Notes under the pieces: model-generated
Database searches by the model: none
The model's input: only the letters and a program-made list of their open reading frames with translations
What the model was told of the DNA's origin: nothing
Shown here: piece after piece, positions 1 through 64,000 of the stretch
Numbering within the stretch: position 1 is the stretch's first letter
How the letters are laid out: each line of letters opens with the position of its first letter
Position numbers and translations under genes: made by a program
Assembly (NCBI GenBank): GCA_002189035.1
Contig: NEEC01000010.1
Span: 1,488,001 to 1,552,000 of the forward strand
Length of the DNA stretch: 64,000 nt
Source: Utricularia gibba
Lineage: Eukaryota > Streptophyta > Magnoliopsida > Lamiales > Lentibulariaceae
Reading direction: 5' to 3'

Positions 1-735
1 GGCCTCGGCGCATTGAATCTGTTCGGTTGCCTCACTCTTGGTACCATGTTGAAGTACGATATGCTGCGGTTTGCTCTCTTGTTCATCAGAATGTTGCCTC
101 TTTTCTGATATGCCATTTTTGCTTGGAAGGCAAATGACTGTCGCCCCCAGCGGATTCGTGTCGTTTGTCGCCAGTATCTTCCCCTTGCTTCAGGTATGCA
201 TTTCATAGCATGATCCTTCATCGCTCCAGTTCGTTGAGTTTGTCAATTCTTCACCTCGCAGGTCTACGCTGGCTCCTTCTTCTTGATTCCACTGGTCCGG
301 TGGTTGTTTGTGCTAAACACAAACAATCAAATCGCGAAACGGAACACAACCAGGGAACAGTGTGCCAATGCACTTGAATCACCGGAACTTCCTCTCCGGC
401 GAAAGGTTACCATCCGATTACCTTGGACAATTGCTGCAATTTCATGCCCCTAGGTTACCGAAATCTCTATAAACTATCTTTTTCAGCTCCTGAGCGCGCG
501 AGACATGGCGCAGCGGACGTTTATCGGACAAGATAGAATCGTCTACAGCAGCGAAAGGGATCTGGTCGATCAAGACTACGACAGCAGGGACTGGGATCTG
601 AGATTCAAAGAGATCGAGAGATCGGACTGAGTCGATTCGTTGCAGAGCCACATGGAAACGGCTGCTGCTGCCGCTGCCGCCGCCGCCTTTCTCCTTGCTG
701 TAAATTGCTTGGCAAACGCCGTGGCTGGTGTCCAT
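1..735 (-). CDS. 5' part of an unidentified multi-exon protein gene (runs off the left edge)
   Basis: I do not recognise this gene. The first exon opens with ATG at 735 (residues MDTSHGVCQAIYSKEKGGGG), about 55 bp downstream of a TATA-like box at 790-797 on the same strand. It encodes a Gly/Ser-rich N-terminus and then a hydrophobic stretch (VPAVVVLIDQIPFAAV). A second coding block starts after a good acceptor (TTTGTGTTTAG, cut before 312) and stays open to the window edge, apart from one in-frame TGA at 192-190. Its composition (QPPDQWNQEEGASVDLRGEE, later NPLGATVICLPSKNG) looks coding. The donor of exon 1 is uncertain: GTTTAT or GTAACC, near 455-470. Either the TGA ends a short product or this is a recent pseudogene. 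The plus-strand 70-aa ORF over the same bases has no support. Confidence 0.4.
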
Positions 736-789
736 GTAAACTGTTTAAAAACAATACGCAACTCGTAGCCCTGCTTTAAAAATGAGTTC

Positions 790-797
790 TATAAATA
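790..797 (-). promoter_or_regulatory. TATA box of the leftmost minus-strand gene
   Basis: Read on the minus strand this is TATTTATA, 55-60 bp upstream of the ATG at 735. The placement suits a short 5' UTR, and no better TATA is seen nearby. Confidence 0.4.
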
Positions 798-849
798 CCG
801 GGAACGGGCAAAGCCAGCTTCTGGTTTCATGGGCCCACCGCCGACCTCA

Positions 850-1710
850 GAATACCGAACCGGCTCAGTTTTTATAATTAAAATAATTTACTTTTTATTT
901 TTCGAAATGTAGAATATAAAATTTCCATTTTAAAAAATAATATATACATATATAATGAATTATTATTTTTATTCTATTATTATAAGATTTCGAATAATGG
1001 AAATCAAAATTTTTATCATTTTATGTATTATTATAAATTAATTTTTATTTCTAAATTTAAGAAATATCAACTTATTTTATTTTATCATTCTCGTTCTAAT
1101 TTTCGATTGGAACCTCGTGACCTCGATCCATCATATCGGATTTGATTCTGCTGCTGCTGTTGGTTGCTCTTCCTTCCTGGTGAGTTCGAGTTCCCGACTC
1201 GGGGTATTTGCGCCAAGCATTTCTTATTTTTTTTATTTAATTTTCGGCCTGTTATTCTGGTTGGCGATGAATCGATAGCTAGGATTTCGGAGGGGTAAGT
1301 TGGTTTTTTTTTTTTTTTTTTTTGGTTTCTTAGTTTGAGTGGGGTTGGGGAGTACATGGTTGCATGAACAAAATTTTCCGCTTGGAAACCCGTCTTCTTA
1401 GTGGTATTTTCCTGGTTATTTCAAAGTAAAGAACAATCTTTAACTCTGAGAGCTTCAAATATGCTGTTCGTCGAGAGTTTTGATGTGGTTGGTTTATAAA
1501 CGTGTAAGTTGAACTTTCTCATGGATGTCCAAAACGTTTATTGAGCAACACCGTTCACTTTTTTTTTGAATTTCCCTGAACAAGAGTATGCCTGAGGTGA
1601 AGAAGACAAGCGGGGTGCGGGGTGATGTACTCAGATGGGTGGAATTGATTGAGCATGGAGACAAAAAGTCTTAATCTAGTTATATTTTCATTGCAGGTGA
1701 GCTTGATCAC
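850..1710. other. AT-rich spacer and possible 5' UTR exon/intron of the 1714 ORF
   Basis: Bases 860-1080 are AT-rich with nothing recognisable. From about 1085 base composition changes: a CTG-rich run at 1150-1165 and a good 5' splice site (CCTG/GTGAGTTCG near 1180). A poly-T run lies at 1303-1323. A 3' splice site (TTTTCATTGCAG) ends at 1696. Together these could be a non-coding first exon and intron in front of the small ORF at 1714. Confidence 0.3.
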
Positions 1711-1713
1711 ACG

Positions 1714-1872
1714 ATGGAAAACGCAAATGTGAGCCCCTATGGCTTCTTTTCAGAATACCCATCAAAAGAATCGATCCATTTATGGCCTTTGTCATCGAAG
1801 AAAAGAAATATCCAAGGATTTGTACGAGTGCTGGTTGGGTCAGGGTCATGCCGATCGCAGTTTGAACACTAA
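1714..1872 (+). CDS. possible small protein (52 aa), function unknown
   Basis: The ORF starts MENANVSPYGFFSEYPSKES and ends RSQFEH, with the stop at 1870-1872. It sits just behind a good 3' splice site at 1696 and is followed by a donor-like AAAAAG/GTAAGCC at 1881. That is the arrangement of an internal exon carrying a short ORF behind an intron-containing 5' UTR. An overlapping 136-aa ORF in another frame (1739-2149) ends in a Cys-rich FHCGCGGCACKRR and is an alternative reading. I cannot assign a family to either, and only one frame can be right. Confidence 0.28.
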   Translation: MENANVSPYGFFSEYPSKESIHLWPLSSKKRNIQGFVRVLVGSGSCRSQFEH

Positions 1873-2435
1873 ATGGAAAAAGGTAAGCCAGCTATTACCT
1901 GTTGTCGTTGAAGCGACAGGAAAGATTCATTGTGAAGCACTAGTCCACACATCTCACTGTTACCTGTTGTACGGCAGTCAAGTTATGGAAGGCTCAGCTG
2001 CAGTCTCGAGATCACAATTCCCAAACATGTGCTTGTCCAGCCCCAAAGCTTTTCCGACGGGAGTGGAGTGCTTCCACTGCGGATGCGGTGGCTGTGCATG
2101 CAAGCGGCGACTAACTGTTCTGGATTTGGATTGTCAGATGCTTTCCTGACTACAGGGAATTGGAGTAGGCGTTGTCTATTGCTGCAGTGTCCTTGTGGCT
2201 CTGTATCAGCAGCATCTGCAATCTGCATGCTGCAGCAGCCGCCATGGCCTTGCCGGTGAATTGAGTTTGCGATTGACGGGGTTTAAAGTGAAGAAGAAAC
2301 TGCTCACTTGAATAGCTTAGTTAAGCACCTAATATGCCCGAACAATTAGTAACAAAGCATCCAAATGGGATTAACAGAAGGATCAACTAGTGGGCTTTGG
2401 CGAAGTCAAATGAGGTTTGGTCGTGTTATTAGGAG

Positions 2436-4194
2436 TCACTGATCGTCCGCCGGCATCGGAATGTTGATGTCCGGCGACTGGCGGCGGATAACCGAAAGCG
2501 GCGGCCCAGAACCGTTCCAGTCAGTAGAAGTGGGGTTAGGCAAATCCCTGGCGCTCGACATGTGATTGCCTAGTCCGACATTATGAATGCTGCTGCCGCC
2601 GCTTTCCGGGGGTGCTTGTGATATCGGTGTTGCAGGTGTAACCGCCGTCATGGGTCGAGGGGCTCCCGGAGATACTCCCGGCTCGATGGGCGCCTTGCGT
2701 TTAGGAGAAATCTTCAAACCATTTGGGACGAAGCTTCCAACCACAATCTAGGACCACACAGCACATCCTATCGTAAGAAGGAACCTACATGAAACATAAC
2801 AATGCCGGAGTTCTTGCCTGAATGGGGCTGGCTGCTGTCAGCATTCCGGCTACTCCACCTCCGATCACACGACCATCCGGGCTAGCTAACGAGACGCTTA
2901 ATCCTCCGGAACGGCTCTTGATTCCACCGTTTTCCGAAACCGTGTATGACCCGGTTAAAGTCAAGATCTCAAACCTACCCTGCATTCATCAAGTTTGTTT
3001 CACTTTCATCAGTTTTTGAACGTTTTGCGAGGTGATATGGGAATAGCAGAGACCTCATATGTCAATAGACCACCGGACGAGCCCGGCTGCCGGAGGGTAA
3101 CATTCGACACCGGTCCGTTGGCCGAGAGAACACAGATCCCTTCATGCCCTCTCTGAGCAAAGGTCAGTATCTTACCCGCAACATCCTGCAACCAAACCTC
3201 AAAAACAGTACATTAGCACGGTGTACTTAGCAGCCAGGAGTAAGAGAATCCGCAACTGGACAAGTGTAAAAGGCACGGGAGATCCAGATGTTCCCAAACA
3301 TAAACATTTCTTACTAACGAACTGAACAGTGCTGCACATCACTACAGAAACTACTCTAAAGTTCTGATTTTTATTTACCTCCCCTGCTTCTACAGTGACC
3401 ACATGTGGAGTAAATTCCCCTCCTGCTGTGTTTACGAACAGATCCCCTGCAGAAACAGCAAAACGTAAGACAAATCCGTAAGGGAAACGGGGCGAGATTT
3501 AAAAGGGTGAAGTCAAAATCCCAGAAGATTACAAAAACTGAAGTAAATTGTAAGTTCCGATTCGACTGTAGAAATCAACCAGCGCCGTCAGATTTGGACA
3601 GCCGAGGCTTCAAGACAGAAGCTTGGGCCGAATTTTTGTTGGAAATGGGGAAGAAAAGAGAACTTTAACAGTAGATCTTTGGGTAAAAATGGGCGGTCTA
3701 TTCGCATGTGAGAAATGGGAGATGAACTTACCCAAAGAGGCAAGCACTTGCCAGTTGCCGGAGCCCGGGGGCCGACCACGGCCGCGTTTTGGGCCGGACG
3801 GAATCTCGTACGACGGCGGAGTCGAGAGAGTAAAGCCTGCCGGAAGAGTCGCGGGAGATGGTTTGATGTACGACGGATTAAGATTCCCATCGGCATCATA
3901 CTTTCTTGGTCTCCCTCGTTTCTTCTTCCCCCCTGACGAGTCCCCGTTTCCCCTGCCGCGACTCGCAGCTGAACCAACACCCACAACCCCGCCCAGAACT
4001 CCGCTACCCACCGGTACGGCAGGTAAGTTCGGCGCCGGCGCGGCGTTCATTTCCATGCTAATGTTCATGTTAAGCACTCCAGGAATGCCCGCGTCGCTCC
4101 GGCCGAAGGAATCTCCGCCGGTGGAAGGTGAATCCAACTCCGGGTTACCACTTAACGACCCAGAATCCGTGGTTTCTCTATCATCCACCTCCAT
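2436..4194 (-). CDS. AT-hook motif nuclear-localized (AHL) protein, two AT-hooks plus PPC domain
   Basis: AHL proteins bind AT-rich DNA in the nucleus and assemble through their PPC (DUF296) domains to tune transcription of growth and immunity genes. Exons (minus): 4194-3732, 3446-3379, 3185-3054, 2979-2818, 2747-2436; these join in frame to 378 aa. The start is MEVDDRETTDSG, because residues upstream of it lack family resemblance. Hook 1 is KKKRGRPRKY (about residues 90-100) and hook 2 is PKRGRGRPPGSGNWQ just before the PPC domain, so this is the intron-containing, two-hook (type II) class. The PPC domain runs from DLFVNTAGGEFTPH through GGVAGMLTAASPIQ and IVVGSFVPNG. The tail is Pro/Ser-rich. 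The last intron uses a GC donor (ATTCAG/GCAAGA at 2817-2816); reading through it would end the protein ten residues later. Confidence 0.93.
2748..2817 (-). other. GC-AG intron of the AHL gene
   Basis: The donor is CAG/GCAAGA and the acceptor is CCTAG. Phase 0 on both sides joins ..AASPIQ to IVVGSFVPNG, which is the conserved AHL sequence. No in-phase GT donor is available. Length 70 bp. Confidence 0.85.
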
Positions 4195-4299
4195 GATTTC
4201 TTCAAATTTTGGGAACCAAAAAATTTGACCAAGCACACAACAACGATTTCGGCTTTTGGCGCCTTCACTGGAAACCTTGTAATGCGAAATGTTCACGGC

Positions 4300-7200
4300 A
4301 TTGAGCTTGAGTTCCCTCCAATCTCCATTAATGGAGTTTAGAAAAAGGAACAGCGAGAGAAAAAATAATTAAAAAAGGACGAAAACGCAAAAGAGGACGG
4401 ATTTCAATATTCCTTTTTTATTACTGGCAAAATATTAATAATAAATATTCCAACTTTATTTTAAATGCGGTGACAATTAATTATTCATTTTATTTTCATT
4501 TATTGCCAAATAATTCAACTAATTTGCGTCCAAATACAAAGATCACCATTACAGAATTCAAAATATTATTAAAAATATTTAAAAATTAATTAGCAGTTCC
4601 CCATAGCACCTAATTTTCCTTTTAAAACGAATTAGTGTCCTTTTTCCTTCAAATATTCTCTCTATCTTTTTTTTTTCAAAAGCTGATGAGTTTATTTAAA
4701 AATTGGTTACAACTTGCTATTCACCTTTCACCTTGAACCACCTTTTTGTATCTCTTTTTTGGTCACAAATTACACTTATTTTATTTGCATAATTAAAAAA
4801 GTACATGAGGTTTCGCTTGAAATTTATTTTATGTAGAATTGTGTATTAAAAATGTGTATTTTTTATTTATTAATGAATTTAAATGGAACCCGATATAATG
4901 ATTTGAAACGTATTCAATAATATTTAATTTTATTTTTAATTAATTAAAAAGATTGGACTGGTTGGTGTATCAAATGAGTATCCGCGTGATGAAATGCGGG
5001 AGATCTGCACACCTGGTTCGGAATGTGGTTATGGGTGCAACCTTATGGGACCATGTGGTGACCAAAATGTGACGTGTGTTTTATAGTATATTTTTAATTC
5101 ATAATATATTTAAATAAATATGATTATAGTTAAAAACTACGAATAATATATATATATATATGATGAATAAGTATTTAATATGTTGCTCTGCTCTATTAGA
5201 TATATTTATAATATTTTTTTTAAAAAAACCGATATTCATTTAATTAAAAAAACTCATATGAATTAAGAATGTATTTGGTAAAAAATATAAAGATGAATAA
5301 TAAAATTGGAAAAAGAAAACATGATGTTTGATAAATAGGATAAATTATATTTTTATAAATATGAGATAAAAAGTTAAGTTTTGGTATAAAATTATCATGT
5401 AACATATATCTTTTTTATATACTTATTTTATTTTTGATATAGTTTATCCATGTATTAAATGCATTCTAATAGTTTTAATAATATGGACAACAATGTTATA
5501 TAATTATCTTACAAATCATATGCAAAAGCAAACATGATTTTTGATAGGCATACATTTAAAGTCGAAAACAAATCTATCAAACATAACTTTGGTTGTATTT
5601 ACGTTCCATCCAACTGATTCCAAATAAAGTTTCATCTGATTAGGTTCGATCATTCGACTCCAACTGAATTTCCATGTCATTAGATTAAGAGTCTTGAACT
5701 TTAAATGAAATCTTTTGTCATTAGGCATCGAAAGCTTGAACAACAAACACTAGTTCTACATAACAAGTGACAACTTCACATTTTTAGAATATATTGGGTA
5801 TATAATTCAACCTTAAAAAAGTTTAAATTGAAATTATACGATTTTCTATAAAGAAGAATCGCTTTTAAATATTTTATTTTTTATGACAAAATTGTTTGTA
5901 AAATGCTTCTAAAAAAACGAAAATTGTTTCAAACATAATCTTAATATCGTTGCTTTTTTAATAGTATTAAAAAAAAAGAAAGAAACAACAAAACGGCGAC
6001 GTTTTGTGGTAAAGAAACAGAACATTCAACTTTTGTTACATTGCTTTATTATTACACAGAATAATGCCTGGATAACATTTTTTGACAAAATAATTGCCTA
6101 CTAATACATTTTGAAGTAGACCTTAATGACTTTTATTTTATCTACTTTAAAGGGGAATATTTTTATTTGACTTTTTTCGGGGATATGGGAATATGAAAAA
6201 AGGTAAAAAAATTAAAAAAATCTAATAAACCTTTATTTTTTTTTTATATCTTAGTAGTTGGCCGATTAAAAAGGGAAATAATTAATTAAATAGCAATAAA
6301 GAGAATGGTGGCGTGGCAGTGCCAAGAATTAGTTGAGAAGGGAGGGTGAAATGGGCAATGCACCTTAAAAAGCGAGGGCAAAAGCGTGAAACCACAATCA
6401 ACATTATTATATCATTCATAATTATTATTTAATCATAGTAATTGGTTCCAAAGAGAACCTTCGTGAGGGCGCTTTTGATCAAAAGCACATGTTCCATACC
6501 ACGTTCAGTACGCTACTGTTACACCCTGCCCTAATTTTAAAATCCCACGCTTACTCTATTTTGGGGCATCATTATTTATCCTTTTTTAATATAAAAGAAA
6601 ATTAATAATTTTATTTCATAATTTTTAAAAAATAAAAAAAATGGAGTAGTGAGTTTGACTTGATCTCCTCGTGCTCAGCAAATAATAATGGAGAGATCAC
6701 GTGGTTATCGCTTTTGGGTTTCCTTTTTCTTTAACAAAATGCAAATAAAAATGAAAAGAATTGCTTTTTTTTTCTAGTACGGCACGATATTAAATGCAAC
6801 CCTTTCTTTCTTTTTTTTTTAATTGCATTTGCATTTCAAATTTCAAAATTCACCGAATAGGACAATCTTTTTTTACTGCTGTCGAACTGTTAAAAAACAT
6901 CGCATTTAAAGCGATGCTTTTTAACTCATGCATCTCTGTTTTTTTCCTGCTTTTTTTTTTCGAGAATAATGGCGCTGCATTATCCAACAGTTAATGATTT
7001 CCCAAAATTGTGCCTTGGAGCGCGTGAAAATACGAATATTAAAAAATATAGATGATCGTCTGGTTGTATAATTTAAATATATTATTAAATATTTAAATAA
7101 TATATGTGAATGGGATAAAGACATATGGATTCAACAAGTTGATAAATAAAAAATCAAATAAATAAATAAATTTGGGATACATAAATTTTACCTTGGAATA

Positions 7201-9350
7201 CGTGATTTCTATATTCTGAAATCGAGTAATATAATATTACCTATCATATATAAAATGTGATTTAGTTAAAGTTGATATAGATATGTTAAATTTTTAGATA
7301 TTATTTAATTATTGATATTAAAAATGAAATTAACTGATTTTAATTAAACGAAATAAGGATGCATTTTTTAATAAACTCACGTACACTAGATTAACGAATA
7401 CATGTATAATTCTAAATTTATTTAAACCTACCTACTAAATATCTTGTAATTTATAATATTATTTTTAACCTAACTACGATTATTTTAATCTGAACTCTTT
7501 AATCTCAAGGTCATTTGGATCAAAATTTTACATATAATATAACCATTTTTTCATGCATTTAAACTGTGGGCGCTTTTCTAAAACATCATTAATCTCACTA
7601 TGGCGTGTTGGATCAAATTACAAAAATAAAAAAAGGTTTTCTTTTTTTTTGAAATGGTACAGGGGTAATAAATATGGGGGATTGTGAAGATCGTGTTTAT
7701 AAATATAGAGTAAAGTGTTATTATTACGTGACGGGGTGCATAATGCAGGCAATCATTGAACCTAAACGTATAATGTCCTATGTGCTATTATGATTTTAAC
7801 AGCTAATGTTCGCAATTATCGTGGCATTTTATTTAACTTAAGGGGCACTTTTCATTATGCTACACTTCCTCTCTCAAATTAAAATGCTACAGTAACAGTA
7901 CCCCTCCCCTCCCTTTTTCTAGCTTTAAAGTGAAGTTTGGTTGAATTTGGAAGATGTGGGGCACCCGACCCGGCTGCCCTTATTTCGCAAAATTGGATTT
8001 TGGGTTAGTTACAGAATAATAATTTAATGTTTATCGAAATTGAGAATTAAAACATTATATTATCTTTTTGTTGGAGACAGGGACACGTGGTTTCAGTTTT
8101 TTGTTCGTCAGGGTGCATGCATATATATAAATATTTTTGATGAATAATGAAATGCTACTCCATTGTTGCGTATGGGACTGGCCGTGGTTGTACCGGACGC
8201 CCATATATATTATAATTTTGTTGTCCCTTGGAAACTATTTAAAAAAAAAGATAAAATTTAAATCTACTGCAGACTAAGTTCACGTGTTTTTCTTTTCTTG
8301 TTTTTTGGATTTTTAGTTTTATATTCGAAGCCAAGCCCGACCCGTCTATTATTATTAATTATATTATTATTAGTATTATTTAGGCTTCGGTTTGTGTTGG
8401 AGAGGTTGGGTGTGAAACCGCAGGCCCAATAAGGGTAAGGGGATGGTTCGGTCCATGTAGCGCTGGTGCAGGATGGACCCAACCACATTTATCATTTAAT
8501 TATGCCCATAAAATCAAATATATTATTTTTATTAAATAATGGCAATTAAACACATCATTTTCATAGATCTAGTAGATAAATTAATTTTTATTATGATCCA
8601 CATTTGAGTGTGAAGACATCGACGAGGAGGACTTCCTGTCCATGCGGCACGCTACGAAGAGGGCGGCCCCATGGTGAAGTGAAAAGAGTTTTTTTCAAAG
8701 CGCATCACACTTTTTTTCATATAAATAAAAAAAATCAAATTAATTGTCCTAATATTTCATGTAACCACCCATCATTTTTCATTTAATATATTCAATTCTT
8801 ATAGTTTTATGTTTTTTTCTTCCGAAAAAAAAGATCTCTGGAGTATTCATTTATTTAAACATATTTTTTATGTCCATTATTTAAATCATGATCAATTTAA
8901 CCTCCAATTGTATTCAATTATTTTATAAAAAATTAAAAAAATAGATTTATAAAATTATGTTTATTGTTAATATATTATAATTCATGGTAAATATAATTAG
9001 AAAATAATGAATTTAAATTCAATTGTTATAAAAAAAGTTTAATAAAAATTTATTGAATTGGTTTTTAAAACTATAATTGGAAAATCGAATTTGTCGGTTG
9101 GTCGTTGGTCTTTGCATGTAACATGTGAATTCATATTAAATCCAAGAATTGTTCTTATTATTAATATTTTGGATATTTCTATGGAAAATGATGACGTGGA
9201 TGCGATAGGATACGCATAGTCAGCCCCATCCTCGCTTATCTGGAAAGGGGTCTGCAGTGGTTCGCCGGTACGACAAGGAAAAATGCACGTACCGTGACCG
9301 GTAGTACAAAAATTATGATATTTTTTTTATTTAATAAATAAAAATAAATG
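4300..9350. other. 5-kb AT-rich intergenic region without a convincing gene
   Basis: The stretch is very AT-rich with many homopolymer and (TA)n runs (for example 5150-5162). No ORF with family resemblance was seen. A short GC-rich island at about 8604-8680 reads as coding in one frame (DIDEEDFLSMRHATKRAAPW) but has no start, stop or partner exons, so it may be a captured exon fragment. The minus ORF at 5516-5746 lacks any recognisable motif. Confidence 0.5.
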
Positions 9351-9357
9351 TTGGGTC

Positions 9358-9365
9358 TATATAAA
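9358..9365 (+). promoter_or_regulatory. TATA box of the F-box/PP2 gene
   Basis: TATATAAA lies about 190 bp upstream of the ATG at 9554. A TGACGTGG (bZIP-type ACGT core) lies further up at about 9192-9199. Known role: the ACGT core binds bZIP factors. Its use here is inferred from position only. Confidence 0.55.
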
Positions 9366-9553
9366 TGGAATGATCCCTTTCTTCAACGCGGAGAAGAAGA
9401 AAGAATAAAGAACGGTGGCAGAACGCGCAAGGCAGCACATGTTCTCCTCTTCACCACGCTTCTCGAGTCTTCCATGACGGCGTCGCTCAACCGCCTCTGC
9501 CGGAGGATTCCATTGTAGAAGGTATAGGGGCTGAGGGATACGTTTTCTTGTAT

Positions 9554-11171
9554 ATGGGGGCGTCATTTTCGAGTCTCACCGACGGCAGTTCTCAGAGCGC
9601 CGGGCCGGGTCTTGGGGATATTCCGGAAAGCTGTGTGGCTAGTGTGTTTCTTTATCTCACGCCGCCGGAGATATGCAACTTGGCGAGGCTGAATCGCGCC
9701 TTTCGCGGCGCGGCTTCCTCGGATACCGTTTGGGCTCCGAAGCTTCCGTCAAATTACCAAATCATTCTTCAACTCCTCCGGCATCTCGATACTGATGAGA
9801 ATCTCAGCAAGAAGGATGCGTTTATTAGGCTTTCGCGCCCTCTCCCCTTCCATGGCGACAAGGCATGTCTGATGAATCTTTGATAATGCTGGTTTAATTC
9901 GACTTATAAATACTTTTTCGGCATATTTTTCTGTGGTCCTTTCTCATATGTATTTCTTCTCAATTGAGCCTGATGCTTTCCGGAGCTGCACGTTGCATCT
10001 TTTACCCTGGCAATTGATTCCAAAGCAGTGATCTTTAATGCTGAAACCACTATGGATTTCGTTGAGAGTCCGCACTACCTTACTTGCCTGTCATATGAAC
10101 TAAGTTATAGAATTATTGTTGACTCCTATTACTGACGGGACATTCCTTATTCATTTTTTATTCTATCCATTCTCATCTTTTGGAATTTCCAAGTTAATTG
10201 AAGTGGTTGCTAAGTAGATTTTATGTTTCTAGGCTCTCTAAATATGTTCCGGTGCTGATGTAATGCGTGAATCTTTCCTTATGGAAACACATGCATTGTG
10301 GATAGTTTTAACTTTTTAAGAAAACTATATCGGGCTTAAAGTTTCTATTCTGAGGAAAATCAACCTGTGGGTTTCATGCCTGCTTTCCTAGATATCTTTT
10401 CTAAGTCTCTTTTGTGATGCAGCTGGTATGGCTCGATAAGTTCACTGGGAAAATTCATATGCTGGTATCGGCCAGGGCAATGGCGATAACCGGAATTGAT
10501 GACAGGAGATACTGGACATTTATTCCAACAGAAGAATCCAGGTTAGCTCATTTTTTGATATATTTTCCCTGTATGTTTCCATCTATGATTACAGGAACAT
10601 TCAAAAGTTGCGTTTTGGTAACTGGATTTCGCTTATCCAGGAAACTTCTTTTGGTATTTCATGTTTGAAGATTATCAACAGTACTGCAATGTGCTGAATC
10701 TCTGGGATGTTATGTGCTTGCAGATTTAATGAAGTAGCTTATTTGCAGCAAATATGGTGGTTTGAGGTTGAAGGTGGGGTGAGTTTCCCCTTTCCTCCGG
10801 GTATATACACAGTCTCCTTCAGGATTCACCTTGGTAGAACCTCCAAAAGATTAGGGCGCCATGTTACAAATTTTGAGCATACCCATGGTTGGGACATCAG
10901 GCCAGCGAAATTCGAAATGTCGACATCAAATGGCCAGCAAGCATCCATGGAATGCTTCGTAGATGACCCTCAACCAGAGGGCTCCAATGGAAATCACAGA
11001 CATGGATGCTGGACAGAATACAAAGTAGGTGAATTTATAGTTTCTGAATCAGACCTTGAAACCCAAGTCAGATTTTCCATGAAACAAATCGACTGCACGC
11101 ATTCTAAAGGGGGGCTGTGCGTGGATGCCGTTTCAATCACCCCTCAGGAGCACAGAAAAGGTGGAATTTAG
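9554..11171 (+). CDS. F-box protein of the PP2-A13 type (F-box plus phloem-protein-2 lectin domain)
   Basis: This is a substrate receptor of SCF ubiquitin ligases, with a PP2/Nictaba-like carbohydrate-binding domain. Exons 9554-9862, 10423-10541 and 10724-11171 join in frame to 291 aa. The start is ATG 9554 ([11 protein letters not shown]); the residues upstream of it are not ATG-initiated. The F-box covers about residues 22-67 ([20 protein letters not shown], then [22 protein letters not shown]). The PP2 part carries [40 protein letters not shown] and [13 protein letters not shown], all hallmarks of this subfamily. Intron 1 uses a GC donor (GACAAG/GCATGT). A broken copy of the exon 2 to 3'-flank segment lies at 21.4-22.8 kb. 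Confidence 0.93.
9863..10422 (+). other. GC-AG intron of the F-box/PP2 gene
   Basis: The donor is AAG/GCATGT and the acceptor is GATGCAG/CTGG. Phase 0 joins ..FHGDK to [10 protein letters not shown], as in PP2-A13 relatives. The only nearby GT (phase 1) would shift the frame of exon 2, so the GC donor is required by reading frame. Confidence 0.8.
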
Positions 11172-11830
11172 AAGCCCCATTGGTATGCTCCTTTTTCTTT
11201 GTACTGTAGGTACCATCCATGTAATTGGTCTATAATCTTGTAACTGATGCGGTAGGTTAGGTTCTTATACTACACTCGAGAAGATTAATGTCTGCCTGCT
11301 TCTTCATTGATTTTTTTTTTCTTTTTGCGGGTAAAACTGTAACCACAAGTATACTTGTCGAAATATCCACAGTGGAAGCAGATGAAGATACTTGTAATTG
11401 ATTCAGTTGGATGCTTGAGCTGCTTTTTTTTGGATGCTTGAGCTGCTTTCTAATGCATTCTTCAGCTATGGATCAGTTGACTGTTGTCGACTGCGTGCAG
11501 TCATTTCTCACCCGTCTTATGAGGAGGGAGCACCGCGGTTGCTTAATGCATTTCCTGTGTAGGCGAAGCTGCTCTCCAGGGAATGCAGTTGAACCATGCC
11601 CACTTCACCTGTTGGCCTGGCTGCTGTAGCAAGTAGCGTTAGTGGGCTTATAAACCGAGTTGGGCCTGACAGATCCGCACAGCACGCAATACTATTTTCA
11701 GCCCAAAACTCACCCCTTTGATTTTCTGAAAAAACTAGTTAGATTTTAGGGTTTGACCGTACCGTCGAGTGTAGTAGCATCAAATGTATTCATGACTAGG
11801 GTTCATAGTATTTTGTGTGTTGATGAAAAT
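11172..11830 (+). other. 3' UTR and downstream flank of the F-box/PP2 gene (duplicated elsewhere)
   Basis: No further coding sequence was seen. The segment is reproduced, with changes, at 21549-21902 and 22470-22760. It includes the recognisable stretch with GTAGCGTTAGTGGGCTTAT near 11636. The short ORFs here (for example 11411-11629) are not conserved in frame between the two copies, so I treat it as non-coding. Confidence 0.6.
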
Positions 11831-11849
11831 TGATTTTTTTGATCGGTTC

Positions 11850-13140
11850 TTATTACTAGAAATCATACATCTCATTACACTTCTACATAAAGTAGTCTCT
11901 CTTATTTGCTATACACCAGGGCTCTAAAGCCCCTGTATCTATCGTCCCAAGCAGTGTGATTTGATTGTGGAATTGCATACTACACTCACATGACACGTAA
12001 TCCATTCTTTCCAAATCAGTCTACTGGAGTCAAGTTTGTTTCTCTTGTTTATCCAGGAGAAGGTAAAGAATTGAATGTTGCTGAAAGTTAGTGAAATCGG
12101 ATCTTCTCTATGGTAGAAAACTTTAGTGTTTCATCGCCTCCATATCAGCCATATTGTTATGTAGATCAGGGATCGTAGAACAGATCCTACTTGTTCAGCA
12201 CACCTGCCACCATACACAATGCTAATAGGTATGCCAATGGAGTTGTCTGAATGAACCATCACCACATATTCTGTCGAGATTTGTATTTGGCTCCAGATGG
12301 CACTTGCACGACATTTGAAAATGGCATGTTGGGCATCTTCAGTTTAAGAGTTGCACATCACACAAACTAATGGTATATTCACTATCTCTTAGCCTCAGGT
12401 TCATCGCAATTGCCAGACTGGAATACAACAACCTTCATACACACTTCACTTTAGATGGAATTAATCTTTTACACCTATGTTTTTTTAACGGTTGAGTCAA
12501 TCTTTCTTAAAAACTTCTCAATAACTAAAGTGGCTTTCTTGACATTGAAAACTCCATCAACCCCCTCAATAAATGTTACACTGTCCCCTACTCTCAAGAA
12601 ATTTACTTGGCACATAATGTTTTCCAAATTTTGAAGCTCGTGCAATGCTTGATAACTCGGTTGGCATCGCCACTCCATTATCCAATACCACTCCTCACCA
12701 GCCAACGAACCCATCTCTGCACTCCCTATTCGTAGCTAAATCAAATAGTCTTGGAAACTTAATATTAAAATATGTATCTCCTATCCATACATCATGCCAA
12801 AACTTAATCTGATTTACTTGATGAATAAACCACTTGAGCTGTGCATACAGTGGTTTTCCAGCAGCTTCCCAATATTTTCCAATATGATATATTCTTTTCC
12901 ATGTCAATTTGCAACTATCATGTACATTCGAAACTGACAGACCATCCATTAGATCATATATACCAACTATGATTCTACTCCACAGCACCTTATCTTCTAT
13001 GTTAAAAATCTACATCATCATTTATAAAGAAGAACAATGTTTTTAGCTTTCAAACTTGAAATTCCTAACCTACCTTCTTGTGGGGCTTGGGATAGACAAA
13101 TAATCACCATATTTTTATTTATCATAACATTATGATCAAT
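11850..13140 (-). mobile_element. decayed LINE (non-LTR retrotransposon), 3' coding part only
   Basis: On the minus strand, 12988-12475 encodes the end of a LINE reverse-transcriptase polyprotein (LLWSRIIVGIYD-like, NQIKFWHDVWIGDTYFN, FPRLFDLAT). It continues in broken frames into a zinc-binding RVT region (CVMCNS, EDAQHAIFKCRAS near 12370-12300) and a WLIWRR motif near 12150. Frames change and stops occur, so it is inactive. The duplicate of this locus at 22.76-22.79 kb lacks it, so the element either inserted after the duplication or was lost from the other copy. Confidence 0.75.
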
Positions 13141-13420
13141 TTATATATATATGGTGCCCACGTGTCACCACTAGAAGGTTGATGACTTTCTAATACATCC
13201 CCCTTAGTCATCTTGACCCATTGATTGGCTCCGTCAATTGCGTATGTGGACCCCATATAAAAAATTATTGACGGTGGTTCTCCTGTCATCAACAATCAAT
13301 TCAGGTGTCGGGCGGTCACATAATGTGTACTCAAAGGGGTACTTGGTCATACTGAACCCCGCTAAATTATTAAAATTTGTATGATTAGTCTCTAATAACA
13401 TTTAATAAAAATAGTATATT
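13141..13420 (+). repeat. distal part of duplicated F-box flank
   Basis: This segment matches 22795-23035 with moderate divergence (shared words include GTCAATTGCGTAT and the TGTGTACT region). With 10337-11830 it shows that one contiguous segment was duplicated before the LINE and MITE events separated the parts. Confidence 0.6.
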
Positions 13421-14890
13421 TGATCTTTGTTAACAAAATTAGTCCCAAAATTTTATTGTATTGAAAATATTTAATTATTATCAATTTATAATGTGTATCT
13501 CCAATTATATGTTTTTCTACCATTCACTATCGCACGCCGCCGAGATCATGCACGTCACTCCCCCAATGCTGACCATCCCCTGAACGGGGCGGGGCAGCAA
13601 TGCGACACGAGTGTGGATGCAACTAGGGACGGAGCTACGGTATATAATATTAAATATAATTTTGTAAGGACTAATTATGAAAAATAAGACTATCCACGTA
13701 ATTTTTCGATTGACTGCTTTATACTTATAGGGAATAATTTAGAGGATGTTATAGTATAGCATACAAAATTTATATTCAAGTTTATACATAAATTATTATT
13801 TAATTAAGTAATATATGTATGACAATGTTATATGATTATATAACTCATTTTGAGTATATAGCTAGTGTAAACAAATGGAGGGTGGGCGATCAATAATATC
13901 TATATTACTCTTATATCCGAATTTATATTTTTGAATATCAAATATTATATTCAATTGAGTACATATATAAATTAATTATATTATATTTAAACATACTAAT
14001 ACCCTAACATCAAATGAACTCTTATAAATTTCATTGACGGTATGATGTGTATATAATTTAGAAAATGAGAATGTCCATATAAATGTTTGTTATTTTTTTA
14101 TTTCATAATAAAAAAATGACTAAATTTTGAAATAATTGGGAGTTATACTATTGTAGACGACTAGACCCAATTGTTTTTGAATTAAGAGGGCGACGTTGTT
14201 GGCTACAACCCTAGAATAAACAATTGACATCAATTGTCTGTTAAGACAAAATTTTTCAATTTTGAAAATGAGAAATCTGACCAGAATACCCACCCACTGC
14301 AAAAAGTTTTTTTTGCTGAGTACCTGCTTTTTAACATCAATTGGTAAACACCTCACCTTTTTTTATTTGTTAAATATCCCAGTACAAAAAATAAAAAAAA
14401 TACATATTATAATATATGAAAAATAAATACATGTATTTGTACAAAATATATTTATATAAAAATATATATATCTTCAATTATATTTTTAAAAACATTATAC
14501 CAAATTATTTTGTCTGAATTATTTGTTGTTTCTATGTTTATGTTTTTTATAATAATAATTTTTTTAATTTTTTTATTTTATACATATAAATATTATTTAT
14601 TATCAAAAAATATATTTTAAATATAATTATATAAAAAAATAAAATCAAAAATCAAAAAACAATACTTTTAGAACCCCAAGTGTTCTGCAAACCAGATTCC
14701 ACCAAGCGGGTACCTTGTAAACCCCCTCGGGTGATGATGATGGTGTTTAAGTTATTGCTTCTTTTGGTTGCCATCGTTTGTGAAATGTATTTATTGTACA
14801 TTTCTCTCTCACACATCACTCACAAAAAATTTCACATAGTGTGTTTATATTACTAACACATTTAAAACGTGGGTATTTTTCAAAAAAAAC
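13421..14890. other. AT-rich region with a duplicated receptor-kinase upstream segment
   Basis: Mostly AT-rich. Bases 14284-14420 match 29831-29960, the area upstream of the intact receptor kinase (ATACCCACCCACTGCAAAAA, then CACCTCACC and ATATCCCAGTACAAAAAATA). Around 14734-14772 a small degenerate copy of the kinase signal-peptide start (GTGATGATGATGGTG..) appears. No functional gene is seen. Confidence 0.6.
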
Positions 14891-14899
14891 CCGACTACT

Positions 14900-15172
14900 C
14901 ATCTGCGGTGATGATTATGGTGTCTGTGTTATTCGCATTGCTTATTTTGGTTTCATGGTTCAGGCGGGGACGTGTTCCACGCGCTCAAGATACGACGACG
15001 CAGCGGCGCTTATGCCGTTGAAGTCCCGAGTCCCTCCTGAACACCTTTCTTCGCATTTTGTAGCTACGAATTGGTCGGATTCTTCGTCCGTCTGTGACTG
15101 GATAGGCGTTGCTTGTAGTCCACGTCATGGACGAGTTACTGCTCTGTATCTTCCCGACAGCGGCGGATCTCA
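14900..15172 (+). pseudogene. fragment of the LRR receptor kinase: signal peptide and first exon start
   Basis: This plus-strand fragment copies about 30265-30520 of the intact kinase. It encodes the tail of the signal peptide and the N-terminal cap (ATNWSDSSSVCDWIGVACSP, shared word for word) and then breaks at LPDSGG. Substitutions (ALLAL to ALMPL, SRS to SRY) and the lack of any LRR/kinase continuation make it a non-functional fragment. It abuts the inverted fragment at 15183. Confidence 0.9.
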
Positions 15173-15175
15173 ACC

Positions 15176-15483
15176 ATAATGAGCATGGGCTGTAGCCGAG
15201 GCAACCCCGTGTCGGAGGAAATACTCTAGGACAGGGGATGTGTCTATGTCTTGCGGTATAGAATCATGAATGCTGTTTTCAGAAAGATAGAGGACCCTGA
15301 GCTGCGAACAGTTCGTAGGGATCTTCCCTTCCACCTTATTAGAAGAAAGATACAACTTCTCGATGTTCGGCATGGCGACGCAGAGGTCTTCAGGCACATA
15401 ACCAGACAAACGGTTTGAACCAAGAGCTAAAACTCTCAAGTTTGATAAGTTGAAGACGGACATCGGCAGCTCCCCTTCAAACT
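15176..15483 (-). pseudogene. inverted fragment of the LRR receptor kinase (LRR region)
   Basis: On the minus strand this copies about 30880-31145 of the intact kinase (MSVFNLSNLRVLALGSNRLS.. to SPVLEYFL). It then jumps to a piece matching about 30513 (CGACACGGGGTTGC). It is fused head-on to the plus-strand fragment at 14900-15172 and on the other side to a truncated copia LTR. This is a rearrangement junction, not a gene. Confidence 0.88.
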
Positions 15484-17980
15484 TGTATATTTATACAAAG
15501 TATGTCCTAAACTAATTTCGTAATCTTAACAACTAATTCCACAATTTAAGTCTATATACAAGCTATGGTAATATGCCCCCTCAAGATGCATCATCTTGAA
15601 TCACGATGGGAAGAGCGGTGAGGTGAAGAAGTCTCAAGAGATGTTGGATAGTATTGGCTGATAAGATTTTAGTCAGAATGTCCGCAAGCTGGTTCTTGAA
15701 GGGCACATGCTTCGGAATGAGGAACCCCTTTGCATAGCTTTCACGCACAATATGACAATCAATCTCGATATGTTTAGTGCGTTAATGGAATACCGGATTT
15801 TGTGTAATATGGATGGTTGATTTGTTGTCATAGAATAAAGGAATAGGTCCTTGTGCGTCATGACCGAAATCCTTCAAAAGGGATGCCAACCAACGTAGTT
15901 CCAGTCTAGTGGCTGCCATGCTGCGATACTCAGCTTCGGTTGAGGACTTAGAAATAGTCGACTGCTTCCTAGACTTCCAAGAAACAAGTTGCCCACCAAA
16001 AAAGATACAATAGCTAGAGAGTGAACGGTGAGTGACGGGACAGGCTGCCCAATCTACGTCACTATATGCCTTGAGTTCTGTGTTAAGGACTAGTGTGTAT
16101 CGGATACCGAGGGTTTGAAACATGAGCAAATAACGAACCACATGCACTCCTGCGTTCCAATGTGATTCTCGAGGTTCCTGCATAAACTGACTCAAGTGAT
16201 GTGTCGCAAATCCCAAGTCTGGTCTGGTATATGACAGGTACAACAAACGCCCCACAAGACGACGAAAAGGTCGAGCATTAAGGAGAATAGGGGAGGTGTC
16301 ATCATATAGCTGCAACCCAGTAGGCAAAGGAAACGAGGCAGGGCGAGCATGATGAAGTCCCATATCATGAATAATGTCCTTGATGAACTTGCGTTGGTTA
16401 ATAAAAATACCCTCCGAGGATCGATAGAGCTCTAGGCCAATGAAGTATTTTGCATCCCCCAAGTCTTTCACAATAAATTTACCATGAAGAAATTGGATGA
16501 GCGACTCAATCTTAGGCAAAGAGGACCCAGTGACGAGAATATCGTCAACGTAAACCAACAAATAAGTGGTGGAATCAGCATCAACGCATGAAAAAGGCAT
16601 GGATCATTAGCAGAGGCAATAAATCCAATTGATATCAAAGCTCTGGTAAGTTCGCGATTCCATTGACGAGATGCCTGTTTCAGACCATATAAAGATTTTT
16701 GAAGCCGACAAACCTGTGAAGAAGCAGCTTCTGAGTAGCCTGGAGGGACTTTCATGTAAACTTCTTCATCCAATATCCCGTGTAAGAAGGCATTATTAAC
16801 ATCTAATTGCTTCAAAGGCCAAGAGCGTTGAGCAGCTAAGCAAATGAAGAGTCTCACTGTGGTGATCTCGGCGACCGGTGCAAAAACATTTGAGTAGTCA
16901 ACCCCTTCTTGCTGGCTGAAACCTTGGGCCACGAGACGTGCTTTGCGTCTGTTGATGGAACCATCAAGGTTCAACTTGGTCTTGTAGACCCATTTGCAGC
17001 CGATGGGTCGCTTCCCTGGGGGCAAAGCAATTAGTTCCCAAGTGTGATTATGATGTAAAGCCTCAAGCTCTTCATCCATCGCTGCAACCCATAGAGGATC
17101 CAAGCTGGCTTCTGAATAGGAGGTAGGTTCATGAGCCTCATCCAGACGAGCCATGAAGGCACGATGCTCCAAGGAGGTGGCAGCATTAATGTGGTAATCA
17201 TCCATCCATGGTGGCATGTGACAGATGCATGCTGGTCCCCATAGGAGGAGATGTTGAGGGGCCCAAAGTGGAACTCAAAGGAAGGTGAGATGGGTCATCA
17301 ATGACGTCTGGTTCGTAGGCAGGAGAGGAAGAAGTTGCTGTCATGTCATCATTTATTGAACTAGGTGCTGGAACTTCATCATCCAACCCAAGATTAAGAG
17401 GATCGGGAACAAATGAATCAGCATGGTTGCATTCGCGAGAGGTCTAGATAACAGAAGTAGAGACCGATTTTGATGATTGAGAAGGGACCGGTAGTGAGAA
17501 GCGGCTGCCCGCAAGTGGTGAGTGAAAAGGAAAAAAATCTTCATGAAAGGAGACATCACGAGAGATGAATTCTTGCTGGGTTGTGAGATTGAGGAGTCGA
17601 TAATTGTGACAGGTATTGGTATATCCCAATAAAACGGAAGGAATAGTTCGCGGAGCAAATTTGTCTCTGTGTGGCCTTGTGTCTGAGGCATAGACGAGAC
17701 ATCCGAAAACTCTGAGATTAGAGCAATCGGAAGCTGTGTAATATAACATCTCAAAAGGAGTCTTCATGGAAATGGCAGATGAGGGAAGGCGATTTATCAA
17801 ATAAGCAGCGGTTAAAATTGCATCACCCCAAAATTCCTTAGGCATTCCAGCATGTAAGAGCATAGATCTGGCTAGGCACACGTTCGATTATGAACGATCC
17901 CTTGTTTTTGAAAGGCAGCGGCACAACTAGAGTTCACAAATTCAAAACCGTTGTCTGTACGAATTTGTTTAATCATCACC

Positions 17981-19326
17981 TGTTAAGTGTCATTTTCTTA
18001 CGTATGATTAGGTTGTTTCTATGTATAATTGTGATTAGAAGTGCCTAATTATGGATCTATAATATGAGATTTAGGTTTTTATCTAGTTTAGGATAATTAT
18101 TCTAAATCTTGTATTTTATGTAATAATTTTACTAATTTTAATTGAGTTTTTCTAGAGGCGCACACGTGGCAGAAAATGAGAGAAAGAGAGCATTAGATGG
18201 CGATAAATTGGATCTTCCCGAGCTAACATTCCCTTGATTTCCGGAAGACTGCAGACGCCTAATCATGAGCCTTGACGTGTGGAACACGGGAGTCTTTGAC
18301 AGGCGGCATCATTAGCATACCAGTGTTAGACGTTGCTTGGAAGTCATCCCAAGTTCAGCAGAATCATAGGGACACGAAAGCTTAGACTCTCAATGAAGTT
18401 CAGTTCTGTTCATACAAGTGTAGTTTACTCTCAGTTTAGTTTTCCCTTTTGTTTTTTTCTCTAGAGGAATTTTCCTCTAGCTTCTCTCTAGAATCTTATT
18501 TCGTTTTCTTTAGTTTGTATGGGCGTTCGCGGCTAGAAACTTCCTTTTTTGGGTTAGAACACCACCAGATCTATGTTTCGTTAGCTTATCTTCACATTTT
18601 CTTTGAATCCGAACGGATTTCGTATGTCTTCGCACGACTATGTTGCAGTTTGTCTGTAACAGTCTCTTTATTCAAGATTCATGGTTAGCTGATCACTACC
18701 TGCGGATTTTGGAGAGGAGCAAGGTGGAAAGCACCAACTCGGGCCCTTTTGACAGGAGGAAGACAACGTTTGGTCTGTGGCCGTACCTCAAGATCAATGG
18801 ACAGATACTGACCTCGTATCTGGACTCATTGGGTCATTGGCCACACTTGGGCACACGCGCGCAATTCGGCCGTGAGGGTATGCTGGTAGGACCTCTTATT
18901 CTCACGTTCGTCCAAGGAGGAGCAACATCGGGCTATTCCCGTGCCTTCTTGCAAGAGAGTGTAACGGAGGGTAGACAATTCTTTACTCCTATAACCGAGT
19001 ACTCGAAAGGACCAGAGAAGAGTGAAGACGTAACGAACATAGCTGGACAGGATTCCAAACCTAGGAACATTTACTTTATTAAGGTTCATCGCTTACGTTC
19101 ATTTTAGTTGTTTGCTCAAAACCCCTCTCATTCCCTTACTCAAGCTTCATCATCATCGTTTCTTACATATTTTACCTTCAAAACCGTTTACAAATCGTGA
19201 CAGTTGTATTCGGGGTGCCTCACCTTTCACTCAAAATCAACTCACTGTGTTCGACACCCGTACTACGCTTTTGTGCTTTACGAGTTTTAAAAGTATTAAA
19301 ATTTGTTGTGGAAACGACATGCATCA
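17981..19326. mobile_element. solo LTR inserted in the copia integrase
   Basis: The 1346-bp insert begins TGTTAAGTG and ends GCATCA. It is flanked by a perfect 5-bp target-site duplication TCACC (17976-17980 and 19327-19331). Removing it restores a continuous integrase reading frame across the site (QFEVM then IKQIRTDNG). Length and TG..CA ends suit a solo LTR of another, probably Ty3-type, family. A 155-aa ORF at 18640-19107 inside it has no known motif. Orientation is uncertain. Confidence 0.85.
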
Positions 19327-21236
19327 TCACCTCAAATTGAGTTCTCACATATGCAATAAAGTCTGAAAGTCGATCGAATGAGTGGGATTTGTTGGAGAGG
19401 AGGTAAACCCAGATGGCTCTAGAATAATCGTCAACGATTGTCAAAAAATAGTGAGCATTGTGCCGAGAGGCTATGGCATACTGTCCCCATAAATCCACAT
19501 GTAGCAAATCAAATGGTTGAAAAGCTCGTTTGTCATCTACATGAAAGGGTAGCTTGATTTGTTTAGATAATGAAAAATGTGGCAAACTGAAGCCTGGTGC
19601 TTCAATGAACTCAAAAAGGGTAGTTTATTCAAAACAGAAATAGAAGCATGGCCGAATATATGATGCCATGTATGTAAGCTAGCAGATTTGATGGAAGTAT
19701 GAACAAACGCAGAATAACATTGAGGAAATTTATTTTGAGGCCCAATATCAGAAAGTCAATAGAGACCATTCTTCACGTATCCTTGCGCAATCATGGCTTC
19801 ACTGTTCCGATCCTGCAAAACACAACCATCGGCATCGAAGATAGCACGTAAATTGTTGTGTTTAACTATCTGGTAGACAGAGGCCAAATTCACAAGAAAT
19901 GTAGGGACTTGAAGAATATCAGAGAATTGAAGGCTAGAAGTGAAACGGTAGTCCCCAATTCCGTCAACCTTGAGAGCAAGATTATTTGGCAAAAAAACCT
20001 TTTGACTTGAACTGGATGTTTTAAAGTTGCATAGAGCAATTTGAGAGCCACAAATGTGGGAAGTGGCCCCAGAATCCAGGATCCAGTCTTGCTTAGGCTG
20101 ACGAGAAGCATTAGAAGTCATACCTGAGAAGGCTCCTGCACCTGTTTCTGCCTCAACCTCCCTGCCTCCAGAATTATCCTGGGTAGTGTTGGATTGATGT
20201 TGAACCAAGAAAGAATGGCAGAGCGAATGAACAAGATTTACGAGTTCTTGTGGTAGGGATCCTTCACCCACATCTAAAGGTGTCGCCTGGGTGCTAGAGC
20301 CAACCATATTGGCTTGATGATCATCATTTTTACGCTTTGAATTCTTCGGACGCCCATGTAATTTCCAGCATTATTCCCTGGTGTGCCCAACACGCCCACA
20401 ATAAGAGCAACTGGAGCGTGATGTGTCGGCATGGTGAGGGTTGACATTAATTGAAGTTGGGACAGGTGAACCATGCTTGGCCACCATAAATGAAGATGGG
20501 CCACCTTCTATCGGGAATGGAGCTAAGTGTTTTCGTCATTCATAAGAAAGAACAAGGCGATATGCTTCCTCCAGTGATACACATGAAGCGATTATTTGAT
20601 TCTTTAGAGAGTCATATAATGCATCCAGATCAAAGAGAAATTGTTGAAGTCGATCTGAGTCCTCTCTTAGACGGAGTTGTATTCCGAGATCATCTGCAGT
20701 GGAAGGTAAAGGACGTAGAGAATCCAATTAATTCCAGATCCATTTCAGTTCGGTATAGTAAGCGATGACAGTGTCCCCTCCTTGAGTTAAGGTCTGCAGT
20801 TCGCCTCTTAAGTGGAAGATTCGGGGTTCGATGGAAGCCCCAAAACGTCAATCGATCTCTTCCCAGAGGCTTTTCGCACTATCAGCAAAAACAAATGCCT
20901 CAGCGACGTCCTTCTCCATTGAATTTAAGAGAAAGGTCATGACTTGATAGTCTTGACGTTGCCACTCGTTCAAAGATTGAGAAGCGTTCTCCCATGCATG
21001 CAAGGCTGCTGCATTGGTTGCCCGAGGTCCCAATGGGAAAGGGGACGTGCTACCATCAAGATGGCCGAGACAATCACGTCCTCCAAGGGCAATCCGAACA
21101 GCCTTTGACCATGCAAGGTAATTATTACCATTGAGCTTGGTTGAAACCAATTGGGTGGGAGAAGACAGCAAAGACATGCCGGAAAAATCAAAGAAAGCCA
21201 TATGATTTGGGTAACGCAGCCTTTGCTCTGATACCA

Positions 21237-21379
21237 TGTACAAATGAAGAAGGAAAGGTGGGAAAACCGATGATCTTCCATTGAAAGAACACGTATATTT
21301 ATACAAAGTATCTCCTAAACTAATGCCAATCTTAGCCACTAATCCCACAATTTAAGTCTCTATACAAGCTATGGTAACA
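21237..21379 (-). repeat. 5' LTR of the copia element
   Basis: 143 bp, starting TGTTACCATAGC and ending TTTGTACA on the minus strand, directly followed by the tRNA-iMet primer-binding site. The 3' counterpart at 15484-15573 keeps only about 90 bp, and its terminal TG has become TA. Confidence 0.85.
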
Positions 21380-22760
21380 AAAGTTTCTATTTTGAGGAAA
21401 ATCAACCTGTGGGTTTCATGCCTGCTTTCCTAGATATCTTTTCTAAGTCTCTTTTGTGATGCACCAGGTATGGCTCGATAAGTTCACTGGGAAAATTCAT
21501 ATGCTGGTATCGGCCAGGGCAATGGCGATAACCGGAATCGATAAGTTTCTTTGCACTATAGGTACCATCCATGTAATTGATCTATAATCTTGTAACTAAT
21601 GCGGTAGTTTAGGTTCTTATACTACACTCGAGAAGATTAATGTCTGCCTGCTTCTTCATTGTTTTTTTTTTTTTTTTTGTGGGTAGAACTGTAACCACAA
21701 GTATACTTGTCAAAATATCCACACTGGAAACAGAGGAAGATACTTGTAATTGATTCAGTTGGATGCTTGAGCTGCTTTCTGCATTTGACCGAAGAACTGC
21801 CGCCCTTCATTGATTTGATTCTTTCTAATGCATTCTTCAGTTGTGGATCAGTTGACTATTGTCCACTTCCTACAGTCATTTCTCAGCAGTCTTATGAGGA
21901 GTTAGAGTTGTAATCCGTTCGAATCGAAAATGCGGTTCAGATTCAGTTCAGGAATGTGAATGTCCGCATGATTCCGCCATTATGGTTTGGGGTCGGTTCA
22001 AAATATTCAAAATCGAAAAACTGTGGTTCCGATCCGTATGGAAATCAACAATTCGAAACGAATAAATCGATAATGTTGTTTTTAAATGATTTTAAGTATT
22101 TTTAACAATTGATATAATAGACTTAAAAAATGATTAAAAAATGATATGTTTTCTATCTATTTATAACATTTCATATATATTTTTAGTATCATTTTGAAAT
22201 ATTCTTAACAATCATGAAGGAAACTGAAAAATCCTCTAAAAAATAATGTATTCTGTATGTATTCTTAATAATTTACATGATTGTCTTGAAATTAATCTTT
22301 AAAAAAATCGTTCAATTACAATTTTGATTTAATTTAAGATTTAAAAATCCAAAATTTGATTTCGGTTCAAAACCTAAACCAAAGTAAATAGTGAACCACG
22401 GTTTTTTATGAACCAACGGTTCGAAAAAAACGGTTCAATTCCAAACAGATCACAACTCTATGAGAGAGCACTTCGGTTCGGTTGATTGACGCATTTCCTG
22501 TGTAGACGAAGATGCCCTCCTGGGAATGCAGTGGAACCATGCCCACTTCACCTGCTGGCCTGGCTGCTGTAGGGAGTAGCGTTAGTGGGCTTATAAACCG
22601 AGTTGGGCCTGGAAGATCCGCACAACACGCAATACTATTTTCAGCCCAAAGCTCTCATCCCCTTGATTTTCTGGAAAAACAACCACCGAGTTAGATTTTA
22701 GGGTTTGAACGTGTGGTGTAGCATCAACTCATGACTAGGGTTCATATTATTTTGTGTTTA
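21380..22760 (+). pseudogene. broken duplicate of the F-box/PP2 gene (exon 2 piece plus 3' flank)
   Basis: Bases 21380-21541 copy 10337-10503 (end of intron 1 and the first part of exon 2, ..MAITGID). The copy then jumps straight to the 3' UTR equivalent of 11193, so the rest of exon 2, intron 2 and exon 3 are deleted. The 3' flank continues to 21902, is split by a MITE (21903-22460), and resumes to about 22760. Divergence from the parent is visible but modest. It cannot encode the protein. Confidence 0.88.
21903..22460. mobile_element. hAT-like MITE in the duplicated F-box flank
   Basis: A 558-bp insert absent from the parent copy at about 11515. Terminal inverted repeats begin TAGAGTTGTAATCCGTT on the left and TAGAGTTGTGATCTGTT read from the right end. 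The interior is AT-rich with subterminal CGGTTC repeats. Flanking 8-mers TGAGGAGT and TGAGAGAG resemble a decayed 8-bp target-site duplication. No transposase is encoded. Confidence 0.75.
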
Positions 22761-23097
22761 ATGAAAATTGATGTGTAAACATATTGAAATGGGGCACCAA
22801 GAGGGGCACCCTGCCTTCCTCATCTTGACTCCATTCAATGGGTCGTGGGTCAATTGCGTATCCTATAATTGATTAGTGATGTCTTACTCAACAGTCAAAT
22901 CAGGTGCTAGGCCTTCACTTGATGTGTACTGAAAGCTGCACTTGTGATACAAACCCTTTAGTTTATTAAAATTGGTATATTTAGTCTTCAATCTCTTGTC
23001 ATCTTTTCTAACAATCTCTACCAACAAGGACCCCACCAATTCTATAAATAATCGGGAGTAGCATCATTCTCGATCCAACCCACTGTATGCTTTGGGG

Positions 23098-23205
23098 TCA
23101 AGGTTTATCATTAGAAATTTCCTCCAGCGACATGAGGCATTAAATATTGGTAGTTTTTGGACAAAGGCGCATGTAGTCCTCTTCATGATAGACAATGTCT
23201 AAATC
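23098..23205 (+). repeat. about 108-bp dispersed repeat, copy 1
   Basis: It matches 30038-30150 almost base for base (shared start AAGGTTTATCATTAGAAATT). The other copy lies about 90 bp upstream of the receptor-kinase ATG, so this may be a captured piece of that upstream region or the reverse. Confidence 0.8.
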
Positions 23206-23665
23206 AATGTTTTTGAAAATTTTTGAATACTATTTATATTCTTCCAAAATAAAAATAATTTTATTTTAAAACATTAATAACTATAAAATTAATTTTACTA
23301 AAAAAATACTTTTTAAATTATACTATAAAAATTAATTTTTAAAAAAGAAGAAATATATTACTTCTAATTTTTATTTATTTTTTAAAAATAAAAATAAATT
23401 TTAAAAAGTTTTTAAAACACTCATTAGTTCAATGGACAAATTCCTTATCTCACTAATATTCGAAAGATAATTTCATATAATAGCTAACTTTCTATTACAG
23501 TGTTTTACCTCATTTACATGTCATCATTTGTTATTTAATTTTTACACAAAAATTTGATCATCATTTTATATATATATTTTTTGCACGAAAATTCAAATAA
23601 ATAATATATTGTATTTATTTATTTTTATATTATATCTTAAAAAACCCATTTAGTATAATAACATA

Positions 23666-23885
23666 CGTGATACTGACATATTCAAATTTCAGCATTAAAA
23701 TTCTGAAAAAAATTTGGTATAACATTAAATTAATTTGTTTTTTTTTTCAATTCAAAATTCAAAAACGATGCAATAGTACACATATGATACTGATATGTTC
23801 AAATTTTAACATTAAAATTCTGAAAAAATTTGATGTAATATTAAATTTATTTGTCTTTTTTTCCAATTCAAAATTCAAAGATGAA
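23666..23885 (+). repeat. tandem repeat, two units of about 117 bp
   Basis: The two units begin GTGATACTGACATATTC (23666) and ATGATACTGATATGTTC (23784) and both end in CAATTCAAAATTCAAA. A 100-aa ORF across both is low-complexity and not a credible gene. Confidence 0.7.
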
Positions 23886-24599
23886 GAATATAATGAAATA
23901 CATAATTCATATCATCATTCTTTCTCATTTTCTTCCTCTTACAATTTCAATGACTTTTTCTCTAATTGAGATCTGGTATGTGTTATAAATTATCACCATG
24001 ATTTTCTGCTTGGGTTGCTTAAGACACCTTAATATTCATGCTAATGTCGTTGATTTATGAAGTTATGCAACTATTTTCAACTGAGTATTCTATTAGCATC
24101 ATTGTACTACGGATCCAATAGTGTGTTTTAAGAGATACTGTCATTCTCTTGATCAAACAGATGATAATTTATCTTTAATTTTTAATCAAAGTCGTATAAT
24201 TTCAAGTGTTAATATATATATTAGTGTAACTCCAAGCTTCATGAATTGATCATTCAACAACATAATGGTATATAAATTTTTTTTCCAAATAATATTTATT
24301 ATTATTAGTTTAAAATTATATTCAGGATATTTTCTTGAATTCAATCCTTTAAATTTACTAATGGTATATTATATGTTTAATTTCTAATTAATGCTGGAAA
24401 AACATTAACCAGTCATAATAATCCGTATACTTCATCAACATATCAGAATCCTTTATCACCATAATCACCTTATAATGAAGACATATTATGAGATTTAGAT
24501 TATTTATGTGAGTAAGATGATATTGAACAAGCTAAAAACGAAATGATACAAGAAGTTATTCCATCTCCATTTTCTTCAAGTGATAATGATGATGAATAA

Positions 24600-27500
24600 A
24601 TAAAAAGAAGATTTTATGAAAGATGTGGCAATGGAAATTCCAGCAGCTGTTGAGTTTGATAAGACTTTAAACTTCTTTGATGAGACAAGTGGTTAGATTC
24701 ATATAAGTTTGAATCGAGTCAAACGAGTCAAAGTCAAACTAATTGATTTGATGAGTCCAACCCATCACGAGTTGACCCTTGACTCAACTTGTGTACGAGT
24801 CATCAATCAATAATTTCACAAAGATGCAATGAAAAATTATCCATTACCTTAGATCATGAAAATCATAATATCATAATGAGTATCAAATGGAAAAAAAAGA
24901 TTTTGAACACTTGCAAATAAAATAATTCCATTAATCAATTCAAAAAAGATTTTTCAACTTCTGAAAAAAGTTTTTCACTAACAATTAAAACAAGCACATA
25001 ATCAACTTGAATCATATTTGAATCAAATATAAATTTGAAATTCATACTACCAGTGACAATATATAATTTTGATTGTCAAAGATTTGAAGTATCTCGATCA
25101 TGATGTTTATTTTTAAAAAATTGAAGTATCACCTTTTTTACTATGCTTATTCAAAATTGAACAATACTTACAAATTACCTTATTTTTCTTTGTATCATGC
25201 ACAAAATGGTCAAACCAATCCAACAAAGATGATTTGCGTTTTTTCATGGTCGAAGAAGCTTCTCCAGCATCTCCGACACATTCATCTTCCATTTCCACAC
25301 CATTGATGTCAATGCTTTCATCGTGCAATTGTGGGATAGAAGAGTTCGACAATTCAACCATATTCAAAGCTTATGCATAAACAAAAACACAAAGAATTAG
25401 GATAAAAAGTCACAAAATAATAAAAGAAATTGATTTAAAAATTACATTGAAAATGTGCAGAAAATGATATAAGTGAAACTTTTTCAAACCCTAGATCTGA
25501 TATAATATCTTTTTTTGGTTGAACTTGAACTTAATAATTGGGTTTAAGAAAAAGAAAGATAATCGATCATTAAATTAGGCCAAAGTATTTTTTATTTTAA
25601 GAAAATTAAATTGACTCGTATCTGTTTCCACATGAGTACGAGTCACGAGTCAACTCATTACAAGTCAACTCATCGAGTCGACGAGTTGACTCATACTCAT
25701 GCCCACCTCTAGTTTTCTTTAAAGATAAAATTTTAATAAAGTAATCATTGAATTATTATTATATCACGAAGCTAAAAACGCATGTTCATGTTGAAAAGAG
25801 CAAAAACAAGCAATATGAAATAAATTGTATCAATCGAAATGCAATGACTCCATGTAAATGACATATTAGGGTATGAAATAGTAGTGTCACTCAGTTTTGA
25901 ACTGTAACACAATATGAGATGACTCATACTTGTTTTTCTAGTGGTTTCAGAACTGCTAAAAATGATAGCATTACTAGTAAATTTGTGTCTCTTCATATCA
26001 TGAATAATGTTATTTGAGATATATGTTTATGATGTCATTGATGATATTAATGTAATTTATCATTTCAAAATATCATAGAAGCTTGAATGGACTACTGTTA
26101 AGCGTGCTATCATACATATATATGGTATTTGGGAGGAATTAATGACCAAACTCCTTTCTTATTTGTTATCTATTAATGAATCCAACTTAGATAATTCATT
26201 TTTATTATTTTAAAAATATTAATGTTTATTTACTAATATATTTGTTTGATCACATGTACTATATTTGAATATAAGAATCTTTGTTCTTATGATGGCAAGT
26301 CAATGTTATATTATTTTAGGCTTTTGAATCATACGTCCATGCTTTTAGGTATTGTTATCCGTTTATTAATGTTGATAGAACACATCTATACGCATGATAT
26401 AGATATCACCTTTTAATATTATACATACTTGTTGACAACTGCACTAAAATTCCACTTGCATTTGCTATTGTTGAGAAAGAATCTTATGAATTATGCTATT
26501 GGTTTTTTAACCTTTTGGTTAAATGTATTGTGAAAGTATGTCATATTTGTCTAGTAATTGATCGTGATGCAGAATTGTTATCTACGATTAAGGATATACT
26601 TGCTTCTAATAAACCTATGGGAGATTATAGATTTTGTATGCAACATCTATTTGCAAATTTCATGTCCAATTTTAGGTCGAAACACTTGGTTAATTTGTTT
26701 TGGGAAGCTGCCTTGAGTTCAAAAACAAAAAGTTTTCAACAATTATGCAGAAAATCAGAAATAAGAATGAGATAGCATTTGAGTATCTTCATAAAATCGA
26801 TCCAAAGTAATAGTCATTATCATATGATGATAGCATTAGGTAACTTGAAATATAATAATTTTATTTATATTATTACTATGTTAACCTTATATTTCTAATT
26901 TTTACAAATGTAATATATATACCATAAGTTTATTTGAATCATTAAACAATGTTTTATGTGGGGCACAAAGATTACCTCCAAAAGCTTTTGTTGAGGCCAC
27001 TTTTGAGCGATGTGTGAAGATTTTCACCAATAGTAAAATGAAGATGGATTTACTCATGAAAATGGGCCAATTATTTACTCCATATTCGTTATCTGTTTAT
27101 ATGAGATGTAATGATAAATCAACCAACTACAGAATTAAGAAATACAATGCAGAGAAAATGAGTACCACCGTGATATCTCGGAGTAAATGTTCTAGAAAAA
27201 ACAAGCATTAATATATTCTTTGTTTGATGGATTTGACATGTTCTTGTGGAAAATGGTAGCAAAAAACAATTTCATGTTCACATGCTATTCAGGTAAAAAT
27301 TGTCTTCTGATGTATTATGTTATTTGTAATATCATAATAGTTGTTAACTTTATTCATCTCCTAGGTATATAAGGAATTTAATAAAGATACTAATTCTTAT
27401 ATTTCAAAATATTATCAAGTGAAGACTTTTACTAAAATATACAAAAGACAATTTAATTCATCGATTGTTGAGAGTTGATGGAGTGCATCTCCATTTAATC

Positions 27501-27620
27501 TTGTTCACAATCTAGCAAAAAACGTGAATATCAAAAGTTGTGCTAGATCAACACTATTTTCAAACAGCTTAACTCATATACATTCGAAAAGAAGATCAAT
27601 AGTTGATAAATTTCAATTTT
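24600..27620 (+). mobile_element. MULE (Mutator-like) transposase pseudogene, split by a hAT element
   Basis: In broken plus-strand frames, a MuDR N-terminal part (KDKILIK then HVHVEKSKNKQ-like near 25720-25800) leads to the MTHTCFSS motif near 25920. The transposase core is near 26330-26780 (INVDRTHLY, PLAFAIVEKESYELCYWFF, LVIDRDAELL). A SWIM zinc finger (TCSCGKW..ISCSHAIQ) lies at about 27233-27295. Many stops and frameshifts show it is dead. The part left of the hAT insert (24600-24680) completes the N-terminus. Confidence 0.8.
24682..25713 (-). mobile_element. hAT-family element fragment with BED-finger ORF
   Basis: It is inserted in the MULE N-terminus. The right end reads TAGAGGTGGGCATGAG from outside, a common hAT terminus, and the left end is a weaker match. 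Both ends carry clustered GAGTCAA/ACTCGT subterminal repeats (24715-24810 and 25610-25700). A minus-strand ORF at 25367-25113 encodes the start of a BED zinc-finger transposase (SSLLDWFDHFVHDTKKNKVI, then CKYC). The catalytic part is missing, so it is non-autonomous. Confidence 0.7.
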
Positions 27621-28189
27621 AGATATTTTCGAAAATATATTTTCGAGATTTTTAGATTTTAATTCAAAAAATATTACTTATACATTTATTATATATTTTA
27701 TTGCATAATTTTTATATTTATTTAACTCATTATGTTTTAATTTGTTGGTTAATATAAATATTCTAATATAATTATATTGTAATATAATTTATTTAAATTT
27801 TTTAATATAAAATATGATTAAATATATACTTTTTTTTTAGAAAAGTATGTATTTATATGAATTTTCATGTAAAAAATAAATAAAAAATAATGATGTTGAA
27901 ATAAATTAGTACACCAGAATACAAGTAATTATCTCTCCAATAATTATTAGTTCCATGGCCCATGTCGTCGAAATATTAAGAGTAATTTAAAATTTTCGTA
28001 AACAATAATAGTATTTTTAAAATTTGAAATGATTTAATAATTCATAAAAACAATATTGATAATTAATTGTTATATAATATTAGTTATGTTACAAATGTTT
28101 TTTAAAAACTTAGTTAATTTACAAATGTTGAAGTAAACTTAGTAACTTTGAGACATAAAATCTACTTAGCAACTACGTGAGAATGCGTT
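27621..28189. other. AT-rich spacer
   Basis: Nothing recognisable. A stretch at about 27980-28150 is repeated at 29507-29680 (TAAGAGTAATTTAAAATTTTC start), another small direct duplication in this block. Confidence 0.5.
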
Positions 28190-29095
28190 CGAACCCAGGA
28201 AAAAGAGACTAAGATTAGGCAACCCAGAACCAAAAGTCGATGGCAATCTGACACTAAAACTATTGGAAGTGAACTGGATACTGGTTAACGATGTGATGTT
28301 GGAGATACTCATTGGGAACCATCCCCCTAACTATTGAAACTCAAGTAGATAGATTGCAACTGACGAAGATGGCTCATCTTCTCTGGAAGTGTACCTAAGT
28401 CATGAAGTTTAAAAGTAATATTCTTTAAAATCTTTAAAATCTGTTTTACTTTTTAAAATTACTTTTAAAAAATAGAAATAAAAAATTAATTATTTTTTAA
28501 AAAATAACTTTTATAATTATAATTTTAAAAAAAATTTTCATAAAATTATTTTTACAATTAAAAATATTTTAAAAAAACTATTTTTATTTTTGAAAAATAG
28601 AAATAGGTTTTAAAAGTTTTTCAAAATTAATCTGTAAAAATAAAGAATATTTTTTTGTCCATGTTGTAAAAACGCTACCAACAGCTATATGCACACCTAC
28701 GAGTGTGTTGTAGCTGAGATCAAACATCCTCAACAAGCTCAAATTCCCGATTGTCGTAGGAATCGTCCCGTTGATGCTGTTTCCACGTAGGAGGAAATAC
28801 TCTAGGACAGGGGATGTGTCTATGTCTTGCGGTATAGAATCATGAATGTCGTTTTCAGACAGATAGAGGACCCTGAGCTGCGAACAGTTCGTAGGGATCT
28901 TCCCTTCCACCTTATTAGAAGAAAGATACAACTTCTCGATGTTCGGCATGGCGACGCAGAGGTCTTCAGGCACATAACCAGACAAACGGTTTGAACCAAG
29001 AGCTAAAACTCTCAAGTTTGATAAGTTGAAGACGGACATCGGCAGCACCCCTTCAAACCTGTTCTGCTGCAGACCAAGTTGTCTCAACTTGTAAA
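28190..29095 (-). pseudogene. inverted partial copy of the LRR receptor kinase including its intron
   Basis: Bases 29095-28620 copy 30849-31310 (LRR repeats from RQLGLQQNRFEG to NTLVGVH, plus the start of intron 1). Bases 28385-28190 copy 31385-31600 (start of exon 2). About 235 bp of unrelated AT-rich sequence separates them. Intron sequence is present, so it arose by DNA duplication, not retroposition. Substitutions relative to the parent are few (for example E to V, L to V, N to D). It is in opposite orientation to the intact gene and 1.8 kb from the matching region. Confidence 0.9.
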
Positions 29096-30233
29096 TACCA
29101 TTTTAAAAGTTAGTTAGTTTACAAATATTAAACCAACTTGGTTATTATGCAAATAATTTTTACTTACATTAGGTATTTCATCAATTTTCCCTACACTCAA
29201 CTTCATATTTTAATTACCATCAAGTGTGATTTTTTTATAATAATATTTGAGAATTATCTAAAAAACCGTTAAAATAATTTAGTAATCATTTTTCAGGTAC
29301 TTTGAATTATTCAAGTGTCCAAATGAAGTGCATTCTATGATTATATAATTATAATTGAGTGTGAGTATTATTTTTGATATTATTTATTTAGTTTCATAAA
29401 ACATTATAGAATTTATTAATAACTTCAAGTATTCTACCTAAATAGGCATTATTTGTTTAGTTTATATATTTTTATTATATATCAAAAATATTTTATTTAT
29501 TTATATTAAGAGTAATTTAAAATTTTCGTACACAATAATAGTATTTTTAAAATTTGAAATGATTTAATAATTCATAAAAATAATATTGATAATTAATTGT
29601 TATATAATATTAGTTATGTTACAAATGTTTTTTAAAAACTTAGTTAATTTACAAATGTTGAAGTGAACTTAGTAACTTTGTAAAGTAAATTACACTGACA
29701 GCTATTTTATCAATTTAGCCGGTTTGTTTAAATATACCCACGGTCAATTTCTATATCCCACATTATAAGTCTTATGAATATTTTTTTCATACATTAATTT
29801 TTACAGCCGGTATTTTTTAAAAAAACCTGGATACCCACCCACTGCAAAAATTTTTTTTGCTGAATACTTGATTTTCAATATAACACCTCACCTTTTTTTT
29901 ATTTATTAAATATCCCAGTACAAAAAATAATAAAAAAATACATATGAATAATATATGAAAAATATCCCATTAAAATATGAGTTCGGATCTAACCTAGTCG
30001 AAACCATGGGTATAACCTATGATTTAAAAACACTGTTGGGGCCAAGGTTTATCATTAGAAATTTCCTCCAGCGACATGAGGCATTAAATATTGGTAGTTT
30101 TTGGACAAAGGCGCATGTAGTCCTCTTCATGATAGACAATGTCTAAATTTCGAGGGCCCACGTTGTTGGATTATGGATGCAAATAATGATGGAAAGTCGT
30201 CAAAATAGTCAACTTTGACGGCTATTTTGCCGC
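29096..30233. other. spacer upstream of the receptor kinase with duplicated segments
   Basis: AT-rich. Contains 29507-29680 (copy of about 27980-28150), 29831-29960 (copy of 14284-14420) and 30038-30150 (copy of 23098-23205). A 63-aa ORF at 29955-30146 reads through the last repeat but has no recognised domain. The kinase promoter must lie here; no clear TATA box was picked out. Confidence 0.5.
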
Positions 30234-33200
30234 ATGGGTGAACCGCCGGCCTTCTCACCTGCGGTGATGATGATCGTGTCTGTGTTATTCGCATTGCTTC
30301 TTTTGGTTTTCATGGTTCAGGCGGTGACGTGTTCCACGCGCTCAAGATCGGACGATGCAGCGGCGCTTTTGGCGTTGAAGTCCCGAGTCCCTCTTGAGCA
30401 GCTTTCTTCGCATTTCATAGCTACGAATTGGTCGGATTCTTCCTCCGTCTGTGACTGGATAGGCGTTGCTTGTAGTCCACGTCATGGAAGAGTTTCTGCT
30501 CTGTCTCTTCCCGACACGGGGTTGCATGGAAGCCTGCCTCCGGAGCTCGGGAACCTCACCTTTCTCGTCTCCTTGAACCTGGCGCACAACAGCTTCCACG
30601 GCGAACTGCCAGAAAACTGGTCTCGACTAAGGAGGCTGAAGTTCCTGATCCTTTCCAACAACTTGTTAACGGGACAAATCCCCTACTGGCTCGGCTACTT
30701 GCCTCAGCTCCGACAACTTCATCTCCGGAACAACACGTTCAACGGTCTGATTCCGAGCACTATCACCAACGTCTCGAAGCTCGAATTACTCGAATTATCG
30801 AACAATCACATCCAGGGAGGAATCCCGCAGGAGATAGGGAACTTGCAGGAGTTGAGACAACTTGGTCTGCAGCAGAACAGGTTTGAAGGGGAGCTGCCGA
30901 TGTCCGTCTTCAACTTATCAAACTTGAGAGTTTTAGCTCTTGGTTCAAACCGTTTGTCTGGTTATGTGCCTGAAGACCTCTGCGTCGCCATGCCGAACAT
31001 CGAGAAGTTGTATCTTTCTTCTAATAAGCTGGAAGGGAAGATCCCTACGAACTGTTCGCAGCTCAGGGTCCTCTATCTTTCTGAAAACAACATTCATGAT
31101 TCTATACCGCAAGACATAGACACATCCCCTGTCCTAGAGTATTTCCTCCTACGTGGAAACAGCATCAACGGAACGATTCCTACGACAATTGGGAATTTGA
31201 GCTTGTTGAAAATGCTTGATCTCAGCTACAACACACTCACAGGTGTGCATGATAGCTGTCGGTAGCGTTTTTACAGCACAGTCAAAAAAATATTCTTTAT
31301 TTTTACAGAGGAATCTTAAACTTCATGACTTACTTAGGTTGAATGTTCGCACTCCTTCCCTCCCTCATGATATTCAGGTACAGTTCCAGAGGAGATAGGC
31401 CATCTTCGTCAGTTGCAATCTATCGACTTGAGTTTCAATAGGTTAGTGGGATGGTTCCCAATGAGTATCTCCAACATCACATCGTTAACCAGTATCCAGT
31501 TCACTTCCAATAGTTTTAGTGGCAGATTGCCATCGACTTTTGGTTCTGGGTTGCCTAATCTTAGTCTACTTTTCCTGGGTTCGAACGCGTTCTCAGGTGA
31601 GATCCCAAGATACATTTCGAACTGCTCTCTACTCTTATATATCGACATGGGCAACAACAGCTTCAGTGGCATTGTCCCTGATGAACTCGGGGAGCTGAGG
31701 CTGCTAAAAAACTTAACGTTAGGTGCAAACTGTTTGGTGAGTGGATCATCAGAGCTGAACTTCATCGATTCCCTGTCCAAGTGCAGAGACCTAGCCCTCT
31801 TGGACTTGCGGAGCAACCCTTTTGCTGGCACAATTCCGAACTCTGTTGGGAATCTCTCAAGCAATCTAGAGCAATTTCAGTGTGCTCTGTGTCGTCTTCG
31901 CGGAGCTATTCCAGAGGAGCTTGGAAATCTTACCAACTTGAGGGTGTTGGATCTTCAATTCAATCAGTTATCCGGATCGATTCCAAGTACACTAGGAAAT
32001 TTACGTAAGGTTGAAGGATTATATCTTAATCTGAACTCCCTTAGTGGAGCGATTCCAGGGGCACTCTGTTCTCTAGAAGCGTGTTTTGAAATGTACCTTC
32101 ATCAAAACCAGCTCCGCGGCTCTATCCCTACATGCTTTGGAAACCTTAAAGCTTTGAGGAAGCTCTGGATCAGCAGGAATTGTTTGGAATCAAGCATTCC
32201 TGAAAGCCTATGGGAGCTTCATGATGTACTCGAGTTAAATTTGTCAGCAAATCTCTTGAGTGGTCCTCTTTCTACCCACATTGGGAACCTTAAACAGACA
32301 TACCTGTTTGATCTCTCAAACAATCAGTTGTCTGGTAGCATTCCCAACTCAGTGGGAGATATGCAGCAGTTGCTGACTCTTGCCCTGTCCTACAATAGAA
32401 TTGAAGGATCAATCCCAAAAGCAATGGGAGACATTCCAATCCTGAAGATTTTAGATCTGTCACATAATGATCTTTTCGGTAGCATCCCATTGGAGTTGCA
32501 GAACCTTAGCAGTTTGCTTTACTTTGATGTTTCGTTCAACAATCTAAGTGGCCGGATCCCTTCCAGCGGTCCTTTCTCCCATTTCACCAGTGCATCTTTT
32601 ACAGAAAATCCGAGGCTTTGTGGTGATTCTCAGTTTGGAGTTCATCCTTGCAAAAAGGGTCCTCCTTTATTCTTGAAAAGAGTTATAATTCCCTATGCAG
32701 CGGGGCTCTTGGCATTCATCATCCTTCTGGTGGCGGTCTATTTACTTGCGAGCAGAATTTCAGTGAAGCGTGGTGCAACAACTGAGCAAGGACCTGACTT
32801 GGGCAAAATGGCGAATCCAGCTTCTTACTACGAACTTATTAAAGCAACCGACCACTGGAGTGACAGAAATTTTCTGGGCAGAGGAGGATTCGGCACGGTC
32901 TACAAAGCCGAACTCGGAAATGGTGTTTTTGCTGTTAAAGTGTTCAATGTGGAAACTCAAGGCGCTTCCAAGAGATTTGAGGTGGAATGCAAGATATTGA
33001 ATAACCTTCGTCATAGAAACCTCTGCAGGATTTTCAGCGTCTGCTCAAATATGGAGCTCAAGGCGTTGATCATGGAGTACATGAGCAATGGCGACCTCAA
33101 CCAGTGGCTACACTCTGAAACCCGTTCCATGACCGCCAGGCAAAGGCTTGCCGTGATGATCGACGTTGCGTCTGCGTTGGAATATCTCCACCACGGCTAC

Positions 33201-33766
33201 TCAACTCCGATCGCCCACCTGGATCTGAAGCCCAGCAACATCCTCATAGACGATCAAATGGTCGGCCACTTGAGTGACTTCGGAATCGCCAAGCTATTCA
33301 ACGATGCGTCTTGCTCCTCTCATACCCAGACCTTATCGACATTGGGTTATATTGCGCCAGGTCAGACGCCGCTCACCAATCAAATGCTTCTTTTGAGGTG
33401 CTTCATTCTCATAAAAATGCTTCTTGATGTGCAGAATACGCGTCTGATGGGCTGATCACTCCACTGTGCGACGTGTACAGCTACGGCATTGTGCTGATGG
33501 AAGTGTTCACTGCGGTGAAGCCAGACAGCACTAAGTTTGAGGGGGATTCGTGTATGGTCAACTGGGTGAAAAGGCACTATCTTCAGGCGGTAGGAAGCAT
33601 AGTTGATCCGAGGTTTTTGGACATCAGAAAGATGACGAGTTTGCAGCTGGGCTGCTTTTCATCCATTTTTGATGTAGCTTTGAAATGCTCAGCGAACAAT
33701 CCGAAGGAGAGGATGAGCATGACCGACGTGGTGGCTGCCCTGAAAAGCATTCAAAGAAGTCTTTGA
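30234..33766 (+). CDS. LRR receptor-like kinase, subfamily XII type (FLS2/EFR/Xa21-like), non-RD
   Basis: A plasma-membrane receptor of the class that senses microbial peptides. Exons 30234-31242, 31378-33360 and 33435-33766 join in frame to 1107 aa. It has an N-terminal signal peptide (ATG at 30234 or at the inner MMIVSVLFALLLLVF, 30267) and the LRR cap CDWIGVACSPRHGRV. About two dozen LRRs end near NLSGRIPSSGPF. A transmembrane helix follows (PYAAGLLAFIILLVAVYLLA). The kinase has GRGGFGTVYK, the FAVKVF lysine, HLDLKPSN, DFGIAKLF, and APE split by intron 2. The catalytic loop has Leu before Asp, so it is a non-RD kinase, typical of immune receptors. All catalytic residues I can check are present. 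The ATG alternative changes only the signal peptide. Confidence 0.93.
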
Positions 33767-33769
33767 AAC

Positions 33770-33997
33770 TAGTGCTGCAAACGAGTCCAGTCGAGCAGAG
33801 CTTTCCTGAAACCTCGAGTTCATCCAACCCAGAAAAATTTGGCTCGAGCTCGAGCCAGCTCGAAATTTTTTATAAAAATACTAAGCTCAAGTTCGGTTTG
33901 ACAGCTAGCTTGAGCTTGATATTGGCTCAGCTCGAGCTCGATCAAGCCAAGCTGTAGTCGAGTCGAGTTGAGTCGGGTCAACTCGTTTGCAGCCCTA
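33770..33997. mobile_element. hAT-type MITE just behind the receptor-kinase stop codon
   Basis: 228 bp with terminal inverted repeats TAGTGCTGCAAACGAGTC on the left and TAGGGCTGCAAACGAGTTG read from the right. The interior is rich in GAGCTCGAG motifs. The flanking 8-mers TTTGAAAC (33762-33769) and CTTGAAAC (33998-34005) form a target-site duplication with one mismatch. The left copy contains the kinase TGA stop. Confidence 0.85.
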
Positions 33998-34005
33998 CTT
34001 GAAAC

Positions 34006-35051
34006 TCTTGTACATTTTGTATTTATGTGTATATACGATTGTTGTGATCAATACATGTAAAGTCAAAACATCAATTTTGGTGTTTTAAGGAAAAATCAAG
34101 AACATTCAACACATTAAATAAATTGATTTCGAAACGATATTATGAATCAAACATAATTATATATATATAAATCAAGGTCATTTTAAAAAATGATTATTGA
34201 ATCTTTATCTATTACACATTAAAAATAATTTTTATATATATTAACGATCATTTTTCTCAAACACTCAAAAAATAATTGTCATTTTGTAATACATTCCATA
34301 AATCTTATAGAAAATAAAAAAATGGAGTTTACTTTCAAATTTCAAAAAATCTCTCAAAAAACTTGTGTGCACTATAAATTCTGAAATCCCATTAAAATGC
34401 ATCACATTTCAAATCAAAAAAAGTCACCTATAAATAAATAAATTATTATGAATTTAAACAGATAGATTGATTGTTATATAAAATCATGCAAATATATCTA
34501 ATATTACTATATTCAAAAGATTGTACTCTGATACACCTATTTACTCATAAGATATTTGAGCATATATATAATACATTTTTTATATGAGCAGACGTCGCAG
34601 CGGACGGAGAGGTCGACGATGTCAACGGTTTTTGTTTGGTATTTATATTATGAACTAGTTTTGCCAAAAATCAAAACATTGGGAAATATTTTTGTCAAAA
34701 ATATTGAAATACATGTAATGTCAAATTAATTTAGGGATCAAATATGTAAATTATTTAATTAATAGAAACTATTTATACCTAAATTATAAATAGTTGAGAT
34801 TGAATATGTGTATAATTGAAATTAAATATTGGATGAGATTGAACAAATATACATGAAATTTAAATATATAAAAATATATATGTTATATCAAAAAAATTAA
34901 ATTTAATTGATTATTAATAATGTATAATTTATTATATATTTAATTATTTTATTTTCGATTGTTTTGTTATTATAGAGTCGTTTAATTTAAACTAATGTGA
35001 ACGATAGTTGCAGTAGATGCGTTGGATTCAAACAGGAGACCTAATAGCAAG
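34006..35051. other. AT-rich intergenic region
   Basis: About 1 kb between the receptor kinase and the UGT. AT-rich, with no recognisable coding sequence or element. Confidence 0.6.
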
Positions 35052-36473
35052 CTAGCTGATAGCTAGAATTACATCCTCGATGAACTTGGACATGTTCAAG
35101 CACGACGAGCCGTTCTCTTCTACTGCTCCGATCGCCATTTTCCGGAGCTCTGCAGCTCGCCGTCGTCGCGCGATGGCCTCCAAGCTTTCGGGATGCATCA
35201 GCTCTCGAATCGCCTTTTCGATTTGATCACTTTTAATGACATTCCCAGGGTAATACATGCTTAGTTGTTTCGCTCCTAATCTCACCCCGATCCCCAGCAC
35301 ATCGACGGCGTACTTTTCGTTGTAGAATTGCTCCGCGAACATCGGCCATGTGATCATGGGTAGCCCGGCGGAGATGTCCTCCAGGGTCGAATTCCAGCCG
35401 CAGTGCGTGATGAAGCCTCCGACGGAAGGATGTTGAAGGATCGTGAACTGTGGCACCCAGCCCTTGATGATGAGACCTCTGTCTTTGGTCCTGAGTTCCA
35501 ATCCCTCGTCTTTGAACCACTTTTCTACACTTTCTGAGCATTGGCTCTTTCTGATGACCCAGATGAAGGGATAGCCTGATGATTCCAGGCCTAACCCGAT
35601 TTCCTTCATCTGCTCGTAACTGATTTCAGAAAGACTACCGAAACAGGCGTAGATGACTGATGCCTGTTTCTGGGAATCCAGCCATTTTAGACATGGGTGT
35701 TCTTGGATGGAATCGCTGTTGCAGAGTGGAACCGGCCCGATGGGGTACACTTTCCCATGATGCCTTTTGAATTCTTCCACGTACCAGGGCTCCAGCTCCT
35801 GGAAAGTGTTCACCAGAAAGCCCCGAGTTGAAACCCGAGCTTGATTGATTTTATCCAACATCTTGGAACCGGAAGCCGGATCCTTTTTGGGCAGTTTCGG
35901 CAACTGGGCACGTGTGAATTCAATCCGATGAGGGATATTCGGAATCAGAAACGTATCTGAATCTAAAACCGTCGTGTCCTGAACTCTCGACTCCTGGAGT
36001 ATGCCTGAGCACGAGATGGTGAAGCACGACACCGTTTCGAAGACATAATTCGGGATATTGAACTTGTCTGCCACAGCCTGCGTCCAGCAAACTGCCGTCG
36101 TCGAAACTATGCAGTTGGGCTTCGGCTCAAGCTGCTGAAACAGGGCTTCCACAGGCTCCCGGAGCTTTTCAAACGCCATGAAAAATTTCCCAGCGAGTGC
36201 CATGGTACCCAGGCAATCCAAATTCTCGCAGCCCTCCGGCAGCCCGGCCTCCGCACCGGGGAAGTCTACGACGAGTGTCCGGATTCTGAGGTTCTGCGCT
36301 CTCGCCCGATCAATCAACTGTTGGCTTCTGGCAGCATTGAGAGGAGTTGAAAGAACGGAAACCAGCACGCCCCTCCTTGCAAGAAGCACTGAGAAATCTA
36401 TGAGAGGAATGATGTGGCTTTGGGACAATAAGGGAACCATGAGAAAGTGAAGATCTTGAGGCTCAATCGCCAT
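35052..36473 (-). CDS. UDP-glycosyltransferase, UGT73-like, intronless (473 aa)
   Basis: Family-1 UGTs transfer a sugar from a UDP-sugar to small acceptors in the cytosol. The start is MAIEPQDLHFLMVPLL at 36473, the conserved N-terminus; an in-frame ATG 27 codons further out would place non-conserved residues before it. N-domain: LLSQSHIIPLIDFSVLLARR with the catalytic-type His preserved, and GLPEGCENLD as in UGT73 proteins. The PSPG box runs WVPQFTILQHPSVGGFITHC to WPMFAEQFYN and ends in Gln, the residue usual for UDP-glucose users. Odd: the position that normally reads Ser-Asp after CIV reads STTAVCW, so the usual catalytic-dyad Asp is absent. Tandem repeats lie in its upstream region. Confidence 0.93.
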   Translation of the reverse strand: MAIEPQDLHFLMVPLLSQSHIIPLIDFSVLLARRGVLVSVLSTPLNAARSQQLIDRARAQNLRIRTLVVDFPGAEAGLPEGCENLDCLGTMALAGKFFMAFEKLREPVEALFQQLEPKPNCIVSTTAVCWTQAVADKFNIPNYVFETVSCFTISCSGILQESRVQDTTVLDSDTFLIPNIPHRIEFTRAQLPKLPKKDPASGSKMLDKINQARVSTRGFLVNTFQELEPWYVEEFKRHHGKVYPIGPVPLCNSDSIQEHPCLKWLDSQKQASVIYACFGSLSEISYEQMKEIGLGLESSGYPFIWVIRKSQCSESVEKWFKDEGLELRTKDRGLIIKGWVPQFTILQHPSVGGFITHCGWNSTLEDISAGLPMITWPMFAEQFYNEKYAVDVLGIGVRLGAKQLSMYYPGNVIKSDQIEKAIRELMHPESLEAIARRRRAAELRKMAIGAVEENGSSCLNMSKFIEDVILAIS

Positions 36474-36530
36474 GGCTGAAACAGAAGAAAGAGATGAGTT
36501 CGATTTGTGTACAAGTAGAAACTTGAAGTC

Positions 36531-36537
36531 ATTTATA
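36531..36537 (-). promoter_or_regulatory. TATA box of the UGT gene
   Basis: TATAAAT on the minus strand, about 60 bp upstream of the ATG at 36473. Confidence 0.55.
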
Positions 36538-36656
36538 GGATAAAGACATCCCACAAAACGAAACCAAAAGTCAAATCTTTACACAATACCTTAAAAATTG
36601 TTTCATTTTCTCCCTCCCCTTGAATTTCAATGTCCTACACTACTACCAGATGTAGA

Positions 36657-36970
36657 ACTGGTCATCACTCGATTTTTTGTCTGCTACGAAGATCCATTGA
36701 GCATCACACAAACAGATAAAAAAGAAACTGGTCACTATTGTAAGATCATAATTTGTCGATGGGGTTCTCAGCAGTTGATTTTTTTGTCTGCCACGAAGAT
36801 CCATTGAGCATCACACAAATATATATAAGTGGAACTGGTCACTTTTGTAATTAGAATTATTTTTGTCTGCTACGAAGATTCATTGAGCATCACACAAATA
36901 AATAAAAAAATGTAACTGATCACTCTCGTGACATCAGAATCGTGTCGGTGGGGTTCTCAGCAGTTGATTT
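36657..36970. repeat. imperfect tandem repeat in the UGT upstream region
   Basis: Three copies of a block starting GTCTGCTACGAAGAT and continuing CATTGAGCATCACACAAA begin at about 36679, 36786 and 36865. Each is preceded by a CTGGTCAC/ACTGATCAC-like motif. The linker GGGGTTCTCAGCAGTTGATT occurs at about 36763 and 36949. Because the UGT reads leftwards, these repeats sit roughly 200-490 bp upstream of its ATG. Confidence 0.8.
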
Positions 36971-37389
36971 CTGTGTGCCAGGGGAAGGCACTCAGCAAAA
37001 AGTCAACCCAACCGAATGGCCGCCGTTTTGTCGGTGGCGGTGGCGGTGGCGTCAACGGTCTGTATTTCATTGGAACCGGAGCTATGTCAACGTTGTAATA
37101 TAATGTACTAAATTTATTAATGTTCTGCATTTGGTGATCTGACATGACTAATGAGACATTTGTAATATAATGTAAGAAATTTTAATTCATTATGTGATAT
37201 AGATTCTATGATCAATTTTGTAAATGATTATATAATTTAATTATATTGAATGTTTGATAAAAGTGATCATCCATAATATAAAATTTTTAACTCACTATAT
37301 GAAAAAAATTGTACAAGTGGCCATTTTCTAAATGAACCCCTTTCATGTTATGAACACAGCAGTCGGCTCCATGATTTTATTCATCAGAC

Positions 37390-40300
37390 TCATTTTTCCA
37401 CAGGCTCCAGTCGGGCGAATCTCCAAGAACTTGGACTGAGAGACTTCAGGAGGAGACCGAGGGCGACGGAGCCGGTCGCTCGGACGACGGCATCGGCTGA
37501 GCCACTCGTCTTTGCTATCAGCATCCCTAACACCTACAGAACAGGAGCAAGAGCCACGGTGAAAAAAAACAAAAACTCCGGTAAGCTATGCAGGGAGAGC
37601 TGGAGCGAGGCCTGCCTGAGTACGATAAAGAGCTGAAACGTGCTGATCACTGGAGAAGGAAATGATGCTGCTGCATAAGTAGATGGCGTTGGCCTGGATC
37701 CCTGGCCATGGAGCCTCGAAAGCCTGCATTTTTTGCAACACAGGAACAAACCCGGCTCCGTTAAAAAGAGAAAAGATCAGGAATTCCTTGAAACTGAAGA
37801 AAATGCGCCTCTGCTAGCTAACCTGGATTATTGCTGCCATGTATGTGTCGACGCGGGCTGGCGTCCTCTCAGCAAACTGCTTGGCAACATCACTGAGGAA
37901 GTCTTCGTAGTCATCTCTGCAGGAAATGTTGACCATGATAAGATGAGCATGGAGCCCAGATGTTGAAATGTTGTGAATAGTACCTATGATCAGAACTAAA
38001 CCGATGGGAGTTTCCTAGAGCGGCCAATCCTTCATAACCTACTAGTGGAACAATGCACTTGAAGGTACTCTGGGATTAACGAGTTAGATGTGTGAGCATC
38101 AAAAGAGTTCCTGGGGCAAACATTGAAAGTTTATCAGAATAGTTAACTACCCGGCAAGCCCGTCGTACACCGAGATCATCATCATGAATATGCAATATCA
38201 GCCTTGGTAGGATAAGATGAACCTGAGAAAGAAGGTGAAGTAGATTTTTATGGATATTCTAATGTAGTGAAAGAAGGCGCATGCTTTCAAGGTAACTAGA
38301 GAACATATGTTAATGCCATCACCCCGAGGTTGCAATGAAGTATTAGCTTTTTAAAAGCAGGGAATTATTTTCCGCACTGAACAACAAATACTGATGATGA
38401 TGGTAACAAACCTGTTCAAGAAATATATCGCGTTGAGGGCCCAACGCGTAGCCACCTAGTTCTCCAAATGCAGCAAATGCGTTTTGTCTAATCTCAGCAT
38501 TCATGCAAGCCTAGTGCATGCAGATAGAACGGAGGATGTCATTATTCATAACAGAAGAATCCATGCCAGATGATGCATGTGCTACGATTTGGGTACAACA
38601 ACAACAATCCTATGTCGCCTTTCTCCACAAATACAGGCATGGAATTTTGTCAGAGGACAACGCACCTGCAGATAGCGGACCCGCATGGATAGGTTAAGCA
38701 AAATGGGCTCAACAGCATCGGTGGGAACTGAGCCGAGAACCTACATGATAAATTGGATGATGAAATACTACAAGTAACCTTGAGAAACATAAAGGCTTAA
38801 AGGATCTACTTTTAGCAAACATGATGCAGCAGTAAGCTGAACAAATTCATCAGGGTCGTCAAGTAACACGACTATAACACTGAGAACTTGAGCAGCATAC
38901 TGAACCAAATTAATTGTCGGCATCTGCAAAAGATGCAAGAAAAATATTAAAACCATTTTATAATATTCAAATGGGCAGAAAACTGTCCAGATGGGTAAAC
39001 ATGCTAACACAATTCAGATTTCTTCAACAGAACACTTTCCTGCACTAGCCCTCTTAGACAAAGGCGCCTAACAGTTTGAGAATCATCAGTTACATGACGA
39101 CACATTCCTTCAACCATTTGCTCCAAAAGAGAACTGACGCAATCGCTGTAGCATAGGAATACAACATGAGCAAAAGAAATGAAGATTTGGAAATAAAAAA
39201 GTGGTGCAAGCCAAGTAACTAGGAAGATGAATAAGTATCAAATACATCATGGAGAGCAAGCGATGGTCTAGAACAGACCTAAACCGGACAAATTCAGACA
39301 GCGCTGCAGCTGCAGATTCCCTCATAAAATTAAAGGGCCTCTCCAAAGACTTACATAGAATCGAACAAATTGCCGGGACCTGAAGGGTGATAAACATGTG
39401 ATTAATAATGCATGATTAAGGATCAATGCCTATACACCTAGCTCTTCACTGCATCAGTAACTCCCGTTAAGGCAGACCATCGAACATACTCACATTTTAG
39501 GACTTCAAAAAGAAAGGAGAAACCGACCTCTTTTGGTCTCTTGATCGAAACACACCCAGCTAGGTCCCCTATCAAACCAATCCATACATCCTCTTCAAGT
39601 TGTTGTCCACCTTTTGCTATAATCTGGTCAGAGTATATGATAATATAGCTATCAAACTTAACCAAAAACTTAAAAGTAAAACCCAGTTTCACCAAGGAAT
39701 TTGCACCTTCCCCATCTCCAGATCACCAACACAGTCACAGAATGAACTAAATGCAGCCAAGAGCTGGCTGAAAGAAAAGAACAGATCTTGAAAAGGGAAA
39801 GTGGGCAGCTACTAGGATCTTTGGTTCTACTGAGCGAATCAAGGAATATTATTCTTACTGAAGAGGTTCCATCTGCCCTGTGCCAGCTAAACTATATGAA
39901 ATGCCCAAACGAAGCACAAGAGTTGCAAGCATGGAAGCATAGTTTTGCTCGACAGCTTTTTTTCCAACTTTACCACAGCTTCTGCTAGTAAGAGAGATAA
40001 GACGTTCATCATAAACGAGATAAGATGATTGATAACACAAAAAAAGGTTAATTCCATAACAGACCTGAAAAATGAGGTTACAGCTACTACTGCAGCATTC
40101 AGCGCAACATCATCCAATTTAATTTCCCCCAAAGAACTTGAAGACTGCTGTTGCAAATAATCACCTTGGCAAACAAGTGTCTGGTTTATGATAGAAGTCA
40201 AATGCTCCAGAAATAAATAGCAAAGAACTGCATCCTGGGAAAAAGCCTGAAGAACAAAAAACTTGTGTGAGGTAGAGAACCTGCGAACATATTCAAAATA

Positions 40301-43300
40301 AAGTACATTTTTTCGCATGCTAAGCTCACATGAAATATTTCTTGTATTGGCCAACCACCACGTAACCTAGTCACATCCTTTGTAGCTATATCTCTGCTAG
40401 CTGCAATTAATACTTCATCAAACACAATTCGTGCGCTGGTATTCTCAGCAAGAGAGCAAATCTTCGAGAAAGTTTAAAGAAAGAGCTAAGTGGGTATAAA
40501 ACGTCAACACAAAAAATGTTTTCAGATGGAGGAAAAAATCCAAAATTAAAGATGAATCAACGATTTTAAGGATACAGCAAGTAGTGTTTCTTGTCGTATA
40601 TGCTTCACATTTAGGTGAGTTACAGCAGTAAGTAGTGACTGAGTTGTCCTGAAGCAGCAAGTGTAAAGCTCATCCACAAGAAGAACAGAGATCCTCCATA
40701 GGCGAAGGTGTTGGGACTGTCCTCACCTGGAGACATCACCTTCATTGAGCTCCCTGCCTCTTTGTGTGATAAACACAATCACTGCTACGATACTACCTTC
40801 AGCAGATTGTTTAATCTTATCACAAATAGCTGTTGAGCAGGAGTACAAGGCAGCAACTAGCTGTGAACAATGAAATGCCAGAGAAGGAGGGGATGAATTT
40901 GTAGGACTAGCTAACTGGAAGGAAAACAAAATTGCACTAGTAATAAACACATTCTCACCTCATCCTTGGTAAATAGCACACAGACGGAAGAAACAACCCT
41001 GTTGAAAGCCTCTGAAAGGTCCAGTGATGCATCCTAGAAGCAGAGGAATTAATTAGACTGTTAAAATCAAGAAAGGAAATAAAGTTTAGAGGTCCGTTCT
41101 GTCTTCTGTAACTTCAGTCAAAAAAACGTTACACAGTGCTTGCAGGGGGTCTATGATTGAACTCACACTCCTCAAGATGGCAATCACATCCTCTAATGCA
41201 GATAAAGCACTGTAACTTTTATCAATATCAAGCACCGGTGTAGTATTTGCAGGCCGCATTAGTGAGAGTGCGATACTGAAAAATAGATCAAGAATCTGCA
41301 CAGAGAAAATATCAAAATACTTGGGCTGCGCCACAGTAAATGGTATAAACTCTAAAAATGAGCTGTTTTGATCGCAACTGACAACGAAGTATGACCAAAT
41401 GGTACTTGGTGATTAAAACCTGGGCGGATGTTTTTCTAACTTCAGGATCTGAATCTGCACAACGTGGAAGATACACCATGATACGCTCACCTAAACACAA
41501 AGCATCACGGCTTGGAGATATGAATGCATCTGCCAATATAACAAAACTTTCAGAACCATGAGCTGATGGAAATGTTTATTTGGATAAACAGCAGAGAATT
41601 GAGAGGCTAACGTGGTAAATTAGAAATACTGGGACTTGAAACCCGCCCAATTTGTTTGATGTGAGGGCAGCTCTGCTGGCAGCCTAGTGCACAATAACCA
41701 CTAACACACATGGTGCGGAACTTATGAAGCACCTCATAAACGGCATGGCAACCCCTGTTTCTCTGATAGTCAATGGAGGATGAAACGTATGGATCGATCT
41801 GTCTCAGTATATGATGTAGTTGTTCTGATCGGCTTCTTCCATCCTCTCCACTGGGTAAAACAACTCATTAAAATTGTAAAAAATGGACTTCAAGATCCAC
41901 TAACTTATCCCAGTGAATAGGTTATGGCCAGAATTGCATAAGAAAACTATAACTATTTTCAGTGTATACCTTGTGGCAAGAATTGCATTCAGGAGCGTAA
42001 TGAGTTTGTCTATAAGACCAGAAACAATCTCAGGTGGATCGTTTGGTAAACCAAAGAACCCTAACGTTGCCTGCAGAAATGAAAATGATGAAAAAAGATA
42101 ATAATAAGCATTCTTCCACCAAATATGATGCAAGCATTTCACCTTCAGAACATGGTTCCTTGTTTCAGCAGTCAACTTAGGCTCAACTGAAACCAATGTA
42201 GTACAAGCACTCAGTGCAAGGCACTGCAGAAAAAAAACTGGGGTTTTAGGAATAATGAGTTGGATGATGATACTCTAATTAGATGTAAAAACAAGAACAA
42301 ATTTACAAATATAGATACAGCTAGCGATAGAAAGGTTCATGCTACGGAATTTCAAAACTAGTAATGCCTCCTCAAGAAACAAACCCGAGTTTGAAGTAGC
42401 AAACTGGCATCTGAAATGCCTTCTTCATCATCTCGACCCATTAAGGTCAATATGTAATCAAGAAGCACATCTCTCCTTTTCAATGGAAACGGGGTGCCAC
42501 TTTTTGCTGCACCAATGACTGCCTGACCTGTTCACGAAAATTTGAGCATTACAACCTTAAAAGCGACAAAATCACACCAAAATACTTATCACATTACAGA
42601 ACCTCATGAACTAAATGTGAATAAAAGTAGTCATCAACAAACAAAAAAAAATAGGCAACTTCAGGCTTATGATTAGCATCTCATTCCAGGTGTATCAAGA
42701 AAATTCTTCCTAATAGCCAAAATATTTAAATTGTCCATTGGAAGGCATCAGGTTAAAACAACGTCGTTTCTCTATTCCTCCAAATTCTTAAAAGCATACT
42801 TTATTATCCGGATTTACAATATCAAAGAAGCAGAAAGAGATGAACCCAACAATTTCAAGAATCTACAAACCTAGTAAATCAATTGCAGTTATAACTGCTT
42901 GCTTGGCTGTAGGATGGCGCACATTTAGTAGGCGTGAAAGCATATTGGTACCCTATAAAGCAATGAGAGAAAGTAGAACACAAAAAAGAGAAATAACTGC
43001 ATGGTTTACTTGATGGAATAAAATAACTCAAAGGTTAGTTTCACACATTCACAAGAACACTGATTCACCATACCACAAGTGCATTTATCCTGGCTTCAAT
43101 AACCGATGATGGAGCATATTTTGCAGCATAACCATACATCAGAGCCAAAGCAGCATGGATATCATCGGATTCTTCCATTTTAGCCCTGTCAGAAAAGAAT
43201 GACAGAATCCTGCAAAAGATAGCCTTTTATTACAAAATTAAACAATGCCATGCTCTGATCCCAGAGAACCATATGGAAGAGTGAAGTAGAAATACTAAAA

Positions 43301-46300
43301 GAGAATAAAAGTATACAATATTTTAAAATCATAAACTGGAGATTCTATGTGGAAGAAAACATTTTCCTTTGCCCGTACCTTTTAAAGATGCTCTTATCAA
43401 CCTTATCAAGAATGCTTTTCAACTTATTTAAAACCGTGTCCAAGTGAGATGCAGCGACCTGAATTTTCAAATAACAGAACAAGTTACAAGAATGAATTAC
43501 TCAATATGATCAACTTGGAGTACTCAATCCCTAGGAGAGCAATATTTACCAAACCCATCCCTTTAGCCAAACCGAGCCTGTTCACGGGCAATGAAATATT
43601 GGCTTGCGTGTACATCAAGTTAATTTTGGTCTGGATGAATGTTCGGTCATTAACTTTCTGTAGGAGAATGCCAAGACATCTGCACTTGCAAACCCGAATA
43701 TCACAAATGATCAACCTAAAGCTCAAGAGAAACTCAGCATCCTAGGTCTCCTGGAATATCACAAATGAAACAGGAAAGATTTCCACTCCACCACTCATTG
43801 TTTCTAAAGCTCAAGAGAAACTCAGCATCCTAAGTGCACCCACCTACTTCAACAAACATGAAAGATATTCCGCTAAAATAAATAAATAGATAGAAAATTT
43901 ATAAACTTCAAGATCAACAGAGAATGCATCATATCTTCATGTCACAGGTGTCGTTGTTAAAGAATTCATGAAAATGCAGGAATATTTTCCTACCTGTGAA
44001 GAAGCGCCAAGTGCTCATCACCTGATGAGTACAGGTCATATTGTTTAGCAAAAGAATTTCCTAGAGAAATCATCCAATCTGGATCCTGAATCACATCCAG
44101 TGATTCCGCAAGAAACTATAGGGCACAAGAAAATAAATCAAAGCCCATAAATAACAATCAGAACCCATGAGTTTTCGACCTTAGATGAAAACCTACCAAT
44201 AACAAAAAAAAAAAAAAAAGAAATCCACAGCTTTCAATGAAATAAGCCCTCAACATCTGACAGTATTATTCTTCAATAATTGCAAGTGCTGACAATGTCA
44301 AAGAGAAAAAACACAAAGCACATAAACCACTGATATGTTATGGATTCTTCTATCCAGCAAATGCAAATTTTTGATACTCATCCAGGTCCAGGAGATACGG
44401 CAAATTGATACTTATGGAAAAAGCTAAATATCCTCCAGAGCTTACATCAATAATCATGTCATCCCAAGTCTCTTGGTATGAGGGATCTTGTTTCAAGTCA
44501 TCAGGATCACTCACATAAGCTTTCAATTTAGGAACCTAGAGCTTGCAGAAAATGCAAAGCAGTTAGAACACTCATATCTAGTATTCACTGCAGTGTAAAA
44601 GATTTTGATAATAACAAAAAAAAGATAAAACAAATGTATTCTTGATAAGATTTCCAGCACACAGAATATGATCGCTCATCATGCAAGAAATCGTAGAGAA
44701 ATAACATTCTTTTAGTAATATGCAATCAATGAAAAGCCATAGTCTCCAATCTAACTAACAATAAAACTCAACACTCCAGCATTCTCTAATTCCCACCTTT
44801 TCCTATCGCCATAGTATCTGATGTAATAATTTGTCACAAATCAAAAGTGTAAGGAAGCTGAATGCCTTATTCAAATATGTACTTATACAGGGGTCGACTT
44901 TGAAGTACACAAATCATTCAACAAGTATCTTCACCCCATTGTACCTCTTCATGCCAAAACAAGACAACATTCTTCGGATACAGAGAAGCCAAGTGACACA
45001 AGACCTGCAAAAGCAATATGAAAAGACGGTTAAGATCACAAGATGCCCCATACATTGTCTTTATCTATAGCACTTCAAAGTTGGAAGGTGTACCATAGTG
45101 CAAACAGTAAACAATATGAATAACTAGGAAAATGTCAATAAAGAAAAATAGCTAGTATGATAAAAGAAACTCACATTGAAAATATGAATAACTAGTTGCT
45201 GCCTCGCCAATGGGTTGTGGAGAAGCACCACAAGTCGTGCAAAAAGATCCTGGTTTTATTAAAGAAAAAGAGCTTCTTAAAGAGCATTTCTCACACAGAG
45301 CATACTGCATATGTATCATCAAGGAAACGAATATGAAACCTCAGGACTAGGAATATCTGTGCGAGCTCTACAATCTGAAAGGATTGTACCAATCTGTGTG
45401 TGTTTATGCCTGCACAATTCAGAGATGCACCTGCAAACCTATAAAGATAGGTAATTTTATTGGTTCAGTATGGAATATCCCTAGAAGTAAAAAAATGGTG
45501 TAACACTCACAATTGCAGCTGCACCAGTGTACGTGCGTGGAATGATCATCTTAAGCAAAAATGGCCACAGTACATGCTGCGACATTGAGAGCTATTATTG
45601 TGGCTTACCAGTAATTTTATTCCAAAACACACAGAAAATAATATGAATTTCTGACATGGCATTGGCTAACCTCCATTTCAGGAATTGTGACGGTCAGTAG
45701 AAGAAGACCTTTTTCACATACCTCACGCAAATCTATTGGGCATACTCCCTCTATTTTCTCCTGAAGGCATTTGAAGGATCAGGATACAATCCATTATATA
45801 ACTCTGATGCAATTGGGGATCGCACATTCATATTTCATTCTCGTGGATAGGGCATTCATATGCCATCCAAACTGTGGAGTTCACTAAATATCATGGAAAG
45901 GGACTTAAATATCATTCTTCTGAGATAGCCTACCACTGATTTCCTCGATCTAGTAAGGCCTCCCTGATAATCAACTTCTTGTCCCTCCATATCTGGTATT
46001 GCGCAGTTGGTAACCAAATATTCTACAAATGCCTCAGCTGGTGCACCAACCAAATAGCAGTGCGAAGCCATGATAACAATTAACTACTCCAGAAACCAAA
46101 AAAGTGGATTTTAAAAAGACAATTTATCCCAAAAAAAAATAATAACACATATATACTTGGTGGTAGCGGTGACTACCTCAGAGAGTGCCTTACGAACAGC
46201 CAAATTGCTGTCTTCTAACAAATCCTTCATGGCTTCCACAAGGAGCGGTCTTTTAGAATGCCAGGCTTCAGACAATCTTTAGATAAAAATCATGAGAACA

Positions 46301-49300
46301 CTCAATAAATCAACATATTTCCCATACAGGGATCATCAAGTTTATGATGAAAACACGAGATTCAGAGAGGATTAGATAGTATAAAAATTTCTCAGGAAAA
46401 ATTGGATATCTAACCTAGGTATGAGATGCTTCAGCACAGAAAGTGAAGCGAAAGTTTGTATTTCTTCTTTTAACCTGCATTTCTGAAGACAACAGAATAA
46501 GAACACAACTAAATATAACATCACGAAGTTATGTCATCAGTTTTCCATATTTTTTTAACAAACATTGGTAGCTATGTTACAGAAATAATCTTCTCATAAT
46601 GAAACCTACTTGAAGTAGAGACGTGAATATGTCTTCAGGATAGACTTCGCCAATTATAACAAAACAATGTTGAACTTCATTGTAAATCTGTATCAGAGTC
46701 GAGGAATACAATTAGAAAAAAGAAGAAATGAAGAGGCTACATTAAATCCTAGATTACATAGCATGGATTAAATATCTCTAAAATTATCTACCTTCAGTCC
46801 TACTGAAAATTCTGAAAGCTGCTTGCTTTTGTAATTCATCCCAAGCACTTGAAGTAGTGTTGATGCAGTGGCGGCAAGGTCCTGAATTTTAATAATTAAC
46901 ATCAACTAATCCGCACTGAAATATGCACACACATACAAACGCGAATACCACTCTACATTTGTTCCTGTGATCCACTGGTGAAAATAATAATTCTTAAACG
47001 GAAACTAGATGGACATGATGGAGACACCAATGCGTTCACGAAATTTAGTGGTATTTTGCATCAATATCCGTAGCTCACAAAAAAACATTTATTTCCTAAT
47101 TGAATTTTAGAAAGATGATTCTATGATAGATTTATGAAAGTCTTGATTTTTCCACCCAATTGAAAGCCTAAAACCAAATGATTAGAGATCCAACCCCAAA
47201 GTTAATTATGTGCTAACACAACCCAAGCTTGAGGAGTACTTGATAGTTATTAACACCAATATATAACGGATAACAGGCTCATAATAAAGAAACAACTTAA
47301 TTTCGAAGCCCATCACATGCATAAGGGGAGGAAAAACCACCCGGTCTTAATTTATCGTGAGATTTGGCTTCAAGACTTTTTTTTTTGAAACAGAATAAGG
47401 ATACTGACCTCAAAGTCCAGCAATGGTGGACCACTTTCTGATAGTAAGGATGCATTCAGTAAATTGTGGAGGCTACATGTAGCCACATATGAAATATCTG
47501 GATTTTTCTTGCATCTGAGAGAGAAATCAATAGCATGAAAATGGAAAACAACAAGCATTTGCAATACATTAGAACCAAATCCTCACAAATCTAATGTAAT
47601 TGGCAAAAGCCTTGGTAATGATGACTTCAGCTTTGCACGGGATACAAGGCCAACCATTTGGCCTAAGGCTTCAATAGAAGATGTGCGTACCTACAAGAAT
47701 GTGTAAAAAAGAAAAAAACTTGTATCACAGCAACTTCACTTTATCCATAAACAGGAATTTCTCCCATAGGATGTTGGTTGCAATTATTATGCGGAGAAAC
47801 CAGAAAAAGACCACCAAAGTTTCATGCAAACTCCATAAGCCCCTGGGCATGAGTCATAAATTAACCTCCGAAAACATTTATAGCTCAACAAAAAGGACAG
47901 GGAAATTAAGCATGAAATCCAAATTATAAAGCATGTAAAACTTGGTATATAAATAAAATTATAATAAAACCGAAAGAGTAAGAATTTGACACAGATTCAT
48001 AAAGCCATGAACAAGCCAACCAAAGGTCAGAAAAAGAATAGACTACTCGCAGCCACATGATAGTTAAAAGATGTAACCTTGACATCACGTGAATTAGCCC
48101 AGACCCTTAATAGAAGCTCAAATGCAGAATTCAAGAAAGAGCTGCAAAAAAAAAAAAAAAAAGCTTATAACCTTAAACCTTTATCCTCACGATTAAGCAG
48201 AAAAAGTCAAATCAATTTAGCAATCAATCAGTCATATCTTACATAACATCACCATCGATGACTTCTGAATTTGGGAAATCAATGCTATACTGCAAGCAGG
48301 CCTCGGACCAAGACTTGAATGCTAGAAAGGGAAAAGATTAAGGGAAAAGATTAAGATATGTCTAAAATGCAAACTTATAAAAACAATTTCAAAGAAATTA
48401 TAGGAACACCAGAGATATGCAGGTTACTCTTAAGAGTAACCCTCATGGTGTCTATAGTTACACAATTTCAAAATAGCTTCCGCAAGCCTCTAATCCACAT
48501 TGCAATCATTGATATGTAGGATTATAATATGCATAAATTACATAATACAACAACAATAGATATAGTTCAGTGTAATAGGTGTGGCAAAGGACAGCATACC
48601 ATTTGCAAATACTGGCCGAGATGAATCTTTTACACTCCCGAGAATGGGTAAAACTCTTTTAAGAACCCCTTTGAGTCGTGGGGTAAACTGAAAGGCTTCA
48701 AATATGGCCAGTACCACGTTAAAAGTTATCTGAAGAAAAATCATTTAGAGAGAGGAATCGGGAAGGACAAATACCATCGGATGAAGCAAAATCTGCAAGT
48801 ATTTGCACCATGGATGGAACAGCTGAACTTGATCCAGAGAGATGAAGAAATATTTCATCCATCAACTGGAAGAAAAAAAGAAAAGGTTTTTCACGTTATT
48901 TCCCTCTTAATAAAGGAAAATCCAGCACAACTTCAATGAATGGTCTCTAATCTATGTTAAATTATCAGTGGAACACTTCGAAGAGAATGGATGCTCTTAG
49001 AATACAGGGAACTTCCAAGATTATTCAGATTCCAATATCACTTCCAAAAGGATACATCCACCGTGCATGTGATTACAAATTAAATGATCAAATAAAACAG
49101 CGCTATCATGTTCGCCTGAATTCTTAGGATAATTTATAAAACTCACGAGGTCAGGCATGTGTGAACCTATTGCCACGAGGACTCTGGATGCAGCGCTTTG
49201 CCAGTCAGCATTCACTTCCTGAAAAGAGGGTTGTGCATCAGACTGAAATTCACGATGCCACCATATACAGCATTAAATTTGAAGTCAAAAGCCTTATTGT

Positions 49301-49995
49301 ATATACCTTGGTTGAGAGGATCTCAGAAGCTACTACTTTCGCTAGTTTTTCCATATACTGAGATCCAACTGCATCTTTATCCAGTGTACGAATAGCCACA
49401 GACATTACATGAAATAGTCCAGAAAGGTTCCCAAACCTCTGATATTCAACACAGAAACACGTAACAACTGAAGCATTCTTCAAAAAAATTTAACGAGGAA
49501 AAATCATAAAAAGTACCCTCCGTCCTCCACGGGAAAGAGTTAAACAGCAGTCAAGAACCAGAAGAGGAGCCCTAGAAGAATGCAGCAAACCAAGAAGTTC
49601 AATAAAAATAACAAAAATGCACCATTGTTAGTCTCAAAACCCACAACACTGATTACCCCCCTAACCCAAAAAACAAAACGAAAATCAGGAGCCTTCTCAT
49701 ATGAACTAACACTAAACATACAACAAAGAGTAAAATTACAGAGCAGCTATATCTTCAAGAGTAGCAGCCGATGCTTCTCTGACCACGGAAGACTCATCCG
49801 CCAGCGAGGACACAAGAAGTTGCACTACCTCTGATCAGCCCAAGAAACAACGAAGAGGAAGTGTCACGTGTTCAGAAAGACACAATATCACGCTACCGAA
49901 TCCATGAATTTGCTAGAATGACAAAGTCGTGGAACCACTAATAAAAGCCTCAGTACCTGGTGCGGCAATTGAATTCCCGAACTAGAAGAAGCCAT
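37390..49995 (-). CDS. SG6: SHOOT GRAVITROPISM 6-like HEAT-repeat protein (MROH1 family)
   Basis: A large HEAT-repeat scaffold; in Arabidopsis SGR6 acts at the vacuole in shoot gravity sensing. 51 exons join in frame to 1706 aa, close to the family length. Exons (5'-3'): 49995-49957, 49828-49740, 49569-49517, 49438-49307, 49218-49147, 48865-48775, 48695-48600, 48321-48243, 48141-48078, 47690-47587, 47514-47409, 46881-46792, 46687-46610, 46482-46415, 46276-46177, 46083-45934, 45760-45671, 45576-45511, 45438-45340, 45249-45175, 45004-44945, 44535-44446, 44116-43994, 43680-43550, 43458-43379, 43209-43074, 42952-42871, 42527-42385, 42223-42143, 42070-41970, 41850-41612, 41529-41420, 41295-41167, 41033-40959, 40860-40727, 40648-40576, 40461-40330, 40246-40065, 39981-39859, 39767-39707, 39623-39528, 39379-39279, 39145-39040, 38923-38810, 38740-38666, 38510-38412, 38222-38151, 38069-37984, 37916-37823, 37723-37616, 37533-37390. 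It starts [13 protein letters not shown] and ends FARLEPVEK. Oddities: exon 36 donor is U12-like, exon 43 donor is non-GT, and the last intron is GC-AG. Confidence 0.92.
37534..37615 (-). other. GC-AG intron, last intron of the SG6-like gene
   Basis: The donor is ACTCAG/GCAGGC and the acceptor is TTCTGTAG. Phase 0 joins ..ALYRTQ to [11 protein letters not shown]. An in-phase GT alternative (CAC/GTTTCA, seven codons earlier) would delete the conserved ALYxxQ segment, so GC is preferred. Confidence 0.65.
40462..40575 (-). other. probable U12-type (GT-AG) intron of the SG6-like gene
   Basis: The donor GTATCCTTA matches the U12 consensus RTATCCTTT in eight of nine bases. A TTCTTTAAA branch-like site lies about 12 nt before the CTCGAAG acceptor. 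All the other donors I read in this gene apart from exons 43 and 50 are ordinary U2-type GT sites. Confidence 0.65.
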
Positions 49996-50238
49996 GGAAG
50001 TGAGCGTTGGAATACAGGGATCCGGGGGGAGAGAGAGATGATCATCCACCGATTGCTGGTACGTAAAAAAAATGACCGTTGTAAAGTATTTTCAATTAAT
50101 TATGACTAATGACGGTGAAAACAAAATTAACGAATCAGAAGAGGTAAACGTCAATGTTATTGGGCTACGTAGCTCATGTGACGGATTAGGCCCATGGATT
50201 TTTCTGGTAAAAGAGAAAATCGAATTGGGCAAAAAACC

Positions 50239-50324
50239 TCCGACCTGCCGGATTCGAACCAGCGACCTAAGGATTTCAGTTCACCAACTACAGTCCTCCG
50301 CTCTACCAACTGAGCTAAGGTCGG
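50239..50324 (-). tRNA. tRNA-Tyr (GUA) with intron
   Basis: The 86-nt gene starts CCGACCTTAGCTCAG and ends CAGGTCGGA, which pairs with the start to form the acceptor stem. The anticodon loop reads CTGTAG, followed by a 13-nt intron TTGGTGAACTGAA placed right after the position-37 side of the anticodon, as in all plant nuclear tRNA-Tyr genes. A T-loop GGTTCGAATCC is present. A T6 pol III terminator follows at 50236-50231. CAA motifs upstream (about 50341) fit plant tRNA initiation. It sits between the SG6-like start and the lumen-protein stop. Confidence 0.97.
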
Positions 50325-50418
50325 ATGTGATTCATTCTCACATTGTTTAAATAAGATTGTATAGAAACTTTCATTTTTCGTATTTCACCAACCCTTGAGG
50401 TACTACTACGTAATATTT

Positions 50419-51861
50419 TCATTTGATTTCCAAGCAGCTGCTTGAACCAACGGGTTCCCTAAAGCAGGTAGATATGGCAGCAACAGCAGCTTCTATGGAT
50501 GCATCTTCTCCCTGCTCAACACAGAATGAATAAGACTTGGACATTTCGCAAAGTGGAAAGGCAACCCACTTATCGCAGTGAGATTTCGTAATGTCTACCT
50601 TTTCCTTCCAGTAAAACATGTTCCCGTACTTCCCTGCTAAGCGGGTCCAGAACTTTTTAGGTATGTCCAAATCTACTGAAGCCCCAACGTTGAAGTGCAG
50701 TATGTTTCCTGGAAAGGAACACAGCTTTCCGATGCATACGATTCTTATATGCTGGTTTTGTCACAGAACTGTTGTTAAAGATGGATTACCAAATGTGGGA
50801 TCCGCAACAAATACGACTGTGTTATCATCCACATCCCAGAAATCCCTGATGGCTAGTCCTGTGAATTGTCTTTTGTTAGTGTAGAGGAGTACGTCTCTAA
50901 CACTGACCATTCTTTCAGTGTTTAAGACTCTGCAGGAATCTCAACAATACCATTCTTTGATATCAATATCAGGAACTCATACCTGGAGTATCAGGGTAAT
51001 TCTGTGCCAGAACTCTTAACTTATATCCTGTTTCCTTCTCAAGGTCAGCAATCTCCTCTGCAATTCTCTTCTCCTACAGGTCCATTTCAAGATTTTGACA
51101 TGTATTACAGATGCCCTTTTGTTTTACAATAACAGGCATTCATAACTTAAGACATGATAGCTATCTGTTTTCCTTGTCCTGCAACTAATTTTATGTGGTT
51201 TATCCCCATTTCAGGGGCTCTATGCTCCCAGTAGGCAAACCCTCGATCATCTTATATAGGAGGAAGATGAGTACAAGCCGCTGATAAACTTGACATTTCA
51301 TGAGCTTGTCACACAAAATCAATTCTAGGATTCGAACATCAGGACAAACGATGAATTGATACGAATGCAAACTAGTCATACTAATCAAAGCCAAACTTCC
51401 ATTTAGAAAAGATGCCACCTTGTTAAATACTTGTTTGGAATAAACTAGGCAAAACACAAACCTGGCCTTCGGACAAGAATCCTGCAACATCAATCACTGT
51501 AGTGAACTCTTTAGGCAGCAGCTCCGGCTTGTTCACCCCAACTTTGGCCTCAGCAATTTCCATGCCTAAAATTTTCAGTGAAAGAGAACAGTAAATGCTG
51601 TTGGAGCTGAAATGGAACTCGAAAGGTTAAACACGAATACTGTTGAAAAACCAAAAGCATAAAAACTAAGCATCATGGTTTTTTCTCCTTACCTGCGAAA
51701 GACAGGCCAAGTGCAAGAGTACCAGAGAGCAAGAGATTCAAGGGTTTCGCGGAGATGGAAGAAACCCATTGGGGCAAAATCAATGAATTTTTGCATTTGG
51801 GACGATTTGGGAGGAGATGAAATGGGACACGACATTGAGAAATAAGAGCGTTGATTGGCAT
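50419..51861 (-). CDS. thylakoid lumenal 15.0 kDa protein 2, chloroplastic
   Basis: A lumen protein of unknown biochemical role, known from Arabidopsis lumen proteomics. Exons 51861-51693, 51565-51462, 51073-50983, 50858-50790, 50708-50599 and 50511-50419 join in frame to 211 aa. The start is MPINALISQCRVPFHLLPNR at 51861: a Ser/Arg-rich plastid transit peptide, then a hydrophobic thylakoid-transfer segment (LNLLLSGTLALGLSFAG) and a GMEIAEAKVGV cleavage region. Mature-part motifs: VNKPELLPKEFTTVIDVAGF, LEKETGYKLRVLAQNYPDTP, DFWDVDDNTVVFVADPTFGN, GKYGNMFYWKEK. Its start lies 245 bp from the divergent CP29-type gene. Confidence 0.92.
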
Positions 51862-52105
51862 CTTCAGCTGGATAATGTGCTTCAGAGATTGAGAAATACG
51901 ATACAAATCTTCTTCTAAAAAGGGGGGTAGAAATGAAATTTATTAAACGTTTGGATCCAACTTTAGAATAAACACTAACTTTGAGGCACGATCTGTAAAA
52001 TCCGAGAAGCAAACCCCGATAAACCTCGGAGAGTGCTGGAGAGTGGAGCGGCATCAAAACCTTATCCTCATTTCGCACTGCAGAGTAGAAGCAGAGACAG
52101 CGTCA
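51862..52105. promoter_or_regulatory. shared divergent promoter of two plastid-protein genes
   Basis: Only 244 bp separate the ATG of the lumen protein (minus) from that of the CP29-type ribonucleoprotein (plus), and both 5' UTRs must fit inside. No TATA box was seen in either direction, consistent with TATA-less photosynthesis-gene promoters. Confidence 0.6.
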
Positions 52106-53315
52106 ATGGCCGCCTCGCTTCGCTTCTTCTCCGTCGTTACTCCCCAGTCCCTCCACCGCGTAGGCGATGGCGCTGTCTCCGCTTCCTCTGCTCTCTTCTC
52201 CCACATTTCTCTAAACCCTCTCCCGAAACTCGATTCCACGCTTTCTTACAGTTGTGTTAAACCCATTTCCAAGTTCATCCGAAACGCTTCGATTTCATCT
52301 GCATATGATGAAGATGTTGAAGAAGAAGATGGCCCCGGCATGAACTTTTCTGGGTCTGGAGAGCCCAGTTTCTCCCCTAATTTGAAACTTTTTGTGGGTA
52401 ACTTGCCGTTCAGTGTGGACAGCGCTTGCCTTGCTGGTCTTTTTGAACAAGCTGGAAATGTTGAGATGGTTGAGGTACCCTATCAAAAAGTTCTTCTTTT
52501 TCCACCCTTAGTGACCTTAATTTTTCAGTCTTTTGGAGTAGCTGAATGCTTGTAGTTTTCTTGATTCATTTGTACCGGTAGTTTGGAGTAGCTGAATGCT
52601 TGCTCAAGTATTGTTGACGATTGAACTTAGAAAAGTCATGTCTTGTAAAATTTGTTAGGTTATCTACGACAAGACAACTGGAAGAAGCAGAGGTTTCGGA
52701 TTCGTGACAATGTCTACAATCGAGGAAGCAGAAGCCGCTGCCCAACAATTCAATGGATATGTAAGCTCAACACTTACACCCACACCATCCTTGATTTCTG
52801 ACTCGAAATGGGCCATTTTTGCAGGAACTTGATGGCAGAGCTTTGAGGGTGAACACCGGGCCACCGCCATCAAGAAGGGAAAACAACTTCTCATTCCCAG
52901 GATCTCGCTCAAGACCTCCAAGAACAGACAACTTCTCATTCCGCAGCTCTCGTCCGAGGACAACCATCGATAACGCCAACAGAGTTCATGTTGGTAATCT
53001 TGACTGGGGAGTAGACAATGAGGCCCTTGAAACCTTGTTTAGCAAACAAGGGAATGTGAAGGAAGCAACTGTCATTTACGACAGAGAGAATGGGAGATCG
53101 AGGGGCTTTGGATTCGTAACATACAGTTCCCCTGAAGAAGTCAGTAATGCTATCAGATCCTTGGATGGCATTGTAAGTTCCAAGCATGATGCCTGTGATT
53201 CATTCACGTTTAATAGCTAAGATGATGATCTAAGTATTTCATCCCTGTACAGGATCTCAATGGAAGATCAATTCGAGTTAGCGCAGCTGGAGCGCCTTCT
53301 AGACGTGAATTCTAG
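52106..53315 (+). CDS. chloroplast RNA-binding protein, CP29 type (two RRMs)
   Basis: Plastid ribonucleoproteins of this group stabilise chloroplast mRNAs and help editing and splicing. Exons 52106-52474, 52659-52760, 52825-53172 and 53253-53315 join in frame to 293 aa. It starts [16 protein letters not shown], a transit peptide, followed by an acidic stretch ([10 protein letters not shown]). RRM1 has RNP2 LFVGNL and RNP1 [11 protein letters not shown]2 has VHVGNL and RGFGFVTY. The inter-RRM linker carries a repeated NFSF(P/R) S-R-S-R-P motif instead of the long Gly-Ser tract of Arabidopsis CP29. The end is [15 protein letters not shown] 20-bp duplication (GGAGTAGCTGAATGCTTG) sits in intron 1. 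Confidence 0.94.
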
Positions 53316-53539
53316 CAGTATCAACAAGGTGAAGAAGACCACCTTTGAGCTATTTGTTTTGTGATGAAGACGTTTCTTGCTCTATTTCTCTTGCCTTCAC
53401 TATGTAGCCTAATGTTTTGAGATTTGAACGAAGACATCCTGTTCTTATTCAGTTTGCTCAGTCAGACAAATTCACAAACACATGATCAGCACGATAATCC
53501 GAGAGCGCGATTGGTTTCCTAACCGGAGATATCTATCTT

Positions 53540-53830
53540 TCTCTAGCTTTTCATCGTGGTTTCTTCACATCCTCCATCCCCCATTTCAGCATTCCCCGCA
53601 CTAGCTTCCTCTTGTGGCTCCTTTCCCACTTATCTGCAGAATCCTTCCACCTTCACCCCTTCCTTCTTAAGACGCTCCTTCCAATCGGTTCGAGCATCGG
53701 CAACGGAAAGGCGGGCGGAAGATCACGCACTCACTCAGAAAACGGATTGAAGTAACGGCTGCAGATGTCCCTTTTTCTTCTTGTTGTAGAGTCGGAGATG
53801 CAGCCAGTCATCAACCCTAAAAATTCCCCA
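53540..53830 (+). pseudogene. possible first-exon fragment of a plastid-targeted protein
   Basis: A reading frame from about 53550 to 53750 (SSHPPSPISAFPALASSCGS, then RRSFQSVRASATERRAEDH) has the composition of a chloroplast transit peptide. It has no in-frame ATG and ends in TGA, and no downstream exons were found before the ALS3 gene. It could be a leftover of a lost gene or a spurious frame. Confidence 0.25.
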
Positions 53831-54393
53831 GTTACATACAAAAGCTTCATTACGGTACATTTATCGTTTTTATTTTATTTTTTTAGTATACATTTATTGA
53901 AATTTTCAATCATATTTACCAAAACTTTTTATTGGAGTAAAATTTTTTAATCAAATTAACTATAGCTTTTATTTTAAATATATATATCCAATCTAATAAT
54001 ATCATATATATTATTCGTAATTGTTATTTATTATTATTATTTTAATTGGTTAGAAATGCAATCGAATATTCTTTGAATATAATATTAAAAGGAAGCACCG
54101 TACGTACGCCACCATTTTTGTTCCAGTTCCACCCACGCTTTTGGACTGTTACGATTTTTGGATGAGATGAGGAGGAGCGTCGGGTCGGGTCGGGTCCGGT
54201 CCAGGTACGCATTCGTATTGCTCGTACGTAAGCATCAATCAACGCGACACCACTTGTCTTTGTCTTTTTCGCCGAATGGAATCCACCCTCCCTGAATACC
54301 ACCTTGGGTTTCATCGGGGGGAGGTTTTTCTGCTGCTTTCTCACTCTTTTAAAACAATTCATTGTGTTCCTCCTCTCCCCCACAGCATCGAGA
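53831..54393. other. intergenic, ALS3 upstream region
   Basis: AT-rich to about 54060, then GC-richer. It contains the direct motif repeat CGGGTCGGGTCGGGTCCGGT near 54180 and CGTACGTACG/CTCGTACGTA palindromic stretches. No gene is seen; the ALS3 promoter is presumed here. Confidence 0.5.
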
Positions 54394-55384
54394 ATGGATT
54401 GGGTTTGGTTGACGGAGTTTCTGAAGGGGATGATCAAGCCGGCGGCGGCGCTGGCTGTGGTGGTCGTGGCGATCGCCCTGTCTTACTTGCAGAGACTGGG
54501 GCTGGAGTGGGAGATGGCCTACTCCATCTTCAGGGCGTTTTTGCAGCTGTCGATCATTGGCTTCGTGCTCCAGTTCATTTTTAACCAGAACAACGCCGGG
54601 TGGATCGTCGTCGCGTATCTCTTCATGGTATGCCGCCCCATTCCCTTCTTTGTCAACCACATACACACCACTCCCCTGGCTGATGAATGCGTCTGGATTC
54701 AATATGATTATTTTCAATATGATTTATTGGGGGATTGCTTTTGGAAAGGTGTGCGTTGCGGGTTACACGGCGGGCCAACGAGCCAAGCACGTGCCGAGGG
54801 GGATGTATGTCGCCGGCCTGTCGATCCTCGCCGGGACGGCGGTCACCATGTTCATGTTGGTCATGCTCAGGGTCTTCCCCTTCACGCCGAGATACATCAT
54901 ACCCGTCTCCGGGATGGTCGTCGGGAACGCGATGACGGTCACCGGAGTTACCATGAAGAAACTCCGTGATGACATCAAGATACAGATGAATCTGGTACCT
55001 CAGATGCACTTTCTTTCATTTCGTTACGTGTTACTCTTCTGAAAATAAGCGTGTGGTTCCCTGGTTTAGGTTGAGACTGCTCTTGCGCTAGGGGCAACGC
55101 CTCGTCAAGCGACGTTACAGCAAGTTAAAAGATCGCTGGTGATCGCATTGTCTCCGGTGCTGGACAATGCCAAAACGGTTGGGTTGATTTCGCTGCCGGG
55201 GGCGATGACGGGGCTGATAATGGGCGGCGCGTCGCCGGTGGAGGCGATCCAGTTGCAAATAGTGGTCATGAATATGCTGATCGGCGCCTCCACGGTGAGC
55301 AGCATCATGTCTACTTATCTCTGCTGGCCCTCCTTCTTCACCAGAGCTTATCAACTCGAAGCAGCAGTGTTCGCTGCTGAATGA
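54394..55384 (+). CDS. ALS3: ALS3/STAR2 membrane protein (UPF0014), aluminium tolerance
   Basis: This is the membrane half of a bipartite ABC transporter; with the ATPase STAR1 it moves UDP-glucose and is needed for aluminium tolerance in rice and Arabidopsis. Exons 54394-54627, 54749-54994 and 55070-55384 join to 264 aa. The start is MDWVWLTEFLKGMIKPAAAL. Around seven hydrophobic segments are visible. Family motifs: SIFRAFLQLSIIGFVLQF, VAGYTAGQRAKHVPRG, MIPVSGMVVGNAMT-like, ETALALGATPRQATLQQVKR, GLISLPGAMTGLIMGGASP, STYLCWPSFFTRAYQLE. Length fits the family (about 270 aa). No ATPase motif, as expected. Confidence 0.96.
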
Positions 55385-55633
55385 AGTTAATGGTGTTGCT
55401 TCTTGATTTTCAATTTGGATTTTCAATTTTAAATTGAATTTTTAATATTGTGTAATTAAATTTTGAAATAAAATAAATATGCATCATCTGGTAAATGGAG
55501 TTATGCTTCCTGTGCACGAGTCCGTTAATCTCTCCCGGGGGATCCGTCTTTGATGTCGGGGAAGACAAAAATAGAACGGAAGGAACTCATGTCCCAGTTC
55601 CTCCGGTGGCGGTTGTTTCCGACGAAGGAGAAG

Positions 55634-56678
55634 ATGGTACGCCGTCGTTTATGGCCTCGCTCGCATCTGGCTCTTTTCTTGTTCTCTTGCTCTGTTCTTC
55701 TGCTCTCTTCTCCAGGTAGTTTTCGTTTTTTTTTTTCCGAATTGCGAAACGGTTCGTCTTTCTGGGATGAATACGTGTTCCTGATTCTTTGCGACAATCA
55801 ATCAGCATTCGCATCCGCTGCAATGGTGACTCTCGACTCCATCGAGATATTCAAGATCCATGACCTAATCCCTTGGGATCCGACGATTTTCTTCCGGTGC
55901 AAAGGCGAAAACGACACCGTTTTACCTGACGTCAAACAGAAACACGTTCTATACCTCTTCAAAGGCGTGGAATCATGGCAGGTAACCGATGAACTCCAAA
56001 CACTAATGGACGATTTTTCCCCTGTCAATCTTTGTGAGAGAAGAAAAAATGTTCCCCTGTCCGGTTACAGCCTCTGACTAAACTCGAGGTTGTAAAATGC
56101 AAGCGATGTGGGATCTACGAGAGGACGGTCATACTATCGGAGGAGGAATTCGATGAATGGGAATTCTGTCCATCCGATTTTACCCGATCCGACGGCCGAT
56201 ACTTGCGATTCAAAGAGAAGGAGTTCAATGCAACATTCCTCTGCCCTCAATGCGTTCCTCTAGCAGGCGGTGAAGAATCTCACCTTCATCCAAATTACAA
56301 CCCGAATGATCATCACTCTGACAACTTTTTTTCCACATCCAGGTGCAAGGAGCAACTCTAGTTCACAGACAGGTTTTTCTAGCGACGCATCATCTTAAAT
56401 TTCAGGTTTACACACCAATCTAACTAAAGCAGTATCTGTGGAACTCAGATCACTCGTCTGAAGAAGAAGAGGATTCGGAGGAGATTCCATGGACCCTCGT
56501 CGGAGTGGCCGTGATTGTGGCATCAGGGTTGTTTGTCTGTGGCTTGGTATCTTCATGCAGGTGGTGGCAGCAAAGAAAAAGGAAGCAGCAACAAGCCCGG
56601 TTTCTGAAAATGTTCGAGGAAGCCGATGATGACTTCGAAGATGAACTGGGCATCGGCCCTCTGAGCAACACAATTTGA
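55634..56678 (+). CDS. single-pass type I membrane protein of unknown function (DUF7953-like)
   Basis: Exon 1, 55634-55715: basic N-terminus and signal peptide (LALFLFSCSVLLLSSP). Exon 2, 55806-55981: TLDSIEIFKIHDLIPWDPTI, FFRCKGENDTVLPDVK. Exon 3 begins at 56071: CKRCGIYERTV, FDEWEFCPSDFTRSDGRYL, FNATFLCPQC. The last exon begins at 56449: an acidic linker (SSEEEEDSEE), a transmembrane helix (TLVGVAVIVASGLFVCGLVS) and a cytoplasmic tail ARFLKMFEEADDDFEDELGI. A donor at 56269 (GGCG/GTGAAG) gives one frame of 228 aa. A second donor at 56342 would not keep frame with the visible acceptors, so the exon 3/4 junction is the uncertain point. The paired CxxC motifs suggest disulfides or metal binding in the lumenal domain; function is unknown. 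Confidence 0.75.
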
Positions 56679-56689
56679 GCTGAGCATAC

Positions 56690-57192
56690 ACACTAAAAAG
56701 TTTCCAGTATGAGGCCAAGGTGATAGAGTAGAGTAGCTCATCTCTGGTAGTTGGTAATGACGACATCTTCTCTTCTCGACCCGAAGAAATATTCCCCACC
56801 GTACGCCTCTGCTCTAAATTCCCACGACACACATTTGGTCCCTCGGCTATTATTATTATTATTTATTGGAGCTTAATTTATATAATGAAATTTGATACGA
56901 GGTAATACTTGAAATGAATTACTATTTTTTATTATTTTCATTCATAAAAAATATTACCTCATAATTGCAATTAAATTATAGTTCAATCGATTGGATGACA
57001 ATTAATTTTTATCTACTTTAAAAATACTCAAATTTAATGTAATTTATTTCATACAAATCCAAAACGCCTCAATCTCAGTTTTTTAAACAACTTAATTTTA
57101 ACGGGTTGACTGCTGTGCTCTTTGACAAGAACGCCATCCAACATCTCTCTTAATTCCTTAGTCGTATTATATTTTTATGGCTACTCTGTTTG
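56690..57192. other. intergenic between convergent genes
   Basis: 3' flanks of the membrane-protein gene (plus) and EXO70 (minus). AT-rich, nothing else seen. Confidence 0.6.
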
Positions 57193-59172
57193 TCAATCAC
57201 TGAGAACACCATGCTCGGTCTTGTCTCCAACGGATGAAGAAGAACGACGGCGGAAATTTGACGGCCACCTACCACTCTCGTCGCCAAAGAACAAGTCGGA
57301 TAAGTGGTGACCAACGTCCTCAGGGGCATATCTGAGAATTGCCGCAGGATACCTTTCACTCTCTATCACCTTCTTCGCGTTCGCGTCGTAAAACTCGCGG
57401 TACCGATGGAATATCCCGTTGGCGATGGCGGTTTTTATCTGATCGCGGAGCTTGTTGTCCGGTACGACGCAGGCGCAATGCTTTCTGTACGCGTCGTTGA
57501 ACGACGAATTAAACTTCTGGAAATTGTCCCTGATCTTCTCCGGCGTCATGTCTCCCTCGCTGATGGATTCCACCACGCGGTTCCATCCTAGCCGTTGGTA
57601 GTTCGCCGCGAACTGCTTCACTTTCGCCTCGTGGTTTGATATCCATTCCTCGCTTAGGAGGTATTTCAGATTCGATGTACGGACTTTCCTGATGATGTAC
57701 TGGAGGTTGTTGGCGAGGAAGAGATACGAGAGGGAGACGTCCTTGTAGTGAGTCGCTTTGGCGTCGAGCTTGCAGAGGAGGACGAGAATCAGCCATGCCA
57801 TTTTCACGGAGATCGGCGGCGACGGCGACGCCGCGTGTTCGAATGATTCCGGTAGCGATTTCTTCGGTTGGGACTCAGTGAGTATATCTGGCAAAATATC
57901 GGTGTAATCCGCGAGATAGGTGAGATAATCAGTGGCATCGATGGTCAGTTGGTGGATCCCGGCGCCAGCGGTGCCTTTTCTGGAGGAATCTCTGAGAATG
58001 GAGGACTCGAAATCGTCCACGGCCTCGCGTATGAACTCCGCGAGCTTCATTAGCGATGTGATAGCCTGCGACTTAATGGGATTCGTGGATTTTGAGGAGA
58101 AAATGGAGTCGATTTCCGGCCAGAGTTTGGCCATGGCGGCGTACATATCCAGGGCACGGTGACCGTTTTCCGCTTTCTTCTTGGTATTTTTAGCAACTTT
58201 CTCCGGAAAAGCGAACAGAATCATCGCTCCGTCTTTGGTGACTTCTTTGAAGCAGGATTCTCGGACATGATCGCCGTTCGTGAAAACGGTATCGCAGAGG
58301 ATTCTCTCGCCGTTAAACAGAGTCTTCACCGCCATCGTCATGGCGTTAGTCCAATTACAGACTTTCAGATCCAGTGTGTCCGAATCCATTTTCTGGATCT
58401 GGGATGAGGTGAGTTTCTCCACTCCAAGCTTGTAGATCCCTTCGTCGACGATTGACTTGCGAATCGCTGCGTAAATCTTCAAGCAATCCTCCGCGAAACC
58501 TGTCGACGTCATACATTCCGCGATCATTCTAAGATCGGCAATGGCCGTCATCGAATCGTCTTCGATTTCACTGTTCGATATCGAATCGACTTCTCCTTCC
58601 TCTTCTTCTTCTTCTTCTTCATAATCCGACATTGACAGTCTCGACGCAAAGGAGGTTCTCCGAGAAGATCTCGCTGAGATAAACTTTGGATCAAGATGAG
58701 CGCGATTCATCGACAAAATCTGGTAAAACTCCTTTTGAAGCCTCCTCATAGCGATGTGCATCAGATTCTGCGCTCGGATCATCTTATCAGAGATCTTACT
58801 CGCCGTTTCCATCGCTATAAGATGCATAGCCTTACGCAAATTCATAACGCACTTGACGAACTCCACCGCCTCGCGTCGATTTCCGGCGAAGAGAGCAGCG
58901 GAGGAGGTGTTGATGTTCCATTTCATAATGAGTGGCTCCGCCAATTCGAGACTCCTGTCGGCGGCCATATCGGAGTAGCTTCGCCACGTCGGGGCGGCGA
59001 ATCGCGACGGAGAACCGTAAGAGGAAGGTGAAGTGGAGGACTTGGGGGAGAAGAAGAGGCTTCCCATTCCTTCCCCGTGTCCGTAACTTGGCTCCTTCGC
59101 TCCTTCCTCCAAGTGAGCGAGGAATGGGAGCCGCTGCGGGCGGCATTTGTAGGCGGACGCGGACACCGACAC
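57193..59172 (-). CDS. exocyst subunit EXO70 (intronless, 659 aa)
   Basis: EXO70 targets the exocyst to PIP2-containing membranes for vesicle tethering; plants have many paralogues used in secretion, immunity and autophagy. A single exon from MSVSASAYKCRPQRLPFLAH to TEHGVLSD. Family blocks: CVMNLRKAMHLIA, RRLQKEFYQILSMNRAHLDP, DLRMIAECMTSTGFAEDCLK, IYAAIRKSIVDEGIYKLGVE, KLWPEIDSIFSS, DATDYLTYLADYTDILPDIL, LFLANNLQYIIRKV, KFNSSFNDAYRKH, LRYAPEDVGHHLSDLFFG. The intronless structure and Ser/Pro-rich N-terminus suggest the EXO70H clade, at low certainty. An eight-Glu run (58590-58620) is encoded by a GAA/GAG microsatellite. Confidence 0.93.
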   Translation of the reverse strand: MSVSASAYKCRPQRLPFLAHLEEGAKEPSYGHGEGMGSLFFSPKSSTSPSSYGSPSRFAAPTWRSYSDMAADRSLELAEPLIMKWNINTSSAALFAGNRREAVEFVKCVMNLRKAMHLIAMETASKISDKMIRAQNLMHIAMRRLQKEFYQILSMNRAHLDPKFISARSSRRTSFASRLSMSDYEEEEEEEEGEVDSISNSEIEDDSMTAIADLRMIAECMTSTGFAEDCLKIYAAIRKSIVDEGIYKLGVEKLTSSQIQKMDSDTLDLKVCNWTNAMTMAVKTLFNGERILCDTVFTNGDHVRESCFKEVTKDGAMILFAFPEKVAKNTKKKAENGHRALDMYAAMAKLWPEIDSIFSSKSTNPIKSQAITSLMKLAEFIREAVDDFESSILRDSSRKGTAGAGIHQLTIDATDYLTYLADYTDILPDILTESQPKKSLPESFEHAASPSPPISVKMAWLILVLLCKLDAKATHYKDVSLSYLFLANNLQYIIRKVRTSNLKYLLSEEWISNHEAKVKQFAANYQRLGWNRVVESISEGDMTPEKIRDNFQKFNSSFNDAYRKHCACVVPDNKLRDQIKTAIANGIFHRYREFYDANAKKVIESERYPAAILRYAPEDVGHHLSDLFFGDESGRWPSNFRRRSSSSVGDKTEHGVLSD

Positions 59173-61040
59173 CGTGTGGGGATTGGACCTCAGGAAGCAG
59201 ATTTCTCGGAATTATTTTCCTTTTCCCCGACTTTTACCAAATCCTGATTCAACGACACGGGATGACGTGGCCTCACCAAATGATGACGTGGCTGAATCCC
59301 TTTGATCATACATGACTATGCCAATTAGCAAAGTAATTAATAGTTCCTACTCCCCCAGATTCTGATCATAGACTATTTCCAAGGAAGGAAAGAATAGATA
59401 GATCTTCTCTTAGAAAAAAATAAATAGAAGATATAATTTTTTACTATAAAAAAAACAACAACCATACAAATTCTCTGTGTAGAAAATATTTACTGTCATT
59501 AAATTTGAGGTGAAACTTCCTACTCCATAAAAACCTCTCTAGGAATCATCATTAAATGTCTCAGTAAAATTGTGTTTTCAGATATGCTGGATGCAAAAAG
59601 TGGAGACTTTCTTCCAAAAAAAATGTCGGATACATGGGTATTTGTTCTGGAATTTGGACTCCACATGACCCATCGGTTAACCGCTAACTTGAACTGAATT
59701 AACCGATATCTGAAAAAAAAAACGATACATAAAATTATCAAATCATTATTATTATTTATTTTATTTGATTTTGATGCCATTTTATCATTTTTTTTTATTA
59801 TATTTATTTTATGCTCATTAACTTCATATTGAAATTATTTTATTATTATATAATATTTATATGTTGATTTTTATTAAAAACTCAATTGATACTTTATACA
59901 AAAACATTTAAAATATTTTTTTTTAACAAACGGATAAATCGATACCATCACAAAAACCGTCCGATACAGGTAATATTTGTTGCTCTGATTTCGGAAATTA
60001 GGATTTAATTTTAGTTATGAATATTTGAAAATTAAATTAAGGTTCATTCAATGATGTTTAATATCATAGAAAATTGTAGCCTAGGAAGAATAAAAGTGGA
60101 GTGTTGCGAGTTTGCTTCTCTAAAATTTAAGAAATAGGACTTGATTTTCAGAATGGAATTTCTAAAAAAAAAAGATTTTACATCCTTTATACACGGTATT
60201 TATACTGAAAATAATCTCTAATAATTAGAATGGAATCACACTTATTATTTACTTACCAAATAAGTTACAAAATTCTATTTTATCTCGTAAAGTAATTAAT
60301 ATTTTGATGATGAGGCTTGCAGTTTACTCCTTTGACTGGGCTGCCCCATTTTTTTCCGTGTGTTGTTAATAAGGTTTAATTTCCTGTATTTAAACACATA
60401 TTTCCTTTTTCCAGATTCGAATCCAGTGAAGCTTGGTTCCACCACAGACTTGCCACCAATCACCCAAAAAAGTGCATCTCAGAAAAACTGCCAAATGAAA
60501 ACATGTACATGTCGTAAATGCAGTCCACCGTGTACTGTACAGATTCAACTATTAGATACATGGATTTGAAGACATATATACGTATTCACGTATATATATC
60601 TAAAATTAAAAAAATAAGAAAAAAAATATGAAATTATTATTATTCAATAAACTAATTCAAATTTTCAATTATAGTTTGATTTTATTTCACTCGTGATTGT
60701 GAGGATTAGCTTTTTTGATTCTCTTTTAATTTATCATGCATAATATATATTAGTCAAACTAGGAGATATTGATTATAGAGATAAATATGTGTTAAGTATA
60801 CTAATTTATTATTAAATAATCTTGAAAGTGAGTTTACTTAATTGGTTAATATTCATCTTGATATTTCCGATATCATATTTCTTTTTTAAATATTGACGTA
60901 TGTAGTATTTAAATATTTACATATTTGATTTATTATTTTATTATTAATCATTACATTTAAGATTTTATATATTAAGATAATTTTTTTATTTTATTTTTTA
61001 AATATATTAATTTTTAATAAATATGTTTATTTTATACACA
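59173..61040. other. AT-rich intergenic region
   Basis: Almost 1.9 kb with no convincing gene. The ORFs at 59520-59780 and 60360-60569 are short and without motifs. The EXO70 promoter should lie at the left end, where TGACGTGGC occurs twice (about 59261 and 59283), separated by 13 bp; such ACGT cores are known bZIP sites. Confidence 0.5.
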
Positions 61041-61047
61041 GATACAT

Positions 61048-62422
61048 CTAAATTTCATAAATCTCCCTAAACTCACACTTGTGCATCATAGATAGTCGGG
61101 GTTTAAACATACCACATCCCCAACCAACCGCCTTCACATTCCATGCTAACTTCTCTGAACTTAGTTTGGTGTTGTAAACCAGTGAATCTAACCTTCTAAG
61201 AGCTTGCGTCAAAGAAGATGGATTCCAGTTTCTGGTCACGATAAAATTTTCAGGCAACATTCAAGCAGAAAAGAGAGTATGCAAGTAAATAAGCAGCAAA
61301 TCCTACACGCACTCTGTCCTGCCTGGATGAGATTCTGCTCCTGGTATGCATCCGAACCCAATATCTATATTTTGGCAGCTTAACATCTATTTCACTGCTT
61401 TTTCCAGCATAGCATAGCATTCCCAGAGGACATATGACATTGTAAGAGAATCTGGGATGGTAACTGATATGAGTATCCAAGCCGACTTGTCCAGAAGTTT
61501 AGATGATGATGCATAGCATGAAAAAAAAACACATAGGAATACTTGCTTGAGTATACTTCGCCCCACATGTCACCAGCGAAGGAGCCAACATCAGCTTGTA
61601 AGCTGGCGATATCTAACTGGTGAATAGCATGGAAAAAACACTCGAAGTTAACAGATTGAGGAAGAACATCAATTGCCAGCAATCCAGTCAACCGAAAGAA
61701 AACCAATTTAGGCATAACTCTACTGTTCAAGAATGTCTGAAAATGCTGGAGAAAGAGGCTCAATGATACAATTTGCCACCTTCTAGGCGTCGACAACATC
61801 TAATTTGTTGATGAGTAACAAATATTTTGCAGCCAAGACGTTCCTCCAACTCCCCATCAGCCCCTCAAGGAACCCATGTTTATTCCCGTAGCTTTGGGTC
61901 TGCTTGGTTCCAATGGCCAAGATCTTCCCTTATCCTCCGTTCATCACAATATACAAAGACATGGAAGAATCTGATGTGCCATATTACCACAAAATATATG
62001 TCTAATGTATGTGGTGTGACGAGCGTGCAGTCAAACCAGGTTCTTCTTGGCACTGCATGATCCATGAGACAGCATCCTCTGGGGCTACGGCATCAAGCTT
62101 CTATGTTATCCAGAGCAGTCAATCCTCAGTAAGCACCACTTAGTCTCAAGTGTTCCATCACCGCAGAGCAATAAAAAGAATTTCATAGGAATCATTGGAC
62201 TGCTTTATGCGGATCAGTAGACCAATGCAAAGTCCGCTCCTTTTCATGGAATTGGAAGGCTGGAATGGGATACCAAATAGCACTAGCAGTACGCTGAAAA
62301 ACGTTCGATATTTCAGAAAACAGTAGCAAGATGTTCGGACATTTCTGCCTTAAAGAAGATTCTGCCACCGTAAGGATGTATTTCGCACGCTTTTCCACCT
62401 TGAGCTCCCCCATTTCTGTCAT
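61048..62422 (-). pseudogene. unidentified minus-strand gene or gene remnant
   Basis: Several minus-strand frames look coding but I could not join them or name a family. 62422-62192 starts MTEMGELKVEKRAKYILTVA and continues ESSLRQKCPNILLLFSEISN. A piece near 62150-62105 reads GDGTLETKWCLLRIDCSG. A piece near 61850-61745 reads [18 protein letters not shown] and, after a stop, KVANCIIEPLSPAFSDI. 61480-61250 and 61260-61048 follow (RNWNPSSLTQALRRLDSLV). Frames shift and stops intervene, so this is either an intron-rich gene I failed to assemble or a decayed one. It is divergent from UXS. Confidence 0.3.
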
Positions 62423-63009
62423 CTATGCAACCATCCATCTCAAGATTCAAAATTGAAAACATTCTTCCATCGACAGATTCAAATCATAGACAACAGCCAG
62501 GAAAAAACATAACCGGAAAAACCTGAATTGCATACGAGCCAATTACGCTATCAAAAACTCATCGCGTATCCAATTTCCAAGGTAACCTTTACCACGGAAG
62601 ACTGCGTGGAGGTGAGGCCCTCTCGTGATCAGGTTTTGAATTTTAACGGGGGTGAAAGAACCTTTTTTTATTGTTTGTCGAAGTGGGTGGATAAAAACCC
62701 CAGAAATGGCATACCCCACTTTCAAACTGGACACTGAATGCCTTGGGCCCTTGGCTTCCTGTCTGTTGTTCAGAGAGGTTATTGCTTAGCTGCAGCTATG
62801 GAGTGCAAAGTAGCTCACAATTTTTCCATTCTACGCAAACAAACACAAAGTTCTTTCTTTTCCTCAACTTCGATCTGCCATTAGCTCAGAGATCAACACC
62901 ATCCCAGATCCTATTGTATTTGAAGTTTGTTTTTACGCGTGATTGCGTAATTGTTGAAGTTCACAATTTTCAGTGTGGTTGTCGGAATCCCGATCACCCC
63001 TCTTCATCG

Positions 63010-64000
63010 ATGAAGCAACTGCATAAGCAGTCTACAAGCGCCCGTAAGGATGAGGAGATGCCGTTTCATGAAACCCCGCCTTCCTCGCCAAAATCCTACA
63101 AGAACCCTAGATCCATCCCGCGATCACTCAATTACATTATCAAAGAGCAACGCCTTCTGTTTGTTTTCCTCGGGATCTTGATTGGATCCACATTCTTCGT
63201 AATTCAGCCTGCGCTTTCCCGTCTTTCCTCTTCAGAAACTCGCGTTCGAATTTCCAGCACGTTCCGTGAATCAATTGATACCTATGGCAATCAAAACCGG
63301 TATGTTTATCGGGCAGGTAGGGTCCCGGCAGCGATTGGGAATCGGAGGAAACGGATTCTTGTTACTGGTGGAGCTGGGTTTGTGGGGAGCCATTTGGTTG
63401 ATAAGTTGATCTCCAGAGGGGATGAAGTTATTGTGATTGACAATTTTTTTACTGGAAGAAAGGAGAATGTGGTGCATTTGTTTGGGAATCCAAGGTTTGA
63501 GCTTATTAGGCATGATGTGGTGGATCCAATTTTGCTGGAGGTGGATCAGATTTACCATTTGGCTTGCCCTGCTTCTCCTGTGCATTATAAGTATAATCCA
63601 GTCAAGACAATCATATCCTTTTGTACTTGTTTATCTGCTTAGGTTGTCTTGTGTGCACCTTCTGCTGCAATATGGATCATTGGCATGTTGTATCTGCTGA
63701 CTCTGTTCTGTTCTCATGGATATATTTTTCTGTAGAGTGATTTGCGTCATACTGTAAATGAGCTTGGTGTCCTTGACATATGATAACAAGACAAATGTCA
63801 TGGGAACACTGAACATGTTGGGTCTTGCTAAGAGAATTGGAGCAAGGTTCCTCCTTACTAGCACAAGTGAAGTTTATGGTGACCCTCTGGAGCATCCTCA
63901 AAAGGAGACATATTGGGGACATGTGAACCCAATTGGTGAGTAATGCTATTTATTTGGTACCACTCCTGGTTCTCTGGCTAAAATCATGGTTATCAGGTGA
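63010..64000 (+). CDS. UXS: UDP-glucuronic acid decarboxylase (UDP-xylose synthase), membrane-bound form, 5' part
   Basis: It converts UDP-glucuronate to UDP-xylose with bound NAD+, for xylan, xyloglucan and proteoglycan synthesis; this form is a type II Golgi protein. Exons 63010-63612, 63788-63935 and 63997 onward (cut by the window end). The start is [20 protein letters not shown]; the upstream in-frame extension has no family resemblance. TM anchor: [17 protein letters not shown] (about residues 43-59). NAD-binding motif: [19 protein letters not shown]. Then [50 protein letters not shown], and after the intron [40 protein letters not shown]. The YxxxK catalytic pair lies beyond the window. 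Intron 1 is of the U12 AT-AC class. Confidence 0.95.
63613..63787 (+). other. U12-type AT-AC intron in UXS
   Basis: The donor is ATC/ATATCCTTTT, a full match to the U12 AT-AC 5' site. The branch-point element TCCTTGAC is at 63770-63777. The acceptor is GATAAC/AAG, with AC at 63786-63787, 11 nt past the branch A. Phase 0 joins NPVKTI to KTNVMGT exactly as in UXS proteins. Confidence 0.95.

Follow-up and report, generated by a model that had tools for sequence, protein, structure and literature searches.

The gene that begins at the downstream end of the analysed stretch of the Utricularia gibba genome (64,000 nucleotides, hereafter called the window) has a first intron with AT and AC at its ends, which raises the question of whether this is a U12-dependent intron and what its removal by the minor spliceosome would mean for the supply of UDP-xylose. 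The gene continues in the same contig (C304) to about position 65232, exons being joined past the window end, and its seven joined exons encode a complete UDP-xylose synthase (UXS) of 438 amino acids, starting MKQLHKQ. Residues 116-349 form an NAD-dependent epimerase domain (Pfam Epimerase/GDP_Man_Dehyd), and the closest solved structures (PDB match) are those of human UDP-glucuronate decarboxylase 1, 4gll (E 6e-137) and 2b69, which bears out the first-pass annotation of the gene as UXS. Homology extends across the whole domain and the product carries the GGAGFVG, TSTSEVYG and CYDEGK (YxxxK) motifs of a UXS with the SDR Rossmann fold. A hydrophobic stretch, located by inspection near residues 49-65, is a candidate N-terminal membrane anchor, and a hydrophobic stretch is likewise found at 49-65 in Populus UXS1 (PMC3629030). 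Exons 3-6 (80, 84, 75 and 93 nt) are identical in length to those of Populus UXS1 (PMC3629030), and thus the gene is, on homology and exon structure, a Golgi-type UDP-xylose synthase (UDP-glucuronate decarboxylase). The features of the gene within the window are listed in Table 1.

Table 1 Positions in the window of the exons, introns and splicing signals of the Golgi-type UXS gene
Feature	Position	Strand	Basis or remarks
UXS exon 1, coding part	63010..63612	+	ATG at 63010; membrane anchor (candidate), GGAGFVG NAD motif; ends ...NPVKTI, phase 0
U12-type AT-AC intron 1	63613..63787	+	175 nt, phase 0; motifs, frame-restoring junction, paralogues
U12 5' splice site ATATCCTTTT	63613..63622	+	Sequence; pairing potential with U11 and U6atac
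TAG stop on intron retention	63640..63642	+	Intron nt 28; product shortened to 210 aa
U12 branch element TCCTTGAC	63770..63777	+	Branch A probably 63776, at a distance of 11 nt from the final intron base
3' splice site, terminal AC	63786..63787	+	Sequence
UXS exon 2	63788..63935	+	Starts AAG ACA AAT, ends in phase 1; kept in paralogues and human UXS1
UXS intron 2	63936..63996	+	U2-type GT-AG, ordinary, 61 nt
UXS exon 3, first bases	63997..64000	+	Remainder outside the window

Exon 1 ends with ACA ATC at 63612 and exon 2 opens with AAG ACA AAT at 63788. The donor at 63613, ATATCCTTTT, conforms to the 5' splice-site pattern ATATCCTT, and a search of both strands of the 64 kb gave a single exact ATATCCTTT. 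The branch element TCCTTGAC is close to TCCTTRAY, its A lies 11 nt from the 3' end (about 10-15 expected), and the intron terminates in AC with the reading frame preserved. The joint pattern of donor, branch element and AC was found once in the 64 kb, compared with 0.04 occurrences expected per strand in 64-kb random sequence of the same dinucleotide content. The coordinates, donor, branch element, terminal AC and 11-nt spacing proposed in the first-pass annotation were all confirmed on the sequence, as was the false stop on read-through, an in-frame TAG.

Every pair of junctions around the site that keeps the frame and introduces no stop was enumerated. Only three placements, CA-AA, AT-AC and TA-CA, which are one junction shifted base by base, restored the conserved protein at KTI/KTN (the slash marking the junction), and AT-AC is the only one of them that belongs to a known splice class. 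The KTIKTN sequence is invariant in five UXS paralogues and reads KTLKTN in human UXS1 (4GLL). The motifs and the enumeration together uphold the assignment to the U12 AT-AC class with a preserved coding frame. The earlier statement that the intron splits the NAD-binding region is loose: the junction corresponds to residues 201/202, within the Rossmann/Epimerase domain (Pfam 116-349) and about 80 residues beyond the GGAGFVG motif. The 210-residue product of intron retention is without the catalytic residues.

Searches of the same genome at the protein and DNA levels identified, besides the gene in the window, two Golgi-type UXS genes (on contigs C3 and C451) and two of the cytosolic type (C304:1.181 Mb and C451:1.071 Mb). 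Both additional Golgi-type genes have an intron at the same codon, KTI/KTN, in the same phase, with the ATATCCTTTT donor and an AC end; the branch element is TCCTTAAT in these two genes, compared with TCCTTGAC in the window gene. These introns (C3:3679658 and C451:2221167) are shorter, 82 and 71 nt respectively versus 175 nt, and the distance from the branch A to the intron end is 13 nt in C3, 12 nt in C451 and 11 nt in the window gene. Conservation of a U12 site at the same codon, suggested earlier as a check, is thus found among the paralogues, and the recurrence of the same AT-AC intron in two of them makes a chance origin of the motif set very unlikely. The interiors of the three introns have diverged, so the U12 motifs look as if they were kept by selection, and the conservation of the AT-AC U12 intron in both Golgi paralogues is good evidence of function. 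None of the other introns modelled across the five UXS genes contained a U12 branch element, and their ends were GT-AG or GC-AG. The intron at 63613-63787 is almost certainly a true AT-AC intron of the U12-dependent class that was already present in the ancestor of this plant's Golgi-type UXS genes.

Use of U2-type GT-AG or GC-AG sites, with the AT-AC motifs present by coincidence, was considered highly improbable. In-frame pairs of this kind do exist, for example at 63601-63790, with loss of VKTIK, and at 63591-63762, with replacement of about ten residues, and all Populus UXS introns have been reported as GT-AG (PMC3629030). However, none of the 71 in-frame GT-AG or GC-AG pairs near the site restored the conserved KTIKTN protein, and two diverged Golgi UXS paralogues carry the AT-AC motif set at this codon as well. 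Since forced GT-AG or GC-AG choices delete or replace conserved residues, the earlier suggestion that gene finders which force GT-AG mispredict this gene is plausible. The Populus tomentosa gene PtUXS1, which is of the same class, has an exon 1 of 609 nt followed by an intron 1 of 135 nt, and its exon 2 is reported as 145 nt, compared with 148 nt in the window gene (PMC3629030). An AG acceptor one codon downstream (AAG/ACA, 63790 in the window) would result in an exon 2 of 145 nt, as in the Populus report. Either the lineage really differs or the published Populus junctions were forced to GT-AG.

Some AT-AC introns are U2-type, and the intron could in principle have AT-AC ends and yet be removed by the major spliceosome. 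This is very unlikely, because the donor and branch element are full-length U12 elements that are kept in three paralogues and are complementary to the U11, U6atac and U12 RNAs of the genome, and because the U2 spliceosome recognises AT-AC introns poorly (PMC7367187). Genes for these RNAs scored above the Rfam cut-offs and have intact recognition sequences (U12 86.2 bits, U6atac 86.9 bits, U11 74.2 bits). The 5' end of U11, UAAAAGGGU, can form 8 bp with the donor ATATCCTTTT, U6atac (GAAAGGAGA) can form 7 bp with it, and the U12 snRNA sequence GAGUAAGGAAA is complementary to the UXS branch elements. There is equally little reason to regard the window copy as a decaying UXS1-like gene in which the intron has no consequence, since the 438-aa frame is complete, all motifs are present, the other splice sites are normal and exons 3-6 match the Populus UXS1 lengths.

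From the splice signals and these pairings, we infer that the minor spliceosome removes the intron at 63613-63787. U11 would recognise the donor and U12 the branch element, U6atac would take over from U11 at the donor, and excision would bring ...KTI and KTN... together within the Rossmann domain. Were the intron retained, the stop 28 nt into it would truncate the enzyme before the catalytic Ser, Tyr and Lys residues, so that unspliced mRNA would be expected to yield no enzyme. The genome also contains a gene of the CENATAC/CCDC84 family, the human member of which, CENATAC, promotes the splicing of AT-AN minor introns (PMC8280824). For U4atac, no match in the genome exceeded the gathering cut-off and a permissive search gave sub-threshold matches only; the best of these weak matches (L038) resembles a tRNA, and weak matches carry no weight here because the permissive search also matched 11 of 14 prokaryote controls. 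A negative result of this search does not demonstrate that the gene is absent. Genome-wide, strict AT-AC U12 patterns numbered 3 and 6 with two spacer ranges, compared with 1 and 4 in the reversed control, counts that are too small for any conclusion.

Arabidopsis has 81 AT-AC introns in a total of 119,097, or about 0.1 % (PMC5716242), in agreement with the rarity claimed earlier, and among U12 introns phase 0 is comparatively infrequent (PMC7367187). The intron shares with the AT-AC subclass of U12-dependent introns the donor ATATCCTTTT, a TCCTTRAY-type branch element, the 11-nt spacing and the presence of U11, U12 and U6atac genes in the genome, and no tested difference in kind from the subclass was found. 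The literature already describes well the conservation of U12 introns, their conversion to the U2 type and the errors of gene prediction at non-canonical splice sites (PMC2426677, PMC7367187, PMC5716242). By its motifs, the intron at 63613-63787 is real, well formed and of a well-understood type; it is ordinary and of modest interest. Literature searches on UXS with U12 or AT-AC gave no paper naming this intron; the Arabidopsis catalogue of Zhu & Brendel (2003), which was outside their scope, may list it. The practical result is a correction of gene models, in that each of the three Golgi UXS genes should have its KTI/KTN junction annotated as AT-AC. The genome also offers an internal contrast, three Golgi paralogues with the U12 intron versus two cytosolic genes with a U2 intron, for following the retention of minor introns in a single arm of a pathway.

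In both cytosolic UXS genes the same protein stretch is interrupted (K/TIKTN) by a U2-type, phase-0 intron, which lies 6 nt upstream of the position of the U12 intron. No U12-type intron or motif was found in either gene among the introns modelled, namely those after the first N-terminal intron. The K/TIKTN intron is GC-AG in one of these genes (L033, about 1095-1225) and GT-AG in its sister.

The first-pass annotation had also proposed a dependence of UDP-xylose supply on minor-spliceosome efficiency. For the supply as a whole this was not supported, given that none of the introns modelled in the cytosolic UXS genes is of the U12 type and given the UDP-Xyl levels of the Arabidopsis uxs1uxs2uxs4 mutant (PMC6018967). 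In this triple mutant, which is without the Golgi class and luminal UDP-Xyl synthesis, UDP-Xyl was little changed, and in the stems of Arabidopsis most UDP-Xyl is supplied by the cytosolic UXS enzymes (PMC6018967). With U12 introns confined, among those modelled, to the Golgi class and cytosolic UXS supplying most of the UDP-Xyl in Arabidopsis, a minor-spliceosome defect would be expected to hit the luminal branch only; at most, the luminal UDP-xylose branch would depend on minor splicing.

Every Golgi UXS found in the genome, and no cytosolic one, has the U12 AT-AC intron, which suggests the unlikely possibility that the minor spliceosome selectively tunes luminal UDP-xylose (and UDP-arabinose) with the cytosolic pool exempt, and that the cytosolic intron 6 nt away is an ancient U12-to-U2 conversion in which both splice sites were shifted. 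Such a conversion with a 6-nt shift is possible but found no support, since 14 % of random positions would fall as close as 6 nt or less to a cytosolic intron. Of six Golgi UXS intron positions, two are exactly common to the cytosolic genes and three are offset, by 6, 2 and 8 nt. The chance that three of the four non-shared Golgi introns lie so near to cytosolic ones was estimated post hoc at about 0.017. These near-coincident positions may reflect sliding of introns or their repeated gain at neighbouring sites.

The C3 Golgi-type gene is without the last intron (alignment position 1107), which is kept in the other two Golgi-type genes. In the C451 Golgi-type gene (minus strand, about 2221.4-2221.8 kb), the N-terminal frame from the likely ATG misses the conserved frame, and a one-base frame break, read by eye, is located close to a run of GCCCC ahead of the Rossmann domain; this is either an assembly error or a real mutation. 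Elsewhere in the window, the minus strand contains one open frame of 672 aa at 57193-59211, which may encode a plant exocyst EXO70 subunit.
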